A stretch of 64,000 bases of DNA from Nocardioides iriomotensis (lineage in GTDB: Bacteria > Actinomycetota > Actinomycetes > Propionibacteriales > Nocardioidaceae). Under the pieces are notes generated by a model. It ran no database searches. It saw nothing but the letters and a program-made list of their open reading frames with translations, and had not been told where the DNA came from. Below are positions 1 to 64,000 of this stretch, piece by piece. The stretch covers positions 1 through 64,000 of the forward strand of contig NZ_SDPU01000032.1 in NCBI RefSeq assembly GCF_004168035.1, given 5' to 3'. The translations under genes were made by a program, and so were the position numbers. Each line of letters opens with the position of its first letter. Position 1 is the first letter of the stretch.

Positions 1-4081
<4,081 letters not shown>

Positions 4082-4085
<4 letters not shown>

Positions 4086-4714
4086 CCGAGCGCGCGCGGA
4101 TCCTGCTCGTCGACGACCGCCAGCAGAACCTGCTGGCCCTCGAGGCGGTGCTCGGCTCGCTGGACCAGACCCTCGTCACGGCGTCCTCGGGCGAGGAGGC
4201 CCTGCGGGCGCTGCTCAAGGACGACTTCGCGTTGATCCTCCTCGATGCGCAGATGCCCGGCATGGACGGGTTCGAGACCGCGTCGCGGATCAAGGCGCGG
4301 GTGCGCACGAAGGACGTGCCGATCATCTTCCTGACCGCCGTCGACAAGGACCAGCAGCACGCCTACCGCGGCTACGCGGCCGGCGGGGCCGACTACATCT
4401 CCAAGCCGTTCGACCCCTGGGTGCTCCGCGCCAAGGTGCAGGTGTTCGTCGACCTGTGGCTGGCCGGTCAACGCCTCGCGACGCAGGCGACGCTGCTGCG
4501 GCGCCGGCTCGAGGGCGACGTCGACGTGGTCGGCGAGCTCGACGACCGGCTCGGGATGGTCGAGGAGTCGGTGGCCGCCCTGCGCGAGCAGGCCGGCAGC
4601 GCCGACCCGGTCGTCGAGACGCTGGCCCGCCGGGTGGCGGCGCTGCGGCAGGCACTCGACGTGCTCGACGACGGGCCGTCCCCGACCGGGGCGACCCGCC
4701 GCGAGTTCGGCTAG
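4082..4714 (+). CDS. Single-domain-type response regulator with coiled-coil tail
   Basis: A 210-residue protein. The receiver domain occupies about residues 5-122, with the acidic pair DD in ILLVDDR, phospho-acceptor Asp55 in LILLDAQMPG, a Thr switch (FLTA) and Lys in ISKPFD. The remaining 85 residues are Glu/Arg/Leu rich and look helical; no DNA-binding or enzymatic output domain is recognisable. The ATG at 4082 overlaps the kinase stop (ATGA), so translation is probably coupled and this is the likely partner or phosphate sink of the kinase. Its stop codon TAG shares CTAG with the stop of the convergent fadB-like gene. Confidence 0.92.
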
Positions 4715-6915
4715 GCCGGGAAGCGGCCGCCGCTCTCCGCGAGGTCGACCAGGTACGCCGGGGGCTCGAAGCGCTCGCCGTACGTCGCCGCGAGCTCACG
4801 CGCACGGGCGACGAAGGCGGTCAGACCGCCCGGGTAGCCCTGCATGAGCTGGACGGCGCCGCCGGTGTTGGCGGGGTAGCCGATGCCCATGATCGAGCCG
4901 ATGTTGGCCGCGGCCGCCGACTCGATGACGCCCTCCTCGAAGCACCGCGCGGTCTCGACCGCCTCGATGAACAGCATCCGGTCCTTGAGGTCGACGAGGT
5001 CGTCGAACAGCGGGGTGCGGTCGCTGACCGGGAAGGTGTCGGCGAGGCCCTTCCAGAGACCGAGCCGCTTGCCGGACTCGTCGTAGTCGTAGAACCCGGC
5101 GCCGCGGAGTCGGCCGGGCCGGCCGGCCTCGATCATCGTGGCCACGACCTGGTCGGCGGGGTGCGCCGGCACCTCCTGGCCCGCGGCCGCGAGGGCGTCG
5201 GCGGTGGCCTTGCGGATCTTGGCCATCAGCTCGAGGTTGAGCTCGTCGGAGAGCTGGAGGGTGCCGACCGGGTAGCCGGCCTGGGTCGCCGCGCGCTCGA
5301 CGGACACCGGGTGGTGTCCCTCGGCGAGCATCGCGAGGCCCTCGTTGACGAAGGTGCCGATCACCCGCGAGGTGTAGAAGCCGCGGGAGTCGTTGACGAC
5401 GATCGGCGTCTTCTTGATCAGCTGCACGACGTCGATCGCCTTCGCGACGGTCTCGTCGGACGTCGCCTCGCCGCGGATGATCTCGACGAGCGGCATCTTG
5501 TCGACGGGCGAGAAGAAGTGCAGGCCGACGAAGTCGGCGGGCCGGTCGACGCCCTGGGCCAGGCCGGTGATCGGCAGGGTGCTCGTGTTGGAGCAGAGCA
5601 GCGCGTCGGGGTTCACGACCTTCTGCACCTCGGCGTACACCTCGGTCTTCAGCCCGGGGTCCTCGAACACCGCCTCGATCATCAGGTCGCAGCCGGCCAG
5701 GTCGGCGTAGTCGGCGGTCGGAGTGATCCGCTCGAGGACCTCGGCTGCCTTGTCGTCGGTGAGCCTGCCGCGGGACACCTGCTTGTCGAGGACCTTCTGG
5801 GAGTAGGCCTTGCCCTTCTCGGCGTTCTCGATCGCGACGTCCTTGAGCAGCACCTGCGCGCCGGCGCGGGCGCAGACGTAGGCGATGCCGGCGCCCATCA
5901 TCCCGGCGCCGAGGACGGCGACCTTGGTGGGCACGAACCTCTCGAACCCATCGGGCCGCAGCGACCCGGAGTTGATCGCCTGCAGGTCGAACCAGAACGC
6001 CTGGATCATGTCCTTGGAGTTCTGCCCGGTGACCAGGTGCGTCAGGTACCGCGACTCGATCCGGCTCGCGGTGTCGAAGTCGACCTGGGCGCCCTCGACT
6101 GCGGCGCAGAGGATCGCCTTCGGGGCGGGGTAGTCGGCGCCCTTGAGCTGCTTGCGGAGGTTGGCCGGGAACGCCGGCAGGAACGCGGCCAGCTTCGGCG
6201 TCGACGGGGTGCCGCCGGGCATCTTGTAGCCGGGCCGGTCCCACGGCTGGGCCGCCGCCTCCTCGTCGTCGCGGTGCGCGTTCACCCAGCCCTTGGCGGC
6301 GGCGAGCAGCTCGTCGGGGTCGTGCACGAGCGCGTCGACGACGCCCTTCTCCTTGGCCTCGGCGGGCTTCATGCGCGGGCCGAGCAGCAGCACGTTCATC
6401 AGGGCGTCGGTCAGACCGAGCATCCGGACGGTCCGGGTCACGCCGCCGCCGCCGGGCAGCAGGCCGAGGGTGACCTCGGGCAGGCCGAGCTGGACGCCCG
6501 GCGTGTCCACGACGATCCGGTGGTGGCAGGCGAGCGCGATCTCGAGGCCGCCGCCGAGCGCCGTGCCGTTGATCGCGGCCACGACCGGGCGGCCGATCGT
6601 CTCCAGACGCCGCAGCTGCGCCTTGATCTCCATGCCGAGCGCGAAGACCGACCCGGCGTCCTCGGGGCCGGCCTTGACCATCTCGCGGAGGTCGCCGCCG
6701 GCGAAGAACGTCTTCTTCGCGCTGGTCACGACGACCCCGGCGACGCCGCCCTCGGCCACGTCGGCCTCGAGCCGGTCGACGGCGGCACCCATCGAGTCCT
6801 TGTAGAGCTGGTTCATCGTGTTGGCGCTCTGGGTGGGGTCGTCGAGCGTCAGGGTGACGATGCCGTCGGCGTCCTTGTCGTAGCGGACGGCGGTCTGCTG
6901 GGCGGTCTCGGTCAT
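4711..6915 (-). CDS. fadB: 3-hydroxyacyl-CoA dehydrogenase / enoyl-CoA hydratase (FadB/FadJ type)
   Basis: A 734-residue bifunctional beta-oxidation enzyme that hydrates trans-2-enoyl-CoA and oxidises 3-hydroxyacyl-CoA with NAD. The N-terminal crotonase domain (about 1-190) shows the oxyanion region GTALGGGLEIALACHH. The NAD-binding Rossmann motif LGAGMMGAGIAY lies near residue 335, followed by 3HCDH N and C domains. An upstream in-frame extension exists, but ATG 6915 has a Shine-Dalgarno AGAGGAA about 8 nt upstream and starts the conserved region, so it is preferred. It lies 87 bp downstream of the thiolase gene on the same strand; the pair forms the usual trifunctional beta-oxidation unit, like mycobacterial FadA/FadB. 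A palindromic repeat sits between the two genes. Confidence 0.96.
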   Translation of the reverse strand: MTETAQQTAVRYDKDADGIVTLTLDDPTQSANTMNQLYKDSMGAAVDRLEADVAEGGVAGVVVTSAKKTFFAGGDLREMVKAGPEDAGSVFALGMEIKAQLRRLETIGRPVVAAINGTALGGGLEIALACHHRIVVDTPGVQLGLPEVTLGLLPGGGGVTRTVRMLGLTDALMNVLLLGPRMKPAEAKEKGVVDALVHDPDELLAAAKGWVNAHRDDEEAAAQPWDRPGYKMPGGTPSTPKLAAFLPAFPANLRKQLKGADYPAPKAILCAAVEGAQVDFDTASRIESRYLTHLVTGQNSKDMIQAFWFDLQAINSGSLRPDGFERFVPTKVAVLGAGMMGAGIAYVCARAGAQVLLKDVAIENAEKGKAYSQKVLDKQVSRGRLTDDKAAEVLERITPTADYADLAGCDLMIEAVFEDPGLKTEVYAEVQKVVNPDALLCSNTSTLPITGLAQGVDRPADFVGLHFFSPVDKMPLVEIIRGEATSDETVAKAIDVVQLIKKTPIVVNDSRGFYTSRVIGTFVNEGLAMLAEGHHPVSVERAATQAGYPVGTLQLSDELNLELMAKIRKATADALAAAGQEVPAHPADQVVATMIEAGRPGRLRGAGFYDYDESGKRLGLWKGLADTFPVSDRTPLFDDLVDLKDRMLFIEAVETARCFEEGVIESAAAANIGSIMGIGYPANTGGAVQLMQGYPGGLTAFVARARELAATYGERFEPPAYLVDLAESGGRFPA

Positions 6916-6951
6916 CAGAAGTTCCTCTGCGTGGTTCGGACGAGCTCTCGA

Positions 6952-6999
6952 CGGGTGGTTCCTGAGCCTGTCGAAGGGCTCGACCACCCGGGGGGTGGT
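6952..6999. repeat. Intergenic palindromic repeat containing CCTGAGCCTGTCGAAG
   Basis: Between fadA and fadB. CGGGTGGT at 6952-6959 pairs with ACCACCCG at 6983-6990. The same right arm can pair alternatively with GGGTGGT at 6993-6999, giving mutually exclusive hairpins. The loop carries the 16-mer CCTGAGCCTGTCGAAG (reverse complement CTTCGACAGGCTCAGG), which I remember as a dispersed intergenic word in actinobacteria and sphingomonads. It may attenuate or stabilise the fadA-fadB transcript. Confidence 0.6.
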
Positions 7000-7002
7000 C
7001 GG

Positions 7003-8235
7003 TCAGGCCCGCTCGACGATGGTCGCGATGCCCATGCCGCCGCCGACGCAGAGCGTGGCGAGGCCGTAGCGCAGGTCGCGGCGCTCCAGCTCGTCGACGA
7101 GGGTGCCGAGGATCATGGCGCCGGTCGCGCCGAGCGGGTGGCCCATGGCGATCGCGCCGCCGTTGACGTTGACCTTGTCGTGGGACAGGTCGAGGTCGCG
7201 CATGAACCGCATCGCGACCGCCGCGAACGCCTCGTTGATCTCGAACAGGTCGATGTCGTCGACGGAGAGCCCGGCCTTGGCCAGCGCCTTGCGCGAGGCC
7301 GGTGCGGGGCCGGTGAGCATGATCGTCGGGTCGGCGCCGGACACGGCCGTGGCGACGATGCGGGCGCGCGGGGTGAGGCCGAGCTCCCGGCCGACCTGCT
7401 CGGTGCCGATGGCGACGAGGGCGGCGCCGTCGACGATGCCGGAGGAGTTGCCGGCGTGGTGGACGTGGTCGATGCGCTCGACCCAGTGGTACTTCTCCAG
7501 CGCGACGGAGTCGAAGCCGCCCTGGTCGCCGATGGCAGCGAACGACGACGGGAGCGACGCGAGGGACTCGACGGTCGTGCCGGGCCGGATGAACTCGTCG
7601 TGGTCGAGGACCGTGAGGCCGTTGAGGTCCTTGACCGGCACGATCGAGCGGTCGAAGTAGCCGTTGGCCTGCGCCTTGGCGGCCCGGGCCTGCGACTCGG
7701 CCGCGAACGCGTCGACGTCCGCGCGGCCGTAGCCCTCCAACGTGGCGATCAGGTCTGCGCCGATGCCCTGCGGGACGAACGACGTACCGATGGCGGTGGC
7801 GGGGTCCATCGCCCAGGCGCCGCCGTCGGTGCCCATCGGGACCCGGGACATCGACTCGACGCCGCCGGCGAGGATCAGGTCCTCGAAGCCGGAGCGCACC
7901 CGCTGGGCGGCCTGGTTGACGGCCTCAAGTCCGGAGGCGCAGAAGCGGTTGAGCTGCACGCCGGCGACGGTCTCGGGGTAGCCGGCCGCGAGCGCGGCGG
8001 CCTTGGCGATGTCGCCGCCCTGGTCACCGATCGGCGTGACGACGCCGAGCACGACGTCGTCGACGCGGGCCGGGTCGAGCGACGGGTTGCGCTCCTTGAC
8101 CTCGTCGAGCAGGCCGACGACCAGGTCGATGGGCTTCACCTCGTGGAGGGAACCCGTCTTCTTGCCGCGTCCGCGCGGGGTGCGGAGGGCGTCGTACACG
8201 AACGCCTGAGGTCCCTGGTCGGTGCTGAGCGCCAT
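7003..8235 (-). CDS. fadA: Acetyl-CoA C-acyltransferase (3-ketoacyl-CoA thiolase)
   Basis: A 410-residue thiolase, standard length. The acylated nucleophile Cys is in [11 protein letters not shown] near residue 99, the catalytic His in GHPLGATG near 365, and the second Cys in [10 protein letters not shown] near 395. It performs thiolytic cleavage of 3-ketoacyl-CoA, the last step of the beta-oxidation cycle. ATG 8235 is preceded by GAGAGGA at good spacing. It is the first gene of a fadA-fadB unit and is divergent from a MerR-family gene across 109 bp that hold a candidate operator. Antisense frames through this gene are composition artefacts. Confidence 0.96.
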
Positions 8236-8279
8236 CAGCGCGTCCTCTCGGTCGGTGACTGGACGAGGTCATGCGATTG

Positions 8280-8296
8280 TGACACTCATACTGTTA
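8280..8296. promoter_or_regulatory. Candidate operator between fadA and merR-type gene
   Basis: The 17-mer TGACACTCATACTGTTA has partial dyad symmetry (5 of 8 pairs: T-ACA-T...A-TGT-A). It holds -10-like words on both strands (TACTGT on plus at 8289-8294). It lies about 45 bp from each divergent start and is a plausible site for the adjacent MerR regulator. No experimental support; the symmetry is imperfect. Confidence 0.35.
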
Positions 8297-8344
8297 GCGT
8301 CGTCAACCACGACCCCCCTGTGACGTACCTCTCGAAAGGTCCCG

Positions 8345-9076
8345 ATGTCGCTGCCGCAGACCGCCACCGAGGCCGGTGAGCTGATCTCGCTCGAGGAGCT
8401 GACCCGGCGCACGGGCATCAGCGTGCGCAACATCCGCTTCTACACGACGCGCGGCCTGGTGCCGGCGCCGATCCGCAAGGGCCGGTCCGGCTACTACTCG
8501 AGCGACCACCTCGCGCGGCTCGAGCTGGTCCGTGAGCTGCAGGCGCACGGGTTCACGCTGGCCGCGATCGAGCGGTACGTCGCCAAGATCCCGGACGACG
8601 CGTCGCCCGAGACGATCGCACTGCACCGCACGCTGCTGGCGCCGTGGATGGCCGAGCTGCCGGAGACGCTCACGCGCAAGGAGCTGACGAAGCGGGCCGG
8701 CCGCGCGCTGTCCGACGACGACCTGGACACGCTCAACGCACTGGGCATCGTGTTCCCCACGAAGCAGGGCCGCTACCAGGTCGCGCTGGCGCACCTCTCC
8801 GTCGGCGTCAGCCTGCTCGACCTCGGCATGCCGACCGACGCCGCGCTGGCGGCGCAGGACATCTTCCTGGCCCACGGCCGGGCGATCGCCGACGAGCTGA
8901 CCGACCTGTTCAAGACCAAGGTCTGGCCGGCGTACGTCGAGGGCGGCGCGACGCCCGACCAGATCCGCGAGGTCGTGGAGCGGTTCAAGCCGGTGACGGT
9001 GGCCGCGCTGGTGGCGGCCTACGAGTCGGCCGTCAACGAGACCAAGCGCGAGACCGTCGCGCGCCGCGCGCGATGA
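8345..9076 (+). CDS. MerR family transcriptional regulator
   Basis: A 243-residue regulator. The N-terminal winged helix-turn-helix (about residues 14-80) has the MerR signature LTRRTGISVRNIRFYTTRG and the wing YYSSDHLARLELV. The C-terminal 150 residues show no metal-binding cysteines, so an organic or acyl-CoA effector is more likely than a metal. The ATG is preceded by AAAGG. The gene is divergent from fadA-fadB and overlaps the alpha-methylacyl-CoA racemase gene by ATGA. The context suggests control of fatty-acid or branched acyl-CoA breakdown; this is inference. Confidence 0.9.
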   Translation: MSLPQTATEAGELISLEELTRRTGISVRNIRFYTTRGLVPAPIRKGRSGYYSSDHLARLELVRELQAHGFTLAAIERYVAKIPDDASPETIALHRTLLAPWMAELPETLTRKELTKRAGRALSDDDLDTLNALGIVFPTKQGRYQVALAHLSVGVSLLDLGMPTDAALAAQDIFLAHGRAIADELTDLFKTKVWPAYVEGGATPDQIREVVERFKPVTVAALVAAYESAVNETKRETVARRAR

Positions 9077-10218
9077 CCACCGGGGCCGGCCCGCTCGCCG
9101 GCGTCCGGGTCGTCGAGCTGGCCGGGATCGGCCCGGGCCCGCACGCCGCGATGCTGCTCGCCGACCTCGGCGCCGACGTGATCCGCATCGAGCGTCCTGG
9201 TGGTGCGACGTCGGCCGGCCCGCGCGAGTCGGACCTGCTGACCCGGGGCCGGCCCAGCGTCGCGCTCGACCTCAAGCACCCCGACGCCGTCGTGACCGTG
9301 CTGACCCTGGTGGAGCGGGCCGACGTGTTCCTCGAGGGGATGCGGCCCGGTGCGGCCGAGCGTGCCGGGCTCGGGCCCGACGAGCTGCTCGCCCGCAACC
9401 CGCGGCTGGTCTACGGCCGGATGACGGGCTGGGGGCAGGACGGCCCGTGGGCGTCGGTGGCCGGGCACGACCTCAACTACATCGGCGTCGCCGGCGTGCT
9501 GCACGGCCTGGGCCAGTCGGCGGACCGGCCGCAGTTCCCGGCCAACCTGCTCGGCGACTTCGGCGGCGGCTCGACGTACCTCGTCATCGGCGTGCTGGCC
9601 GCGCTGCTCGAGGCACGCACCTCCGGGCAGGGGCAGGTGGTCGACGCCGCGATCGTCGACGGCGCCGCGCACCTCGGCACGATGCTCGCCGGGATGCTCG
9701 CCGGCGGGGTCCAGCACGAGCGCCGCGTCGCCGGGCTGCTCGACGGCGGGGCGCCGTTCTACGACGTGTACGAGACCGCCGACGGCCGGCACCTGTCAGT
9801 CGGCCCGCTGGAGCCGCAGTTCTACGCCGAGCTGGTCCGGCTGCTCGGTCTCGACGACGCCGCCCCCGACCAGTGGGACGTCGCCCGGTGGGGCGAGCTG
9901 CGCGAGCGACTGACAGCGCGGTTCAAGGAACGCACCCAGGCCGAGTGGGCCGAGGTGTTCGCCGGCACGGACGCCTGCGTTGCGCCGGTGCTGCCGGTGT
10001 CGGAGGCCGCTCGGCACCCGCACCTCGCCGCGCGCGGCACCTGGGTCGAGCGGGACGGGCTCACCCAGCCCGCCCCGGCGCCACGGTTCTCCCGCACCCC
10101 GGCCGCGCTCGGCGCCGGGCCCAGCGTCGCCGGCGGCTCGACCCGGGAGGCGCTCACCGCCTGGGGGATCGAGGACGTCGACGCCCTGATCGACTCCGGG
10201 GCGGCCGTCCAGGGCTGA
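9073..10218 (+). CDS. Alpha-methylacyl-CoA racemase (CaiB/BaiF CoA-transferase family III)
   Basis: 381 residues, the normal length for the AMACR branch of family III CoA transferases. The N-terminus has ELAGIGPGPHAAMLLADLGAD. The catalytic pair of AMACR is present: His in AGHDLNY near residue 132 and Asp in GDFGGGS near residue 162. These features favour racemisation of 2-methylacyl-CoA thioesters, which lets methyl-branched chains enter beta-oxidation, over true CoA transfer. Its ATG overlaps the MerR stop (ATGA), implying coupled translation with its probable regulator. A CoA-transferase role cannot be excluded. Confidence 0.9.
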   Translation: MTTGAGPLAGVRVVELAGIGPGPHAAMLLADLGADVIRIERPGGATSAGPRESDLLTRGRPSVALDLKHPDAVVTVLTLVERADVFLEGMRPGAAERAGLGPDELLARNPRLVYGRMTGWGQDGPWASVAGHDLNYIGVAGVLHGLGQSADRPQFPANLLGDFGGGSTYLVIGVLAALLEARTSGQGQVVDAAIVDGAAHLGTMLAGMLAGGVQHERRVAGLLDGGAPFYDVYETADGRHLSVGPLEPQFYAELVRLLGLDDAAPDQWDVARWGELRERLTARFKERTQAEWAEVFAGTDACVAPVLPVSEAARHPHLAARGTWVERDGLTQPAPAPRFSRTPAALGAGPSVAGGSTREALTAWGIEDVDALIDSGAAVQG

Positions 10219-10234
10219 ACAGCCGCGGAATGGC

Positions 10235-10240
10235 TACTGT
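10235..10240 (+). promoter_or_regulatory. Candidate -10 element of the prenyl-polyketide operon
   Basis: TACTGT lies 32 bp upstream of the preferred GTG start at 10272 and just after the racemase stop at 10218. No convincing -35 was found. It would let the UbiA-to-idi operon be transcribed separately from the racemase. Confidence 0.4.
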
Positions 10241-10271
10241 CGGTCCCACGAACGAGGGACGGGACCGAGAC

Positions 10272-11096
10272 GTGGCAGCAGCCGGCACACGAGCACCATC
10301 GCCCCGCGGTCCGCTCGCCCTGCTCGCCGCCACCCACCCGGGCCCGGCGCTCGCTGTCACCGCGGTGGCCGGACTGCTGGCCGCCGCCGAGCAGGCCCCG
10401 CCCGACCGGGTCGCGCTGGTCGCTGCCGCCGTCCTGGCGGGACAGCTGTCGATCGGCTGGTCCAACGACCTCCTCGACCTCGCCCGGGACCGGCAGGTCG
10501 GCCGGCTGGACAAGCCGCTCGCGACCGGAGCCGTGGACGCCCGGTCGGTGCGCGTCGCGTGCGCCGTGGCGGTCCTGCTGGTCGTCCCGCTGTCCCTCGC
10601 GTGCGGGGTGGCGGCCGGCCTCGTGCACCTGGGGTGCGTGGCCTGCGGCTGGGCGTACAACCTCGGCCTGAAGGCGACGGCCTGGTCGTGGCTCCCCTAC
10701 GCCCTGGCGTTCGGCGGTCTGCCGGTCTTCGTGAGCCTGGCCGCCGGGGTGCAGCCGGCGTGGTGGGCGGCCGCCGCGGGCGCGCTCCTCGGCGTCGGTG
10801 CGCACCTGGTCAACACGCTGCCCGACCTCGCCGACGACCGCGCGACCGGCGTGCTCGGGCTCCCGCACCGGATCGGCGCCGGGCCGACGCGGGTCCTCGC
10901 GGTCGCCGTGCTGCTGGCGGCGTCGGTGCTGCTCGCCACGGCCGCACCCGACCTGCGGACGGCCGGACGGGTCGTGGTGCTCGCCGCGGCGGCCCTGCTG
11001 TCGCTCGTCGCGCTGCGCTCACAGGGACGCCGGCCGTTCCAGGCCGTCGTCCTGCTCGCCGTGGTGGACGTCGTGGCGCTGGTGGTGGGGCGATGA
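10272..11096 (+). CDS. UbiA family prenyltransferase
   Basis: A 274-residue integral membrane protein with about eight or nine hydrophobic segments. Both aspartate-rich motifs of the superfamily are visible: NDLLDLARDRQVGRLDKP near residues 58-75 and the second motif DLADDRATG near 183. These bind Mg2+ and prenyl diphosphate during prenylation of an aromatic or other acceptor. GTG 10272 follows GAGGGACGGGA and is preferred; an in-frame ATG at 10230 would add 14 unconserved residues and overlap the candidate -10. It starts a six-gene overlapping operon with a type III PKS, so the acceptor is probably the polyketide-derived phenol or quinol. Confidence 0.9.
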   Translation: MAAAGTRAPSPRGPLALLAATHPGPALAVTAVAGLLAAAEQAPPDRVALVAAAVLAGQLSIGWSNDLLDLARDRQVGRLDKPLATGAVDARSVRVACAVAVLLVVPLSLACGVAAGLVHLGCVACGWAYNLGLKATAWSWLPYALAFGGLPVFVSLAAGVQPAWWAAAAGALLGVGAHLVNTLPDLADDRATGVLGLPHRIGAGPTRVLAVAVLLAASVLLATAAPDLRTAGRVVVLAAAALLSLVALRSQGRRPFQAVVLLAVVDVVALVVGR

Positions 11097-12256
11097 GGAC
11101 GGCTGCTCACACGTGGGACCTCGTGGTCGTCGGAGCCGGTCCGGCGGGCAGTGCGGCGGCGCTTTCCGCGCTGCACCGCGCGCCCGACCTGCGCGTCCTG
11201 CTCGTCGACCGCGCCGACTTCCCTCGCGACAAGGCCTGTGGCGACGGCGTCGCGCCGCACGTGCTCGACGTCCTCGCGACCGTCGGTGTGCACGACCTGC
11301 TCGACGACCTCCCGTCCCTTCGACGGCTGCGCATCTCCCAGGGCGGGCACGTCGCCGACCGGCGGCTCGCCCGACCGGTGTGGGTCGTGCCGCGCACCGA
11401 CCTCGACGCCCGCCTGGTCGCGCGCGCCGCAGCGGCCGGAGCCCGGCGCGAGCGGCACCGCGTGCGCAGCCTCGACGAGCTGGACGCCCAGGTGGTCGTC
11501 GGGGCCGACGGCGTGCACAGCGTCGTCCGTGGCGAGCTCCTCGGGGGACGGCCCGGACGGCGCGCCGTCGCGATCCGCGGCTACACCCCGACGCCGCCAG
11601 AGCTGGCCGGCCTCCAGGTGATCCGGTACGGCGACCGCCGGCAGCCGTCGTACGCCTGGTGCTTCGACCGCGGCGACGGTCTGGCCAACGTCGGCTACGG
11701 CGAGCTGGTCGACGGCGGGGACGACCTGACCCGCTCGCGCCTGCTGGGCGAGCTCGAGCGGCTGCTGCCCGGCACCGTCGCGGACGGGCGCGCGTGGCGG
11801 GCCGCCCACCTGCCGCTGTCCGGCCTGCCCCGTCCGCACGCCGCCGGGCGGGTGCTGCTGGCCGGCGACGCCGCCCACCTGGTCAACCCGATGACGGGTG
11901 AGGGGATCTACCACGCCGTGGCCACCGGGGTGCTCGCCGGGCGCGCGGCCGCGGACGCGCTGACCGCCGGCCGTCCCGAGTCTGCGGGGCTCGCCTACAC
12001 GCGGGCCGTCCGTCGGCTTCTCGACCGTCACCAGCGGCACACCGCCCTGACCGCCCGGCTGTCCGCCGTGCCCCGGGTCGTCGCCGCCGCGATCGACGCG
12101 GCGTCGCGCCACCAGGGCATCTTCGACGACCTCGTCGAGATCGGCCTCGGCCCGGGCACCATCTCGCCCCGGCTGGTCGGCGGCCTCGCGCACGCCCTCG
12201 CCCGGCCCGCACCACTGACCGGCCCGACCGATGTGGAGTCGTCATGGAGATCCTGA
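11093..12256 (+). CDS. Geranylgeranyl reductase-like FAD oxidoreductase
   Basis: 387 residues. The N-terminal FAD motif is [16 protein letters not shown], followed by the family motif [15 protein letters not shown], a central [19 protein letters not shown] resembling the GGR substrate-site motif, and the C-terminal FAD motif [19 protein letters not shown]. Such enzymes saturate double bonds of prenyl chains. Its ATG overlaps the UbiA stop and its end overlaps the PKS start by 13 nt. Next to a prenyltransferase it probably reduces the attached or free prenyl group, as in dihydrogeranyl products; a hydroxylase role is a weaker alternative. Confidence 0.85.
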
Positions 12257-13308
12257 CCGTCCGCGGTGCGCTGCCCCCGCACCGCTACCCGCAGGGCGAG
12301 ATCACCGACGCGTTCGCCGACGTGATCGCGCGGACCAGCCTCGACGAGGGCCTGCTCCGCCGGCTGCACGGCAACGCCGGCGTGCAGACCCGGCACCTGG
12401 TCCTGCCCCTGGAGGAGTACGGCGGGCTCCGCGACTTCGGCCAGGCCAACGACCTGTTCATCGAGCACGCCGTGCGGCTCGGGTCGGAGGCGCTGGTGGA
12501 CGCGCTCAAGGCGGCCGGGCTCACCCCCGGCGACGTCGACCTGGTCGTCTCCACCACGGTGACCGGCCTGGCGGTCCCGTCGCTCGACGCGCGGATCGCC
12601 GCGGCGGTCGGGCTGCGACCCGACGTGAAGCGGGTCCCGCTGTTCGGGCTCGGCTGCGTCGCCGGGGCGGCCGGGATCGCGCGTCTGCACGACTACCTGG
12701 TCGGCCACCCCGACCACGTCGCCGTGCTCCTGTCGGTCGAGCTGTGCTCGCTCACCGTGCAGCGCGACGACACGTCCGTGCCGAACCTCGTCGCCAGCGG
12801 TCTCTTCGGGGACGGCGCCGCGGCCGTCGTCGCCCGGGGCGGGCCCCCGTCGGGCACGACGGGAGGCGTCGAGGTGCTGGCCTCACGCAGCCGGCTGTAC
12901 CCCGACTCCGAGCGCACGATGGGCTGGGACATCGCGTCGTCGGGCCTGAAGATCGTGCTCGACGCCTCCGTGCCCGACCTGGTGCGGCGCTACCTCCGCG
13001 AGGACGTCGAGCAGTTCCTGGCCGGGCACGGGCTCGACGTCGGCGATGTCGGCTGGTGGGCCTGCCACCCCGGCGGCCCCAAGGTGATCGAGGCGATCGA
13101 GGACTCGCTCGGCCTGCCGCGCGAGGCGGTCCAGCTGACCTGGGACTCGCTCGCCCGGATCGGCAACCTGTCGTCCTCGTCGGTGCTGCACGTCCTCGAG
13201 GACACGCTGCGCGACCGGCCGCCGGCACCCGGGTCGTGGGGGGTCGTGATGGCGATGGGCCCGGGGTTCTGCTCCGAGCTCGTGCTGGCCCGCGGGGTCG
13301 CGGCATGA
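12244..13308 (+). CDS. Type III polyketide synthase (chalcone/stilbene synthase fold)
   Basis: 354 residues, normal for the family. The catalytic triad is complete: Cys138 in [12 protein letters not shown], His275 in WACHPGGPK and Asn308 in [10 protein letters not shown]. The enzyme condenses malonyl-type CoA units onto an acyl-CoA starter without a carrier protein and cyclises the chain. The neighbours (ICMT-like methyltransferase and flavin monooxygenase) match those of alkylresorcinol/alkylquinone synthases such as Srs of Streptomyces griseus, so a long-chain acyl starter is likely. ATG 12244 lies inside the end of the preceding gene, and its own stop overlaps the next ATG. Confidence 0.94.
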
Positions 13309-13853
13309 GCATGACGTCTCTCGCGTTCTTCACGGTCGTCGTCGGACTCGTCGCGCTGGAGCGGCTGGCCGAGCTCGTCGTGTCCACCCGCAACGCCCGG
13401 TGGAGCCTGGCGCAGGGCGGCCGCGAGACCGGTCAGGGCCACTACGTCGTGATGGTCGTGCTGCACACGGGGCTGCTGGCCGGCGCGCTGGTCGAGGCCT
13501 GGTGGCGGCGGCCCGCCGTACCGCTGGCGCTGGCGGCCTCGATGCTCGCCCTCGTGCTCGCCTCGCAGGCGCTGCGCTGGTGGTGCATCGCGACGCTCGG
13601 CCGGCAGTGGAACACCCGGGTGATCGTCGTCCCGGGCCTGCCGCTGGTCCACGCCGGTCCCTACCGGTGGCTGCGGCACCCCAACTACGTCGCCGTGGTC
13701 GTCGAGGGGTTCGCGCTGCCGCTCGTGCACGCCGCGTGGTGGACCGCGGCGGTGTTCACCGTCGCCAACGCTGTCCTGCTCACCGTGCGCATCCGGGTCG
13801 AGGAGCGTGCGCTCGACGGCCTCGACGGGGAGGTCACGTGCGCGACCTCCTGA
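13305..13853 (+). CDS. Isoprenylcysteine carboxyl methyltransferase (ICMT) family protein
   Basis: A 182-residue protein with four or five membrane segments. The C-terminal SAM-binding signature is [18 protein letters not shown] followed by RIRVEERAL. In type III PKS operons, proteins of this family O-methylate resorcinols or quinols (SrsB-like) and do not act on prenylated cysteines. The ATG at 13305 overlaps the PKS stop (ATGA) and the gene runs 16 nt into the next one. Role in this pathway is inferred from context; the family call is firm. Confidence 0.9.
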
Positions 13854-14860
13854 TCGCCGGCGGCGGGCCGGTCGGTCTCGCCACCGCGTTGTACGCCGCC
13901 CGGGCCGGGCTCGACGTGGCCGTCCGCGAGCCGCGCGCGGGCAGCATCGACAAGGCCTGCGGCGAGGGGCTGATGCCCGGGGCGCTGGCCGCACTGCGCG
14001 ACCTCGGCGTCGACCCGGCGGGCCACGAGCTCCGCGGCATCCGGTACGTCGACCGCTCCCGCGAGGTCGAGGCGGCGTTCCGGCACGGTCCGGGCCGTGG
14101 CGTGCGGCGCACGGTGCTGCACGACGCCCTGCGCGCGGCGGTCGACGCGGCCGGCGTACCGGTCGAGCAGCGGCCGGTGCGCACGGTCGGGCTGCGCGCC
14201 GACCACGTCAGCGTCGACGGCGAACCGGTGCGCCACCTGGTCGCCGCCGACGGCCTGCACTCCCCGCTGCGCCGGATGCTCGGCCTCGACGTCACCGCCA
14301 CGACCACGCGCCGGTACGGACTGCGCTGCCACGTCGACGTCGCGCCCTGGACGGCGTTCGTCGAGGTGCACTGGTCGCCGGTCGGCGAGGCCTACGTGAC
14401 GCCGGTGGCCGACGACCGGGTGGGGGTGGCCGTGCTGAGCACGGTGCGCCGGCCCCTGCCCGACCTGCTGTCGTCGTTCCCGCGGCTGCTCGCGCACCTG
14501 GACGACGCGCCGGTCGGCGCGGTCCGCGGAGCCGGGCCGCTGCGTCAGCGGGCGCGGCGGCGGGTGGTCGGCCGGGTGCTCCTGGTCGGCGACGCCGCCG
14601 GGTACGTCGACGCGCTGACCGGCGAGGGCATCGCCGTCGGGCTCGCCCAGGCCCGGGCGGCGGTCGAGGCCGTCCGGTCCGGCCGGCCGGCCGGCTACGA
14701 GGCCGCGTGGCAGCGCATCACCCGCCGGCACGACCTGATGACGGCGAGCCTGCTGGCGGCGACCCGGCGGCCGGCGCTGCGCCGGCGCATCGTCCCGGCG
14801 GCGGCAGCGCTGCCGCGCGCCTTCGACGCGGCCGTCAACGCGCTGGCGAGCCCGGCATGA
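13838..14860 (+). CDS. FAD-dependent monooxygenase of the type III PKS operon
   Basis: 340 residues. FAD motif [19 protein letters not shown] at the N-terminus, KACGEGLMPGALAAL near residue 45, and the second FAD motif VLLVGDAAGYVDALTGEGI near 255. It is likely an aromatic hydroxylase (SrsC-like) turning an alkylresorcinol into a hydroquinone/quinone. The GTG start at 13838 fixes the frame: the FAD motif starts six residues later, leaving no room for a later start. It overlaps the ICMT gene by 16 nt and the idi gene by ATGA. It resembles the other flavoprotein in this operon, which may reflect old duplication within the GGR/UbiH-like superfamily. Confidence 0.87.
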   Translation: MRDLLIAGGGPVGLATALYAARAGLDVAVREPRAGSIDKACGEGLMPGALAALRDLGVDPAGHELRGIRYVDRSREVEAAFRHGPGRGVRRTVLHDALRAAVDAAGVPVEQRPVRTVGLRADHVSVDGEPVRHLVAADGLHSPLRRMLGLDVTATTTRRYGLRCHVDVAPWTAFVEVHWSPVGEAYVTPVADDRVGVAVLSTVRRPLPDLLSSFPRLLAHLDDAPVGAVRGAGPLRQRARRRVVGRVLLVGDAAGYVDALTGEGIAVGLAQARAAVEAVRSGRPAGYEAAWQRITRRHDLMTASLLAATRRPALRRRIVPAAAALPRAFDAAVNALASPA

Positions 14861-15435
14861 ACGGTCCGGTCGAGGAGGTCGTGCTGCTCGACGAGGACGG
14901 GCGCGCCGTCGGGACGTCACCGAAGGGGTCCGTGCACCACGCCGCGACCCCGCTGCACCTGGCGTTCTCGTGCTACGTCTTCGACGGCGACCGGCTGCTG
15001 GTGACACGCCGGGCCCTGCACAAGCCGACGTGGCCCGGTGCCTGGACCAACTCCGTGTGCGGCCATCCCGCCCCGGGCGAGGCGTTGGACGACGCCGTAC
15101 GCCGCCGGGTCCGCCAGGAGCTCGGGATCGGGCTCGGCGAGCTGCGGCTCGTGCTGCCCACGTTCCGCTACCGCGCCGTGATGCCCGACGGGACCGTCGA
15201 GAACGAGATGTGCCCGGTGCTCGTCGCGTCCACCACCTCGGGGGACGCCGTACGGCCGGACCCGGAGGAGGTCGCGGACGCGGTCTGGGAGCCGTGGCCG
15301 GCGTTCCGGTCCGACGTGCTCGACGGCAGCCGCGAGGTCAGTCCGTGGTGCCGCGAGCAGGTCGCCGCGCTGCCGGCCGAGCCGTGGACGGCCGCTGCCG
15401 CCGACCGATCGACCCTGCCGGAGGCGCTGCGCTGA
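14857..15435 (+). CDS. idi: Isopentenyl-diphosphate delta-isomerase, type I
   Basis: 192 residues with the Nudix-like IDI-1 fold. The catalytic Cys is in TNSVCGHP and the catalytic Glu in ENEMCPV; the region GEALDDAVRRRVRQELG is the Nudix-like helix. It interconverts IPP and DMAPP, the starter for prenyl diphosphate synthesis. It is the last gene of the operon (ATGA overlap), placing DMAPP supply beside the UbiA prenyltransferase. No prenyl diphosphate synthase is present in the window. The gene ends 4 bp from a convergent gene. Confidence 0.95.
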   Translation: MNGPVEEVVLLDEDGRAVGTSPKGSVHHAATPLHLAFSCYVFDGDRLLVTRRALHKPTWPGAWTNSVCGHPAPGEALDDAVRRRVRQELGIGLGELRLVLPTFRYRAVMPDGTVENEMCPVLVASTTSGDAVRPDPEEVADAVWEPWPAFRSDVLDGSREVSPWCREQVAALPAEPWTAAAADRSTLPEALR

Positions 15436-15439
15436 CGGC

Positions 15440-15898
15440 TCAGTGGTGCTGCATCTGCTCGTGCACCTTGGCGTGCCCGAGGCCGCGGCCGATCATCCAG
15501 TGGTTGACCGGGACGGTGACGACGAAGGCGACGAGCAGCGAGAACACGAGCGCGGCCCAGAAGATCCAGTTCGCCAGCCCGGCGTGCAAAGCGCCGGGCA
15601 CGGTGACCATCACCGCGTTGTCGACGACCTCCATCACCGCGATCGAGACGGTGTCGGCGGCCAGCGCGACCCGGACCGCCGCCGCGAACGGGAGCCCGGC
15701 GCGCAGCACCGAGCTCATCGTGAGCAGGTAGCCGAAGAAGAACGCGAGCACCACGGCCAGCGCCACGCTCGGCCACGTCGACCAGCCCCACCAGGTGGCG
15801 AGCACCATGCCGAGCACCTCGCCGATCGCACAGCCGGTCAGGCAGTGCAGGGTCGCGCTGATCGCCGTGCGCCAGGCTGAGTCGGTCCGGGTGTCCAT
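15440..15898 (-). CDS. DUF4396 membrane protein with His/Met-rich C-terminus
   Basis: A 152-residue polytopic protein with four predicted membrane helices. It shows the DUF4396 signatures HCLTGCAIGEVLGMV near the N-terminus, ADTVSIAVMEVVDNAVM in the middle and VPVNHWMIGRGLGHA near the end. The tail HAKVHEQMQHH offers several possible metal ligands. A TTG at 15907 in frame would add three residues; ATG 15898 is preferred. Directly upstream lies a palindrome of the CsoR type, like the two boxes in front of csoR at 55.0 kb, so the gene is a candidate copper-stress gene. Biochemical function of the family is unknown to me. Confidence 0.85.
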   Translation of the reverse strand: MDTRTDSAWRTAISATLHCLTGCAIGEVLGMVLATWWGWSTWPSVALAVVLAFFFGYLLTMSSVLRAGLPFAAAVRVALAADTVSIAVMEVVDNAVMVTVPGALHAGLANWIFWAALVFSLLVAFVVTVPVNHWMIGRGLGHAKVHEQMQHH

Positions 15899-15909
15899 GC
15901 CCGCCAAAC

Positions 15910-15924
15910 TACCCCCTAGGGGTA
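15910..15924. promoter_or_regulatory. CsoR-type operator upstream of the DUF4396 gene
   Basis: TACCCC-CTA-GGGGTA forms inverted arms typical of copper-sensing CsoR boxes. It starts 12 bp upstream of the DUF4396 ATG (15898, minus strand), overlapping the expected promoter (minus-strand word ATAGAT nearby). Related palindromes occur at 55020-55042 and 55055-55073 before csoR. Confidence 0.65.
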
Positions 15925-15944
15925 TCTATTCCCAGCGCTGACCC

Positions 15945-16682
15945 TCACAGGACTCGCCGGAGGAACTGGCGGGTGCGCTCCTCGCGCGGGTCGCCGAGCA
16001 CCTGCGCCGGCGGGCCCTGCTCGAGGATCACGCCCTCGTGCAGGAAGCACACGTTGGTCGCGACCTCGCGGGCGAAGCCCATCTCGTGCGTGGCGAGCAG
16101 CAGCGTGGTTCCGCGCTCGGCGAGGTCGCGGACGATGTCGAGCACCTCGCCGACGAGCTCGGGGTCGAGCGCGCTGGTCACCTCGTCCAGCAGCACCAGC
16201 TCGGGCTCCATCACGATCGCGCGCACCATCGCGACGCGCTGCTGCTGGCCGCCCGAGAGCCGGTCGGGGTGCTCGTCGGCCTTGTCGGCCAGGCCGAAGC
16301 GCGCGAGCAGGGTCCGGGCCCGGTCCTCGGCGTCGGCGGCGCTGAGCCCGTGGACCTTGCGCGGCGCGAGCGTGACGTTCTCCAGCACCGTCATGTGCGG
16401 GAACAGGTTGTAGGCCTGGAACACCATCCCCATCCGGGAGCGCACGGAGCGTACGTCGACCAGCGGGTCGGTGATCTCGACGCCGCCGAGGTGGATCTCA
16501 CCGTCGTCGACGGGCTCGAGCAGGTCGATGCACCGCAGCAGCGTCGACTTGCCGCTGCCGGACGCGCCGATCAGGCAGACCACGTCGTGCTGCCGCACGG
16601 TGAGCTGGACGTCGTGCAGCACCACCTTGTCGCCGTACGCCTTGCGTAGGTTGGTGATCCGCAGCAGCGGCTCGCCGGTCAT
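15945..16682 (-). CDS. Polar amino acid ABC transporter, ATP-binding protein
   Basis: 245 residues, the usual size for GlnQ/GluA-like ATPases. Walker A GASGSGKST, Q-loop MVFQAYNLFPHMTV, signature LSGGQQQR, Walker B LVLLDEVTSALD and the H-loop ATHEMGF are all present. The Q-loop wording is that of the polar amino acid subfamily. The ATG overlaps the permease stop by 4 nt. It is the last gene of a binding protein-permease-ATPase operon and powers uptake of glutamate/glutamine or a similar amino acid. Confidence 0.94.
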   Translation of the reverse strand: MTGEPLLRITNLRKAYGDKVVLHDVQLTVRQHDVVCLIGASGSGKSTLLRCIDLLEPVDDGEIHLGGVEITDPLVDVRSVRSRMGMVFQAYNLFPHMTVLENVTLAPRKVHGLSAADAEDRARTLLARFGLADKADEHPDRLSGGQQQRVAMVRAIVMEPELVLLDEVTSALDPELVGEVLDIVRDLAERGTTLLLATHEMGFAREVATNVCFLHEGVILEQGPPAQVLGDPREERTRQFLRRVL

Positions 16683-17527
16683 CGCGCCCCCGCCCCCTCG
16701 CGCCGGGCGTACCGCGCGGCCAGCCAGTCGGTGTAGCGCGCCATCGGCACGGTCAGCGCGACGAAGAACGCCGCCGCCACGACGTACGGCGTGAAGTTGA
16801 AGTTGAAGTTCGTGTAGTCGCGCGCCGCGAACAGCGCGTCGAACACACCGACCGCGCCGACCAGCGCGGTGTCCTTCTGCAGCGAGGCGAAGTCGTTGAG
16901 CAGCGGGGGTACGACGCGGCGCACCGCCTGCGGCAGCACGACGAAGCGCATCGACTGCGCCGACGACAGGCCGAGCGCGTCGGCGCTGGCGACCTGCGAC
17001 GGGTGGATCGACTCGATGCCCGAGCGGAACACCTCGGCGACGTACGCGCCGTAGGACAGCACGAGCGCGGTGATGCCGAGCCAGAAGATGCTGGTGGTCA
17101 CGCCCTGGAGCCGCAGCGCGGGCACGCCGAACACGAAGATGTAGATCAGCAGGATCGTCGGGATGCCGCGGAACACGTCGGTGTAGACGGTGGCCAGCAG
17201 CCGCAGCGGGAACAGCGCCGGGGAGACCGTGCTGCGGGTGACGGCGACGAGCGCGCCGAGCAGCAGGATCAGCGGCTCCGCGACCAGGAACATCAGCACG
17301 TTCCAGGCGAAGCCCTTGAGGATCGCCGGGAACGACGCCTTCGCGTGGTCCCACGACAGGAAGGTCTCCTGGAACGTCTCCCAGCCCGGCGACAGCACCA
17401 GGACCGTGACGAGTCCCCCGACGACGACGAGGGTGGCGACGCTGGCGACCAGGCGTCGACGCGTCCGGAGGCGTCGTCGTACGGCGTCCCGCTCGGCCTG
17501 GCGCGGGCTGGGGGTCCAGGCCGTCAC
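16679..17527 (-). CDS. Polar amino acid ABC transporter, permease
   Basis: 282 residues with a cytoplasmic Arg-rich N-terminus, one extra hydrophobic segment near residue 30, and a His/Glu/Gln/Arg-type permease core. The EAA loop is EVFRSGIESIHPSQVASADALGLSS. GTG 17527 overlaps the binding-protein stop (GTGA), which fixes the start. Only one permease gene is present, so the membrane part is probably a homodimer, unlike the GluC/GluD heterodimer. Confidence 0.92.
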   Translation of the reverse strand: MTAWTPSPRQAERDAVRRRLRTRRRLVASVATLVVVGGLVTVLVLSPGWETFQETFLSWDHAKASFPAILKGFAWNVLMFLVAEPLILLLGALVAVTRSTVSPALFPLRLLATVYTDVFRGIPTILLIYIFVFGVPALRLQGVTTSIFWLGITALVLSYGAYVAEVFRSGIESIHPSQVASADALGLSSAQSMRFVVLPQAVRRVVPPLLNDFASLQKDTALVGAVGVFDALFAARDYTNFNFNFTPYVVAAAFFVALTVPMARYTDWLAARYARREGAGAR

Positions 17528-18444
17528 TTCAGGACAGGCACGTCGACCACGTCGGACAGCCACTGCTGCTCGAGGTCGGCGAGCGTGCCGGACTCCTCGA
17601 GCGACGCCAGCGCCTGGTCGACGCAGCCGACGAGCTCGTTGCCCTTCTCGAACAGCAGGCCGAACTGCTCGGGCTCGCCGCCCTCGGGCTGGAACTGCCC
17701 GACGATCGTCGCCTTCGGGATCTCGACGGCGGTGATGTAGAAGGCGGTCGGCAGGTCGACGAGGAAGCCGTCGATCTGGCCGTTGTTGAGCGCCTGCTTG
17801 GCCTGGTTGGTGTCCTCGAACGGGTTGATCGTCCTGCCCGGCTGGATCACCTCGCGGAGCACGGTCAGCGACGTGGTGCCGGTCTGGGCGCTGAGGTTCA
17901 GGTCCTCGAGGTCGGCGATCGAGGTCGCCTTGCCGGCGGGCGAGTCCTTCAGCGCGACGAGCGCCTGCGCGGCGGTGTAGTAGCCGTCGGAGAAGTCGAC
18001 GACCTCCGCGCGCTGCGGCGTGATCGAGATCTGGTTGATGTCGAAGTCGAAGTTCTTCGGGCCCGGCGCGTAGGAGTTGTTGAACGGGACCTTCACCCAC
18101 TCCACCTGGTCGTCGGTGAAGCCGAGCTCCTCTGCGACGGCATACGCCACCGCGGACTCGAAGCCTTCGCCGTTGGTGGGGTCGTTGTCCTTGAACCAGG
18201 GCTCGTACGCCGGCGAGTCCGTTCCGATCGTGAGGGTGCCGGGGGTGGTCAGCGGGAGCGAGTCGGTGGCGCAGGCGTCCGCGCTCTCCGACGCCTCGGC
18301 CGAGGCGGAGGTGGTGGGCTCCTCGGCGGTGCCGGTGTCCTCCTCGACCGGCGCGCACGCGGCGAGCGAGAGCGCCGCCAGCACGGCGACGACCGGAGCG
18401 GCGGCAACGCCGGGACGGAGGCGGGAGGAGCGGGGCACGCGCAT
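17524..18444 (-). CDS. Polar amino acid ABC transporter, substrate-binding lipoprotein
   Basis: 306 residues. A signal peptide with lipobox LAAC (Cys near residue 30) is followed by a Thr/Ser/Glu-rich linker and the SBP_bac_3 fold: GTLTIGTDSPAYEPWF, then FDFDINQISITPQRAEVVDFS, the family hinge region. The surface-anchored protein delivers substrate to the permease. The ligand is most likely glutamate or glutamine by family wording, but this cannot be fixed from sequence. It is the first gene of the three-gene operon and is divergent from a padR-type gene across 119 bp. Confidence 0.92.
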   Translation of the reverse strand: MRVPRSSRLRPGVAAAPVVAVLAALSLAACAPVEEDTGTAEEPTTSASAEASESADACATDSLPLTTPGTLTIGTDSPAYEPWFKDNDPTNGEGFESAVAYAVAEELGFTDDQVEWVKVPFNNSYAPGPKNFDFDINQISITPQRAEVVDFSDGYYTAAQALVALKDSPAGKATSIADLEDLNLSAQTGTTSLTVLREVIQPGRTINPFEDTNQAKQALNNGQIDGFLVDLPTAFYITAVEIPKATIVGQFQPEGGEPEQFGLLFEKGNELVGCVDQALASLEESGTLADLEQQWLSDVVDVPVLK

Positions 18445-18518
18445 GCGCTGAGCCTAGGCCGGGGCGGACCCGGCAGGGCAGGAATCTCGCCGGACGCCGG
18501 AGTGACCCAGACCACCTG

Positions 18519-18538
18519 TGCAACTCGTTGCATAGGGT
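18519..18538 (+). promoter_or_regulatory. Palindromic operator and -10 of the padR-fadH unit
   Basis: TGCAAC-TC-GTTGCA is a perfect inverted repeat at 18519-18532, immediately followed by a -10-like TAGGGT at 18533-18538, 25 bp upstream of the PadR ATG at 18564. A repressor bound here would block the promoter. The adjacent PadR protein is the natural candidate for autoregulation. Confidence 0.6.
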
Positions 18539-18563
18539 GCCGCCTGACCGGCACAGTGGGGCC

Positions 18564-19118
18564 ATGGCCCTCGAGCACGCCCTGCTGGTCTCGCTCAGCG
18601 AGCGGCCGGCGTCAGGCCTGGACCTGACCCGGCGCTTCGACCGGTCCATCGGGTTCTTCTGGAGCGCGACCCACCAGCAGATCTACCGGGTGCTCGCCCG
18701 GATGGAGACCGACGGCTGGGTGCGCTCGGAGGTCGTCGCCCAGACCGGCCGGCCGGACAAGAAGGTGTACGCCGTGGCGCCCGCCGGCGCGGAGGAGCTC
18801 GCCCGCTGGCTTGCCGAGCCCGCCCCGGCCGAGTCGTTCCGCAGCGAGGTCGCGGTCCGCCTCCGCGGCGCGTCGTACGGCGACCGGCGCGCGGTGCTGG
18901 CGCAGGTGGAGGCGCTGCTCGCCGACCACCGCACCCGGCTCGGGCACTACGAGCACCTGGCCGAGCGCGACTTCCCCGAGCCGGACCGGCTGTCCGGCCA
19001 CGACCTCGACGTCTACCTCGTGCTGCGCGGCGGCATCCGCCTCGAGCAGTTCTGGGTGGGCTGGCTGACCGAGTACCGCGACACCCACGCCCGCGCCCAT
19101 GAAGGAGCCCCCGCATGA
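18564..19118 (+). CDS. PadR family transcriptional regulator
   Basis: 184 residues. The N-terminal PadR winged helix has LEHALLVSLSERPASGLDL and the wing QIYRVLARMETDGWV with GRPDKKVYAVAPAG. The C-terminal half is the helical Vir_act_alpha_C-like dimerisation domain. The ATG at 18564 begins this conserved region. Its stop overlaps the start of the dienoyl-CoA reductase gene (ATGA), so the two are co-translated and the reductase is the likely target. A perfect palindrome lies at the promoter. Confidence 0.92.
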   Translation: MALEHALLVSLSERPASGLDLTRRFDRSIGFFWSATHQQIYRVLARMETDGWVRSEVVAQTGRPDKKVYAVAPAGAEELARWLAEPAPAESFRSEVAVRLRGASYGDRRAVLAQVEALLADHRTRLGHYEHLAERDFPEPDRLSGHDLDVYLVLRGGIRLEQFWVGWLTEYRDTHARAHEGAPA

Positions 19119-21142
19119 GCCCGTACCCGCACCTGCTCGAGCCCCTGACCGTCGGCGGCGTGACGCTGCGCAACCGCGTGGTGATGGGCTCCATGCACAC
19201 CGGCATGGAGGACCGCGCGAAGCACCTGCCGGAGCTCGCGGCGTACTTCGCCGAGCGCGCCCGCGGCGGCGTCGGCCTCGCGGTGACCGGCGGCTACTCC
19301 CCCAACCTGCGCGGCTGGCTGCTGCCGTTCGGCTCGATGATGACCCGGCGCAAGCACGCCGACCGGCACCGGCTGGTGACCGACGCCGTGCACGCCGAGG
19401 GCGGCGCGATCGCGCTGCAGGTGCTGCACGCGGGTCGCTACGGCTACACCCCGCTCAACGTCAGCGCCTCGAAGTCGCAGAGCCCGATCACGCCGTTCAA
19501 GGCCGGGGCACTGAGCGGCCGCGCGGTCGAGCGCACGATCGAGGACTTCGTCGACGCGGCCCGGCTCGCGCGGCGCGCGGGGTACGACGGCGTCGAGATC
19601 ATGGGCTCCGAGGGGTACCTGATCAACCAGTTCCTCGCGCCGCACACCAACCGCCGTACCGACCGCTGGGGAGGCAGCGCCGAGAACCGGATGCGCTTCC
19701 CGGTCGAGATCGTCCGCCGCACCCGCGAGGCGCTCGGCGACGACTTCCTGCTGATGTTCCGGATGTCGCTGCTCGACCTGATCCCGGCCGGCCAGACCTG
19801 GGACGAGACCGTCGCGCTGGCCACCGCGCTCGAGGAGGCCGGCGCCTCCGTCATCAACACCGGCATCGGCTGGCACGAGGCCCGGGTGCCGACGATCCTG
19901 ACCCAGGTGCCGCGCGCGGCGTGGACCTGGACGACCGCGCGGCTGCGGCCCGAGCTCGGCATCCCGGTCTGCGCGTCCAACCGGATCAACACCCCCGACG
20001 TGGCCGAGCGGATCCTGGCCGACGGCGAGGCCGACCTGGTGTCGATGGCCCGGCCGCTGCTCGCCGACCCCGACTTCGTCACCAAGGCGGCCACGGGCCG
20101 GGCCGACGAGATCAACACCTGCATCGGCTGCAACCAGGCCTGCCTCGACCACACGTTCTCGAACCAGCGCGCCTCCTGCCTGGTCAACCCGCGCGCCGGT
20201 CGCGAGACCACGCTCGTGCTGTCGCCGACCCGCACGGCGCGGTCGGTCGCGGTCGTGGGCGCCGGCCCCGCCGGTCTCGCGGCCGCGGTCACCGCCGCCG
20301 AGCGCGGCCACCGGGTCACGCTGTTCGAGGCGCAGCCCGAGATCGGCGGCCAGTTCCGGCTGGCGATGCGGATCCCCGGCAAGGAGGAGTTCGCCGAGAC
20401 GCTGCGCTACTACACGAGGCGCCTGGAGGTGCTCGGCGTCGATGTCCGGCTCTCCACGAAGGCCGACACCGCCACCGTGCAGGAGTACGACGCCGTCGTG
20501 GTCGCCACCGGCGTGCGTCCGCGCGTGCCCGACCTGCCCGGCATCGACCACGCCAAGGTGGTCGCCTACCCCGACGCGATCACCGGGGCCGTCCCCGTCG
20601 GCGCGACCGTCGCGGTGATGGGCGCCGGCGGCATCGGGGTCGACGTCAGCCACCTGCTCAGCCACGCGGAGGGCGAGGGCGACCCGGAGTGGTTCGACCA
20701 CTGGGGCGTCGGCGACCCGGCCGTCGACCGCGGCGGCCTGAAGGAGAAGAAGCCGCGCACCTCCCCGCGCGAGGTCCACCTCCTGCAGCGCAAGACGACA
20801 GCGATCGGCAAGGGCCTCGGCAAGACCTCCGGCTGGGCGCACCGCGCGGTGCTCAAGGACTCGGGCGTGCACCTCGTGCCCGGCGTGAGCTACGACCGGA
20901 TCGACGACGAGGGACTGCACGTCACGGTCGGCGAGGGCGAGCCCGGGCGCCCGGGCGACCGCCGTACCCTCGCCGTCGACCACGTCGTCGTCTGCGCCGG
21001 CCAGGAGTCGGTGCGCGACCTGTACGACGAGCTCGTCACCGCCGGGGTCGAGGCGCACCTGGTCGGGGGCGCCGACGTCGCCGCCGAGCTGGACGCGAAG
21101 CGCGCGATCCGGCAGGGCACCGAGGTCGCCGCGCGCCTGTGA
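19115..21142 (+). CDS. fadH: 2,4-dienoyl-CoA reductase (NADPH), FMN/FAD/4Fe-4S type
   Basis: 675 residues, standard for FadH. The N-terminal Old Yellow Enzyme-like TIM barrel (about 1-350) has LVTGGYSPNLRG-like and GSEGYLINQFLAPHTN motifs. The Fe-S cluster ligands are in CIGCNQACLDHTFSNQRASC. Then FAD- and NADPH-binding Rossmann domains (GAGPAGLAAAVTAAERG; GAGGIGVDVSHLL) follow. It reduces 2,4-dienoyl-CoA formed during degradation of unsaturated fatty acids. Co-translation with PadR suggests induction by an acyl-type signal. Related trimethylamine dehydrogenase-like enzymes share this architecture but are less likely. Confidence 0.93.
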   Translation: MSPYPHLLEPLTVGGVTLRNRVVMGSMHTGMEDRAKHLPELAAYFAERARGGVGLAVTGGYSPNLRGWLLPFGSMMTRRKHADRHRLVTDAVHAEGGAIALQVLHAGRYGYTPLNVSASKSQSPITPFKAGALSGRAVERTIEDFVDAARLARRAGYDGVEIMGSEGYLINQFLAPHTNRRTDRWGGSAENRMRFPVEIVRRTREALGDDFLLMFRMSLLDLIPAGQTWDETVALATALEEAGASVINTGIGWHEARVPTILTQVPRAAWTWTTARLRPELGIPVCASNRINTPDVAERILADGEADLVSMARPLLADPDFVTKAATGRADEINTCIGCNQACLDHTFSNQRASCLVNPRAGRETTLVLSPTRTARSVAVVGAGPAGLAAAVTAAERGHRVTLFEAQPEIGGQFRLAMRIPGKEEFAETLRYYTRRLEVLGVDVRLSTKADTATVQEYDAVVVATGVRPRVPDLPGIDHAKVVAYPDAITGAVPVGATVAVMGAGGIGVDVSHLLSHAEGEGDPEWFDHWGVGDPAVDRGGLKEKKPRTSPREVHLLQRKTTAIGKGLGKTSGWAHRAVLKDSGVHLVPGVSYDRIDDEGLHVTVGEGEPGRPGDRRTLAVDHVVVCAGQESVRDLYDELVTAGVEAHLVGGADVAAELDAKRAIRQGTEVAARL

Positions 21143-21168
21143 CCGCGCTGGGCTGGTATGAAATGGCC

Positions 21169-21699
21169 ATGCCCCACAGCGCGGTGCAGATCCCGGTGCC
21201 GGACCTCGAGCCGGTCGTCCGGGCGCGCCTGGAGCGCCGCGACCCCGACGCCGTCCCCGCCGACCCGGACGACACGGTCGCGCACATCACGCTGCTCGGG
21301 CCGTTCGCGGGGCTGAGCGACCTGACCGACGGGGTGCTCGACGAGCTGGAGCGGTTCTTCTCGGACGTGACGGCCTTCGACTTCCGGCTGACCGGGATCT
21401 CCTCGTTCCCGGGCGGGACCGTCTACCTCGCGCCCAGCCCGGCCGCGCCGTTCCGCCAGCTCACCCACGAGCTGTCCCGGCTCTTCCCCGAGCACCCGCC
21501 GTACGGCGGCGCCTTCGACGACGTGGTCCCGCACCTGACCGTGCCGATGCCGGAGGGCGAGGACGTCACGGCCCTGGAGTTCGAGCTCGGCTCGCGCCTC
21601 CCGATCAGCACCTACGCCCGGGAGGCGGTGCTGTTCTGGTGGGAGCCGGGCGCGAGCCGGACGATCGCCACGTTCCCGTTCGGCACCTCGGCCGCCTGA
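21169..21699 (+). CDS. 2'-5' RNA ligase family protein
   Basis: 176 residues with the two HxT/S motifs of the 2H phosphoesterase superfamily: AHITLLGP near residue 43 and PHLTVPM near residue 123. These proteins act on 2',3'-cyclic phosphates or 2'-5' linkages. The start is uncertain: GTG 21139 overlaps the fadH stop (GTGA), and ATGs occur at 21163 and 21169. ATG 21169 gives the N-terminus MPHSAVQIPVP, which fits family members best. It may be co-transcribed with padR-fadH. Cellular substrate unknown. Confidence 0.82.
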   Translation: MPHSAVQIPVPDLEPVVRARLERRDPDAVPADPDDTVAHITLLGPFAGLSDLTDGVLDELERFFSDVTAFDFRLTGISSFPGGTVYLAPSPAAPFRQLTHELSRLFPEHPPYGGAFDDVVPHLTVPMPEGEDVTALEFELGSRLPISTYAREAVLFWWEPGASRTIATFPFGTSAA

Positions 21700-21986
21700 G
21701 CCCGCGGCAGCGCGGGTCCCCGACCAGCTGTAACGCGGGGTTATGGACGCTCCACCAGGCGCATGCCGCTGGGGAAGCGTGCCTACGCCTGGGGAAGTGC
21801 CCCTGGGCGGCGGTCAGCGCGGCCGGCCGCGAGGGGCAGGACGCGCCGACTCGACCGCCTCGCCAGGGCAGGATGCGCCGACTCGACCGCCTCGCCAGGG
21901 CAAGACGCGCCGACTCGACCGCCTCGCGAGGGCAAGACGCGCCGACTCGGCAGGTCCGCGAGGGCAAGATGCGCCGACTCGCGACG
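21700..21986. other. Gene-free stretch with inverted repeat and minisatellite
   Basis: A 287-bp gap between the 2'-5' ligase gene and the ChrB-like gene. It begins with TGTAACGCGGGGTTA (TAAC-GCGGG-GTTA inverted repeat) near 21729-21743, then an unassigned GC-rich segment, then the 32-bp tandem array at 21837-21981. An open frame exists on the plus strand through the array but changes register with the 32-bp unit and is not a credible gene. Confidence 0.7.
21837..21981. repeat. 32-bp tandem repeat array, about 4.5 copies
   Basis: Units start at 21837, 21869, 21901, 21933 and 21965, exactly 32 bp apart. The core of the first three units is GCGCCGACTCGACCGCCTCG followed by a CCAGGGCA or CGAGGGCA junction. 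Unit 4 has a variant middle (GGCAGGTCCG) and unit 5 is partial, ending 6 bp before the stop of the ChrB-like gene on the other strand. Period 32 is not a multiple of 3 and there are no spacers, so it is a minisatellite and neither coding nor CRISPR. Confidence 0.93.
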
Positions 21987-22517
21987 TCAGGCGCCGATCC
22001 GGGCGTAGACGGCCTCGGCGAACTCGTCGAACGCCGCCACGCACTCCTTGAGCAGCGCGTCCGTCTCACCGCGACCGGAGGAGCCGAGCAGGTCGCGCGC
22101 GCGGACGTCGCGGTACCAGCGCCGGAGCCGGTCGAGGCTCTGCTCCTCCTCCTCGAGCTCGGCGAGGGAGTACTTCTCGGTGCGGTGCTCCTTGGCGATC
22201 TCGGCGAGGTAGCGGCGGCACTCCGAGGCCAGCTCGCGCCACTCGTCGTCGCGCGCGGCGGCGAACATCGCCGCCATCGCCGCCTCGTCGGCCTCATCCC
22301 AGCCGCCGGCGCGCAGCCGGACCAGCTCGCCGTCCTCCGCTCTCGCCACGAGCGCGGCGACCCGGTCGACGACCGGCGCCACGACCGGGAGGTCGGGCAG
22401 CGCCCAGGTGCCGGAGGAGAGCGGGACCGCGCCGGCCTTGCGCAGCTCGCGCCAGGCGGCGACCCGGTGCCGCGCGGGCTCGCTCGGCAGCCTCAGCACC
22501 AGCACCAACCAGCTCAA
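21987..22517 (-). CDS. ChrB-like (chromate resistance protein, N-terminal-type) protein
   Basis: 176 residues. The N-terminus SWLVLVLRLPSEPARHRVAAWRELRKAGAV followed by GTWALPD is the ChrB N-terminal domain wording; here it stands alone without the longer C-terminal part of full ChrB. Residues 85-170 are strongly helical and Glu/Arg rich (coiled coil). The start is a TTG at 22517, supported by GGGAGGA five bases upstream; no ATG is available nearby. No chrA transporter is adjacent, so a chromate role is not supported by context. It is divergent from a DUF1232 gene across 47 bp containing a 22-bp palindrome. Confidence 0.75.
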   Translation of the reverse strand: MSWLVLVLRLPSEPARHRVAAWRELRKAGAVPLSSGTWALPDLPVVAPVVDRVAALVARAEDGELVRLRAGGWDEADEAAMAAMFAAARDDEWRELASECRRYLAEIAKEHRTEKYSLAELEEEEQSLDRLRRWYRDVRARDLLGSSGRGETDALLKECVAAFDEFAEAVYARIGA

Positions 22518-22538
22518 CGGTCCTCCCGCTACGCGGAG

Positions 22539-22560
22539 CGATGTAACGGCTGTAACATCG
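22539..22560. promoter_or_regulatory. 22-bp palindrome in divergent promoter region
   Basis: CGATGTAACGGCTGTAACATCG is symmetric at 9 of 11 base pairs and also contains TGTAAC twice as a direct repeat. It fills most of the 47-bp gap between the divergent ChrB-like and DUF1232 genes. TAACAT at 22553-22558 can serve as -10 for the plus-strand gene, whose GTG lies seven bases further on. Likely a repressor site governing both genes. Confidence 0.65.
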
Positions 22561-22564
22561 AGGC

Positions 22565-22972
22565 GTGTCCGACTGGATCAGGGTACTCGTCATCGGCGTC
22601 GCGGTCATCGCCGCGACCTACGTCGTGCTCGCCGTCCTCGCGCGCCGGCTCCCGCCGGGCATCCTGCGCGACCTCGTCGCGTTCATCCCGGCCTGCCTCA
22701 CCACGGCACGGGCGCTGCGCAACCACCCTGCGGTCCCGCGCCGTGCGAAGGTCGCGCTGCTCGGCGCGATCGTCTGGACGGTGTCGCCGATCGACCTGAT
22801 CCCGGAGTTCCTGCCGGTGATCGGACCGCTCGACGACATCGTGGTGATCGCGCTGGCGATCCGGTACGCCGCCCGCGCGGTGCCGCGCGACGTGCTGCTC
22901 GACGCCTGGCCCGAGGAGCCGCGCCTGCTGCTCCGGCTCCTGGGCGAGCGGAGCCCGAAGCCGGCGGCCTGA
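22565..22972 (+). CDS. YkvA-type DUF1232 membrane protein
   Basis: 135 residues. One N-terminal membrane helix (residues 5-26), a short basic segment, then the DUF1232 core with its signature SPIDLIPEFLPVIGPLDDIVVI, itself membrane associated. Function unknown. GTG 22565 lies only 4 bp after the palindrome and 7 bp after a -10-like TAACAT, so the mRNA is probably leaderless. The convergent neighbour ends 7 bp downstream. Confidence 0.88.
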   Translation: MSDWIRVLVIGVAVIAATYVVLAVLARRLPPGILRDLVAFIPACLTTARALRNHPAVPRRAKVALLGAIVWTVSPIDLIPEFLPVIGPLDDIVVIALAIRYAARAVPRDVLLDAWPEEPRLLLRLLGERSPKPAA

Positions 22973-22978
22973 CCGGCG

Positions 22979-23167
22979 TCAGCGGTCTCGTTTCAACCCG
23001 GCCAGCACGAAGCCCACCCCGAGCCCGGCGATGATCGAGCCGGTGATCGCCCAGAACGCCGAGTCGGTCATCGGGCTGCCCTTCAGGTAGCCCATCCCCT
23101 GGAAGCTGAAGACCGCGCCGACCACGAACATCAGGACGCCGAGGGTGACCGGCAGGGTGCGCTTCAT
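22979..23167 (-). CDS. Small two-helix membrane protein
   Basis: 62 residues starting MKRTLPVTLGVLMFVVGAV, with two hydrophobic helices separated by QGMGYLKGSPMTDSAFW and a basic C-terminus GLKRDR. I recall very similar small proteins across actinobacteria (pattern LQG.GY.KGS.M....FW), so it is probably a real conserved gene of unknown role. ATG 23167 is the first start that begins the hydrophobic region; upstream in-frame codons are unconserved. Confidence 0.7.
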   Translation of the reverse strand: MKRTLPVTLGVLMFVVGAVFSFQGMGYLKGSPMTDSAFWAITGSIIAGLGVGFVLAGLKRDR

Positions 23168-23245
23168 GGGGCCGATCGTAGGGCGTCGGCCGTTATCACG
23201 ACCCGCGGGTACGGCGGGGCGGAATCGACCAGGTGAGTAGCGGAT

Positions 23246-23261
23246 CTTGACCATCGTCAAG
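23246..23261. promoter_or_regulatory. Inverted repeat CTTGAC-CATC-GTCAAG
   Basis: Perfect 6-bp arms with a 4-bp spacer, 120 bp upstream of the secreted peptidase gene. The left arm contains TTGACC, which could double as a -35 box. Could be an operator or a small hairpin; no regulator is adjacent. Confidence 0.35.
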
Positions 23262-23380
23262 ACCGACACGCCGATCTAGACCACTTTCTCGACGAAGCGC
23301 CTCAAGCGCCTCGGGGGGCCTGCCGATGACCCGGGAGAAGCACCCCAACCGCCCGCCCCCGAAGCTGCCCTGGGATCCGC

Positions 23381-25381
23381 ATGTCGTCCGCGCCGCCCCG
23401 CCCGCTCCTGCCTGCCCGCACGCTCCTGCGCCTGCGCCGACTCGCGGGGCTGGTCGCCGCGCTGGTCGTGCTGGTGCCGGCCGCCGCGAACGCCGTACCC
23501 ATCGAGGACTTCTCGGGCTACCAGCCGCAGACGACGTGCAGCCCCGACCCCAAGCCGGGGACCGTCGCGCTGTCGAAGTGGCTGATGAGCAAGTACCCGG
23601 GCAGCGGCTCCAGTGGCATCTCCCGCGCGTGCGGCGCCAGCGGGGTGTCGGAGCACAAGGAGGGCCGGGCCTTCGACTGGCGGGTCAGCGCCACCTCGGC
23701 GCGCGACCGCGGCTACGTCAAGGACTTCTTCGCGACGATCTTCGCCCCCGACAAGGACGGCAACCAGGCCGCGCTCGCCCGCCGCATGGGCATCATGTAC
23801 CTGATCTGGGACGACCACATCTACGCGTCGTACCGCGGCTTCGAGAAGCGCGCCTACACCCACTCCGGCTGCCGGACGAAGAAGTCCTGCTCCCCCACGC
23901 TGCGGCACCGCGACCACGTGCACATCTCGCTGTCGCGCGCGGGCGGTGCCGGCGAGACCAGCTGGTACCACCGCAACGACGCGGGCTGGCAGTCGCCGGT
24001 CACACCGACGCCGACGCCGACCACCCCGACGCCGCCCCCGAGCACCCCGCCGCCGGTCGGCGACCCGACGCCGATCCCGGTCGGCCCGCCGGTCGAGGGC
24101 GAGCTGCGGTTCACCAAGAAGAAGCAGCTCGCGCGCGTCGCGGTGCCGCTCGACAAGTCGACGTACACGTCGAAGTGGAAGCTCCGCAAGGGCAAGCAGT
24201 ACAAGATCACCGTCGCCGGCCTCGTCGGGTACGGCGCGCCGGACCAGGTCGGCGACGCCAACTGCGTCTGGTCGCCCACGACGCGCTCGTGGCTGCACAG
24301 CGGCAACGGCGTGAAGGTCAACGGTGACCTGCTGTTCGGCCGGACCTGCACGGGCGACCACGTCTACGCGACGACGTACGTCCCGACGAAGTCCAAGCCG
24401 ATGCGGGTGAAGCTGGCCTCGACCACGGCCGCCGGGACCGGCCGGCTGGTGCTGACGGTGTCGAGGAAGGAGACCGACGTCTCCGCGAAGCTGCCGACCT
24501 ACCCGGCGCTGGCCGCGGCCCCGGCCGTGCTGCCCTCGAGCCGCGGCAGCCTCAACACGCTCGCCGAGACCGTGCAGGTGCCGGCCGACGCAACGACTCC
24601 GGTGCTGACCACGCAGGAGGTCGAGGCCGGCGCCCGCTACCGGATGACCGTCTCGGGCGTCGCGGACCTCGGTGGCGGCGTGCAGACCGACGGCCAGTGC
24701 ATCGGGGTCGGCGGCGCCTGGTACCAGGCTGCCTCACTCGACCTGCGGTCGCCGGGCGACGACCACGGCAACCTCTACGTCAACGGCTACCCGTTCGGCG
24801 GCGACCCGACGACCGACTGCGCGGCGCACTCGCACGTCATGGAGTTCACCGCCGCCGAGACCCGGCAGCTGCAGCTCGCCGTGTGGGACCCGTTCCCGGT
24901 CAGCGACAACAGCGGCGCCCTCACGGTGACGGTGCAGCGGCTGTCGTCGCTCGCCTCTCCCCAGAAGGCCCGGGGCGAGTCGCCGCAGAGCGGCGGCATC
25001 TACTGGTCGATGCCCGTCGACACGTTCGCGGTCAACCTCGCGAGCCCGGAGGGCACCGTCTCCAACATGCGGCTGCGCAAGGGCGAGCGGGTCACGCTCG
25101 TCGTGTCGGGCGCGTTCACCTCGCACGGCGTCACCGCCGACGCGACCTGCGTCAACACCGGCGCCGGCTGGGTGCCGCGCGACCCGGGCCTGGCCCTGGA
25201 GCAGGACCCGCTCGAGCTGTGGGTCGACGGCGTCGCGCGGCCGTGGGGCGCGTGCAACGACGCGCACACCTACTCGACGTCGTACGTCGTGGAGAAGAGC
25301 GGCCCGATCCGCCTCGCGGTCATGGACCTCGACTTCCGCGACAACGCCGGCAGCCTCGAGGTCGCGCTCACCCGCGGCTAG
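23381..25381 (+). CDS. Secreted M15/ARB_07466-like peptidase with three beta modules
   Basis: 666 residues. An Arg-rich n-region and hydrophobic signal peptide (residues 1-38, AAANAV site) precede a catalytic region (about 45-195) with EHKEGRAFDW and HRDHVHISL, the His/Asp pattern of D-Ala-D-Ala carboxypeptidase-like zinc folds. A Thr/Pro linker (208-240) leads to three tandem modules of about 125 residues (241-368, 390-528, 540-666), each with a conserved Cys pair and modules B and C ending in a DNSGALTV/DNAGSLEV motif reminiscent of LecA-type lectin folds. Likely a peptidoglycan- or surface-binding hydrolase outside the cell. It ends one base before a convergent MFS gene. Confidence 0.82.
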   Translation: MSSAPPRPLLPARTLLRLRRLAGLVAALVVLVPAAANAVPIEDFSGYQPQTTCSPDPKPGTVALSKWLMSKYPGSGSSGISRACGASGVSEHKEGRAFDWRVSATSARDRGYVKDFFATIFAPDKDGNQAALARRMGIMYLIWDDHIYASYRGFEKRAYTHSGCRTKKSCSPTLRHRDHVHISLSRAGGAGETSWYHRNDAGWQSPVTPTPTPTTPTPPPSTPPPVGDPTPIPVGPPVEGELRFTKKKQLARVAVPLDKSTYTSKWKLRKGKQYKITVAGLVGYGAPDQVGDANCVWSPTTRSWLHSGNGVKVNGDLLFGRTCTGDHVYATTYVPTKSKPMRVKLASTTAAGTGRLVLTVSRKETDVSAKLPTYPALAAAPAVLPSSRGSLNTLAETVQVPADATTPVLTTQEVEAGARYRMTVSGVADLGGGVQTDGQCIGVGGAWYQAASLDLRSPGDDHGNLYVNGYPFGGDPTTDCAAHSHVMEFTAAETRQLQLAVWDPFPVSDNSGALTVTVQRLSSLASPQKARGESPQSGGIYWSMPVDTFAVNLASPEGTVSNMRLRKGERVTLVVSGAFTSHGVTADATCVNTGAGWVPRDPGLALEQDPLELWVDGVARPWGACNDAHTYSTSYVVEKSGPIRLAVMDLDFRDNAGSLEVALTRG

Positions 25382-25382
25382 C

Positions 25383-26630
25383 TCACGCCACGGAGCGGAT
25401 CCGGGTGACCAGCACGGAGCCGAGGACGCAGACGGCGGCCGCGACGGCGTACAGCGTCACGTAGCCGCCGGCCTGCGCGATCAGGAACGCGCCGAGGAAC
25501 GGCGCGAACACCTGGGGTAGCGCGTTGGCGATGTTGATGACGCCGAGGTCCTTGGCGCGGGACTCGGCGTCGGGCAGCACCTCGGTGCACAGCGCGAAGT
25601 CGACGGAGAGGTAGACGCCGTAGCCGACGCCGAGCACGGCGGCGCCGACGAGCGCGCCGGTCCAGGTGGGCAGGAGCGCGAGCACGAGGGCGGCGGCGCC
25701 GGTGACGATGCCGGCGACGATGACGAACACCTTGCGGCGGCGGAGCCGGTCGGACCAGATCCCGAAGACGACGGTGCTGGCCACGATGAACACCGCGTAG
25801 ACCACGGTGAGCACGAAGACACCGGTCTCGGGGTCGGAGTAGCCGACGGCGTCGTCGAGGTAGAAGTACAGCAGCAGCGTGCCCATCGCATTGCCGAGGT
25901 TGACCAGGAACCGGGTCAGCCAGGCCCACGCGAAGTCGGGGTAGGCGCGCGGGCTCAGCCAGAAGCCACGCAGGAACGCTGCCGTGGACCAGGCCGGGCG
26001 CAGCGCCTCCGGCAGGGGTACGTCGTGGCTCCGGAGGAGGTACGGCACGGCCAGGACGACGACGGCGGTGGCGGTCGCGACGTAGCCCGTGGTGAGCCCG
26101 CCCGTCGCGGTGGCGATGCCGACGCCGCCGACGATGCCGAGCGTCTGGGACACCGCGACCCAGCCGCCGACCACGCCGCGCTGGCGCACCGGCACGAGGT
26201 CGGGGACCGTCGCGGTGAGCGCGGCGTACATCGCGTTGAGCGCGGCCTGCGCCAGGCACCAGCCGAGCACCATCACCGGGACGGAGTCGGCGACCGCCAG
26301 CACGAGCAGCGCGATCGCGCCCACGACGCCGCCGCCGAGCACCCAGGGCACCCGGCGCCCGAACCGCGACGTGGTCCGGTCCGACAGCGCCCCGAACAGC
26401 GGGTTGGCGACGACGGACACCGCCGACCCCAGCCCGGTCACCAGCCCGAAGACGAACTCCTTGTCGCCCGGTGCGACCGCCTCGGCCTGCTGGGCGAGAA
26501 GCACCTGGATCGGGCCGAAGAAGCCGGCCCACACCCCGAGGCCGGCCAGCGTCACCCGGGTCACCCAGCCGCGGCCGACGAGCTGCTCGGGCTCGGCGAG
26601 CGCGGTCGCCGCCACCGGCCGGGTCGTCAC
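25383..26630 (-). CDS. MFS transporter, SLC45/glycoside-cation symporter-like
   Basis: 415 residues with about 12 membrane helices. LAGLGVWAGFFGPIQVLLAQ opens helix 1 and the MFS loop 2-3 motif is GALSDRTTSRFGRRVPW, wording typical of SLC45-like and glycoside/pentoside symporters. GTG 26630 overlaps the beta-glucosidase stop (GTGA), which fixes the start. Coupled translation with a GH1 enzyme suggests import of beta-glucosides or cellobiose-type sugars; substrate is inferred. Confidence 0.88.
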   Translation of the reverse strand: MTTRPVAATALAEPEQLVGRGWVTRVTLAGLGVWAGFFGPIQVLLAQQAEAVAPGDKEFVFGLVTGLGSAVSVVANPLFGALSDRTTSRFGRRVPWVLGGGVVGAIALLVLAVADSVPVMVLGWCLAQAALNAMYAALTATVPDLVPVRQRGVVGGWVAVSQTLGIVGGVGIATATGGLTTGYVATATAVVVLAVPYLLRSHDVPLPEALRPAWSTAAFLRGFWLSPRAYPDFAWAWLTRFLVNLGNAMGTLLLYFYLDDAVGYSDPETGVFVLTVVYAVFIVASTVVFGIWSDRLRRRKVFVIVAGIVTGAAALVLALLPTWTGALVGAAVLGVGYGVYLSVDFALCTEVLPDAESRAKDLGVINIANALPQVFAPFLGAFLIAQAGGYVTLYAVAAAVCVLGSVLVTRIRSVA

Positions 26631-28015
26631 CGGCGGGCGCGGATCACGCGGGCGTACCAGTCGTAGGAGTCCTTCGGCGTGCGCCGCTGCGTCGCGTAGT
26701 CGACGTGCACCAGCCCGAACCGCTGCGTGTAGCCCTCGGCCCACTCGAAGTTGTCGAGCAGCGACCACGTGTAGTAGCCGTCGACGTCCACGCCCGCGCT
26801 CACCGCCTCCTCGACCGCGCGCAGGTGGCCGTCGAGGTAGGCGATCCGGCGGTCGTCGTGGATGCCGTCGGCCTCGACCGGGTCGTCGTAGGCGCAGCCG
26901 CTCTCCGTGATCGTCACGCTCGGGAGCCGGTCGCCGTACCGCTCGCGGAGCTGCAGCAGCATGTCGCGCAGGCCGTCGGGCACGACCGCCCAGCCGAAAC
27001 CGGTGCGGTCGTAGCCGTCGAGCTCGACCAGCACGAACGGCAGGTCGCCCGAGGGGGTCTGCCCGATCGGGGTCAGGTCGGTGCCGGGCGCGGCGACCCG
27101 GGTGGGGTTGTAGTAGTTGACGCCGTAGAAGTCGAGCGGTGCGGCGATCGTCGCGAGGTCGTCGGCGACCGGGCCGGGCATCAGGTCGCCGAACCCGGCC
27201 GGGTAGGAGCCGAGCAGCATCGGCTCGGCGAAGAGCCGGTTCCAGAGGGTGTCGTAGAGGTCGGCGGCGTCGCGGTCGGCCTGGCTGTCGGTCCCGGCGA
27301 CGACCGGCGTGTGGTTGTTGGCGCAGCCGACGGCCTTCGCCCCCGCGGCCCGCAGCGCCTGCACCGCGAGGCCGTGCCCGAGGAGCAGGTGGTGGGCAGC
27401 GGGCAGCGCGTCGAACATCAGCGTGCGGCCCGGCGCGTGCACCCCGGTGGCGTAGCCGAGCATCGTCACGACGTTCGGCTCGTTGACCGTCACCCAGCGC
27501 GCCACCCGGTCGCCGAGGGCCTCGCCGACCACGGCGGCGTACTCCGCGAACCGCTCGGCCGTCGCCCGGGACAGCCAGCCGCCCCCGTCCTCGAGCGGCT
27601 GGGGCAGGTCCCAGTGGAACAGCGTCGCCATCGGCGCGACGCCGGCCTCGAGCAGCGCGTCGACGAGCCGGTCGTAGAAGGCGAGCCCGGCCGCGTTCAC
27701 CTCACCGGACCCGGCCGGCAGCACCCGCGGCCACGCGATCGAGAACCGGTAGCCGTCGAGGCCGAGCCCGCGCATCAGCGCGACGTCCTCGGCCCAGCGG
27801 TGGTAGTGGTCGCAGGCCTCGGCGCCGCTGCTGCCGTCGCGGACCCGACCGGGCTCGGCGCAGAACGTGTCCCAGACGCTGGGGCCGCGACCGTCGGCCA
27901 TGACCCCGCCCTCGATCTGGTACGACGCGGTGCTGGCGCCGAACCGGAAGCCCGCGGGCAGTCCGGTGAGGGGAGGGGTGCTGCGCTCGACGGAGGAGCG
28001 GGACGGGCGTTCCAC
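26627..28015 (-). CDS. GH1 family beta-glucosidase
   Basis: 462 residues, standard GH1 length. The N-terminal signature FRFGASTASYQIEGG, acid/base Glu in TVNEPNV (near residue 179) and nucleophile Glu in ITESGCAY (near residue 368) are present, as is WSLLDNFEWAEGY. No signal peptide, so it hydrolyses imported beta-glucosides in the cytoplasm. The start is a GTG (28015) without a clear Shine-Dalgarno; a -10-like CAGAGT lies a few bases upstream, suggesting a leaderless transcript. First gene of a two-gene unit with the MFS carrier. Confidence 0.94.
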   Translation of the reverse strand: MERPSRSSVERSTPPLTGLPAGFRFGASTASYQIEGGVMADGRGPSVWDTFCAEPGRVRDGSSGAEACDHYHRWAEDVALMRGLGLDGYRFSIAWPRVLPAGSGEVNAAGLAFYDRLVDALLEAGVAPMATLFHWDLPQPLEDGGGWLSRATAERFAEYAAVVGEALGDRVARWVTVNEPNVVTMLGYATGVHAPGRTLMFDALPAAHHLLLGHGLAVQALRAAGAKAVGCANNHTPVVAGTDSQADRDAADLYDTLWNRLFAEPMLLGSYPAGFGDLMPGPVADDLATIAAPLDFYGVNYYNPTRVAAPGTDLTPIGQTPSGDLPFVLVELDGYDRTGFGWAVVPDGLRDMLLQLRERYGDRLPSVTITESGCAYDDPVEADGIHDDRRIAYLDGHLRAVEEAVSAGVDVDGYYTWSLLDNFEWAEGYTQRFGLVHVDYATQRRTPKDSYDWYARVIRARR

Positions 28016-28092
28016 GCGGCTACTCTGTCAGCCGGGGCGGGGGCTGCGAAGCACCGACGACCCAGTGGACGGTCGGGCGAAAGGTGAAATCT

Positions 28093-28110
28093 CACGCGAT
28101 TCGTCGCGTG
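28093..28110 (+). promoter_or_regulatory. UUCG-capped hairpin in leader of the GGDEF pair
   Basis: CACGCGA-TTCG-TCGCGTG gives a perfect 7-bp stem closed by a UUCG tetraloop, an unusually stable RNA fold, about 55 nt upstream of the first GGDEF start (28165). It may act as a leader structure or as a terminator-like element for read-through; it lacks a U tract. Confidence 0.45.
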
Positions 28111-28164
28111 GATTGGGGGGATTCGTCACAATCGTCCGGGGTGGCACACAGCAGGGGGGTCTGC

Positions 28165-29223
28165 ATGCGCCGAAAGGACGCCGACGAGAACCGGATCAGG
28201 AGTCTCGCCGCGCTGGCGCGCGTCCTCAGCCGGCCGGACACGTTGCACCGGCTTCTGGAGCTGAGCGCGGAGGAGGCGCTGCGCACGCTGCGCGCTGCGT
28301 CGGTGTCGGTGTCCCGGCTGCAGCCCGACGGTGTCTCCGTGCGCACCATCGTCAACGTCGGCGACCTCGGCCCGCACGAGGAGCGGTGGCCGCAGAACGA
28401 GGTGCACGAGATGCAGGAGCTGACGGGCCTCGACGTCGCGTCCGAGCACCTGGTCACCTGGTCCTACCACCTCGACAGCCCGGCGACCCCGCCCGCCGAG
28501 AAGGAGCTGCTCCGCGCGCTCGGGAAGGGCAGCTCGGTCTCCACCCCGCTCGTGGTCGAGGGTGAGCTGTGGGGCGAGGTGTACGCGACGCGGCACCGGT
28601 TCGACGACCCGTTCGACGCCGACGACATCGCCTACCTCGAGGCGATGATCGCGATCATGGCCGGGGCGATGGCCCGGGTCGCCCGTGAGGAGTCGCTGGC
28701 CCAGCTCGCCTACCACGACCCCCTGACCGGGCTGCTCAACCGCCGCGCGATCGACGACCACGCCCGGATCGCGTTCGAGGTGCCGCGTGGCATGACCCGG
28801 CAGGTCGGCGTCGTCGCGCTCGACATCAACGGGCTCAAGCTGACCAACGACCACTACGGCCACCCGGCCGGCGACGAGCTGATCCGCCGCGTCGCCGGCG
28901 ACCTGGTCCGCTCGTTCGCGGTGCTGTCCGCCTGCGTGGTCGGCCGCGTCGGCGGCGACGAGTTCACGGTGCTCTCGGTCGACCGCTCCGTCGACCCCCT
29001 CGTCGAGGTGGCCGACCAGGTGATCGCACGCAGCTGGGAGAAGAACCCGACGACGGCGCTGTCCGGCGGGGTCGCGCACGCGGAGCTGTCGGACCACCTG
29101 CGGATCACGCCGTCGGAGATGTTCGCCGCCGCGGACCGGGCGCTGTACGTCGCCAAGCGGGAGCGCCGCCGGCACGCCGTCATGGCCGAGCCGCTCGAGC
29201 CGGCCGCCGAGCACGACGAATGA
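28165..29223 (+). CDS. GAF-GGDEF diguanylate cyclase (copy 1)
   Basis: 352 residues. A GAF-like domain (about 10-180) with ASVSVSRLQPDGVSVRTIVNVG is followed by a GGDEF domain (about 190-340) with intact active site RVGGDEFTVL, metal-binding Asp in VVALDINGLKLTND and DPLTGLLNRRA. No membrane segment, so it is a cytoplasmic c-di-GMP synthase gated by its GAF domain. No RxxD inhibitory site is obvious. ATG 28165 has GGGGGG six bases upstream; longer in-frame starts lack a ribosome site. It overlaps its paralogue by ATGA. Confidence 0.9.
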   Translation: MRRKDADENRIRSLAALARVLSRPDTLHRLLELSAEEALRTLRAASVSVSRLQPDGVSVRTIVNVGDLGPHEERWPQNEVHEMQELTGLDVASEHLVTWSYHLDSPATPPAEKELLRALGKGSSVSTPLVVEGELWGEVYATRHRFDDPFDADDIAYLEAMIAIMAGAMARVAREESLAQLAYHDPLTGLLNRRAIDDHARIAFEVPRGMTRQVGVVALDINGLKLTNDHYGHPAGDELIRRVAGDLVRSFAVLSACVVGRVGGDEFTVLSVDRSVDPLVEVADQVIARSWEKNPTTALSGGVAHAELSDHLRITPSEMFAAADRALYVAKRERRRHAVMAEPLEPAAEHDE

Positions 29224-30371
29224 GCGGGCCGAACGCCTCAAGCCGCACCGACGACGGCCGATCACGACCGACAAGGGCACCGCACCCACCCGGAGACCGA
29301 CCGTTGCTGCCGAAGGACGAGCTTTCTCGCATCCGGAGTCTCGCCGCACTCGCGCGCGACACCGGACGGTCCGGCACGCTCGAGCAGATCCTCGAGGTGG
29401 CCGCCGAGGGCGCCCGCGAGGCGATCGGCGCGGCCAGCGTCTCGGTGAGCCGGCTCGAGCCCGGCACCGGCGTCGTCCGCACCCTGCTCAACGTCGGTGA
29501 GCTCGGCCCCACCGAGGAGCGCTGGCCCGAGGACGAGACCTACGGCGCCGACGAGTTCGTCTGCCTCAACCTGCTCACCCAGGGCGCGATCTCGTGGGTG
29601 ACGACGCTCGACGACCCGGACTCCGACCCGCGCGAGGTCGAGCTGCTCCGCGAGCTCGGCAAGGGCTCGTCGATGGGTGCGCCCCTCGTCGTCGACGGTG
29701 TGCTGTGGGGCGAGTTCTACGCCACCCGCAACGTCGGCGAGCCGTCGTTCGGGCCCGACGAGACGGCGTACCTCGAGGCCCTCACCGCGATCCTCGCGGG
29801 CGGCATCTCCCGCGCGCTGCGCGAGGAGTCGCTGGAGGAGATGGCCTACCACGACCCGCTGACGGGCCTGGCCAACCGGCGCGCGCTCGACGAGCGGGCG
29901 GAGTGGGCGTTCGACCACGCCGAGGCCGTGCCGCGCCCGGTCACCGTCGTGGTCGCGGACATCAACGGGCTCAAGCGCGTCAACGACACCCAGGGCCACC
30001 TCGTCGGCGACCAGCTGATCAAGTCGGTGGCGAGCGCGATGCGCAAGCACTTCGCGCGGCTGCCCGGCGCGCTGGTGGCCCGCGTGGGTGGCGACGAGTT
30101 CACCGTCCTGGTCGTCGGCCACGACCCGGCCGCCGTGGTCGCCGTGTCCGACGAGCTGTGCGGCCTGACCTGGAACCTCGGCATCACGGCGAGCCTGTCG
30201 TGCGGTGCCGCGACCGTGATGGTCGGCCGGGGCACGGAGCTCAACCCGCGCGAGCTGTTCGCGGCCGGTGACCGGGCACAGTACGTCGCCAAGCGCGGCC
30301 GGCTGCGCACCACCGTCGTGACCGGTGACGTCGCGCACGAACAGGCCGACGAGCCGGCCCTGCCCGCCTGA
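29220..30371 (+). CDS. GAF-GGDEF diguanylate cyclase (copy 2)
   Basis: 383 residues with the same architecture as the preceding gene and high similarity along both domains (IRSLAALAR, ASVSVSRLEP, LGKGSSMGAPLVVDG, RVGGDEFTVL), plus a basic 30-residue N-terminal extension. The GGDEF motif and VVADINGLKRVND are intact. The ATG overlaps the stop of copy 1. The pair is a tandem duplication kept in one transcript, so the two may form heterodimers or respond to different ligands. Confidence 0.9.
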   Translation: MSGPNASSRTDDGRSRPTRAPHPPGDRPLLPKDELSRIRSLAALARDTGRSGTLEQILEVAAEGAREAIGAASVSVSRLEPGTGVVRTLLNVGELGPTEERWPEDETYGADEFVCLNLLTQGAISWVTTLDDPDSDPREVELLRELGKGSSMGAPLVVDGVLWGEFYATRNVGEPSFGPDETAYLEALTAILAGGISRALREESLEEMAYHDPLTGLANRRALDERAEWAFDHAEAVPRPVTVVVADINGLKRVNDTQGHLVGDQLIKSVASAMRKHFARLPGALVARVGGDEFTVLVVGHDPAAVVAVSDELCGLTWNLGITASLSCGAATVMVGRGTELNPRELFAAGDRAQYVAKRGRLRTTVVTGDVAHEQADEPALPA

Positions 30372-30381
30372 CCCCGTCGGC

Positions 30382-31182
30382 CTAGGCGCGACCCCACAGG
30401 TCGACCGGCGAGCGCCCGGGCCGGAAGCCGCACGCCTCCGCGAGCCGCACCGCGTCGGCGAACCCGTGGGCCAGGCCGTCCGGGTCGTGGGTGTCGCTGG
30501 CGAAGCTGACCGCGTCCCCGCCGAGGTCGTGCCACCAGCGCACGACCACCCGCTCGATCGGGCGCTTCGTGCTGACCTCCAGGGCGCGGCCCGACGCGGC
30601 GAGCACGCGCAGCACCTCCCTCAGCTCCGCCTCGAAGGCGGTGACGTCGACCGGGCCGGCGTCGTCCGGCCAGGCCCGCAGCGGGAAGTCGACGTGCGCG
30701 AGCACCGAGAAGACGTCGCTGCCCTCCAGCAGGGCGACCACCTCGTGCAGGTAGTCGCGCACGACCTGCGCCGGGTCGTCCTGCCGGGCGAACAGCGCCG
30801 GCGGCTCGGCGTACCCGTCTCCGCCCACCGGTATCCCGTGCACCGATCCGAGGACCCGCTCGAAGTCGCCGGTCGCGAGGACCGCGGCGACCTGCTCGGC
30901 GTGCCGGTGCGGCTCGCCGAGCTCGGCGCCGGTGAGGATCCGCAGGCCCGGGAACCGGTGCCGGCACTCCTCGACCGCGGCGAGATAGCCCTCGGCGTCG
31001 AACGGCGGCGGCACCATCGGCTCGTCCGCCGGCCCGGCCTGGAACCGGGCGTGGTCGACGTGCTCGGTGAACGCGACCGCCGGCACGCCGAGCGTCACGG
31101 CTCGCGCGCAGGTGGCGACCATGTCGCCGGCGTGCGCGTCCCAGGACCACTCGGTGTGGACGTGGCTGTCGGCGGGCAGCAT
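30382..31182 (-). CDS. PHP-domain phosphoesterase (HisJ-like)
   Basis: 266 residues. PHP metal-site motifs are visible in order: DSHVHTEWSWDAH at the N-terminus, FTEHVDHARF near residue 45, GSVHGIP near 110, LAHVDFP near 165 and SDTHDPDGLA near 235. Family members include histidinol phosphatase HisJ and other phosphoesterases; no histidine-biosynthesis genes are nearby, so the substrate is open. ATG 31182 is preferred; a GTG at 31191 would add three residues. It lies 10 bp after the next upstream gene on the same strand, so the two are probably an operon. Confidence 0.82.
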   Translation of the reverse strand: MLPADSHVHTEWSWDAHAGDMVATCARAVTLGVPAVAFTEHVDHARFQAGPADEPMVPPPFDAEGYLAAVEECRHRFPGLRILTGAELGEPHRHAEQVAAVLATGDFERVLGSVHGIPVGGDGYAEPPALFARQDDPAQVVRDYLHEVVALLEGSDVFSVLAHVDFPLRAWPDDAGPVDVTAFEAELREVLRVLAASGRALEVSTKRPIERVVVRWWHDLGGDAVSFASDTHDPDGLAHGFADAVRLAEACGFRPGRSPVDLWGRA

Positions 31183-31192
31183 CAGGCCCACG

Positions 31193-31897
31193 TCACGAGC
31201 GCCACCGGGTCCGGGCGCTCGCGACCTTCTGGTCCTTCGGCGGCAGCGGACCGACCTGGATCTCGGCGCCGTACGACCAGCCCGGCAGCACCGGCAGGGA
31301 CTCCCCGCTCCAGAACGTGCCGGGGTCGAACCACGACGCCTTCCAGTCGTCCTCGACGACACCCATCTCCTGCAGGGTGATCGCCACGGTCTCGGCGCAG
31401 AACGCCGCCTCCGGCCGGACCCGCCTGCCGCGCTTGCGGCGGGGCTGGTAGGCGTCGCGCGCGGTGAGCCAGCGGCCGGCGAGCCGCGCGGTGCTCGGGA
31501 ACGACACCCCGTCGAGCCGCGCGATGACCTTGAGCATCGCGTCCTCCTCGGGACGGCCGACCTCCGGGCTGAGCTGCCGGAACCACGCGGCCTGGCCGTA
31601 GGTCTCGCGCCACCGGGTGACGGACTCGGTCAGGTCGTGCAGCTGGACACCGCGGTGGTGGGTGCCCGACCAGTGGTCGACGAGCGTCTTGCCGAGCTCG
31701 GCGTGCCACATCAGGGGCGGCAGGTCGTCGATCACGACCGCCATCCCGACGTGGTTGACCGGCGCGTTGGTGAGGGTCTGGATCGCGCGGTCGGCGGCGG
31801 TGCGGCCGCGGAACAGCCACAGGTCGCCGGTCCGGGTCACGCGGGCGGCCTCGTCGACGGAGACGGCTCCGGCAGGCAGGTCGGTCACCCGGCTCAT
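31193..31897 (-). CDS. Permuted papain-like (YiiX/NlpC-type) amidase or peptidase
   Basis: 234 residues without signal peptide. The order of the catalytic residues looks permuted: His in NHVGMAVVID near residue 49 comes first and Cys in AAFCAETVAITLQEMG near residue 167 follows, as in YiiX/LRAT-like NlpC/P60 proteins. GDLWLFRGR precedes the His, also typical. Possible roles are amide or thioester hydrolysis on lipids or peptides. The assignment rests on motif order only. It is divergent from a small membrane protein across 40 bp and is followed by the PHP gene. Confidence 0.6.
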   Translation of the reverse strand: MSRVTDLPAGAVSVDEAARVTRTGDLWLFRGRTAADRAIQTLTNAPVNHVGMAVVIDDLPPLMWHAELGKTLVDHWSGTHHRGVQLHDLTESVTRWRETYGQAAWFRQLSPEVGRPEEDAMLKVIARLDGVSFPSTARLAGRWLTARDAYQPRRKRGRRVRPEAAFCAETVAITLQEMGVVEDDWKASWFDPGTFWSGESLPVLPGWSYGAEIQVGPLPPKDQKVASARTRWRS

Positions 31898-31937
31898 CGT
31901 GCCGCATCGTCGACCGGGCGTGGCCTAGCGTGGTCCC

Positions 31938-32120
31938 ATGCGCGCGGCGACCTGGTGGAAGCTCCTCGGCCTGGCCGGCGTCGCCGGCGTGGTCGCGACC
32001 GGCGCGGTCGTCGCGCGGAACGAGCGCCAGCGGGCGTCGTACACCCCGGAGCAGGTGCGCGAGCGGCTGCACCAGCGGTACGCCGAGATCGAGGAGCACC
32101 CGGAGCCGACGCCCGGGTGA
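31938..32120 (+). CDS. Small membrane-anchored protein
   Basis: 60 residues: a single N-terminal hydrophobic helix (residues 8-27) followed by a basic stretch and a helical segment YTPEQVRERLHQRYAEIEEHPEP. Such short anchored proteins with this tail recur in actinobacteria; function unknown. A -10-like TAGCGT at 31926-31931 sits seven bases before the ATG, consistent with a leaderless mRNA. The stop overlaps a GTG that could start the pirin gene. Confidence 0.65.
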   Translation: MRAATWWKLLGLAGVAGVVATGAVVARNERQRASYTPEQVRERLHQRYAEIEEHPEPTPG

Positions 32121-32128
32121 CCCCCGCC

Positions 32129-32854
32129 ATGACCATCGACGTACGGCGAGCGGCGGACCGCCCGGCGACCCGGGCGGACGGCCTGGTGTCGCGGCACTCG
32201 TTCTCGTTCGGGACCCACTACGACCCGGCCAACGTGGACCACGGCGTGCTCGTCGCGCACAACGACGACACCGTGGAGCGCGGGCTGGGCTACGACACCC
32301 ATCCCCACCGCGACCTGGAGATCGTGACGTGGGTGGTCGACGGCGGGCTGCGGCACGCGGACGCCGACGGGCTGTCCGAGCGCGCCGGCGTGGTGGTACC
32401 GGGCCGGGTGCAGCGGCTCAGCGCGGGCAGCGGGGTGCGGCACTCCGAGCACCACGACCCGGGGTCCGGGCCGATGGTGCGGTTCGTGCAGATGTGGGTG
32501 CTGCCGGACGAGCCGGGTGGCGAGCCGTCGTACGCGCAGGCCGACGTGGCGACCGCCCTCGGGGACGGCGGGCTGGTGCCGGTCGCGTCCGGTCGCACGG
32601 ACGCCGCCCTGCGGATCCGCAACCGCGACGCGACGCTGCACGTGGCGCGGCTCGGCGCCGGGGCGAGCGTGCTCCTGCCCTCCGCGCCGTACCTCCACCT
32701 CTTCGTGGCCCGCGGCAGCGCCACCGTCGAGGGCGCGGGCCGGCTGGGCGAGGCCGACGCCGCCCGCTTCGCCGGCGCCGGTCAGGCGCGGGTGACCGCG
32801 GGCGCCGACGGGAGCGAGGTCGTGGTCTGGGAGATGCACCGCGGCAGCACTTAG
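32129..32854 (+). CDS. Pirin family protein (bicupin)
   Basis: 241 residues. The N-terminal cupin carries the pirin metal motif THPHRDLEIVTWVVDG and a second His/Glu pair in GVRHSEHH; HSFSFGTHYDP at the N-terminus is typical. Bacterial pirins of this YhhW type can act as quercetin 2,3-dioxygenases or redox-sensitive regulators. ATG 32129 is preferred; a GTG at 32117 overlapping the upstream stop (GTGA) would add four residues. Likely co-transcribed with the preceding small gene. Confidence 0.9.
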   Translation: MTIDVRRAADRPATRADGLVSRHSFSFGTHYDPANVDHGVLVAHNDDTVERGLGYDTHPHRDLEIVTWVVDGGLRHADADGLSERAGVVVPGRVQRLSAGSGVRHSEHHDPGSGPMVRFVQMWVLPDEPGGEPSYAQADVATALGDGGLVPVASGRTDAALRIRNRDATLHVARLGAGASVLLPSAPYLHLFVARGSATVEGAGRLGEADAARFAGAGQARVTAGADGSEVVVWEMHRGST

Positions 32855-32895
32855 GCTTCGCGGAACAGCACACGACCGACTCGGGGGAACCACAC

Positions 32896-33429
32896 GTGCG
32901 TACCGTCTCGCGGCTGCCGGCCGCCCTCCTCGCCCTCGCCCTGCTGGCCGCGACGGGCGGCGCGACCGCGTCGACCAGGACCGTCGACGACGCCGACGAC
33001 ACCGTCGGAAAGCTCGACGTGCGGACCGCGACCGCGGGCCATGCGGGCGACCTGGTCGCGCACACCCTGACCATGCACGAGCGCTGGGCGTCCAAGGCGC
33101 TGCAGGCGGGCACCGCGACGATGATCTTCCGGATCGGCAAGCGGACCCGCACGATGAACATCGACTTCCGCCACGGCGCGCTGTTCGCGGAGATCTGCAC
33201 CGAGGCCGCCGACAGCAGCTTCAGCGACTGCTCCAAGAACGTCGGGCTGAGCCGCCCGGACCGGAAGTCGATCCGGATCACGCTGAAGAAGCGCCTGCTG
33301 GAGAAGGGGCTCACGTCCTACCGGTGGACGGCCTCCACCTACCTCAACCAGGGCGAGTCCGGCTGCACCGAGCTGAGCTGCCTGGACTCCGTGCCCGACG
33401 ACAGCAGCGGGATCAGGCACCGCCTCTGA
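32896..33429 (+). CDS. Secreted protein of unknown function
   Basis: 177 residues with a clear Sec signal peptide (LPAALLALALLAATGGATAS). The mature part is rich in Thr, Lys and Arg and has four cysteines (EICTEA, SDCSKN, GCTELSCLDS), which could form two disulfides outside the cell. No family recognised. GTG 32896 is preceded by GGGGGAA at good spacing. The 3' end overlaps the convergent lipid kinase gene by 17 bp. Confidence 0.75.
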   Translation: MRTVSRLPAALLALALLAATGGATASTRTVDDADDTVGKLDVRTATAGHAGDLVAHTLTMHERWASKALQAGTATMIFRIGKRTRTMNIDFRHGALFAEICTEAADSSFSDCSKNVGLSRPDRKSIRITLKKRLLEKGLTSYRWTASTYLNQGESGCTELSCLDSVPDDSSGIRHRL

Positions 33430-34309
33430 CCGGAGCCGGCGGCGCGAGCACCGTCAGGGCCGCGGGGCGCACGGTCGCGGTGAGCGGCAGCGGGACCAGC
33501 CGCTCCCCGTCGCCGTACGCCGTCACCCGCTCGTCGCTCGCGAGCGTGACCTCGCGGCCGCGCAGCACGAGCACCTCGTCGAGGTCGACGTGGCTGCCGT
33601 CGTACAGCCGTGGCAGCGCGCGGACCAGCCGGAGCCGGGAGGCCGCGCGCACCACCACCACGTCGAGCAGCCCGTCGTCGACGACGGCGTCGGGTGCGAT
33701 GCGCATGCCGGCGCCGTAGTAGGCGGAGTTGGCGACCACCACCGTCGCCGCGCGCTCGTCGTGACGCTCGCCGTCGACGGTCACGGTGAAGCAGGTCGGG
33801 GTGTAGCGGGCGACCGCGCGCAGCGCGGCATAGGGGTACTGGAGCGACCGGGGCAGCCGGTGTGACCGGTCGACGACGGCGGACGCGTCGGAGTCGACGC
33901 CGGCGTAGACGCTGCCCAGCACGAGCCGACCGGCCGCCTCGACCGCGTCGACGGGGCGGGGCGCCGCGGTGAGCAGGAGGTCGGCCAGGACGTCGGGCCG
34001 GGCCGGGACGCCGAGCATCCGGGCGAAGTCGTTGCCGCGCCCCGACGGCACGATTCCCAGGACGCCACCGGCCTGGCTGACCGCGGCGGCGACCGAGGCG
34101 AGCATGCCGTCGCCACCGACCGCCACCACGACGTCCCCGGCTTCGGCGGCGCGGCGGGCGAGGTCCGCGCAGCCGACCGGTCCGGGGCTGTAGGTGACCC
34201 GCACCTGCGCGCCGGCGTCGCGGAGCAGCCGGGTGACCGGCACCACCGCTCCGGGGGCCGACCCGCCGCCCGAGAGCGGGTTGACCAGGCAGTGGAAGGA
34301 TCGGGTCAC
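33413..34309 (-). CDS. Diacylglycerol kinase family lipid kinase (YegS/DagK-like)
   Basis: 298 residues. DAGK catalytic region: LVNPLSGGGS at the N-terminus, VAVGGDGMLASVAAA near residue 62 and GIVPSGRGNDFARMLG near 85. The C-terminal half has the beta-rich fold with GVDSDASAVVDRSHR. It phosphorylates a diacylglycerol- or sphingosine-like lipid with ATP, probably at the membrane. GTG 34309 overlaps the stop of the AGPS-like gene (GTGA), so both are co-translated and probably act in the same lipid pathway. Confidence 0.9.
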   Translation of the reverse strand: MTRSFHCLVNPLSGGGSAPGAVVPVTRLLRDAGAQVRVTYSPGPVGCADLARRAAEAGDVVVAVGGDGMLASVAAAVSQAGGVLGIVPSGRGNDFARMLGVPARPDVLADLLLTAAPRPVDAVEAAGRLVLGSVYAGVDSDASAVVDRSHRLPRSLQYPYAALRAVARYTPTCFTVTVDGERHDERAATVVVANSAYYGAGMRIAPDAVVDDGLLDVVVVRAASRLRLVRALPRLYDGSHVDLDEVLVLRGREVTLASDERVTAYGDGERLVPLPLTATVRPAALTVLAPPAPVRGGA

Positions 34310-35916
34310 GGCACCAGCGCCCCCGGGTTGAGCACGCCGAACGGGTCGACCCGTTCCTTGACCGCGCGCAGCATCTCGACGCCGACCGGCCCGATCTCGC
34401 GCGCCAGCCACGGCTTGTGGTCGCGACCCACGGCGTGGTGGTGGGTGATCGTCGCGCCGGCCGCGATCATCGCGTCGCTCGCCGCCCCCTTCGCCGTGGC
34501 CCACTGGGCGAGGCCGTCGCCGTCCTGCTTCGCGGCGACGGTGAAGTACAGCGAGGCGCCGGTCTCGTAGACGTGCGAGACGTGGCAGAGCACGATCGGC
34601 CCGCCCTGCTCGTCGGTCAGCGCGGTGGTGAGCGCGTCCGCCACGGCGGCGTACAGGCGCGGGAGGTTGGACCAGAACGTCGCGGTCTCGAGGGTCTCGA
34701 CGAGGACGCCGATGTCGAGCATCGCGTCACGCAGGTAGGGACCGTGGAAGCGTCCGGCGGCCCAGGCCGCGCCGTCCTCGGCGCCGAGCGACGTGCCGCC
34801 CGCCTTCTCCAGCCGTGCGGAGACGGTCGCGCGCCGGCGCGCGACGTCGTCGGGCGTGCCCTCGAAGCCGGTGACGACCAGGCAGCCGCCCGCGCTGTCG
34901 CCGCCGACCTCGTCGGGCTTGGCCAGGTTGAGGGCGGTCTCGTTCTCGTCGGACAGCCGCAGCACGGTCGGGGCGCAGTCGTGCTGGACCAGGTCGCGCA
35001 GTGCGGCGGCGCCGTCGCCGAACGACGCGAAGCGCCAGGTCTCGTAGACCTTCTGCTCCGGGACGGCGCGCACCCGGACGGTGACCGACGTGATCACGCC
35101 GAACGCGCCCTCCGAGCCCAGCACCAGCTCGCGCAGGTCGGGACCGGCCGCGTTGGCCGGCGCGCTGCCGAGCTCGAGCGTGCCGATCGGCGTCGCGACG
35201 GTGAGGCCGACGACGAGCTGGTCGAACCGTCCGTAGCCCGCCGACGCCTGCCCGCTGGAGCGGGTCGCGGCGAAGCCGCCGATGGAGGCGTACTCGAACG
35301 ACTGCGGGAAGTGCCCGAGCGTCAGGCCGTGCTCGGCGAGCAGCTCCTCGGCGCGGGGGCCGCGCACCCCCGCCTCGAGCACGGCGGTCATCGACACCGG
35401 GTCGACGGACACCAGCCGGTCGAGCCGGCGCAGGTCGAGCGCGACGACACCCGCATAGCCGTCACGCCGCGCCGCGAGGCCGCCGACGACCGACGTACCG
35501 CCGCCGAACGGGACGACGGCGACCCGGCGCTCGCCGCACCACGACACGACGGCCGCCACCTCGGCGTGGTCGGCCGGCAGCACGACCGCGTCGGGGGCGT
35601 CGCTGCCGTCGCCCTGGCGCATCCGGAGCAGGTCCGGCGTGGACTTGCCGCGCGTGTGCCGCACCCGGGCCTCGTGGTCGGTGCGGACGTGGTCCGTGCC
35701 GAGCAGGTCGACGAGCTCGCCGAGGAGGGCGGGGTCGAGCGCCGGCTCGGGCAGGCGTACGTCGGGCAGGGGGGTCGTGGCCCGCTCGACCGCCGGGCCG
35801 AAGGCGAGCTCGACGAGCCCGCGGGCGGACGCGGCCAGGGGTTGGGCGGCCTCGGGGTCACCCCAGCGCGCCCAGTGCATGTCGGGAACCTGGGGCATGT
35901 CGGGAGACGTCGTCAT
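34306..35916 (-). CDS. FAD-binding oxidase, alkyldihydroxyacetonephosphate synthase (AGPS)-like
   Basis: 536 residues. The PCMH-type FAD-binding motif VPFGGGTSVVGG lies near residue 140, GGFAATRSSGQ near 215, and the C-terminal part has ATITHHHAVGRDHKPW with His492-494, matching the HHH motif of alkyl-DHAP synthase. DPFGVLNPGAL ends the protein. AGPS exchanges the acyl of acyl-DHAP for a fatty alcohol to give an ether lipid; a lactate or glycolate oxidase-like role is the alternative. It is divergent from tetR-glpD and coupled to a lipid kinase, so the locus is lipid/glycerol-3-phosphate themed. Confidence 0.82.
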   Translation of the reverse strand: MTTSPDMPQVPDMHWARWGDPEAAQPLAASARGLVELAFGPAVERATTPLPDVRLPEPALDPALLGELVDLLGTDHVRTDHEARVRHTRGKSTPDLLRMRQGDGSDAPDAVVLPADHAEVAAVVSWCGERRVAVVPFGGGTSVVGGLAARRDGYAGVVALDLRRLDRLVSVDPVSMTAVLEAGVRGPRAEELLAEHGLTLGHFPQSFEYASIGGFAATRSSGQASAGYGRFDQLVVGLTVATPIGTLELGSAPANAAGPDLRELVLGSEGAFGVITSVTVRVRAVPEQKVYETWRFASFGDGAAALRDLVQHDCAPTVLRLSDENETALNLAKPDEVGGDSAGGCLVVTGFEGTPDDVARRRATVSARLEKAGGTSLGAEDGAAWAAGRFHGPYLRDAMLDIGVLVETLETATFWSNLPRLYAAVADALTTALTDEQGGPIVLCHVSHVYETGASLYFTVAAKQDGDGLAQWATAKGAASDAMIAAGATITHHHAVGRDHKPWLAREIGPVGVEMLRAVKERVDPFGVLNPGALVP

Positions 35917-35933
35917 GCGTTACACTGTGACAC
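35917..35933. promoter_or_regulatory. 17-bp divergent promoter between AGPS-like and tetR genes
   Basis: The entire gap is 17 bp. TACACT at 35921-35926 is a -10 seven bases before the tetR ATG. On the other strand CAGTGT is a -10 five bases before the oxidase ATG. The shared core CACTGTG is symmetric, and GTGAC...GTCAC arms (35927-35943) run into the tetR coding start. Both mRNAs must be essentially leaderless and one bound TetR could silence both. Confidence 0.6.
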
Positions 35934-36512
35934 ATGACGTCACTTCGTCACAACACCTCGTCGGAACCCTCCTTGAGTGACGGCGACCACGCCCTGCTGG
36001 ACGCCGCTCGCGCGGCGATCCTGGCCGTGGGCTGGAAGCGCACGACCCTCACCGACGTGGCCCGCCGCGCCGGCGTCTCACGGATGACGCTCTACCGCCG
36101 CTGGCCCGACATGCAGACGCTGCTGGCGGATCTGATGACCCGGGAGTTCTCCGGCGCGGTCCGCGAGGCCGACGACCTGGCCGGCGGGATCACCGCGACC
36201 GTCACCGCGCTGCGCACCAACGAGCTGTTCCGCAAGATCGTGGAGGTCGACCCCGAGCTGCTCGTCCCGTACCTCCTCGACCGCCGCGGCCGCACGCAGG
36301 ACGTCCTGCTCTCGCTCGTCGAGGCGGCCATCGCCGCGGGCCAGGAGGCCGGCGAGGTGCGCGCGGGCGATCCGGGCCTGCTGGCCCGGTCCCTCCTGCT
36401 CGCGGCGCACGGCTTCGCCATCTCGGCGCAGACGATGACCGACGCGGGCGTGTCCGAGGCCGACCTCGACGCCGAGCTCGCCCATCTCGTCGAGAGGTAC
36501 CTCGCCGCATGA
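35934..36512 (+). CDS. TetR family transcriptional regulator
   Basis: 192 residues. The helix-turn-helix is WKRTTLTDVARRAGVSRMTLYRRWPDMQTLL (residues 34-64), followed by an all-helical ligand domain. It is co-translated with glpD (ATGA overlap) and divergent from the AGPS-like gene at 17 bp, so it probably controls both units. The ligand is unknown; an acyl or glycerol-phosphate metabolite would fit. Confidence 0.93.
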   Translation: MTSLRHNTSSEPSLSDGDHALLDAARAAILAVGWKRTTLTDVARRAGVSRMTLYRRWPDMQTLLADLMTREFSGAVREADDLAGGITATVTALRTNELFRKIVEVDPELLVPYLLDRRGRTQDVLLSLVEAAIAAGQEAGEVRAGDPGLLARSLLLAAHGFAISAQTMTDAGVSEADLDAELAHLVERYLAA

Positions 36513-38047
36513 ACGCCACCGCCCTCTCCGCCGCCCGCCGGGTCCGCGAGCTGCCCGAGGCGACCGACGGCCGCACGGTCGACCTGCTCGTCGTCGGGCT
36601 CGGCGTCACCGGCGCGGGGGTCGCCCTCGACGCCGCCTCGCGCGGCCTCGACGTGGTGGCGGTCGACGCGCACGACCTCGCGTTCGGCACCTCGCGGTGG
36701 AGCAGCAAGCTCGTGCACGGCGGGCTGCGCTACCTGGCGCACGGCCAGGTCGGCGTCGCCCACGAGTCGGCCGTCGAGCGCGGCGTCCTGATGACCCGGA
36801 CCGCGCCGCACCTGACCCGCGCGCTGCCGATGCTGATCCCGCTGGTGCCGATGGTGACGGGCGGCCAGGCCGCGATCGCCCGCGCCGGGCTGGTCGCCGG
36901 CGACGCGCTCCGCGCCGGCGCCCGCACCCCGCACAGCGTGCTCCCCCGACCGCGCCGGCTGGGCCGCACCGAGACCCTCGCGCTGGCCCCGTCGTTGCGC
37001 CCGACCGGCCTGCGCGGCGGCCTGCTGTCGTGGGACGGGCAGCTCGAGGACGACGCCCGGCTGGTCGTCGCGCTGGCCCGCACCGCCGCCGGGCACGGCG
37101 CCCGGGTGCTCACCCGGACCCGGGTGCTGGCCCTCGACGGCACCGGCGCGCAGGTCCGCGACGAGCTCACCGGCACCGAGCACACGATCCGCGCCCGCGC
37201 CGTGGTCAACGCGAGCGGCGTCTGGGCCGGCACCCTCGACCCCGAGGTGACGCTGCGGCCGTCCCGCGGCACCCACCTCGTGCTGCGCGGTGAGAGCCTG
37301 CCGGGCCTGCGGGTCGCGGTGATGGCGCCGGTGCCGGGCGAGCGCAACCGGTTCGTGTTCGCGCTGCCGCAGCCCGACGGGCAGGTGTACGTCGGACTGA
37401 CCGACGAGCCGGTCGACGGGCCGGTGCCCGACGAGCCGGTGCCGACCGAGCCGGAGATCGGCTTCCTGCTCGACGTGATCTCGGCCGTGCTCGACCGGCC
37501 GCTCGGCCGGGAGGACGTGGCGGGCGCGTACGCCGGGCTCCGACCGCTGCTCGACGTGCCGGGCCAGGGCCGCACCGCCGACCTCTCCCGACGGCACGCC
37601 GTGCTGACCTCTCGCAGCGGCGTGGTCACCGTGGTCGGCGGCAAGCTGACGACGTACCGCCGGATGGCCGAGGACGCCGTCGACGCCGCCGTCCCCACGG
37701 CCGGCCGCTGCCGGACCCGCGACCTGCCGCTGGTCGGCGCCGCGCCCCGGGCCGAGCTCGCGCTGCTGGAGGAGCCGGCCCGCCTGGTCCGCCGGTACGG
37801 CGCCGAGGCCGGCGCGGTGCTCGCCACCGCGCGGGAGCGGACCGGTCTCGACGACGCGACGCTGCTCGCGCCGGTCGCCGAGGGCGTGCCGACGACGCTC
37901 GCAGAGCTGGCCTGGGGGGTCAGCCACGAGGGCGCGCTCGGCGTGGACGACCTGCTCGACCGGCGCGTCCGGGTCGGACTGGTGCCCACCGACCGGGCGG
38001 CCGCCGAGCCCGCGGCACGAGCGGCGCTCGCGCAGGTTCAGGCCTGA
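36509..38047 (+). CDS. glpD: Glycerol-3-phosphate dehydrogenase/oxidase (FAD)
   Basis: 512 residues, normal GlpD size. FAD motif VVGLGVTGAGVALDAASRG, the signature FGTSRWSSKLVHGGLRYL near residue 67, and YAGLRPLL with GVVTVVGGKLTTYRRMAEDA towards the C-terminal half. It oxidises sn-glycerol 3-phosphate to DHAP at the membrane and passes electrons to quinone. DHAP is the backbone of AGPS substrates, which links it to the divergent AGPS-like gene. Its 3' end overlaps a convergent YbaK-like gene by 10 bp. Confidence 0.94.
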   Translation: MNATALSAARRVRELPEATDGRTVDLLVVGLGVTGAGVALDAASRGLDVVAVDAHDLAFGTSRWSSKLVHGGLRYLAHGQVGVAHESAVERGVLMTRTAPHLTRALPMLIPLVPMVTGGQAAIARAGLVAGDALRAGARTPHSVLPRPRRLGRTETLALAPSLRPTGLRGGLLSWDGQLEDDARLVVALARTAAGHGARVLTRTRVLALDGTGAQVRDELTGTEHTIRARAVVNASGVWAGTLDPEVTLRPSRGTHLVLRGESLPGLRVAVMAPVPGERNRFVFALPQPDGQVYVGLTDEPVDGPVPDEPVPTEPEIGFLLDVISAVLDRPLGREDVAGAYAGLRPLLDVPGQGRTADLSRRHAVLTSRSGVVTVVGGKLTTYRRMAEDAVDAAVPTAGRCRTRDLPLVGAAPRAELALLEEPARLVRRYGAEAGAVLATARERTGLDDATLLAPVAEGVPTTLAELAWGVSHEGALGVDDLLDRRVRVGLVPTDRAAAEPAARAALAQVQA

Positions 38048-38580
38048 CGGATCGCCGACACCTCGGCGCCGGGCAGGTCGGCCAACAGGCCGCCGGGCAC
38101 GAGCAGCTTGGAGCGGCGCACGCCGCTGCCGATGATCGCGACGTCGATGTCGACCACGAGGTCGTCGACGAGCAGCCGCCAGCCGTCGGGCAGGCCGAGC
38201 GGGGTGATCCCGCCGTACTCCATGCCGGTCTCCTCGACCGCACGCTCCATCGGGTGGAACGAGCACTTGCGGACGTCGAGCGCCCGCTTCACCACGTTGT
38301 TGACGTCGGCGCGGGTGTCGGCGCGGACCAGGCACGCAGCCAGTCGCTCCTGGCCGTCACGCCGGCCGGACACGACGACGCAGTTGGCGCCGGAGTCCAA
38401 CGGCAGGTCGTAGGCCTCGGCGCAGGCGGCGGTGTCCGCGAGCTCCGGGTCGATCTCCGCGACGCCGACCTCGCCGGCTCGGGCCCAGCCGGACAGGAAC
38501 GCGTGCACGGAGTCTGCGAGCAGGTCGGGCCGGTCGAGGGCGGGCACGCCGGTCAGCCGGCCGAGGACGGGGGTGCTCAT
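38038..38580 (-). CDS. YbaK/EbsC-type aminoacyl-tRNA deacylase
   Basis: 180 residues. The YbaK fold is recognised from CVVVSGRRDGQERLAACLVRADTRADVN, the following Lys/Arg-rich helix (VVKRALDVRKCSF) and ETGMEYGGITPLGLP, with the conserved Gly-Gly-X-Thr-Pro. Family members hydrolyse mischarged tRNAs such as Cys-tRNA(Pro) or Ala-tRNA(Pro). ATG 38580 starts the conserved part; an upstream in-frame start would add 20 unconserved residues. A -10-like TATCGT lies a few bases upstream. Confidence 0.85.
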   Translation of the reverse strand: MSTPVLGRLTGVPALDRPDLLADSVHAFLSGWARAGEVGVAEIDPELADTAACAEAYDLPLDSGANCVVVSGRRDGQERLAACLVRADTRADVNNVVKRALDVRKCSFHPMERAVEETGMEYGGITPLGLPDGWRLLVDDLVVDIDVAIIGSGVRRSKLLVPGGLLADLPGAEVSAIRQA

Positions 38581-38656
38581 GGGCGCAACGATAAGGAACC
38601 GGTAACGGTGCGCCGACCCGACGTCCGCGCCTCTCAACATCGTCCGCGTTCTGGGC

Positions 38657-38822
38657 TAGGGTGCCGGAGCATCTGGCTCGTGGGGGCCCGGGGACACAAA
38701 GTTCGTCTGCGGTTCGCGCTCTGTCTCCACCGTCGATCCCTCGGGTCCGATCCACTTGTGGAGCCTGCCCACGCGCCGTTCCGACTGCCGGGCGGCAGGC
38801 CTGGAAATCGGAGGGAACCCTT
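38657..38822 (+). promoter_or_regulatory. Promoter and long leader of the 5'-nucleotidase gene
   Basis: TAGGGT at 38657-38662 is a good actinobacterial -10, giving a leader of about 155 nt before the TTG at 38823. Near the ribosome site, GCCTGCC (38763-38769) can pair with GGCAGGC (38794-38800), enclosing a GC-rich loop, 10 nt before GGAGGGAA. No known riboswitch class was recognised. Confidence 0.5.
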
Positions 38823-40661
38823 TTGTCAGCCAACCCCAAGAAGCGAGCCCTGAGCCTCGTCGCCGCGGCGGCCGGTCTCGGTCTCGTCGCCAGCCCGCTG
38901 GCGCTCTCGTCGGCCGTCGCCGACGACGCGTCCGGCACCGCGGCCGCGTCCAGCTCCCAGGCGAAGAAGAAGTCCAAGGTCATCAAGGTCGACCTCTTCG
39001 CCCTCAACGACTTCCACGGCCAGCTCGAGGTCGTGCCCTCGTCCAGCTCCGGCGGGCGCGTGGGCACCGAAGCGGCCGGTGGCGCGGAGTACCTCTCCAC
39101 GCACCTCAAGGCGCTGCGCGCCGCCTCCGCCGACCGCGGGGTCAGCAAGACCTTCACGGTCGCCGCGGGTGACCTCATCGGCGCGACGCCGCTGCTGTCC
39201 GCCGCGTTCCACGACGAGCCGACCATCGAGGCGATGAACGAGATCGGTCTCGACGTCTCCTCCGTGGGCAACCACGAGTTCGACGAGGGCTACCGCGAGC
39301 TCAAGCGGATGCAGAAGGGCGGCTGCCTCGACGACGGCGCCGGCGCGAACAACCAGAACTCCTGCCCCGACGCGGCCCACGCGTTCGAGGGCGCGGACTT
39401 CAAGTACCTCGCGGCCAACGTGAAGTTCGAGAACACCCGCAAGCCGATCTTCGCGCCGTTCAACGTCAAGAAGGTCGACGGGCAGAAGATCGCCTTCATC
39501 GGCATGACGCTCGAGGACACCCCCAACATCGTCACGAAGGCCGGCGTCCAGGGCCTGGTGTTCAAGGACGAGGTCGAGACCGTCAACAAGCTGGTCCCGC
39601 GCCTCAAGGAGCGGGGCGTCAAGGCGATGGTCGTGCTGCTGCACGAGGGCGCGACCCCCGGCCCGGCCAGCGGCTACAACGAGTGCCAGGACGTCGCCGG
39701 CCCGGGCCTGGAGATCGCCAAGCAGCTCGACCCGGCCATCGACGTGGTCATCTCCGGCCACACCCACCAGCCGTACAACTGCGTGGTGAAGGACCCGAAG
39801 GGCAAGAATCGTCTGGTCACCAGCGCGTTCTCGACCGGTCGCGTCGTCACCGAGGTCCGGCTGAAGCTCAAGGCCAGCAACGGTCAGGTCATCCGGCCCA
39901 AGTCCCGCGCGATCAACCACGTCGTCACCAACGCCGACGGCACCACGCCCGACGCCGCGATCACGGCGCTGATCTCCCGCTACAACGGCCTGGTCGCCCC
40001 GATCCGCGACAAGGTCCTCGGCAAGCTCAAGGACCCGGCCGTGCCCAACGAGTCGCTCGCCCGTCCGTCCTCGGTGACCGAGGACTACGAGCTGGGCAAC
40101 CTGATCGCCGACAGCCAGAAGACCGACCCGTCGGTCGTCACGGGTGGCAAGACCCCGGTCATCGCGTTCATGAACCCGGGCGGCATCCGTGCCGACCTGC
40201 GTGAGGACGCCGCCGGCAACGTCACCTACGGTGCGGCGTTCAGCGTGCAGCCGTTCAACAACTACGTCGTCTCGATGGACCTCACCGGCGCCCAGGTGCT
40301 GGCGGTGCTCAACGAGCAGTGGAACGGCCGCAACGAGGCGGCGCGCAAGATCCTGCAGCCCTCCGGCATCCAGTACTCCTACGACCTGTCCGACGCCGCC
40401 GGCACGGGCAACGCGGTCGTGGGTACGCCGAAGGTGGACCTCGACGGCAACGGCACCTACGAGGCAGACCTCAGCCCGACCACGACGTACCGCGTCGTCG
40501 TGAACTCGTTCCTGTCCGACGGCGGCGACGGCTTCGGCACGCTCGACCAGGGCACGAACAAGTACTTCGGCGGCCTGGACATCGACGCGCTGGCGCGGGT
40601 CCTCGGCTCGACCCCGGCCTACGTGCCGGGTCCGGCCGACCGGATCACGACCCAGCCCTGA
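38823..40661 (+). CDS. Secreted bifunctional metallophosphatase/5'-nucleotidase (UshA-like)
   Basis: 612 residues. A signal peptide (to about residue 36, SSAVADD) precedes a metallophosphoesterase domain with ALNDFHGQLE, AAGDLIGATPLL, VGNHEFDEG and ISGHTHQPYN, then a 5'-nucleotidase C-terminal domain with NPGGIRADLRED and VQPFNNYVVSMDLTG. It dephosphorylates extracellular nucleotides or UDP-sugars for phosphate and nucleoside scavenging. The start is TTG 38823, supported by GGAGGGAA eight bases upstream; no better ATG or GTG fits before the signal peptide. A strong terminator follows. Confidence 0.93.
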   Translation: MSANPKKRALSLVAAAAGLGLVASPLALSSAVADDASGTAAASSSQAKKKSKVIKVDLFALNDFHGQLEVVPSSSSGGRVGTEAAGGAEYLSTHLKALRAASADRGVSKTFTVAAGDLIGATPLLSAAFHDEPTIEAMNEIGLDVSSVGNHEFDEGYRELKRMQKGGCLDDGAGANNQNSCPDAAHAFEGADFKYLAANVKFENTRKPIFAPFNVKKVDGQKIAFIGMTLEDTPNIVTKAGVQGLVFKDEVETVNKLVPRLKERGVKAMVVLLHEGATPGPASGYNECQDVAGPGLEIAKQLDPAIDVVISGHTHQPYNCVVKDPKGKNRLVTSAFSTGRVVTEVRLKLKASNGQVIRPKSRAINHVVTNADGTTPDAAITALISRYNGLVAPIRDKVLGKLKDPAVPNESLARPSSVTEDYELGNLIADSQKTDPSVVTGGKTPVIAFMNPGGIRADLREDAAGNVTYGAAFSVQPFNNYVVSMDLTGAQVLAVLNEQWNGRNEAARKILQPSGIQYSYDLSDAAGTGNAVVGTPKVDLDGNGTYEADLSPTTTYRVVVNSFLSDGGDGFGTLDQGTNKYFGGLDIDALARVLGSTPAYVPGPADRITTQP

Positions 40662-40676
40662 TCCGCAGGCATTGAG

Positions 40677-40705
40677 AAGGGGGTGGCCCGGCGGGCCACC
40701 CCCTT
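40677..40705 (+). terminator. Intrinsic terminator after the 5'-nucleotidase gene
   Basis: AAGGGGGTGGCCCG (40677-40690) is perfectly complementary to CGGGCCACCCCCTT (40692-40705), giving a stem of at least 12 bp with a small GC loop, 15 bp after the stop codon. There is no long U tract, as is common in high-GC genomes. It can also serve the convergent gene at 40742. Confidence 0.88.
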
Positions 40706-40741
40706 CGTCGTGCTCGCGGGCCGGTCGGCCCGGTCGTCCGG

Positions 40742-41746
40742 TCAGCCCTCGGCGACCTCCTGGCGCAGCCGCAGCCCGGCGAGCGCCGCGAGCAGCAGCG
40801 TGACACCGGTGGCGAGCAGCACGCCGGCCGCGCCGAGCGCACCCTCGAACCAGTCGCTGAGCGCCTCGGGCACGGCGATCGTGACCGCCACGACGCCGGT
40901 GGCGAGGTAGGGCCAGGCCCGGCTGACGACGTACAGCCAGAACGCCGCGACACCGACGGCGGCGGTGGCGACGTACCCCGGCCACGCGAGCGTGTCGAAG
41001 ACCGGCACCTGCGCGCCGAGCACCGCGACCACGCAGCCGATCACGCGGGCGGGAAGCACCTCGCGCCACACGCCGCGCTCGGCGAGGACCAGCCAGACCA
41101 CGCCGAGGAGCAGGTACAGGGCGGCGAGCGGCAGCGGGCTGCTCGAGTCCGTGTCGAGCGAGTCGAGGAACGTCGGGACCGCGACGAGGGCGGGCACCAT
41201 GATGCCGAGCTGGCCGACCGTGGTCGGCGCGACCAGGTAGCCGGCCAGCGACACGACGAGGCCGACCAGGGCGGCGAGGGCGACGGCGAGGGAGCCGTCG
41301 TCCAACCGGTCGGCGAGCAGCAGGCCGGCCCCGAACGCCGCGGAGCCCGCGGCACCGGTCATCAGCACCGACGCGAGCCGGCGGCGGACGGCCTCGTGCC
41401 CGGCGGCGAGCCCGCCGCGTCCCCGGGCGGCCGCGGCGAGCGCGAGCGCGGCCGCGACGAGGATGGCGGCCGTGCCGAGCAGGAGCCCGACCTGGACGCC
41501 GAGGGTGAGGTCGGCCCAGGTCGCGGAGAAGAAGAGCACCGCGGCGCCGACGACGAACGCGCCGCCGACGTACCCGGCGATCTCCGCCATCCGGCGGCGC
41601 AGCGAGCCGGCCATCGGTGAGGGGGCGCCGCTGCCGAGGGCGTCGCGGACCACGGTGTCGGCCTCGCCGCGGCGGGCGGGGTCGACGAGGCCGGCGTCGA
41701 CGAGCCCGTCGACGACCCGGCGCAGGGTGGAGGTGTCACTGGTCAT
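40742..41746 (-). CDS. Polytopic membrane protein (DUF2157-like)
   Basis: 334 residues. A cytoplasmic helical N-terminus (about 60 residues, TLRRVVDGLVDAGLVDPARR) is followed by about ten membrane helices, beginning AEIAGYVGGAFVVGAAVLFF. This layout, a short soluble head then a long membrane block, is typical of DUF2157-type proteins. No catalytic motif seen. It stands alone, 76 bp upstream of a two-component system on the same strand, ending near the terminator at 40.7 kb. Confidence 0.75.
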   Translation of the reverse strand: MTSDTSTLRRVVDGLVDAGLVDPARRGEADTVVRDALGSGAPSPMAGSLRRRMAEIAGYVGGAFVVGAAVLFFSATWADLTLGVQVGLLLGTAAILVAAALALAAAARGRGGLAAGHEAVRRRLASVLMTGAAGSAAFGAGLLLADRLDDGSLAVALAALVGLVVSLAGYLVAPTTVGQLGIMVPALVAVPTFLDSLDTDSSSPLPLAALYLLLGVVWLVLAERGVWREVLPARVIGCVVAVLGAQVPVFDTLAWPGYVATAAVGVAAFWLYVVSRAWPYLATGVVAVTIAVPEALSDWFEGALGAAGVLLATGVTLLLAALAGLRLRQEVAEG

Positions 41747-41822
41747 GGCACCAGGGTGGCGGTCGGCGACCCGGGCGGGACAGAGTCGATGTACTCAGAT
41801 CGCGGCGTGTCGCGAGCGGGTC

Positions 41823-43058
41823 TCAGCGGCGCGGCAGCTGCAGCCGGAACGACGTGGTCGGCCCGTCGCCGAGGAACAGCCGGCCACCCAGCGCCTCGGC
41901 GATCTCGGCGGCGACGGTGAGGCCGATGCCCAGGCCGTCGTCGCTCGACCCGACGTTGCGGTGGAACACCTCGTCACCCGGGCGGCCGCGGCCCTGGTCG
42001 CTGACCCGGACCTCGACGGCGTCGCCGTCCTCGAACACGGCGACGGTGACCGTGCCGGAGCCGTGCACGAGCGCGTTGTCGATGAGCACGTCGAGGACCT
42101 GCTCGATGGGGCCCGGCGCCAGGTGCACCTGCACGCAGCCCGGGACGCCCAGCGCGATGTCGCGGGTGCCGGCGGCGGCCCGCCAGCGCTCGACCGAGGT
42201 CTTCACGAGCGTGCTCAGGTCGAGGTCGGTGGACCCGCCGATCCGGCGCGTGCGGGCGAGGTCCAGCAGGTCGTTGACGGTCGTCTGCAGCCGGTCGACC
42301 TGGCCGAGCGCGCGTCCGAGCTCGTCGGCGACGGGCTGCGGGGTGTCCGGCCACAGCCGGACGTCCTCGAGCTCCAGCCGCAGCGCGGTGATCGGGGTGC
42401 GCAGCTGGTGGGAGACGTTGGAGGCGAACTCGCGCTCCCGCCGGACCAGGTCGTGCAGCTGCCCGGCGCTGTGTTCCAGGGCCTGCCCGATCGTGTCCGC
42501 CTCGGGTACGGCGTACCGCGGGATGCCGAGGTCGAACCGGCCGCGGCCGAGGGCGAGGGCGTGGTCGCGCAGCTCGATGAACGGACGGGAGAGGGTCCGC
42601 GCGGCGACGAACGCGAGCGCCGCCGCGAGCCCGACCAGCACGGCGCCCAGGATCACGAGCGAGGTGATGACGTCGGAGACGCGCTGGTCGATGAGGTAGT
42701 CGGAGCTGCGCAGGGTGATCCGGCCGCCACCCGGCACGTCGTGCGACACGACGACGTCGGAGGAGGCCTCGGCCGGGCGGTAGCCGTCGCCGTCGACCCG
42801 CAGCCGGCGGCCGTCGGGGGCGACGAAGTCGACGCGCTCCCCGCGGGCGAGGTGAGCGCGGAGGTAGGCCCGGTCGAGCTCCTGGTCCGCCTCGTCGCGC
42901 GAGGCGACCAGCTCGGAGAGCAGCTCGACCGACCGGTCGGCCTTGCGCTGCTCTGCTTGGGTGAGCACGCCGTCGGCGGTGTAGGCGCGCACGAGGGTGA
43001 AGGTGACCAGGATCCCCAGCGTGAGGAGGACGAAGGCACCGACGATCCGTTCACGCAT
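41823..43058 (-). CDS. Sensor histidine kinase (two-component)
   Basis: 411 residues. Two membrane helices (about 7-25 and 130-152) frame an extracytoplasmic sensor of about 100 residues. HAMP follows, then HisKA with FASNVSHQLRTPITALRLELEDV and HATPase_c with IDNALVHGSGTV, VSDQGRG and GLGIGLTVAAEIAEALGG. The N box is IDNAL, with Asn present, so it should be active. It overlaps the response regulator by 8 nt and is its partner. Signal unknown. Confidence 0.93.
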   Translation of the reverse strand: MRERIVGAFVLLTLGILVTFTLVRAYTADGVLTQAEQRKADRSVELLSELVASRDEADQELDRAYLRAHLARGERVDFVAPDGRRLRVDGDGYRPAEASSDVVVSHDVPGGGRITLRSSDYLIDQRVSDVITSLVILGAVLVGLAAALAFVAARTLSRPFIELRDHALALGRGRFDLGIPRYAVPEADTIGQALEHSAGQLHDLVRREREFASNVSHQLRTPITALRLELEDVRLWPDTPQPVADELGRALGQVDRLQTTVNDLLDLARTRRIGGSTDLDLSTLVKTSVERWRAAAGTRDIALGVPGCVQVHLAPGPIEQVLDVLIDNALVHGSGTVTVAVFEDGDAVEVRVSDQGRGRPGDEVFHRNVGSSDDGLGIGLTVAAEIAEALGGRLFLGDGPTTSFRLQLPRR

Positions 43059-43758
43059 CGGGTGCGCTGTCCTCCAGCCGGAAGCCGACCCCGCGGACGG
43101 TGACGACGCGGTCGGGGCTGCCCGCGTCGTCGAGCTTCTGCCGGAGCCGGCCGACGGTGACGTCGAGCGTCTTCGTCGAGCCGTACCAGTTCTCGTCCCA
43201 CACCTCGTCCATCAGCCGGGTGCGGGTGACCACGTCGCCGCGTGACTCGTCGAGCAGGGCGAGCACGTCGAACTCCTTGGAGGTCAGCGGGACCTCCCGC
43301 TCAGCGACGTGCACCCGGCGGGCGCCGGGGTCGACGCGGAGCCCGGTGGCCGGGCCGGCGTCGGCGGTGGCGGACGGGGCGGGGTTCTCGGGTCCCTGGC
43401 GCCGCATCACCGCACGGAGCCGGGCCAGCAGCTCCGCGAGCCCGAACGGCTTGGCGAGGTAGTCGTCGGCGCCGACGTCGAGACCGACCACCCGGTCGAG
43501 CTCGCCGGCGCGGGCGGTGAGGACGAGGATGCCGACCCGCTCGTCGAAGGCGCGGACCCGTCGGCAGACCTCGAGGCCGTCGATGTCGGGCAGGCCGAGG
43601 TCGAGGATCATCACGCCGACGTCGCCCTCCCGGACCCGGTCGACGGCGGGCAGCCCCTCGGCGACCCGCTCGGCGTCGTACCCCTCGCGCTCCAGGGTGC
43701 GCAGGAGCGGTGCGGCGATCCCGTCGTCGTCCTCCACGAGCAGCACGGTGCGGGGCAT
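43051..43758 (-). CDS. OmpR/PhoB-type response regulator
   Basis: 235 residues. Receiver domain 1-120 with ED pair (LLVEDDD), phospho-acceptor Asp53 in VMILDLGLPD and Lys in YLAKPFG; a short linker rich in Pro/Ala; then a winged-helix effector (about 140-232) with LTSKEFDVLALLDES and LDVTVGRLRQKLDD. ATG 43758 directly precedes the receiver fold. Co-translated with the histidine kinase; probably also co-transcribed with the membrane protein gene 29 bp upstream. Confidence 0.95.
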   Translation of the reverse strand: MPRTVLLVEDDDGIAAPLLRTLEREGYDAERVAEGLPAVDRVREGDVGVMILDLGLPDIDGLEVCRRVRAFDERVGILVLTARAGELDRVVGLDVGADDYLAKPFGLAELLARLRAVMRRQGPENPAPSATADAGPATGLRVDPGARRVHVAEREVPLTSKEFDVLALLDESRGDVVTRTRLMDEVWDENWYGSTKTLDVTVGRLRQKLDDAGSPDRVVTVRGVGFRLEDSAPDA

Positions 43759-43787
43759 GGCAGCCAGGGTAGAGGTGTCGGGCGTCG

Positions 43788-44195
43788 TCACCGCCGCGCT
43801 CTCGGACGTGGCGCGCGAAGGAATGCCGCGCGCGCGAGCAGGGAGAGGATGACGACCTCGGCGGCGAGCGCGGTCAGCATCGCCCAGCCGACCTGGCCGC
43901 GCAGGTCGGTGGCGGCCGGCAGCCCCGCGAACGTGTTGAGCGCCTGACCGACGAGGGCGAGCGCGACGACGGTGAGGGCGAGGGCGCGCCCGTCGCCGTG
44001 CCCGGTGAGCAGGCGGGCAGCGGCGACGAGCGCACCGAGGGCGACCCCCGCGACCACGAGGCCGAGGTACGGCGCCACGTGGACGGTCAGGGGCAGTCGC
44101 CAGAGGAGCACCAGCCCCAGGACGACGCAGGCCGCCGCGGTCACGCGGGAGAGGTGCGTGACCGGGGAGTCGGCGGTGCGGGTCGGCTGGGACAT
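43788..44195 (-). CDS. Four-helix membrane protein upstream of the two-component genes
   Basis: 135 residues with four hydrophobic helices (about 18-35, 43-62, 72-90, 105-125) and a basic C-terminus (RAPRPRARR). No family recognised. It is 29 bp upstream of the response regulator on the same strand, so it may be an accessory or target of that system. An 11-bp inverted repeat lies just upstream of its start. Confidence 0.7.
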   Translation of the reverse strand: MSQPTRTADSPVTHLSRVTAAACVVLGLVLLWRLPLTVHVAPYLGLVVAGVALGALVAAARLLTGHGDGRALALTVVALALVGQALNTFAGLPAATDLRGQVGWAMLTALAAEVVILSLLARAAFLRAPRPRARR

Positions 44196-44590
44196 CTGTG
44201 CTCCGGTGAACGGGGCCCTGGCAGGGACTCGGGGGTTGTGCCCCTGCCAGGGGCTCGGGGTGAGGTGGTGACTCCTTCGACCCGATACGAGAACGCTACG
44301 GAGCCGTGTGCCACACCCCTGCCACGCGAGGGCAACGCCCGTTCCACACTTCCACCACAGGGACGGGCCGCACCCCGGCGGCGCCTAGGGTGTGGCTCTC
44401 AATTCTGGCCGTCGCGAGCGTCGTCCGGTGCGTGCGATGGCAAGGGGCCGGCGGCCCGTCGAGTGATGTCTTTGTCGGGGTCCCCGCGGGAGCGCGAGCT
44501 TGCGAGCGTCTCTCGTGGGGTGACACTGAACGCCGCCAGCGTGCGTGTCCGGGCGGCGCGCAGCAGGCCAATTGAATTGAGAGCTGCGCC
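44196..44590. other. Gene-free 395-bp stretch
   Basis: Lies between the membrane protein gene and the penicillin-binding protein gene. It contains an 11-bp inverted repeat (44216-44252), an unassigned segment 44253-44384, and most of a 210-bp element bounded by inverted repeats (44385-44594). No coding potential was accepted: the short frames here lack ribosome sites and family resemblance. Confidence 0.75.
44216..44252. repeat. Inverted repeat CCCTGGCAGGG / CCCTGCCAGGG
   Basis: Perfect 11-bp arms at 44216-44226 and 44242-44252 separated by 15 bp, 20 bp upstream of the start of the membrane protein gene (minus strand). It may be a leader hairpin of that transcript or a terminator for anything reading in from the right. 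Confidence 0.6.
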
Positions 44591-44594
44591 CTAG
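44385..44594. mobile_element. MITE-like 210-bp element with 21-bp terminal inverted repeats
   Basis: The left end (44385-44405) begins CTAGGG and contains GCTCTCAATTC; the right end (44574-44594) contains GAATTGAGAGC and ends CCCTAG. The ends match at 18 of 21 positions, and TGGCC/GGCCA continues the symmetry inward. AT-rich ends are unusual for this genome. The 168-bp interior has no open gene. The right end supplies the TAG stop of the penicillin-binding protein gene. No certain target duplication was found (GCGGCGC occurs near both ends but not flush). Confidence 0.55.
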
Positions 44595-46498
44595 CGAGCG
44601 GCGCGGAGCAGCTGTTCCAGCAGCGGGCCGGCGGTGCCGGAGCCCGAGTCGCCGTCCTCGACGAAGGCCGCGACGGCCAGGTCCCCCTGGGCGGCGATCA
44701 TCCAGGCGTGCGTGCGGAGGCTGCCGTCGCCCTGCGGCTCGCCGTACTCCGCGGTGCCGGTCTTGGCGATGACCGGCGGACCAGGTACGTCGGCGAGGCC
44801 ACGGCCGCTGCCGCCGCTGACCACGCCGCGGAGCAGGCCGTGCAGCGCCATGGCCTGGGCCTCGTCGAGCGGCTCGCCGGGGCCGGCCGCCTCGTCGGGG
44901 GTCTGGTCGGTGAGCAGGTACGGCACGACGGTCCGGCCCTCCTCGACGGACGCGGCGACCGCGGCCATCACCAGCGGCGAGGCGAGCACCTGGCCCTGGC
45001 CGATCATCGCGGCGGCCTTGGACGTCTCCGACTCGGGCTCGGGGACCTGGCCGAAGTACGCCGGGAACCCGAGGTCGTGGTCGACGCCCAGCCCGAGCGA
45101 CGCCGCGGCGCCGGCGACGTCGTCGGCCCGGTCGCGCAGGTCGACGAAGGCGGTGTTGCAGGAGTTGGCGACGGCCTCCGCGAACGTGACCCGGCCGTTG
45201 GCCCCGGCCGGGTAGTCGTCGTAGTTCTCGAAGGTCTTGCCGTCCACGACGGTGCTGCGTGGGCAGTCGACGGCGCTGTCCGGGGTGAGCGACGCGCGCA
45301 GCAGCGCCAGGCTGCTGACGGCCTTGAAGGTGGACCCGGGGGCGTACTGACCGATCGTCGCGGTCGAGTAGCCGGCCGAGCCCGGTCCGCTCGCCGCGGC
45401 GAGGATCTCGCCGGTCGACGGCCGGACCGCGACGAGCGCGGAGGGCGGACCGACCGGGGCGAGGATCTCCTCGGCGGCCTGCTGGAGTCGAGGCACGAGC
45501 GTGGTCGCGAGCGGGTCGCCGGGGGCGGCCTCGGTGCTGAACAGGGTGCGCCGGTCCTCGCCCTTCACGGCGGCGACGGAGAGGCCCGGCGTGCCGCGGA
45601 GCTGCTCGTCGTACCGCGCCTGGAGGCCGGAGAGACCGGCCTCGTCGCCGGCCCGGTATGCGCCGCCGGACTCCTTCACGATCTCGGCGGAGACCGGGCC
45701 GACCGAGCCGAGGATCGGCCGGGCGAACTCGCGGGTCGGCGCGAGCGGGAGCGCGTCCTGCACCGCGCCGATCCCGTCGACCCCGGCGACCTGGGCCAGG
45801 GCCCGGCCGGCCTCCTCCTTGCGCAGCACGATCGCCTCGACGAACGCCTGGTCGCCGGCCTCCTGCACGCGCTTCACCAGGGACGCGGCGTCGACGTCGA
45901 CGATGCCGGCCAGGGTGCGCGCGGCGTCGGCCCAGCCGGCCTCGTCCACCTGGGCCTTGTCGACCCCGAAGCGGACCACCGGCCGGTCCTTGACGATCTC
46001 CTCGCCCCCGGCGGCGAGGATCGGGGCGCGCTCGGGCAGGTCCACGGTGAGGTCGAGCCGCTCGCGCGGCTTCACCCCGAACAGCCCGGGCTCCAGCCGC
46101 ACCTTCCAGCTCGGCTCCGCTCCGTCGCCGTCCGGCACCACCCGCACCAGCCGCGCCGTCGCCTCCTGCGTCCAGGTCTCGTCGGTCAGCGGCAGGTCCC
46201 AGGCGTACGTGAGCGGCACCGTTGCCGACCCGCCGTCCTCGGCCTCCTCCACCTCGCCGGCCGTGACCTCGGCGGTCGCTCCGCGCAGGCCGTCGGTGGT
46301 CCGGTCCCAGGCGCGCTGCGGCTTCGTGCCGGTCTGCCCCTCGAACAGCGCGGCGTCGAGCCTGCCGCGGGTCAGCTGCTCGGCGAGCGCGCCGGCGGTG
46401 TCCTCGGGCGGTGGCCCGTCGTCCGACGTACAGGCGGCGAGGGTGCCGGAGGAGAGCAGGATCGCGGCGGCGGCGAGGCCGGCCCGAGAGGTGCGCAC
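44591..46498 (-). CDS. MecA/PBP2-type penicillin-binding transpeptidase lipoprotein
   Basis: 635 residues. A signal peptide with lipobox LAAC (Cys near 23) is followed by an NTF2-like MecA N-terminal domain (about 30-150), a dimerisation domain (155-330) and the transpeptidase domain. Active-site motifs are complete: S389TFK, S446CN and K579TGT. It cross-links peptidoglycan outside the membrane; MecA-like members can be low-affinity beta-lactam targets, but resistance cannot be inferred. The start is GTG 46498 with no strong ribosome site. The final codons run into the terminal repeat of the MITE-like element, which provides the stop. Confidence 0.93.
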   Translation of the reverse strand: MRTSRAGLAAAAILLSSGTLAACTSDDGPPPEDTAGALAEQLTRGRLDAALFEGQTGTKPQRAWDRTTDGLRGATAEVTAGEVEEAEDGGSATVPLTYAWDLPLTDETWTQEATARLVRVVPDGDGAEPSWKVRLEPGLFGVKPRERLDLTVDLPERAPILAAGGEEIVKDRPVVRFGVDKAQVDEAGWADAARTLAGIVDVDAASLVKRVQEAGDQAFVEAIVLRKEEAGRALAQVAGVDGIGAVQDALPLAPTREFARPILGSVGPVSAEIVKESGGAYRAGDEAGLSGLQARYDEQLRGTPGLSVAAVKGEDRRTLFSTEAAPGDPLATTLVPRLQQAAEEILAPVGPPSALVAVRPSTGEILAAASGPGSAGYSTATIGQYAPGSTFKAVSSLALLRASLTPDSAVDCPRSTVVDGKTFENYDDYPAGANGRVTFAEAVANSCNTAFVDLRDRADDVAGAAASLGLGVDHDLGFPAYFGQVPEPESETSKAAAMIGQGQVLASPLVMAAVAASVEEGRTVVPYLLTDQTPDEAAGPGEPLDEAQAMALHGLLRGVVSGGSGRGLADVPGPPVIAKTGTAEYGEPQGDGSLRTHAWMIAAQGDLAVAAFVEDGDSGSGTAGPLLEQLLRAAR

Positions 46499-46626
46499 GG
46501 GTCGATCCGACCACGCCGCACCGGCCCGGACAAAGTTCTGTGCCGCGCGCCGATGAGTTTCGGGCGCGGCGACGGTCGTACCTGTCGAGGCGGGACGAGG
46601 GCGTTCCGCTCGACCCTCCGCCGACC

Positions 46627-46632
46627 TAGGGT
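46627..46632 (+). promoter_or_regulatory. Candidate -10 of the sigma factor gene
   Basis: TAGGGT lies 29 bp before the ATG at 46656, with GGGGAGAGG as ribosome site in between. The -35 region is not clear. Confidence 0.45.
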
Positions 46633-46655
46633 GGAGCCCGACGAGGGGAGAGGCG

Positions 46656-47687
46656 ATGACGGCGACGGAGACGGCCCCGGAGGCGGCGGAGTTCCCGCAG
46701 GACGCCGACCAGTACCGCCGCGAGCTGCTCGCGCACTGCTACCGGATGACCGGGTCGGTGCACGACGCCGAGGACCTCGTCCAGGAGACCTACCTGCGCG
46801 CGTGGCGCGCGTACCACTCGTTCGAGGGCCGTTCGTCGGTCCGCACCTGGCTCTACCGGATCGCCACCAACGTCTGCCTGACCGCGCTCGAGGGCAAGGA
46901 CCGCCGCCCGCTGCCGACCGGCCTCGGCCAGCCCGGCAGCACCGCGGGCGACCCGCTCGACCGCCGCGAGGAGGTGCCCTGGCTGGAGCCGGTGCCCGAC
47001 GCGATGGTGGGCGCGACCCAGGCGGCCGGCCCCGAGGCGGCCGCCGAGGCGCGGGAGAGCATCCGCCTCGCGTTCATCGCGGCGCTGCAGCACCTGCCCG
47101 CCCGGCAGCGTGCCGTGCTGATCCTGCGTGACGTGCTGCGGTGGAAGGCCGCCGAGGTGGCCGAGGCCCTCGAGACCAGCACCGCCGCGGTCAACAGCGC
47201 CCTCCAGCGCGCGCACGCGCAGATGGAGAAGGTGCAGGCCAGCGGTGTCGACAGGGACACCGTCGCCGAGCCGACCGCGGAGCAGAAGGCGATGCTCGAG
47301 CGCTACGTCCAGGCGTTCTGGGACAAGGACATCGACGCGATCGTCTCGATGCTCACGCAGGACGCGATCTGGGAGATGCCGCCGTTCGCCGGCTGGTACC
47401 AGGGCGCCGCCAACATCGGCCGCCTCATCGACACCCAGTGCCCGGGCGGCGTGCACGACATGCGGATGGTGCCGACGCTGGCCAACGGCCAGGTCGCCTA
47501 CGGCCTCTACATGCGCCACGAGGACGGCGGGTACCTGCCGTTCCACCTGCAGGTGCTCACCCTCGACGGCGACCGCGTCACGCACGTCGGCGCGTTCTTC
47601 GGCGACGACGTGTTCCGCACCTTCGGGCTCCCCGACTCCCTGCCCGCGGACTACGAGCCCCGCGGCGCCCTGCCCATCCCGGTCTGA
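46656..47687 (+). CDS. SigG-like ECF sigma factor with C-terminal SnoaL-type domain
   Basis: 343 residues. Region 2 (about 15-85) has LLAHCYRMTGSVHDAEDLVQETYLRAWRAY and region 4 (about 135-190) has LPARQRAVLILRDVLRWKAAEVAEALETS. The C-terminal 130 residues form a SnoaL/NTF2-like domain (MLERYVQAFWDKDIDAIVSML), as in the SigG/TIGR02960 group, where it replaces a separate anti-sigma factor. It should direct RNA polymerase to a stress or metabolite regulon. It overlaps the next gene by one base (TGATG), so the TIGR03086 partner is co-translated. Confidence 0.92.
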   Translation: MTATETAPEAAEFPQDADQYRRELLAHCYRMTGSVHDAEDLVQETYLRAWRAYHSFEGRSSVRTWLYRIATNVCLTALEGKDRRPLPTGLGQPGSTAGDPLDRREEVPWLEPVPDAMVGATQAAGPEAAAEARESIRLAFIAALQHLPARQRAVLILRDVLRWKAAEVAEALETSTAAVNSALQRAHAQMEKVQASGVDRDTVAEPTAEQKAMLERYVQAFWDKDIDAIVSMLTQDAIWEMPPFAGWYQGAANIGRLIDTQCPGGVHDMRMVPTLANGQVAYGLYMRHEDGGYLPFHLQVLTLDGDRVTHVGAFFGDDVFRTFGLPDSLPADYEPRGALPIPV

Positions 47688-48280
47688 TGTCCACGGACTT
47701 CGCCGCCGGCGGTGCGCTGGGGGCGGTGCTGCTGGAGGGACCGGCGCTGCTGGAGCGCGCCGTCGGCTACACGCGGATCAGCCTCGGGCTGCTCCCCGGC
47801 GCCGCACCGAACGCACCCACGCCTTGCAGCGACTGGGACCTCACCCGGCTGCTGCGCCACATGGACGACTCGCTCGCGGCGTTCACCGAGGCCGCCGAGA
47901 CCGGGTACGTCGCGCCCGCAGGACCGCCCGAGCCCGAGCCCGCGCTGCTCGCCGCCTCGCTCCGCGACCGCGCGTGCCGGCTGCTCGGCGCCTGGGCGCA
48001 CCAGTCCGGCCGCGCCCGCGTGTCGGTCTTCGGCCACGACGTCTCCGGCTCGCTGGTGGCCGCCACCGGCGCCCTGGAGATCGCCGTGCACGGCTGGGAC
48101 GTCGCCCGCGCCTGCGGCGTGGACCGGCCCCTGCCCGAGGAGCTCGCCGCGACGCTGCTCGCCATCGCGCCGCTGGTCGTCGACCCGGCCGACCGGCCGC
48201 GCCGGTTCGCACCGCCGTACGCCGTACCTCCGACAGCGACCGCGTCCGAGCGGCTCCTGGCGTTCCTGGGCAGGCGCTGA
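47687..48280 (+). CDS. TIGR03086 family protein (mycothiol maleylpyruvate isomerase-like fold)
   Basis: 197 residues with the DinB/MDMPI-like four-helix arrangement: PTPCSDWDLTRLLRHMDDSL near residue 45 and EIAVHGWDVARACG near 140, the recurring TIGR03086 signatures. The His residues in LLRHMDD and AVHGWD could bind a metal. Family members often sit beside SigG-like sigma factors or act as mycothiol-dependent enzymes. Substrate unknown. ATG 47687 is fixed by the TGATG overlap. Confidence 0.85.
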   Translation: MSTDFAAGGALGAVLLEGPALLERAVGYTRISLGLLPGAAPNAPTPCSDWDLTRLLRHMDDSLAAFTEAAETGYVAPAGPPEPEPALLAASLRDRACRLLGAWAHQSGRARVSVFGHDVSGSLVAATGALEIAVHGWDVARACGVDRPLPEELAATLLAIAPLVVDPADRPRRFAPPYAVPPTATASERLLAFLGRR

Positions 48281-48353
48281 ACCGGCGTCCCCTCACAGCG
48301 GGCGCACAGCGAGCGGCCGGGTCCCGACCAGGGTCGCCGCACACCATGGACGC

Positions 48354-49208
48354 ATGACAGATCCTCGCTGGCTCGACGCCGACGGCCGCCCCCTCGACGA
48401 GGAGGACCGCGGCCTCGTCTACGACGTACGCACCCTGGTCGCGCGCCGCCGCGTCCTCGGCCTCTTCGGCGGCGTGGGCGCCGCCGCCCTGCTCGCCGCC
48501 TGCGGCAGCGACGACAGCAGCGCGACCCCCTCCTCCTCGAGCACCCCGACCGCGACCACCGACAGCGGCGCGAGCGGCGGCGACCTCACCGAGGTACCCG
48601 ACGAGACCGGCGGCCCCTACCCCGGCGACGGGTCGAACGGCGTCGACGTCCTCGACGACTCGGGCATCGTCCGCTCCGACATCCGCTCGTCGTTCGGCTC
48701 CTCGACCACCACCGCCGAGGGCGTGCCGCTGACGATCCGGCTCACCGTGCGCGACGCCGCCACCGGCCGCGCGTTGTCCGGCGCGGCCGTCTACCTCTGG
48801 CACTGCACCGCCGACGGCAGCTACTCCCTGTACAGCCCCGGGGTGGAGAACGAGAACTTCCTCCGCGGCGTCCAGGAGACCGACTCCTCCGGCACGGTGC
48901 AGTTCACGTCGGTCTTCCCCGGCTGCTACTCCGGCCGCTGGCCGCACATCCACTTCGAGGTGTACGGCGGGGTGGACGACGCCGTCTCGTCGGGTCCGAT
49001 CGTGAAGACGTCGCAGATCGCGCTGCCGCAGGAGGCGTGCGAGGCGGTCTACGCGACGGGCGGCTACGAGGCGAGCGTGCCGAACCTCGCCGGTACCAGC
49101 CTGACCCAGGACATGGTCTTCGGCGACGACGGCGGCATCCACCAGCTCGCCTCGATGTCGGGCGACGCCGACGACGGGTACGTGGCGGCGCTGACCATCG
49201 GCGTCTGA
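48354..49208 (+). CDS. Tat-type lipoprotein, intradiol ring-cleavage dioxygenase-like
   Basis: 284 residues. A cytoplasmic N-terminus of about 35 residues leads to RRRVLGLFGGVGAAALLAAC, a twin-arginine-like signal with lipobox, then a Ser/Thr-rich linker. The catalytic core has GGPYPGDG, YLWHCTADGSYSLYS and CYSGRWPHIHFEVYGG, which supplies the two Tyr and two His that bind Fe(III) in protocatechuate/catechol dioxygenases. It is exported folded and anchored outside the membrane, possibly acting on extracellular catechols. No aromatic pathway genes are nearby, so the substrate is open. Confidence 0.87.
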   Translation: MTDPRWLDADGRPLDEEDRGLVYDVRTLVARRRVLGLFGGVGAAALLAACGSDDSSATPSSSSTPTATTDSGASGGDLTEVPDETGGPYPGDGSNGVDVLDDSGIVRSDIRSSFGSSTTTAEGVPLTIRLTVRDAATGRALSGAAVYLWHCTADGSYSLYSPGVENENFLRGVQETDSSGTVQFTSVFPGCYSGRWPHIHFEVYGGVDDAVSSGPIVKTSQIALPQEACEAVYATGGYEASVPNLAGTSLTQDMVFGDDGGIHQLASMSGDADDGYVAALTIGV

Positions 49209-49386
49209 AACTCCCGTTTCCCGGACGACGGGCCGTGAGTTCGGTCACCCTGGAGCGGTGTCCGCCCGGCTGCCCCGAGGTCGGCGTCGCCACGGTTCTG
49301 CACAGCGACCTCAGGTTCCTCAGGAGGCCCGGGGGGCTGCCGAACAGAATTGGGTGAGCCCGTCGACGGTTGGGTACCTTTCCCTG

Positions 49387-50490
49387 GTGCCCCGGATGCC
49401 CAGTCGCGTGAGCCTGCTCGCTCACGCAGCAGCGACCACCCTCGTGGTGGTCGCTCTTGGCATCCTCTTCCACCCGGTCGACCAGGGCGCCGACGCGCAG
49501 CTCGCGGGCGCCTACCAGGCCGAGCCACGCGGCGTGGACCGTCCCCCGGTGGGCATCGACGACGGCGACGGCGCCGCGGAGGACTCCGGCCCGGCCGAGC
49601 CCCGCCAGCACGTCGCCCGCCAGGTCACGATCGAGCGGATGTCGAAGCAGCAGATCCTGCGGATCGCCCGCAAGAAGGCCGAGGTCGCGGCCCGCGCCGA
49701 GATGGTCGCCACGTCGGCGGAGCTCACGATCAGCTCGTTCAACGTGCTCGGCTCCAGCCACACCTCCGGCGGCGGCAAGAACGCCCGCATGGCCTCCGGC
49801 GCCGCCCGGATCCGCAACGCCGCCACCCTGCTCAACATCCACGGCGTCGACGTCGTCGGCTTCCAGGAGCTGCAGGGCGACCAGTACCGCTCCTTCCTCG
49901 GCGCGGCCGGCGGCGCGTTCGACATCTACCCCGGCCTCGCAGCCGGCCCGCTCGGCGTGGAGAACTCCATCGCCTGGCGCACGTCGGAGTGGACGCTGAA
50001 GCAGGCGGGGACCGTGCAGATCCCCTACTTCGACGGCCGGCTCCGCCCGATGCCGTACGTCCTGCTCGAGCACAACGCGACGGGCCGGATGGCGTGGTTC
50101 GCCAACTTCCACAACCCGGCGACCAACAGCAAGCGCGGCAACAACGACGGGCACCGCGCCGCGGCCACCGCCCGCGAGATCGCGCTGGTCAACGAGCTCC
50201 ACGGGTCGACCGGCTACCCGGTCTTCGTCACCGGCGACATGAACGACCGCGCCGTCTACTTCTGCCGGATGACCGCCGGCGCCCCGATGGTCGCGGCCAA
50301 CGGCGGCTCCAGCAGCGGCGGCTGCGTGCCACCGTCACGGATGCCGGTCGACTGGATCTTCGGCCACGAGATGGTGACCTTCAGCAACTACATCCGCGAC
50401 GAGGGCCCGCTGGTACGCCGTACCACCGACCACCCGATGATCGTCGCCACCGCCACGCTCGACGAGCAGGACGGTGTCCCGGCCGGCTGA
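49387..50490 (+). CDS. Secreted endonuclease/exonuclease/phosphatase-fold hydrolase
   Basis: 367 residues with an N-terminal hydrophobic signal (LLAHAAATTLVVVALGILF) and a charged spacer (about 40-115). The EEP domain shows SSFNVLGSS, VVGFQELQG, FHNPATN, VTGDMND and TTDHPMIVA, with the usual Asn, Glu, Asp and His metal and catalytic residues. It may cleave nucleic acids or phosphodiesters outside the cell. A -10-like TACCTT (49375-49380) sits seven bases before GTG 49387, suggesting a leaderless GTG start; ATG 49396 is the alternative. Confidence 0.85.
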   Translation: MPRMPSRVSLLAHAAATTLVVVALGILFHPVDQGADAQLAGAYQAEPRGVDRPPVGIDDGDGAAEDSGPAEPRQHVARQVTIERMSKQQILRIARKKAEVAARAEMVATSAELTISSFNVLGSSHTSGGGKNARMASGAARIRNAATLLNIHGVDVVGFQELQGDQYRSFLGAAGGAFDIYPGLAAGPLGVENSIAWRTSEWTLKQAGTVQIPYFDGRLRPMPYVLLEHNATGRMAWFANFHNPATNSKRGNNDGHRAAATAREIALVNELHGSTGYPVFVTGDMNDRAVYFCRMTAGAPMVAANGGSSSGGCVPPSRMPVDWIFGHEMVTFSNYIRDEGPLVRRTTDHPMIVATATLDEQDGVPAG

Positions 50491-50577
50491 GCCGCCCGTC
50501 CGGGCTCGCTCCTCGCGGCCCGTGCCTGCCGGAAAACCTGGGGACAGCGTCCCCGCCGATGAGATTTCCTGTCGGTC

Positions 50578-50600
50578 CAGGTCGATCTGATGTCGACCTG
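50578..50600. promoter_or_regulatory. Inverted repeat CAGGTCGA-N7-TCGACCTG
   Basis: Perfect 8-bp arms separated by 7 bp, directly upstream of the AGGAGGATCC ribosome site of the FAD oxidase gene. A second short hairpin GGGGAC-AGC-GTCCCC lies at 50540-50554. The first looks like an operator over the promoter or leader; the second could weakly terminate the upstream gene. Confidence 0.5.
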
Positions 50601-50615
50601 ACCCCAGGAGGATCC

Positions 50616-51968
50616 ATGACCGTCACCCCGGCAGCCACCCGCGCACCGCTCGCCCTCGGCGAGGACCTCGCCCCGATCGCCGTGCGCGACGGGCACGCCG
50701 ACTACCCCACCGCGCGGGCGACCTACGCCGGGTCCGGCTCCCCCGACGTCGTGCTGCGCGCGACGACGCCCCAGCACGTCGCCGCCGGCATCCGTCTCGC
50801 CGTCGACACGGGCCGGCCGCTGTCGATCCGCAGCGGCGGCCACAACGCCTTCGGCTACGGCACCAACGACGGCGGTGTCGTCGTCGACCTGAGCGGCATC
50901 GCCGACGTCGAGGTGATCGACGCCGAGGCGCGGCTGGTCCGGGTCGGCGCCGGCGCGACCTGGGGCGCTGTCGCGGCCGCCCTGGCACCCCACGGCCTCG
51001 CCCTGACCTCGGGCGACACCACCTCCGTCGGCGTCGGCGGGCTCGCGCTGTCCGGCGGCATGGGCTGGATGGTCCGCAAGCACGGCCTCACCCTCGACCT
51101 CGTCCGCGCCGCCGACGTCGTCACCGTCGACGGCCGGGTGCTGCGCGCCAGCGCCGACGAGCACCCCGACCTGTTCTGGGCCGTCCGGGGAGGCGGCGGC
51201 AACGTCGGCGTCGTGACCCACCTCGAGCTGGAGGCCGCGCCGGTCAGCCAGGTCGTCGCGGGCATGGTCACCTTCGCGCCCGACGACGTGCCCGGCCTGC
51301 TCCGGGGCTACCGCGAGGCGATGCGGGCGGCGCCGGAGGAGCTCACCACCGCGATGCTGCTGATGCCCGGCTTCGCCGAGTGGCCCGCGGCCGTCAGCGT
51401 GTTCTGCTGCTGGGCCGGCGACGACGAGGAGGCCGCGGCGGCCGCGATCGCGCCGATCCGCGCGCTGGCCGAACCGACCGCCGACACCGTCGCGCTGCAG
51501 CCCTACGCCGACATCCTCGAGGAGGCGCACCCGCCGCCGGGCGTCAGGGGCCTGGTCTCCAACGCGCTGTTCGACGACCTCGACGACCGGGTGCTCGACG
51601 CGATCGCCGAGCGCTACGCCGCGGGCTCCGGCGGCGCCGTGGTCTTCGTGCGCTGGCTCAGCGGCGCCCTCAACCGGGTCCCGGCCGACGCGACCGCGTG
51701 GGGGCACCGCGGGATCGAGGCCCTCGTCGCGCACGCCGGCTTCGTCCCGGTCGACGCCGACGACGCCACCGTCGAGGCCGTGGTCGCCCCGGGGCGGGCG
51801 ATCGACGCCCTCGGGGTCGGCGCCTACGCGGGGTTCCTCGGCATCCCCGGCGACGAGGCGGTCACCCGGATCTACCCGCCAGAGACCCTGGACCGGCTCC
51901 GCCGAGTCAAGCGCGACTACGACCCCGACAACGTGCTGCGGCTCAACTTCAACGTCGAGCCCGCCTGA
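50616..51968 (+). CDS. FAD-binding (BBE-like) oxidoreductase
   Basis: 450 residues. The PCMH FAD domain has IRSGGHNAFGYGTNDGGVVVDLS, in which the His is the usual site of covalent 8-alpha-histidyl FAD; GGLALSGGMGWMVRKHGL and WAVRGGGGNVGVVT follow. The C-terminal berberine-bridge motif is YDPDNVLRLNFNV. The usual second covalent Cys motif was not seen, so mono-covalent flavin is likely. Such enzymes oxidise sugars, alkaloids or antibiotic intermediates. No signal peptide. It has a strong ribosome site (AGGAGG) and its own upstream inverted repeat. Confidence 0.9.
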   Translation: MTVTPAATRAPLALGEDLAPIAVRDGHADYPTARATYAGSGSPDVVLRATTPQHVAAGIRLAVDTGRPLSIRSGGHNAFGYGTNDGGVVVDLSGIADVEVIDAEARLVRVGAGATWGAVAAALAPHGLALTSGDTTSVGVGGLALSGGMGWMVRKHGLTLDLVRAADVVTVDGRVLRASADEHPDLFWAVRGGGGNVGVVTHLELEAAPVSQVVAGMVTFAPDDVPGLLRGYREAMRAAPEELTTAMLLMPGFAEWPAAVSVFCCWAGDDEEAAAAAIAPIRALAEPTADTVALQPYADILEEAHPPPGVRGLVSNALFDDLDDRVLDAIAERYAAGSGGAVVFVRWLSGALNRVPADATAWGHRGIEALVAHAGFVPVDADDATVEAVVAPGRAIDALGVGAYAGFLGIPGDEAVTRIYPPETLDRLRRVKRDYDPDNVLRLNFNVEPA

Positions 51969-51982
51969 GTGCGTCGCGTCCG

Positions 51983-52396
51983 GTGACCCTCGCCCTGCTG
52001 CTCGGCGGGTGCTGCCTGCACCTGGGTTTCCAGGCCACGGTCACCCTGCTGGTCTACCCCGCCCTCGGCCGCGTGCCGGACGAGGAGTGGGCGGAGGCAC
52101 ACGCGGCGCACTCGCGGAGGATCGCCCCGGTGGTCGCCGTCGTCTACCTCGCCGTCGCGGCCGTCGGCACGATCGCCGTCGTCGACCGGCCGGGCGACGG
52201 GTGGGTGTGGGCGGCCGGCGGGGCCTCGCTCGTCGCCGGCCTGACCACGGCCGCGCGTGCGGCCCCGCTGCACCGACGACTGGAGCAGGGACGCGACGCG
52301 GCAACGTTCACCGCGCTCCTCCGCGTCGACCGGGTCCGGCTGGGCGCGGCGGCGGTCGCTGCCGTCGCCGCCCTGGGGGCCGTGCTGGCGGGCTGA
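51983..52396 (+). CDS. Four-helix membrane protein
   Basis: 137 residues with four hydrophobic helices and a conserved-looking loop LVYPALGRVPDEEWAEAHAAHSRRI after helix 1, a pattern I associate with small DUF4149/DUF1772-like membrane proteins. GTG 51983 is the start that keeps helix 1 intact and lies 14 bp after the oxidase stop, implying co-transcription. Function unknown. Confidence 0.65.
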   Translation: MTLALLLGGCCLHLGFQATVTLLVYPALGRVPDEEWAEAHAAHSRRIAPVVAVVYLAVAAVGTIAVVDRPGDGWVWAAGGASLVAGLTTAARAAPLHRRLEQGRDAATFTALLRVDRVRLGAAAVAAVAALGAVLAG

Positions 52397-52407
52397 CGGC
52401 AGCCGGG

Positions 52408-53007
52408 TCACACGTCGACCGTCGTGACCACGCTGGTCACCGACGGCCGCCGCGGCGTCGACGAGAAGCCGAACCGGCACGGCGGGTCGACGTCCGCGAG
52501 CGTGCCGAGGTCCGTGCCGTCGAAGCGGCCCTGCATGCGCACGACGGCTCGTACGTCGGTGGCGCCGTACCACTCGCGCCTCCCCGCGACCGCCGCACCA
52601 CGGGTGCGGACGCCGCGCAGCACGACGCGGCTGAACGGGTCGGCCGCGCTCGCCCAGGCCGGATGGGTGGCGACCGGCGCCGGCACCAGGGCGAGGAGCC
52701 GGCCGAGGAACGTGCTGTCGCCGACACCGAGCGTCAGTGCCAGCGAGCGCGAGGTGACGTGCCAGACCGCGTCGGGGCCGGTGACGGCGACATCCTCGAC
52801 GCGGACCTCGTCGAAGGAGTACGTCGCCGCGACGTAGTCGGCGACCTCGCGGGTCGGCGCGACCAGCACGCGGTGACCGGACGCGGTCTCGACCATCACG
52901 TCGGCGAACGGGCCGAAGGGGCTCTCGCGCCAGCGCCCCACCACGACGCGCACGCCGCTGGAGGAGCCGACGCCGGCGATCGCGCCGACGAACCGGTGCC
53001 GGGTCAC
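52408..53007 (-). CDS. Conserved-looking hypothetical protein coupled to ABC exporter
   Basis: 199 residues, soluble, no signal peptide. It looks beta-rich at the N-terminus (RVVVGRWRESPFGPFADVMVETASGHRVLVAP) and has a mid-region TSRSLALTLGVGDSTFLGRLLALVPAP. No family recognised. GTG 53007 overlaps the stop of the ABC transporter gene (GTGA), so it is co-translated with it. The end is 11 bp from a convergent gene. Confidence 0.7.
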   Translation of the reverse strand: MTRHRFVGAIAGVGSSSGVRVVVGRWRESPFGPFADVMVETASGHRVLVAPTREVADYVAATYSFDEVRVEDVAVTGPDAVWHVTSRSLALTLGVGDSTFLGRLLALVPAPVATHPAWASAADPFSRVVLRGVRTRGAAVAGRREWYGATDVRAVVRMQGRFDGTDLGTLADVDPPCRFGFSSTPRRPSVTSVVTTVDV

Positions 53008-54914
53008 GCCGGGTCCAGCGCGCCACGCTCCGCCGCGTCACCCGAGCCGTCGCCGGCCTTCGCGAACTGGGTGCGGTACAGCTCGGCGTAGCGGCCGTCC
53101 CGTGCCAGCAGGTCGCCGTGGCGGCCCTGCTCGACGACGCGGCCCTCCTCGACGACGAGGATCTGGTCGGCCTGCCGGATCGTCGAGAGGCGGTGCGCGA
53201 TGACGATGGCGGTGCGGCCGTCGAGGGCCTCGGCCAGCGCGGCCTGGACCGCCGCCTCCGACGTCGAGTCGAGGTGGGCGGTGGCCTCGTCGAGGACGAC
53301 CACCCGGGGCTGCGCGAGCAGCAGGCGCGCGATGGTGAGCCGCTGCCGCTCGCCACCGGAGAGCCGGTAGCCGCGCTCCCCGACGACGGTGTCGAGCCCG
53401 TCGGGCAGCGAGCGGACGAGGTCGGCGAGCCGCGAGCGGGTCAGCGCCGACCAGATCTCGTCGTCGGCCGCCTCCGGCCGGGCGAGCAGCAGGTTTGCGC
53501 GGACGGTGTCGTGGAACAGGTGGCCGTCCTGGGTGACCATGCCGAGCGTGTGCCGGATCGCCTCGAACGACAGGTCGCGGACGTCGACGCCGCCGAGACG
53601 CACGGCACCGCTGTCGACGTCGTAGAGGCGCGCGAGCAGCTGAGCGAGGGTCGACTTGCCGGCACCGGACGAGCCGACGAGGGCGACGACCTGGCCGGGC
53701 TCCGCACGGAACGAGATGCCGTGGACGACCTCGACGCCGCCACGGGTGTCGAGGGTGGCGACCTCCTCGAGCGAGGCGAGGGAGACCTTGTCGGCGGAGG
53801 GGTAGGCGAAGTGCACGTCGTCGAGCTCGACCGCGACGCCGCCGGCGGGGACGGTCGTGGCGTCGGGCTTCTCCTGGATGAGGGGCTCCAGGTCGAGCAC
53901 CTCGAAAACCCGCTCGAAGGACACCAGTGCGCTCATCACCTCGACGCGTGCGCTGGCGAGACCGGTGAGCGGCGCGTAGAGCCGGGTGAGCAGCAGCGCG
54001 AGCGCGACCACGGCACCCGGGTCGAGCGTGCCCTGGAGCGCGAACCAGCCGCCCAACCCGTAGACCAGCGCCAGGGCGAGCGCGGACACGAGCGTCAGCG
54101 CGGTCACGAACACCACCTGCACCATCGCCGTCCGGACGCCGATGTCGCGCACCCGCGTCGCCCGGGCGACGAACTCGTCCGTCTCGCGCTCCGGCATCGC
54201 GAACAGCTTGACCAGCGTCGCGCCCGGCGCCGAGAAGCGCTCGGTCATCTGCGTGCCCATCACCGAGTTGTGGTTGGCGGCCTCGAGCTCGAGCGTCGCG
54301 AGGCGACGGCCGAACCGGCGGGCCGGCAGCACGAACACGGGGAGCAGCACCAGCGCGAGCAGCGTGATCTGCCACGACAGCGTGAGCATGGCGATGAGGG
54401 TCAGCACGAGCGCGACGATGTTGCCGACGACCCCGGACAGCGTGTCGGAGAACGCCCGCTGCGCGCCGATGACGTCGTTGTTGAGCCGGCTGACCAGGGC
54501 ACCGGTGCGGGTGCGGGTGAAGAACGCGACCGGCATCCGCTGGACGTGCTCGAAGACCACCCGGCGCAGGTCGAGGATCAGACCCTCGCCGATGCTCGCG
54601 GACAGCCAGCGCGAGACCAGCCCGACCGCCGCCTCGGCGACCGCGATCACCGCGATGACGAGCGCGATCACCAGCACCTCGTGGAAGTCGCGGCCGTCGA
54701 TGATCGCGTCGACCACCCGCCCGGCGAGCAGTGGTGTGGCCACGGCGAGCACCGCCAGCACCACGCTCGTCACCATGAACCAGGCGAGCATCACCCGGTG
54801 CGGACGGGCGAAGGTGAGGATCCGGCGCACCGTCGCCCAGGAGAACGGGCGGCGTTCCTGCTGGGCGACCATCAGGTTGTAGAGGGAGTTCCAGGCCGCG
54901 ACTTCCATGCTCAT
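53004..54914 (-). CDS. ABC transporter, fused permease and ATPase (exporter type)
   Basis: 636 residues. A six-helix ABC_membrane domain (about 35-315) precedes the ATPase (about 345-615) with Walker A GSSGAGKST, signature LSGGERQR, Walker B VVVLDEATAHLD and H-loop IAHRLST. It works as a half-transporter dimer exporting a lipid, drug or peptide. ATG 54914 has a -10-like TACGGT six bases upstream, fitting a leaderless start; ATG 54908 is an alternative. The downstream hypothetical gene is translationally coupled. Confidence 0.92.
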   Translation of the reverse strand: MSMEVAAWNSLYNLMVAQQERRPFSWATVRRILTFARPHRVMLAWFMVTSVVLAVLAVATPLLAGRVVDAIIDGRDFHEVLVIALVIAVIAVAEAAVGLVSRWLSASIGEGLILDLRRVVFEHVQRMPVAFFTRTRTGALVSRLNNDVIGAQRAFSDTLSGVVGNIVALVLTLIAMLTLSWQITLLALVLLPVFVLPARRFGRRLATLELEAANHNSVMGTQMTERFSAPGATLVKLFAMPERETDEFVARATRVRDIGVRTAMVQVVFVTALTLVSALALALVYGLGGWFALQGTLDPGAVVALALLLTRLYAPLTGLASARVEVMSALVSFERVFEVLDLEPLIQEKPDATTVPAGGVAVELDDVHFAYPSADKVSLASLEEVATLDTRGGVEVVHGISFRAEPGQVVALVGSSGAGKSTLAQLLARLYDVDSGAVRLGGVDVRDLSFEAIRHTLGMVTQDGHLFHDTVRANLLLARPEAADDEIWSALTRSRLADLVRSLPDGLDTVVGERGYRLSGGERQRLTIARLLLAQPRVVVLDEATAHLDSTSEAAVQAALAEALDGRTAIVIAHRLSTIRQADQILVVEEGRVVEQGRHGDLLARDGRYAELYRTQFAKAGDGSGDAAERGALDPA

Positions 54915-55019
54915 GCTGCGACCGTAGGACGTCACGCCGACATGAGGTCAAGGACGGCCGGCGACCGTTCTTGCGCACCTCGGCGGAAGCCGGGGCACCC
55001 CGCCTCGAGGCCGGTTGCG

Positions 55020-55042
55020 CGATACCCCTGGGGGGTGTATCG
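55020..55042. promoter_or_regulatory. CsoR box 1 upstream of csoR
   Basis: CGATACCCC...GTGTATCG shows symmetric ends (CGATAC/GTATCG-type) around a CCC/GGG core, 9 of 11 pairs matching. It is the distal of two boxes before csoR and could control the csoR-copZ-copA operon. Confidence 0.65.
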
Positions 55043-55054
55043 TCCCAGGTTATT

Positions 55055-55073
55055 GATACCCAGGGTGGGTATC
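55055..55073. promoter_or_regulatory. CsoR box 2 upstream of csoR
   Basis: GATACCC-AGGGT-GGGTATC has perfect 7-bp arms with a 5-bp spacer, the classic copper-CsoR operator form, 18 bp upstream of the csoR GTG. Together with box 1 it supports copper-responsive autoregulation. Confidence 0.8.
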
Positions 55074-55091
55074 AGGGCGCGGGAGGCAGCG

Positions 55092-55397
55092 GTGACCGAG
55101 CACGAGCAGCACAGCCACTACGGCTACATCGGCCGCAAGGACGACTACCTCCGCCGGCTCAAGCGCATCGAGGGGCAGGCGCGCGGTCTGCAGCGGATGG
55201 TCGAGGACGAGAAGTACTGCATCGACATCCTCACCCAGGTCTCCGCGATGACGAGCGCGCTCCAGTCCGTCGCGCTCGGGCTGCTCGACGAGCACCTCAA
55301 CCACTGCGTCGTCGACGCTGCCCGGCAGGGCGGCCCCGAGGCCGACGCCAAGATCGCCGAGGCGTCCGCGGCCATCGCCCGCCTCGTGAAGTCCTGA
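55092..55397 (+). CDS. csoR: CsoR family copper-sensing repressor
   Basis: 101 residues, all helical, with the family signature RRLKRIEGQARGLQRMVEDE. The Cu(I) ligands of CsoR are in place: Cys43 (KYCIDIL), His68 and Cys72 (EHLNHC). A His-rich N-terminus (EHEQHSHYGY) is present. Apo-CsoR represses and Cu(I) releases DNA. GTG 55092 follows GGGAGG. It heads an operon with copZ, a secreted His/Met protein and copA, behind two matching operators. Confidence 0.95.
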   Translation: MTEHEQHSHYGYIGRKDDYLRRLKRIEGQARGLQRMVEDEKYCIDILTQVSAMTSALQSVALGLLDEHLNHCVVDAARQGGPEADAKIAEASAAIARLVKS

Positions 55398-55426
55398 CCC
55401 GCCTCACCACGTCCGAGGAGACAGCC

Positions 55427-55642
55427 ATGAGCGACACCCACACCTTCACCGGCACCGTCACCGGGATGACCTGCGGCCACTGCGTCGCGTCGGTGACCGA
55501 GGAGGTCCAGGAGATCGCCGGCGTGGAGGACGTCGACGTCGCCCTGGCGACCGGTGCCCTGACCGTGACGAGCGCCCAGCCGCTCGACGAGGGCACGGTG
55601 CGTGCCGCCGTCGAGGAGGCCGGGTACGCCCTGGCGCCGTGA
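55427..55642 (+). CDS. copZ: Heavy-metal-associated copper chaperone (CopZ-like)
   Basis: 71 residues with one HMA domain; the metal-binding motif is GMTCGHCV and the fold continues to [10 protein letters not shown]. It should carry Cu(I) to CopA in the cytoplasm. ATG 55427 is preceded by GAGGAG. The stop overlaps the GTG of the following gene (GTGA). Position between csoR and copA confirms the copper role. Confidence 0.93.
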   Translation: MSDTHTFTGTVTGMTCGHCVASVTEEVQEIAGVEDVDVALATGALTVTSAQPLDEGTVRAAVEEAGYALAP

Positions 55643-56574
55643 GCGCCCGGGACCGGCTGGACCGGCCCGCCGTCCGGGTGGGCGCGTTCGCCGTGGGCCT
55701 GCTCGCCGTCTTCGCGCTGGCGCTCGGCGCCGGTTCGTTGTGGGGCCCCACCGTCGCCGCCCCCGACTCCGACGACGAGGCGATGGCGCACGGCGGCATG
55801 GCCGAGGACGAGCCGGCCGGCCACGACGAGGGCGGCCACGTCCCGGGTGGCCTGATGCGCAGCCAGGACGGCTACTCCCTGGACCTGGCGTCGGCCACCG
55901 CCGACCGGGGCCGCGACGTCCCGCTCGCCCTGACCATCAGCGGGCCCGACGGGCACGTCCTCGACACCGAGGCCGGCTACGCCGTCGAGCACGACAAGCG
56001 CCTGCACCTGATCGTCGTACGCCGCGACCTGACCGGCTTCCAGCACGTCCACCCCGAGCTCGGCGACGACGGCCGCTGGACGACCGCGGTCGACCTCGCG
56101 CCGGGAACCTGGCGGGTGTTCGCCGACTTCACGGCCGCCGACGGTCCGGCGCTCACGCTCGGCACCGACCTCACCGTGCCCGGCCGCGTCCCCGATGTGC
56201 AGCCGGTGGGCGACGACGCGAGCACCTCGTCGGTCGACGGCTACGACGTCACGCTCGACGGGGAGCTCGAGGGCGGTGCGGCGTCCGACCTCACCCTCAC
56301 GGTCACCCGGGGCGGCCGGCCCGTCACCGACCTGCAGCCGTACCTCGGCGCCTTCGGCCACCTGGTCGCCTTGCGCGAGGGCGACCTCGCCTACCTCCAC
56401 GTGCACCCGCACGAGGAGGCTCATGCGGGCGACCGCGGCGGGCCGGCGATCGACTTCACCGCCGAGGTACCCAGCGCCGGCCGCTACCGGCTGTTCCTCG
56501 ACTTCAAGGCGGGCGGCGTCGTCCGCACCGCGACGTTCGACCTCGCGGCAGGAGGTGACCGCGGCCATGACTGA
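55639..56574 (+). CDS. Membrane-anchored His/Met-rich protein of the copper operon
   Basis: 311 residues. One N-terminal helix (about 12-33) anchors an extracytoplasmic part. A metal-ligand-rich segment follows (residues 50-75: [23 protein letters not shown]), then two beta-sandwich-like repeats with [14 protein letters not shown] and [13 protein letters not shown], both offering paired His. It probably binds copper outside the cell. GTG 55639 overlaps copZ and the gene runs 8 nt into copA, so its place in copper handling is well supported, while the biochemical role is inferred. Confidence 0.82.
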
Positions 56575-58837
56575 CACCCACACGCGCGAACCGGGCACCC
56601 GACAGGTCGACCTCGCCATCACCGGCATGACCTGCGCCTCCTGCGCCAACCGCATCGAGCGCAAGCTCAACAAGCTCGACGGGGTCACCGCCTCGGTCAA
56701 CTACGCCACCGAGAAGGCGCACGTCGAGTTCCCGCTCGACCTCCCGCCCGCGCTGCTGCTCGACACGGTCGAGGCGGCCGGCTACGCCGCGACGCTGCCG
56801 CAGCCCGAGACGCCCGGCGAGCCCGCGGCCGAGGAGCGCGCCGCCGACCCGCTGCGCGACCGGCTGCTGATCTCCATCGTGCTCACCGTCCCCGTGATCG
56901 CGATGGCGATGGTGCCGCGCTTCCAGTTCGACTACTGGCAGTGGGCCTCGCTGACCCTGGCCGCGCCGGTCGTCGTGTACGGCGGCTGGCCGTTCCACCG
57001 GGCCACGTTCCTCAACCTGCGCCACGGCAGCACGACCATGGACACCCTCGTGTCGGTGGGCACGCTGGCCGCCTTCGGCTGGTCGCTCTACGCGCTGTTC
57101 CTGGGCACGGCCGGCACTCCCGGCATGACCCACCCGTTCCGGTTCACGATCGAGCGCGGCGACGCCTCCGGCGACATCTACCTCGAGGCCGCCGCGGGCG
57201 TGACGACGTTCCTGCTCGCCGGCCGCTGGTTCGAGTCCCGGTCCAAGCGCCGCGCCGGCGCCGCACTACGGGCACTGATGGAGCTCGGCGCCAAGGACGT
57301 CGCCGTCCTGCGCGACGGCACCGAACGGCGCGTGCCGATCGGCGAGCTCGTCGTGGACGACCGGTTCGTCGTGCGGCCCGGCGAGACCATCGCCACCGAC
57401 GGCGTCGTCGAGGAGGGCACCTCGGCGGTCGACGCGTCGATGCTCACCGGCGAGTCAGTGCCGGTGGAGGTCGGGCCCGGCTCGCCCGTCGCCGGCGCCA
57501 CCGTCAACGCCGGCGGCCGGCTCGTCGTCCGCGCGACCCGGGTCGGCGGCGAGACCCAGCTGGCGCGGATGGCCCGGATGGTGGAGGACGCCCAGAACGG
57601 CAAGGCCGACGCGCAGCGCCTGGCCGACCGGATCAGCGGCTTCCTCGTCCCGGTCGTGATCGCGCTGGCCGTCGCCACGCTCGGCTTCTGGGCCGGATCG
57701 GGCAACGGCTGGACCGCGGCGTTCACCGCCGCCGTCTCGGTGCTGATCATCGCCTGCCCGTGCGCCCTCGGCCTCGCGACGCCGACCGCGCTGATGGTCG
57801 GCACCGGCCGTGGCGCCCAGCTCGGCATCCTGATCAAGGGTCCCGAGGTGCTCGAGGACACCCGTCGCGTCGACACCGTGCTGCTCGACAAGACCGGCAC
57901 CGTCACCGAGGGCCGGATGTCCCTGGTCGACGTCGTCACCGTCGAGGGCGCCGGCGCGGACAGCGGCGTCGACGAGGTGCTGAGGCTCGCCGGGGCGCTG
58001 GAGGACGCGTCCGAGCACCCGATCGCCCGGGCCGTCGCCACCGCGGCGGTCGAGCGCGTCGGCCCGCTCCCCTCCGTCGAGGGCTTCCAGAACGTCGAGG
58101 GCCTCGGCGTCCAGGGAGTGGTGGACGGTCACGCCGTGCTGGTCGGCCGGCCCCGGTTGCTCGCCGAGTGGTCGCAGCACCTGCCCGACGACCTCGACCG
58201 GGCCCGGCAGCGGGCCGAGGCCGCCGGACGGACCGTCGTCGCGGTGGGCTGGGACGGCGCCGCCCGGGCGCTGCTGGTCGTCGCCGACACCGTGAAGCCG
58301 ACCTCGGCCGAGGCGGTCACGTCCCTGCGGGCGCTCGGGCTGCGGCCGATGCTGCTCACCGGCGACAACGCCGCCGTCGCCCGTCAGGTGGCGCGCGAGG
58401 TCGGCATCGACGAGGCCGACGTGGTGTCCGACGTGCTCCCCGGCGACAAGGTCGACCAGGTCAAGCGGCTGCAGGCCGAGGGCCGGGTCGTGGCGATGGT
58501 CGGCGACGGCGTCAACGACGCTCCGGCGCTCGCCCAGGCCGACCTCGGCCTCGCCATGGGCACCGGCACCGACGTCGCGATCGAGGCCGGCGACCTGACC
58601 CTGGTGCGCGGCGACCTGCGGGTCGCGGCCGACGGGATCCGGCTGGCCCGGCGGACCCTGGCCACGATCAAGGGCAACCTGTTCTGGGCGTTCGCCTACA
58701 ACGTCGCGGCGATCCCGATCGCGGCGGCCGGCCTGCTGAACCCGATGCTCGCGGGTGCGGCCATGGCGTTCAGCTCGGTGTTCGTGGTCAGCAACAGCCT
58801 GCGGCTGCGCGGCTTCCGGCCGCTCGTCGAGGCTTAG
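56567..58837 (+). CDS. copA: Copper-exporting P1B-type ATPase CopA
   Basis: 756 residues. One N-terminal HMA domain with [12 protein letters not shown], eight membrane helices, the ion-site motif C397PC in [13 protein letters not shown], phosphorylation site D441KTGT, and SEHPIARA and [10 protein letters not shown] in the ATP and hinge regions. It exports Cu(I) using ATP. ATG 56567 has GGAGGTGACC upstream and overlaps the preceding gene by 8 nt. CPC with a CsoR/CopZ context favours Cu(I) over zinc or cadmium. Its stop overlaps a convergent small gene by 4 nt. Confidence 0.96.
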
Positions 58838-59016
58838 TCGGCGAGCGTGAGGGGCCGCCGGGCGAGGGCGGCCCGGGCGGCCTGCTCCACGAAGAACGGG
58901 TTCGCCTCCCGACACGCACCCGCACAGTCGCAGACCGCCTCGACCACGACGTTCCAGGGCAAGCTGTTGAACTCCTGCACCAGCCGCTCGGCGATGCTCG
59001 CTACTTCACGCTCCAT
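58834..59016 (-). CDS. Small Cys-containing protein
   Basis: 60 residues, [24 protein letters not shown] then [24 protein letters not shown]. Two helices flank a CDCAGAC cluster of three cysteines that could bind metal or form disulfides. I recall similar short actinobacterial proteins, function unknown. ATG 59016 follows GGGACGGG; an in-frame ATG at 59064 would add 16 residues. It is convergent with copA (4-bp overlap), so a copper link is possible but unproven. Confidence 0.62.
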
Positions 59017-59160
59017 GAGACCCGTCCCGGATAAGCCCCGTTCGCGTAATCTGCCCCGGTCCATGACGGTCCAACCACGGCCCTGCCAGGTGGTCTGGAC
59101 CGCGCGGCGGTGACCGATATCCGGTTGCCGCCGACTCCGTAGGCGGACAGGGTGGCCGCC

Positions 59161-59568
59161 ATGGGCCTGCACGTGCACAACCTGACGTTCGACTGCGGTG
59201 ACGCGCGCTCGCTCGCGACGTTCTGGTCGCGGCTGACCGGCTGGAACCTCTACTACGACGACGACCCCGAGGTCGTGGTCGCGCCGTCCTTCCCGTACGA
59301 CGGGGTGGGGCTGCTGTTCATCCCCGTGCCCGAGGGCAAGACCGCCAAGAACCGGCTGCACCTCGACCTCCAGCCCGACGCCGGCACCCGCGACGAGGCG
59401 GTCGAGCGGGCCGTCGCCCTCGGCGCCACCGTGACCGGCGACCACCGTCAGGACGACGGCACCGGCTGGGTGACGATGGCCGACCCGGAGGGCAACGAGT
59501 TCTGCATCGAGCGCGGCGCCGAGGAGCGCGGCCCGGCCGAGCCCCGGCAGTTCCGGATCGGCCAGTAG
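59161..59568 (+). CDS. VOC family (glyoxalase-like) protein
   Basis: 135 residues with two beta-alpha-beta-beta-beta modules of the vicinal oxygen chelate fold: LHVHNLTFDCGDARSLATFWSRLTGW at the N-terminus and RLHLDLQPDAGTRDEAVERAVALGA with DPEGNEFCIE at the end. His and Glu residues at the usual metal positions are visible. Substrate unknown. ATG 59161 is preferred over GTG 59152. The stop abuts the stop of the convergent DUF429-RelA/SpoT gene. Confidence 0.88.
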   Translation: MGLHVHNLTFDCGDARSLATFWSRLTGWNLYYDDDPEVVVAPSFPYDGVGLLFIPVPEGKTAKNRLHLDLQPDAGTRDEAVERAVALGATVTGDHRQDDGTGWVTMADPEGNEFCIERGAEERGPAEPRQFRIGQ

Positions 59569-61392
59569 CTAGTCGGTGCCGGTCGGTTCAGCCGGCCCCG
59601 TCGGCTCCGGCGTGGTCGTCATCTTCTGCAGCCGGGCGCGGAGCAGCTCCTGCCGGTGGGCGTTGCCGTGCAGCGCGATGAACCGGTCGCCGAACACCGC
59701 GAGCAGCGCGTCGTCGAGCCGGCGGACCGCGCCGGCCGGGTACTTGTAACCCATCCGGGTGTCGATCGCGCCGTGCTCGACCGTGCTGAGCAGCCCGGCC
59801 AGCTCGTCGAGCGAGGTGATGCCGAGCTCGAGCAGCAACCCGGAGATCCACGCGTAGTGGTCGGTGCGCGACCAGCCCGCGTCGGCGTACTGCCCCGCCA
59901 GGAACGCGGCCAGGTCCTGCCCGCTGATTCGCGGGTCGACCGTCTCCTCGGCGGCCGGTGCCTCGGCCGACGGCAGCTCCGCCGTCGACGCCGTCATCGA
60001 GGACTGCAGCAGGTTGCGGATCGTCGTGAACTCGTGGTCCGCGAGCTCGAGCAGGCCGGCGGCGAGGGTGAACCGCCGGTCGAGGTCGGGCGCGTGCTCC
60101 TCGGGAACCGTGCCCTTGTAGCGGATGTCGTGCTCGAACTCCGCCCACGCGTGCTGCAGCGCCGTGCGCACCTGCACCTGTGCGGTGCGACCGAGCAGCG
60201 GCGCCGCGAAGTCCTCGGGCCCCGCGTCCGGCGGCACCGTCACCAGCAGGTGCCGGCTGGCGTAGCCCCACCGGCCCTCGCTCGCGGTCTCCTGTCCCAT
60301 GTCGCGGTCGTCGAGCACGCGCAGCTGGTCGGCGAGCAGGTCGGCCACGGCGGTCACGTCGGGGTGCAGGTAGGTGATGACGCGGACGCCGATCTGGTCG
60401 GTGATCTGCTCGAGCGGCTCGGGGTAGACCGGCTTGCCGTCGAGCACCCGGTCCGCCTTCGCGGCGAACGACGCGATGCTCTTGGTCCGGCCGTCGACGC
60501 TGAGGTAGTTGATGCCGGCGTCGTCGAGCAGCCGGGTCACCAGGTCGACATAGCCCTCGGTGGCCTCCTGGAGCGCCGGCTGCAGCGCGGCGTAGGCCTG
60601 CACCGCCCGCTGCACCGGGTCGGCCCGCGGCGCCCGCGGGCTGGGTTTGTGGCCCGGCGGCAGCGTCGGCGTGACGATGGCGCCGGTGTCGGCGTCGCCG
60701 TACGTCGTGGTCAGCTCCGGGCGTCGTACGGCGAACAGGGCGACGTACGCGCAGACCACCGCGTCGACCTGGTCCTCGACCCTGCGCAGGTCGCTCTTGC
60801 GCTCGGCCCGCTCGACCATCGACACGAGGTCCCGCCACGCGTCGTGCTGGGTGAGCCGGAGCGGCGCCGGAGCGTCGGCGAGCCCCTCGAGGCGGTGCAT
60901 CAGGTCGAGCAGCGCGCTGCGCAGCTGGGGCAGCGTGCGGCCCGGCTTGTTCTTGTACTTCAGCGTGCGGCCCAGCCGGAACAGCGCGACCGTCGCGGCG
61001 TGCGGGTAGACCTCGATCGCGCGCCGGTCGGTGGTCGTGAACGGCAGCGTGGGGTCGAGGTCGAGCCCGAGGTGCTCGGCGATCCGAGCGCCGCGGGGCA
61101 CGTCGCTGAACTCCGGCTTGCCCGTGTTGGCCGGGTGCGCGCCGGCGTCGAAGCGGGCGAAGTCGCGGTTGAGCGCCGCCTCGCACGGCCGGTTGCCCGT
61201 GGGGTTCGTGACCACCAGCGGGGCGTCGATGCCGACCACGCACGGCCCCGCGACGTGCTCGCCGAGCGCGGCCAGGATCTCCTCGTCGCTGCGGACGGCG
61301 CCGATCGTCAGCAGCCGGCCGTCGTCGTCGAGCACGGCGACGCCCGTGGGCTGACGGGTTCCCCAGGCGAGGTCCAGGCCGACGAAGTGCAT
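59569..61392 (-). CDS. DUF429 (RNase H-like) fused to RelA/SpoT nucleotidyltransferase domain
   Basis: 607 residues in one uninterrupted frame. Residues 1-245 are a DUF429 domain with RNase H-like acidic residues: Asp7 in GLDLAWG, Asp56 in GIDAPLVV, Glu127 in AIEVYP and the Asp pair in EDQVDAVVCAY. Residues about 265-445 are a RelA/SpoT synthetase domain: GRTKSIASFAAK, DQIGVRVITY, GYASRHLLV and QVQVRTALQHAWAEFEHDIRYKG. The usual catalytic Glu of E-(V/I)-Q-(I/V)-R-T is Gln405 here. A C-terminal helical region (about 470-590) follows. There is no TGS/ACT part and no HD hydrolase motif. Possible (p)ppGpp/pppApp or RNA-directed pyrophosphokinase; role unknown. ATG 61392 is preferred over GTG 61398. 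Confidence 0.85.
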   Translation of the reverse strand: MHFVGLDLAWGTRQPTGVAVLDDDGRLLTIGAVRSDEEILAALGEHVAGPCVVGIDAPLVVTNPTGNRPCEAALNRDFARFDAGAHPANTGKPEFSDVPRGARIAEHLGLDLDPTLPFTTTDRRAIEVYPHAATVALFRLGRTLKYKNKPGRTLPQLRSALLDLMHRLEGLADAPAPLRLTQHDAWRDLVSMVERAERKSDLRRVEDQVDAVVCAYVALFAVRRPELTTTYGDADTGAIVTPTLPPGHKPSPRAPRADPVQRAVQAYAALQPALQEATEGYVDLVTRLLDDAGINYLSVDGRTKSIASFAAKADRVLDGKPVYPEPLEQITDQIGVRVITYLHPDVTAVADLLADQLRVLDDRDMGQETASEGRWGYASRHLLVTVPPDAGPEDFAAPLLGRTAQVQVRTALQHAWAEFEHDIRYKGTVPEEHAPDLDRRFTLAAGLLELADHEFTTIRNLLQSSMTASTAELPSAEAPAAEETVDPRISGQDLAAFLAGQYADAGWSRTDHYAWISGLLLELGITSLDELAGLLSTVEHGAIDTRMGYKYPAGAVRRLDDALLAVFGDRFIALHGNAHRQELLRARLQKMTTTPEPTGPAEPTGTD

Positions 61393-61484
61393 GAGCACAC
61401 CCTGCCGTATCGGGCCGACGTCCCCGGACTCCGATGAATTCGGTCGCGACTGTCGGTCCTCTCTTCCAGAATGGAAGGACCACC

Positions 61485-62882
61485 ATGACGACGACGCCCA
61501 CCGCCCCCGCCTCCGGCATCGCGCCCGAGCCGCAGCCGGAGACCCCCACGCCCCGCGAGCTGCCCCGCCTGCTCCGGCCGTTCCGCACGTCCGCCTACCG
61601 GCGGCTCGCCGTGGCGCTGGTCCTCACCAGCTTCGCCGGCGGCGTGTGGATCGTCGGCCAGGTCTGGGAGGTCATCCGGATCGGCGGCGGTCCGGCCCAG
61701 CTGTCCGTCGTCTCGACCGCGGCCGCGCTCGGCGTGCTGCTGCCCGCCCTGGTCGCGGGCGTCGTGGCCGACCGGGTGCCGCAGAAGACCATCCTGGTCG
61801 GCGTCACCGTCCTCCAGCTCGCCGGCATGGCGACCATCGGCGCGCTGTCGCTGACCGACACCACCCGCGTGTGGCACCTCGGCGCGGTCGCGTTCGCGAT
61901 CGGCGTCGGGATGGCGTTCTACTACCCCGCCTACTCCGCCTGGCTGCCCGCGCTCGTCCCCGAGCGCGACCTGATGGCCGTCAACGGCTTCGAGGGCATG
62001 GTCCGCCCGACCATCGGCCAGGCGCTCGGCCCGGCCGTCGCCGGTGCCGCCGTCGGTGCGGTGTCGTCCGGCTTCGCCGTGATGATCGCGGCCGCCGCGA
62101 TGGCGCTCGGGCTCGTCGCCCTGGCGTTCGTGCCCGCGACGCCGGTGCGCCGCGACCTCACGGACCTGCCGGCGTCCGACCCGGTGCGCGCCGCGCTGTC
62201 CGACATGCACGAGGGCTTCGTCTACATGGTCCGCACGCCGTGGCTGCTCGCCACGCTGCTGTTCGCCAGCCTGATGATCCTGGTGATCATGGGCCCCTTC
62301 GAGGTGCTCATCCCGTTCATCGTCAAGGACGGGCTGGGCGGCAACGCCGGCGACCACGCCCTGGTGCTCGCCTCGTTCGGCATCGGCGGCGCGGTCGGCT
62401 CGCTCGCGATGGCGTCGTTCAGGATGCCGCGGCGCTACCTGACGGTCATGAACCTCATGTGGGGTGTCGGCTGCCTCCCGCTCGCGTTCATGGGATTCGC
62501 CACCGCCGTCTGGCAGCTCGTCGCGGCCGGGTTCGTGCTGGGCGTCATGTTCTCCGCGCCGATGGTGATCTGGGGGACCCTGCTGCAGCGCCGGGTGCCG
62601 CCGCACCTGCTCGGCCGGGTCGCGTCGCTCGACTTCTTCGTCTCGGTCTCCCTGATGCCGGTGTCGATGGCGGTCGCCGGACCGGTGTCGGAGGCGATCG
62701 GCCTGCGCACGACGTTCGTGGTCGCGGGGCTCGCGCCCGCGGTGGTGGCGGTGGTCGCGATCCTCTGGGCGCGGCTGCCCCAGGACGAGATCGCGCACCC
62801 GCTGCGCGACGACGAGGACGGCGAGAGCACCGGGGACGGCGCCGAGACCCCCGCGGGTCTGGACCCCGCCACCGTCGAGTGA
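61485..62882 (+). CDS. MFS transporter (EntS-like exporter)
   Basis: 465 residues with a 35-residue Pro/Thr-rich cytoplasmic N-terminus, about 12 membrane helices and a charged tail. The loop motif GVVADRVPQKTILVGV and the N-terminal RTSAYRRLAVALVLTSFAGGVW are typical of the enterobactin-exporter-like (DHA3) group. Exported compound unknown. ATG 61485 has GGAAGGA upstream; longer in-frame starts lack it. Divergent from the DUF429-RelA/SpoT gene across 92 bp. Confidence 0.9.
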   Translation: MTTTPTAPASGIAPEPQPETPTPRELPRLLRPFRTSAYRRLAVALVLTSFAGGVWIVGQVWEVIRIGGGPAQLSVVSTAAALGVLLPALVAGVVADRVPQKTILVGVTVLQLAGMATIGALSLTDTTRVWHLGAVAFAIGVGMAFYYPAYSAWLPALVPERDLMAVNGFEGMVRPTIGQALGPAVAGAAVGAVSSGFAVMIAAAAMALGLVALAFVPATPVRRDLTDLPASDPVRAALSDMHEGFVYMVRTPWLLATLLFASLMILVIMGPFEVLIPFIVKDGLGGNAGDHALVLASFGIGGAVGSLAMASFRMPRRYLTVMNLMWGVGCLPLAFMGFATAVWQLVAAGFVLGVMFSAPMVIWGTLLQRRVPPHLLGRVASLDFFVSVSLMPVSMAVAGPVSEAIGLRTTFVVAGLAPAVVAVVAILWARLPQDEIAHPLRDDEDGESTGDGAETPAGLDPATVE

Positions 62883-62894
62883 TGGGCTGAGGTC

Positions 62895-63272
62895 ATGCCG
62901 GACGAGCCCACCACGGTCGACGCGTACGTCGCCGGCGTCACCGACGACCAGCGGCCCGCGCTCGCCGCGCTGCGCAGCCTCGTCCTCGAGCTGCTGCCCG
63001 GGGCGGAGGAGCGAATCAGCTACAGGATGCCGACCGTGACGCTCGAGGGCCGGCCCGTGCTGCACTACGCCGCCTGGACGAAGCACCTGAGCCTCTACCC
63101 CGTGCCGCGCGGCGACGACGACTTCGAGGCCGTCGTGGCGCCGTACCGCGCCGCCAAGGACGCCGTCCACCTGCGCTACGACCGACCCCTGCCCACCGAC
63201 GTCGTCACCCGCATCGTGCGGCTGCTCGCCGAGCGGCACGCCACAGCCCGTCCACAACCGACCCGACCCTGA
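62895..63272 (+). CDS. DUF1801 family protein
   Basis: 125 residues, with the DUF1801/YdhG-like signatures RPALAALRSLVLELLPGAEERISYRMPT and FAAWTKHLSLYP-type text (here YAAWTKHLSLYPVP) and a C-terminal VVTRIVRLLAERHA. Some members are called iron chaperones (frataxin-like fold); the real role is unclear. It starts 12 bp after the MFS stop, so it is probably co-transcribed. Confidence 0.88.
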   Translation: MPDEPTTVDAYVAGVTDDQRPALAALRSLVLELLPGAEERISYRMPTVTLEGRPVLHYAAWTKHLSLYPVPRGDDDFEAVVAPYRAAKDAVHLRYDRPLPTDVVTRIVRLLAERHATARPQPTRP

Positions 63273-63282
63273 AGGAGTCCTC

Positions 63283-63714
63283 ATGGCCCGGCTCAACCCC
63301 TACATCGGCTACCTCGACAACGCCCGCGAGGCGATGGAGTTCTACCAGTCCGTGTTCGGCGGCGAGCTCGCCGTGAACACCTTCGGAGAGTTCGGCGCCG
63401 CGAGCGGCGGCCCCGAGGCCGACAAGGTCATGCACGCCCAGCTCGAGACGCCCCAGGGCTACACGCTGATGGCCTCCGACACCCCCGAGGGCATGGAGCA
63501 CAAGCCCGGCAACAACATCTCGGTCAGCCTCAGCGGCGCCGAGGGCGACGGCCTCGACGAGCAGTTCGCCAAGCTCGCGGAGGGCGGCACCATCACGATG
63601 CCGCTGGAGAAGCAGATGTGGGGCGACACGTTCGGCATGTGCCTCGACAAGTTCGGCATCTCCTGGATGGTCAACATCGCCTCCCCCGAGAACGCCGCCG
63701 GCTCAGGCTCCTGA
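63283..63714 (+). CDS. PhnB-like VOC family protein
   Basis: 143 residues. LNPYIGYLDNAREAMEFYQSVFGGEL at the N-terminus and MWGDTFGMCLDKFGISWMVNI at the C-terminus are the PhnB/3-demethylubiquinone methyltransferase-like VOC wording. These proteins are often annotated without known substrate. ATG 63283 follows GAAGGAG, and the gene is 10 bp after the DUF1801 gene, probably in one transcript. It overlaps the convergent partial gene by 12 bp. Confidence 0.9.
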   Translation: MARLNPYIGYLDNAREAMEFYQSVFGGELAVNTFGEFGAASGGPEADKVMHAQLETPQGYTLMASDTPEGMEHKPGNNISVSLSGAEGDGLDEQFAKLAEGGTITMPLEKQMWGDTFGMCLDKFGISWMVNIASPENAAGSGS

Positions 63715-64000
63715 CCGGCGGGCGGCGCTGACGGCGGCGGCCGCTCCCGTGGCGGCCCCGCCGGCCACCAGCAGCTCGACGCCCGCACCCGTGAACGCGT
63801 GCACAAGGCAGGCCGCGGCGAGCACGCTGCCCCACCCCGCGCCGGGACCGCAGCCGAGGCGCCGCCAGACGCGGGCCGCCACGACGCCGACGACGATTGC
63901 GACCGGCACCAGCGCGGCGAGCGCCGCCATCCCGGTCGTCGCGCAGGCGAGGCCGTCGGCGCAGTCAGAGCCCGGTGTCCACCAGGCCGCGAGCAGCGCG
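63703..64000 (-). CDS. Membrane protein, 5' partial
   Basis: The frame is open from the right edge of the window to the stop at 63703; about 98 residues are visible. An in-frame ATG at 63930 exists, but upstream codons read AAWWTPGSDCADGLACATTG, which look like protein, so the real start is probably off the window. At least two hydrophobic helices are visible (ALAALVPVAIVVGVVAA and a second one later), with paired cysteines between. Function not recognised. Confidence 0.6.
   Translation of the reverse strand, partial: ALLAAWWTPGSDCADGLACATTGMAALAALVPVAIVVGVVAARVWRRLGCGPGAGWGSVLAAACLVHAFTGAGVELLVAGGAATGAAAAVSAARRSGA

Follow-up and report, generated by a model that had tools for sequence, protein, structure and literature searches.

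Six overlapping genes in the window (the whole 64,000-nucleotide stretch of Nocardioides iriomotensis DNA that was analysed) probably form one transcription unit for a prenylated phenolic lipid. The predicted product is an alkyl-O-(dihydro)prenyl-methoxyhydroquinone, a membrane lipid with two tails. The open reading frames lie head to tail on the + strand, from 10230 or 10272 to 15435, and encode a UbiA-family prenyltransferase (UbiA), a geranylgeranyl-reductase-type flavoprotein (GGR), a type III polyketide synthase (PKS), an ICMT-type methyltransferase, an FAD-dependent hydroxylase and an isopentenyl-diphosphate isomerase (IDI), in that order (Table 1). Profile matches were obtained for all six and all five junctions overlap, in agreement with the original prediction of a six-gene overlapping operon of these families that includes idi. 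An extra in-frame ATG in the first gene may place the start of the operon 42 bases upstream of 10272; UbiA has 288 residues when read from this ATG at 10230 and 274 when read from the GTG at 10272. A longer transcript that takes in the MerR and CoA-transferase genes is possible, because the CoA-transferase reading frame just upstream stops at 10218. A scan for promoters and terminators found none of either, with about none expected.

Table 1 Coordinates of the six genes and of their overlapping junctions.
Feature	Position	Strand	Predicted role	Evidence or overlap
UbiA-family membrane prenyltransferase	10230..11096	+	Prenyl attachment to phenolic core	PF01040, E 1.1e-22
Geranylgeranyl-reductase-family flavoprotein (GGR)	11093..12256	+	Prenyl (dihydro) reductase	FAD_binding_3; TIGR02032, 159.6 bits (cut-off 158.8)
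Type III PKS, srs/pkq-type clade	12244..13308	+	Alkylresorcinol synthase	PF00195 and PF02797 (chalcone/stilbene synthase N and C domains)
ICMT-type membrane methyltransferase, SrsB/PkqB-like	13305..13853	+	O-methylation of resorcinol	PF04140, E 2.5e-29; adjoins PKS in relatives
FAD-dependent hydroxylase, SrsC/PkqC-like	13838..14860	+	Ring hydroxylation to methoxyhydroquinone	PF01494 (FAD_binding_3), E 2.2e-11
Type 1 isopentenyl-diphosphate isomerase (idi)	14857..15435	+	DMAPP supply for prenyl donor	NF002995, 238 bits (cut-off 127); TIGR02150
UbiA/GGR junction	11093-11096			4 bases
GGR/PKS junction	12244-12256			13 bases
PKS/ICMT junction	13305-13308			4 bases
ICMT/hydroxylase junction	13838-13853			16 bases
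Hydroxylase/IDI junction	14857-14860			4 bases

The order of the genes is not due to chance, since the PKS gene is flanked by that of the ICMT in 56 of 56 loci with enough flanking sequence and by that of the FAD hydroxylase in 53 of them (window counted in). This count mixes loci picked by PKS with loci picked by a UbiA match, and was reached after seven of 63 examined loci were omitted (six too close to the end of a stretch and one without a PKS). An unbiased subset is provided by the 23 of 29 relatives' loci picked by PKS alone (L027-L055) that have enough flank; the hydroxylase is present in 21, UbiA in 17, IDI in 10 and GGR in 7, and the stretches read at the remaining six loci lack UbiA. 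Two relatives at >57% identity also occur in a plasmid collection, which carries no gene annotation. The acyl-CoA enzymes next door had been proposed to supply precursors locally, a suggestion that found no support. The flanking FadJ-like, thiolase, CoA-transferase, MerR and DUF4396 genes were matched at 0 of 106 comparison loci (8 kb, E 1e-10, window as positive control), of which 59 are srs-type clusters and the others agq-type, orphan-UbiA or other loci; a run without the positive control likewise found no recurrence. These five were thereby ruled out as pathway members, and given this lack of recurrence the acyl-CoA enzymes are probably chance neighbours.

The PKS is the sole match to PF00195 in its own genome, and its catalytic residues Cys138, His275 and Asn308, originally described as intact, are present and invariant over 180 aligned PKS rows (163 different). 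In a tree of these rows, the window PKS falls in a clade of 39 (100% SH-aLRT), every row of which has ICMT and hydroxylase neighbours. The rows comprise one PKS per locus, without stop codons and with at least 300 residues, and some genomes are present twice. Support was computed as SH-aLRT alone, and the root of the tree drew a program warning about long branches. The tree took in M. tuberculosis PKS11, its genome group and Streptomyces NBC_01237, whereas SrsA and PkqA themselves are absent. An ICMT gene and an FAD hydroxylase gene directly 3' of the PKS gene constitute the srs/pkq-type arrangement, and this order, together with the grouping of the PKS with such cassettes in the tree, upholds the assignment of an srsABC-like core. 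The nearest solved protein by sequence is PKS11 (E 2e-125), a pyrone synthase, which raises the alternative that the window enzyme is likewise an alkylpyrone synthase. That reading is quite improbable: PKS11 lies in a subgroup of six rows (98% SH-aLRT) apart from the 39-row clade. In the other five rows of the subgroup no ICMT or hydroxylase was detected, with a flank of just 1.5 kb for four of them, and its sister group consists of four rows that all have both. Trp281 of ArsB, said to decide between resorcinol and pyrone, was dropped as a marker, as PKS11 too has a Trp three residues before the catalytic His. Pyrones, a product named at the outset among the refuting outcomes, are made less likely by the PKS tree and the operon context, and alkylresorcinol formation remains the predicted activity.

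The first flavoprotein has a modified form of the geranylgeranyl-reductase signature. It passes the TIGR02032 family cut-off narrowly, and its best solved relative is 3oz2 (E 1.4e-14). Geranylgeranyl reductases have been described with the motif YxWxFP-x7-8-GxG and an active-site cysteine (PMC6309074). The corresponding 17 residues of the window protein read YAWCFD-x8-GYG, so that Tyr, Trp, Phe and GxG are kept and Pro is replaced by Asp. With 5 to 12 residues allowed between Phe and GxG, a looser setting than the published motif, the signature occurs in 24 of 25 GGR homologues and in 0 of 58 hydroxylase homologues; these counts exclude the two flavoproteins of the window, of which the GGR matches and the hydroxylase does not. 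The cysteine does not discriminate, being found in 23 of 25 GGR homologues (KACGDG in the window protein) and in 57 of 58 hydroxylase homologues (KACGEG). At the genome level, 30 relatives have the PKS and 28 lack it; a close GGR homologue is present in 23 of the former and 0 of the latter (Fisher p 2e-10, kinship uncorrected), and within family f1 in 15 of 20 versus 0 of 17 (p 3e-6). Only strong matches were counted: a PKS match at E <= 0.001 was obtained for 39 genomes, of which 30 were scored as having the PKS, and a GGR match at E <= 1e-15 for 30 genomes, of which 23 were scored as having a close GGR. Weaker GGR-like proteins, at 36-40% identity, are encoded by 7 of the 28 genomes that lack the PKS. 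In 12 of the PKS genomes the GGR gene is on another contig or distant from the PKS gene; for one of these unlinked genes (G015) linkage across a contig end is possible, and the GGR of G038 is split in two pieces. Based on its signature and this co-occurrence with the PKS, even where unlinked, the GGR-type flavoprotein is probably the prenyl reductase of the pathway. Both observations are new here. The link between IDI and the PKS is weak by comparison of genomes (22 of 30 with the PKS versus 10 of 28 without, p 0.008), and IDI is the sole match to a type 1 isomerase in its own genome at E <= 1e-20.

UbiA, which has an NDxxDxxxD motif at residue 79, belongs to the prenylation module of the original prediction, which the analysis supports. 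A UbiA homologue as such is no marker of the pathway. Such proteins are common, occurring in 161 of 296 genomes of the class (E <= 1e-12); a second one is encoded elsewhere in the genome of N. iriomotensis. In a UbiA tree, the window protein belongs to a clade of 32 rows (96/94), 30 of them from PKS-ICMT clusters and two from one orphan counted twice. The srs-type UbiAs form no single supported clade, as 12 rows from f3 and f6 genomes stand apart. One contig scan, aimed at Micromonosporaceae, used a Frankia query, and 22 of its 43 loci are from Frankia and allies or Lentzea. UbiA lies within 300 bases of the PKS in five of five Streptomyces-like genomes (f6/g35) whose PKS came from the phylum draw. 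At L027, GGR is present and UbiA was undetected within 16 kb. Judged by gene content, prenylation is not universal for the srs-type core, since 7 of the 30 PKS genomes lack a close GGR and six of the 23 relatives' loci lack UbiA in the stretch read.

In an alternative reading, the core ends in a plain polyketide quinone that carries no prenyl chain, and UbiA, GGR and IDI belong to the pathway of a different isoprenoid, for example a partly saturated menaquinone. At L141 and L230-L233, the DNA read contains the PKS, ICMT and hydroxylase genes but neither UbiA nor GGR. L141, from a genome group that includes PKS11 in the tree, has no UbiA, GGR or idi within 16 kb. The commonness of UbiA homologues points the same way. 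Menaquinone is expected in all these relatives, whereas a close GGR follows the PKS across genomes. This pattern and the overlap of all six genes leave a separate isoprenoid improbable.

The operon had also been matched to the agq locus of Actinoplanes missouriensis. The agq-type reference consisted of loci L226 and L229 in an 8,773,466-bp genome taken to be that species. Their PKS lies in the other main clade of the PKS tree, and the PKS of Frankia QA3, from this agq-type clade, is 34% identical to that of the window. The agq-type locus carries a class I SAM methyltransferase and a flavoprotein of the acyl-CoA-dehydrogenase fold, whereas the window has an ICMT and an FAD_binding_3 protein, and no match to the window GGR or IDI is found within 18 kb around it. 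The agq-type UbiAs form a clade of their own (98/92, plus three orphans) with the window protein outside it; two agq-type UbiAs from Frankia are 50-53% identical to the window protein. The same general steps recur in both systems (PKS, methyltransferase, flavoprotein and UbiA), yet of the four enzymes of the agq type three come from other families or clades, and direct homology of the two operons was rejected as scarcely credible. At the gene level it is already refuted, provided that the reference genome belongs to A. missouriensis 431 and that the one type III PKS matched in it is AgqA. Only the UbiA-family enzyme is homologous, so that the proposed gene kinship fails; the chemical logic, and with it probably that of the product, can still be shared.

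A. missouriensis produces 6-alkyl-4-O-dihydrogeranyl-2-methoxyhydroquinones (PMC3569393). For the window, we infer each chemical step, the order of the steps, the prenyl length, the choice of O- over C-prenylation and the cellular role. In the proposed pathway, the PKS would load a fatty acyl-CoA and extend it three times to yield a 5-alkylresorcinol, one hydroxyl of which would be O-methylated by the ICMT-type enzyme. Ring hydroxylation by the second FAD enzyme would give an alkyl-methoxyhydroquinone that is oxidisable to a quinone. The six-gene operon encodes no polyprenyl-diphosphate synthase, and the DMAPP provided by IDI would go into a short prenyl diphosphate whose synthase is encoded at another place in the genome. 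The GGR-type flavoprotein would saturate at least one prenyl double bond, before or after transfer. UbiA would attach the prenyl chain, most likely to a phenolic oxygen. A different outcome is that UbiA C-prenylates the ring in the manner of housekeeping UbiA enzymes. The product could then still cycle between quinol and quinone, and would resemble ubiquinone as a polyketide quinone that bears one alkyl tail and one partly saturated prenyl tail and serves as an alternate electron carrier. Prenyl chains are C-linked in respiratory quinones, and the GGR also matches the model of the menaquinone reductase MenJ, although at 95 bits it falls well short of the cut-off of 700. The core is also common to pkqABC, and studies in mycobacteria and Streptomyces have reported the pkqABC products to be alternate electron carriers. 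The sequence does not distinguish O- from C-prenylation. AgqD, a characterised enzyme of the UbiA family, is cited as an O-prenyltransferase acting on an alkyl-methoxyhydroquinone (PMC3227686), and C-prenylation is considered unlikely relative to the O-prenylated product. The original expectation of a probably undescribed product stands as far as the open-licence literature goes, in which no paper describing the product and no description of the six-gene operon were found.

By gene content, the window operon reads as an extension of pathways already described from related soil bacteria. In Streptomyces griseus, srsA, srsB and srsC encode a stilbene synthase, an ICMT and a monooxygenase (PMC6669644). 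The alkylresorcinol cluster of this species is BGC0000282, and a Kribbella type III PKS region is listed at 100% similarity to the alkylresorcinol entry (PMC9962454). The comparison with srs is by description. Both operons combine a type III PKS with an ICMT-type methyltransferase and an FAD monooxygenase; that of the window has UbiA, a GGR-type reductase and idi in addition, all within one overlapping unit. The order PKS, methyltransferase and oxidoreductase is also that of M. smegmatis pkqABC, which makes polyketide quinones (PMC9927152; PMC8730385). Its products are methoxy alkyl (hydro)quinones, and the operon has a counterpart in Streptomyces sp. MNU77 (PMC9927152); as described, this system has three genes, without the prenyltransferase, reductase and idi of the window. 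In the loseolamycin (los) locus of Micromonospora endolithica, the order is UbiA, methyltransferase, acyl-CoA dehydrogenase and PKS, with ispD and ispF a few genes away (PMC7587189, Table 1 of that paper). A UbiA gene thus adjoins a type III PKS cassette in both los and the window, the los cassette being agq-type. Gephyromycinifex aptenodytis has UbiA beside a stilbene synthase, an ICMT and an FAD oxygenase, a cluster interpreted as angucycline biosynthesis (PMC8779670). This cluster shares UbiA and srs-like genes with the window, and no mention of GGR or idi was found for it.

These results may bear on a wider class of lipids. Tentatively, and with considerable doubt, we suggest that in many actinobacteria the srs/pkq core is no end point but provides the first half of a quinol/quinone with two tails, prenylated and partly saturated. 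Such membrane redox lipids would form a class separate from both menaquinone and the simple polyketide quinones. The class would have arisen on two occasions, with methylation and hydroxylation enzymes that are not homologous (srs-type in the window, agq-type in Micromonosporaceae and Frankia) and that were joined in both cases by a UbiA and by nearby isoprenoid-supply genes (idi here; ispD and ispF at los). O-prenylation could serve as a switch by keeping the quinol from taking part in electron transport. The window offers a candidate dedicated prenyl reductase, a protein without a match in the 18 kb around the agq-type locus. In Streptomyces-like genomes the srs core is known for phenolic lipids that lack a prenyl group, and an overlooked prenyltransferase may often accompany it. 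Because the core is that of a polyketide quinone, the predicted product would bear on whether prenylated polyketide quinols serve in bacterial respiration or as membrane protectants.

The six genes of the original prediction are found with the coordinates and families claimed for them, and successive genes overlap by 4, 13, 4, 16 and 4 bases. For the UbiA gene, ATG 10230 is an alternative start to GTG 10272. The catalytic residues predicted for the type III PKS, C138, H275 and N308, are all intact, and this protein is the sole PF00195 match in the 4.7-Mb genome of the organism. Likewise, the IPP isomerase (IDI) is the only match to itself in that genome at E <= 1e-20. The six-gene operon is real and conserved: its core is known, and a prenylation and prenyl-reduction module is added to this core.

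Genes of the operon and its immediate flanks
Gene	Coordinates	Strand	Basis	Placement
UbiA prenyltransferase	10230 or 10272-11096	+	family match	operon
GG-reductase-family flavoprotein (GGR)	11093-12256	+	family match	operon
Type III PKS	12244-13308	+	family match	operon
ICMT-type methyltransferase	13305-13853	+	family match	operon
Second FAD enzyme	13838-14860	+	family match	operon
Type 1 IPP isomerase (IDI)	14857-15435	+	family match	operon
FadJ-like	4711-6987			flank of operon
Thiolase	7003-8235			flank of operon
MerR regulator	8345-9076			flank of operon
CoA-transferase, family III	9073-10218			flank of operon
DUF4396	15440-15907			flank of operon

The PKS, ICMT and second FAD enzyme form the same core as pkqABC (PMC9927152) and srsABC, for which PMC6669644 gives a stilbene synthase, an ICMT and a monooxygenase. 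The srsABC-like core that had been proposed is upheld by this gene order and by a PKS tree of 180 rows (SH-aLRT support only), in which the window PKS falls in a 39-row clade (100%) with ICMT and FAD-enzyme neighbours for every row. Among 58 related genomes, including that of N. iriomotensis, a PKS match is present in 39 and is strong (at least 57% identity) in 30. The PKS-ICMT-FAD enzyme order is near-constant around 29 of the strong matches; at the 23 of 29 relatives' loci with enough flanking sequence, UbiA is found at 17, GGR at 7, IDI at 10 and the FAD enzyme at 21. In a phylum-wide draw, 45 of 396 genomes contain a PKS match at E <= 1e-60, five of them from the Streptomyces-like f6/g35 group. 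UbiA lies <300 bases from the PKS in all five and is divergent in four, and Streptomyces NBC_01237 clusters with three of the five in the PKS tree. An srs-type core with adjoining UbiA was observed at Streptomyces-like loci L133-L136 and L145 and in genome G180, while the srs literature consulted treats the lipids as unprenylated. A UbiA adjoining an srs-type core is already described in PMC8779670; in a search of the open-licence literature, neither the reductase nor idi was found reported together with UbiA and this core. For a Kribbella type III PKS region, 100% similarity to an alkylresorcinol entry is listed in PMC9962454. At five loci of f21/g58 genomes, from another class of the phylum (L143, L144, L056-L058), the PKS nests within the window-family clade, a placement that suggests horizontal transfer. 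UbiA and GGR adjoin the PKS in two of the three f21/g58 genomes read. In two genomes, the match to the PKS gene is split into two parts (G003:C1:4472801-4473860 and G139:C4:280833-281975), perhaps owing to a frameshift or insertion, real or a sequencing artefact.

The operon had also been likened to agq of Actinoplanes missouriensis, a comparison that holds for the probable product logic and the UbiA family and fails for the core enzymes, as seen from the PKS tree and the neighbouring genes. Frankia, Lentzea, Pseudonocardia and Micromonosporaceae have a second type of cassette, in which a PKS is mostly accompanied by UbiA, an acyl-CoA-dehydrogenase-fold protein and a class I SAM methyltransferase; its gene order is the one that PMC7587189 (Table 1) gives for the loseolamycin locus. 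The PKS of this cassette is present in 276 of 294 genomes of the family of G249 (E <= 1e-80), and that of Frankia QA3 is 34% identical to the window PKS. The genome taken as A. missouriensis 431 has a single type III PKS match at E <= 1e-20. Because this PKS is flanked by an acyl-CoA-dehydrogenase-fold protein, a Methyltransf_11 protein and UbiA, with no listed match to the window GGR, ICMT, FAD enzyme or IDI in the surrounding 18 kb, agq very probably belongs to the second type. The two types form separate PKS clades (99% each), and given these clades and the different agq-type neighbours, the window core is not that of agq. In a UbiA tree of 77 rows, the agq-type UbiAs and three orphans form one clade (98/92) with zero srs-type rows, and the window UbiA groups with most srs-type UbiAs. 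Twelve srs-type rows (f3 and f6 genomes) are placed apart with weak support, so the srs-type UbiAs are not shown to form one clade. If the genome is indeed A. missouriensis 431 and its single PKS match is AgqA, an identification of the operon as an agq homologue is ruled out: its PKS belongs to the other clade and its methyltransferase and flavoprotein to other families.

The solved relative nearest the window PKS is the pyrone producer PKS11 of M. tuberculosis, as would fit a window PKS that likewise makes pyrones. In the PKS tree, however, the other five rows of the PKS11 subgroup lack an ICMT or hydroxylase in the DNA read, whereas the adjoining four rows have both, which makes a pyrone product less likely for the window PKS. 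A Trp is reported to decide between resorcinol and pyrone (PMC9927152 and PMC6274091); a Trp that precedes the catalytic His by three residues occurs in PKS11 as well. At L141, a locus of the f7/g36 group in which PKS11 nests, PKS, ICMT and FAD enzyme are present and UbiA was not found over 16 kb.

Both flavoproteins match TIGR02032: GGR narrowly exceeds the cut-off (159.6 versus 158.8 bits) and the second FAD enzyme falls below it (106.4). Geranylgeranyl reductases are described as carrying YxWxFP-x7-8-GxG and an active-site cysteine (PMC6309074; PMC12004948). The Y-x-W-x-F...G-x-G pattern is present in 24 of 25 GGR homologues and in none of the 58 found for the second FAD enzyme; the cysteine motif, in 23 of 25 and 57 of 58, respectively, is non-discriminating. 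The signature proline is an aspartate in the window GGR and nearly all its listed kin and is retained in two Pseudonocardia-type proteins. The best solved relative of GGR is digeranylgeranylglycerophospholipid reductase 3oz2 (E 1.4e-14); for the second FAD enzyme, 3oz2 ties with the halogenase ChlB4. The second enzyme also occurs in clusters without UbiA or GGR in the stretch read (L141, L230-L233), as expected of a hydroxylase. At least 55% identical GGRs are present in 23 of 30 genomes with the PKS versus 0 of 28 without it (Fisher p 2.4e-10, kinship uncorrected), and in family f1 alone in 15 of 20 versus 0 of 17 (p 3.1e-6, likewise uncorrected). Weaker GGR-like proteins (36-40% identity) in 7 of the 28 were counted as other superfamily members. 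Since 12 of the 23 genomes have GGR at a distance from the PKS or on a separate contig (one, G015, possibly linked across a contig end), the association is more than linkage. A close GGR is missing in seven of the 30 PKS genomes (G001, G002, G003, G006, G032, G052 and G057; completeness is 86% for G001 and 81% for G006), and at L027, GGR is present and UbiA was not found over the 16 kb read. Pseudonocardia oceani and a Pseudonocardiales MAG (L164 3249-4328, L169 3305-4345) have, beside UbiA and an agq-type PKS, a GGR of 46% identity with the complete FP signature; the UbiA-reductase pairing thus recurs with the other cassette. Judged by gene neighbourhood, the reductase pairs with either cassette, srs-type or agq-type.

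The adjoining acyl-CoA enzymes had been thought to supply precursor locally. None of 106 other loci (>8 kb each; 59 srs-type clusters) matches the FadJ-like, thiolase, CoA-transferase, MerR or DUF4396 genes, leaving that proposal without conservation support. The MerR and CoA-transferase genes overlap each other and end 11 bases 5' of the earlier UbiA start, so they may be cotranscribed with the six genes, even though no match to either is seen at other clusters. The association of IDI with the PKS across genomes is weak (22 of 30 with the PKS versus 10 of 28 without). With UbiA homologues in 161 of 296 genomes from the class (E <= 1e-12), UbiA by itself is no proof of a pathway. A second UbiA homologue of N. 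iriomotensis, ~51% identical over part (L125 8886-9623, contig C10), adjoins carD, with an IspD-like ORF ~1 kb beyond. Agq-type clusters also lie near carD in the genome taken as A. missouriensis (L229) and at L245, L186, L191 and L171, as does losA, followed by ispD and ispF (PMC7587189). Elsewhere in the window are a large hybrid histidine kinase (48-4085; five HAMP stretches, GAF, HisKA, HATPase and three response-regulator receiver stretches) and a 666-aa ORF with a third-position GC of 98% and no Pfam match (23381-25381, +).

The best reading is that the six enzymes form one path to a methylated, hydroxylated and prenylated alkylresorcinol derivative, with every chemical step inferred. 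The PKS would convert acyl-CoA to an alkylresorcinol, followed by O-methylation by the ICMT; the second FAD enzyme would hydroxylate the ring, UbiA would transfer a prenyl chain for which IDI may be the source of DMAPP, and GGR would partially saturate this chain. Predicted mass shifts from the alkylresorcinol are +14.016 for the methyl group and +15.995 for the hydroxyl group, followed by the prenyl unit; with a saturated C15 alkyl tail and an O-dihydrogeranyl group, the calculated end product is C32H56O3 (488.423), or 486.407 if GGR is left out. The A. missouriensis products are given as 6-alkyl-4-O-dihydrogeranyl-2-methoxyhydroquinones (PMC3569393), and PMC3227686 cites AgqD as an O-prenyltransferase. 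Exact masses of 486.41, 500.42, 556.49 and 570.50 are listed for the agq compounds in PMC7692728 and correspond to one more unsaturation than in this example, so that unsaturation of the alkyl chain could be mistaken for that of the prenyl chain. For the polyketide quinones of Streptomyces MNU77, a C-methyl group on the ring is reported, and the MNU77 PKS has been used to complement M. smegmatis delta-pkqA (PMC9927152). O-prenylation would block oxidation of the quinol to the quinone; C-prenylation would not, and a product with a C-linked prenyl group could act as an electron carrier. The choice between O- and C-prenylation decides whether an electron-carrier role is possible for this lipid, as for the polyketide quinones (PMC9927152).
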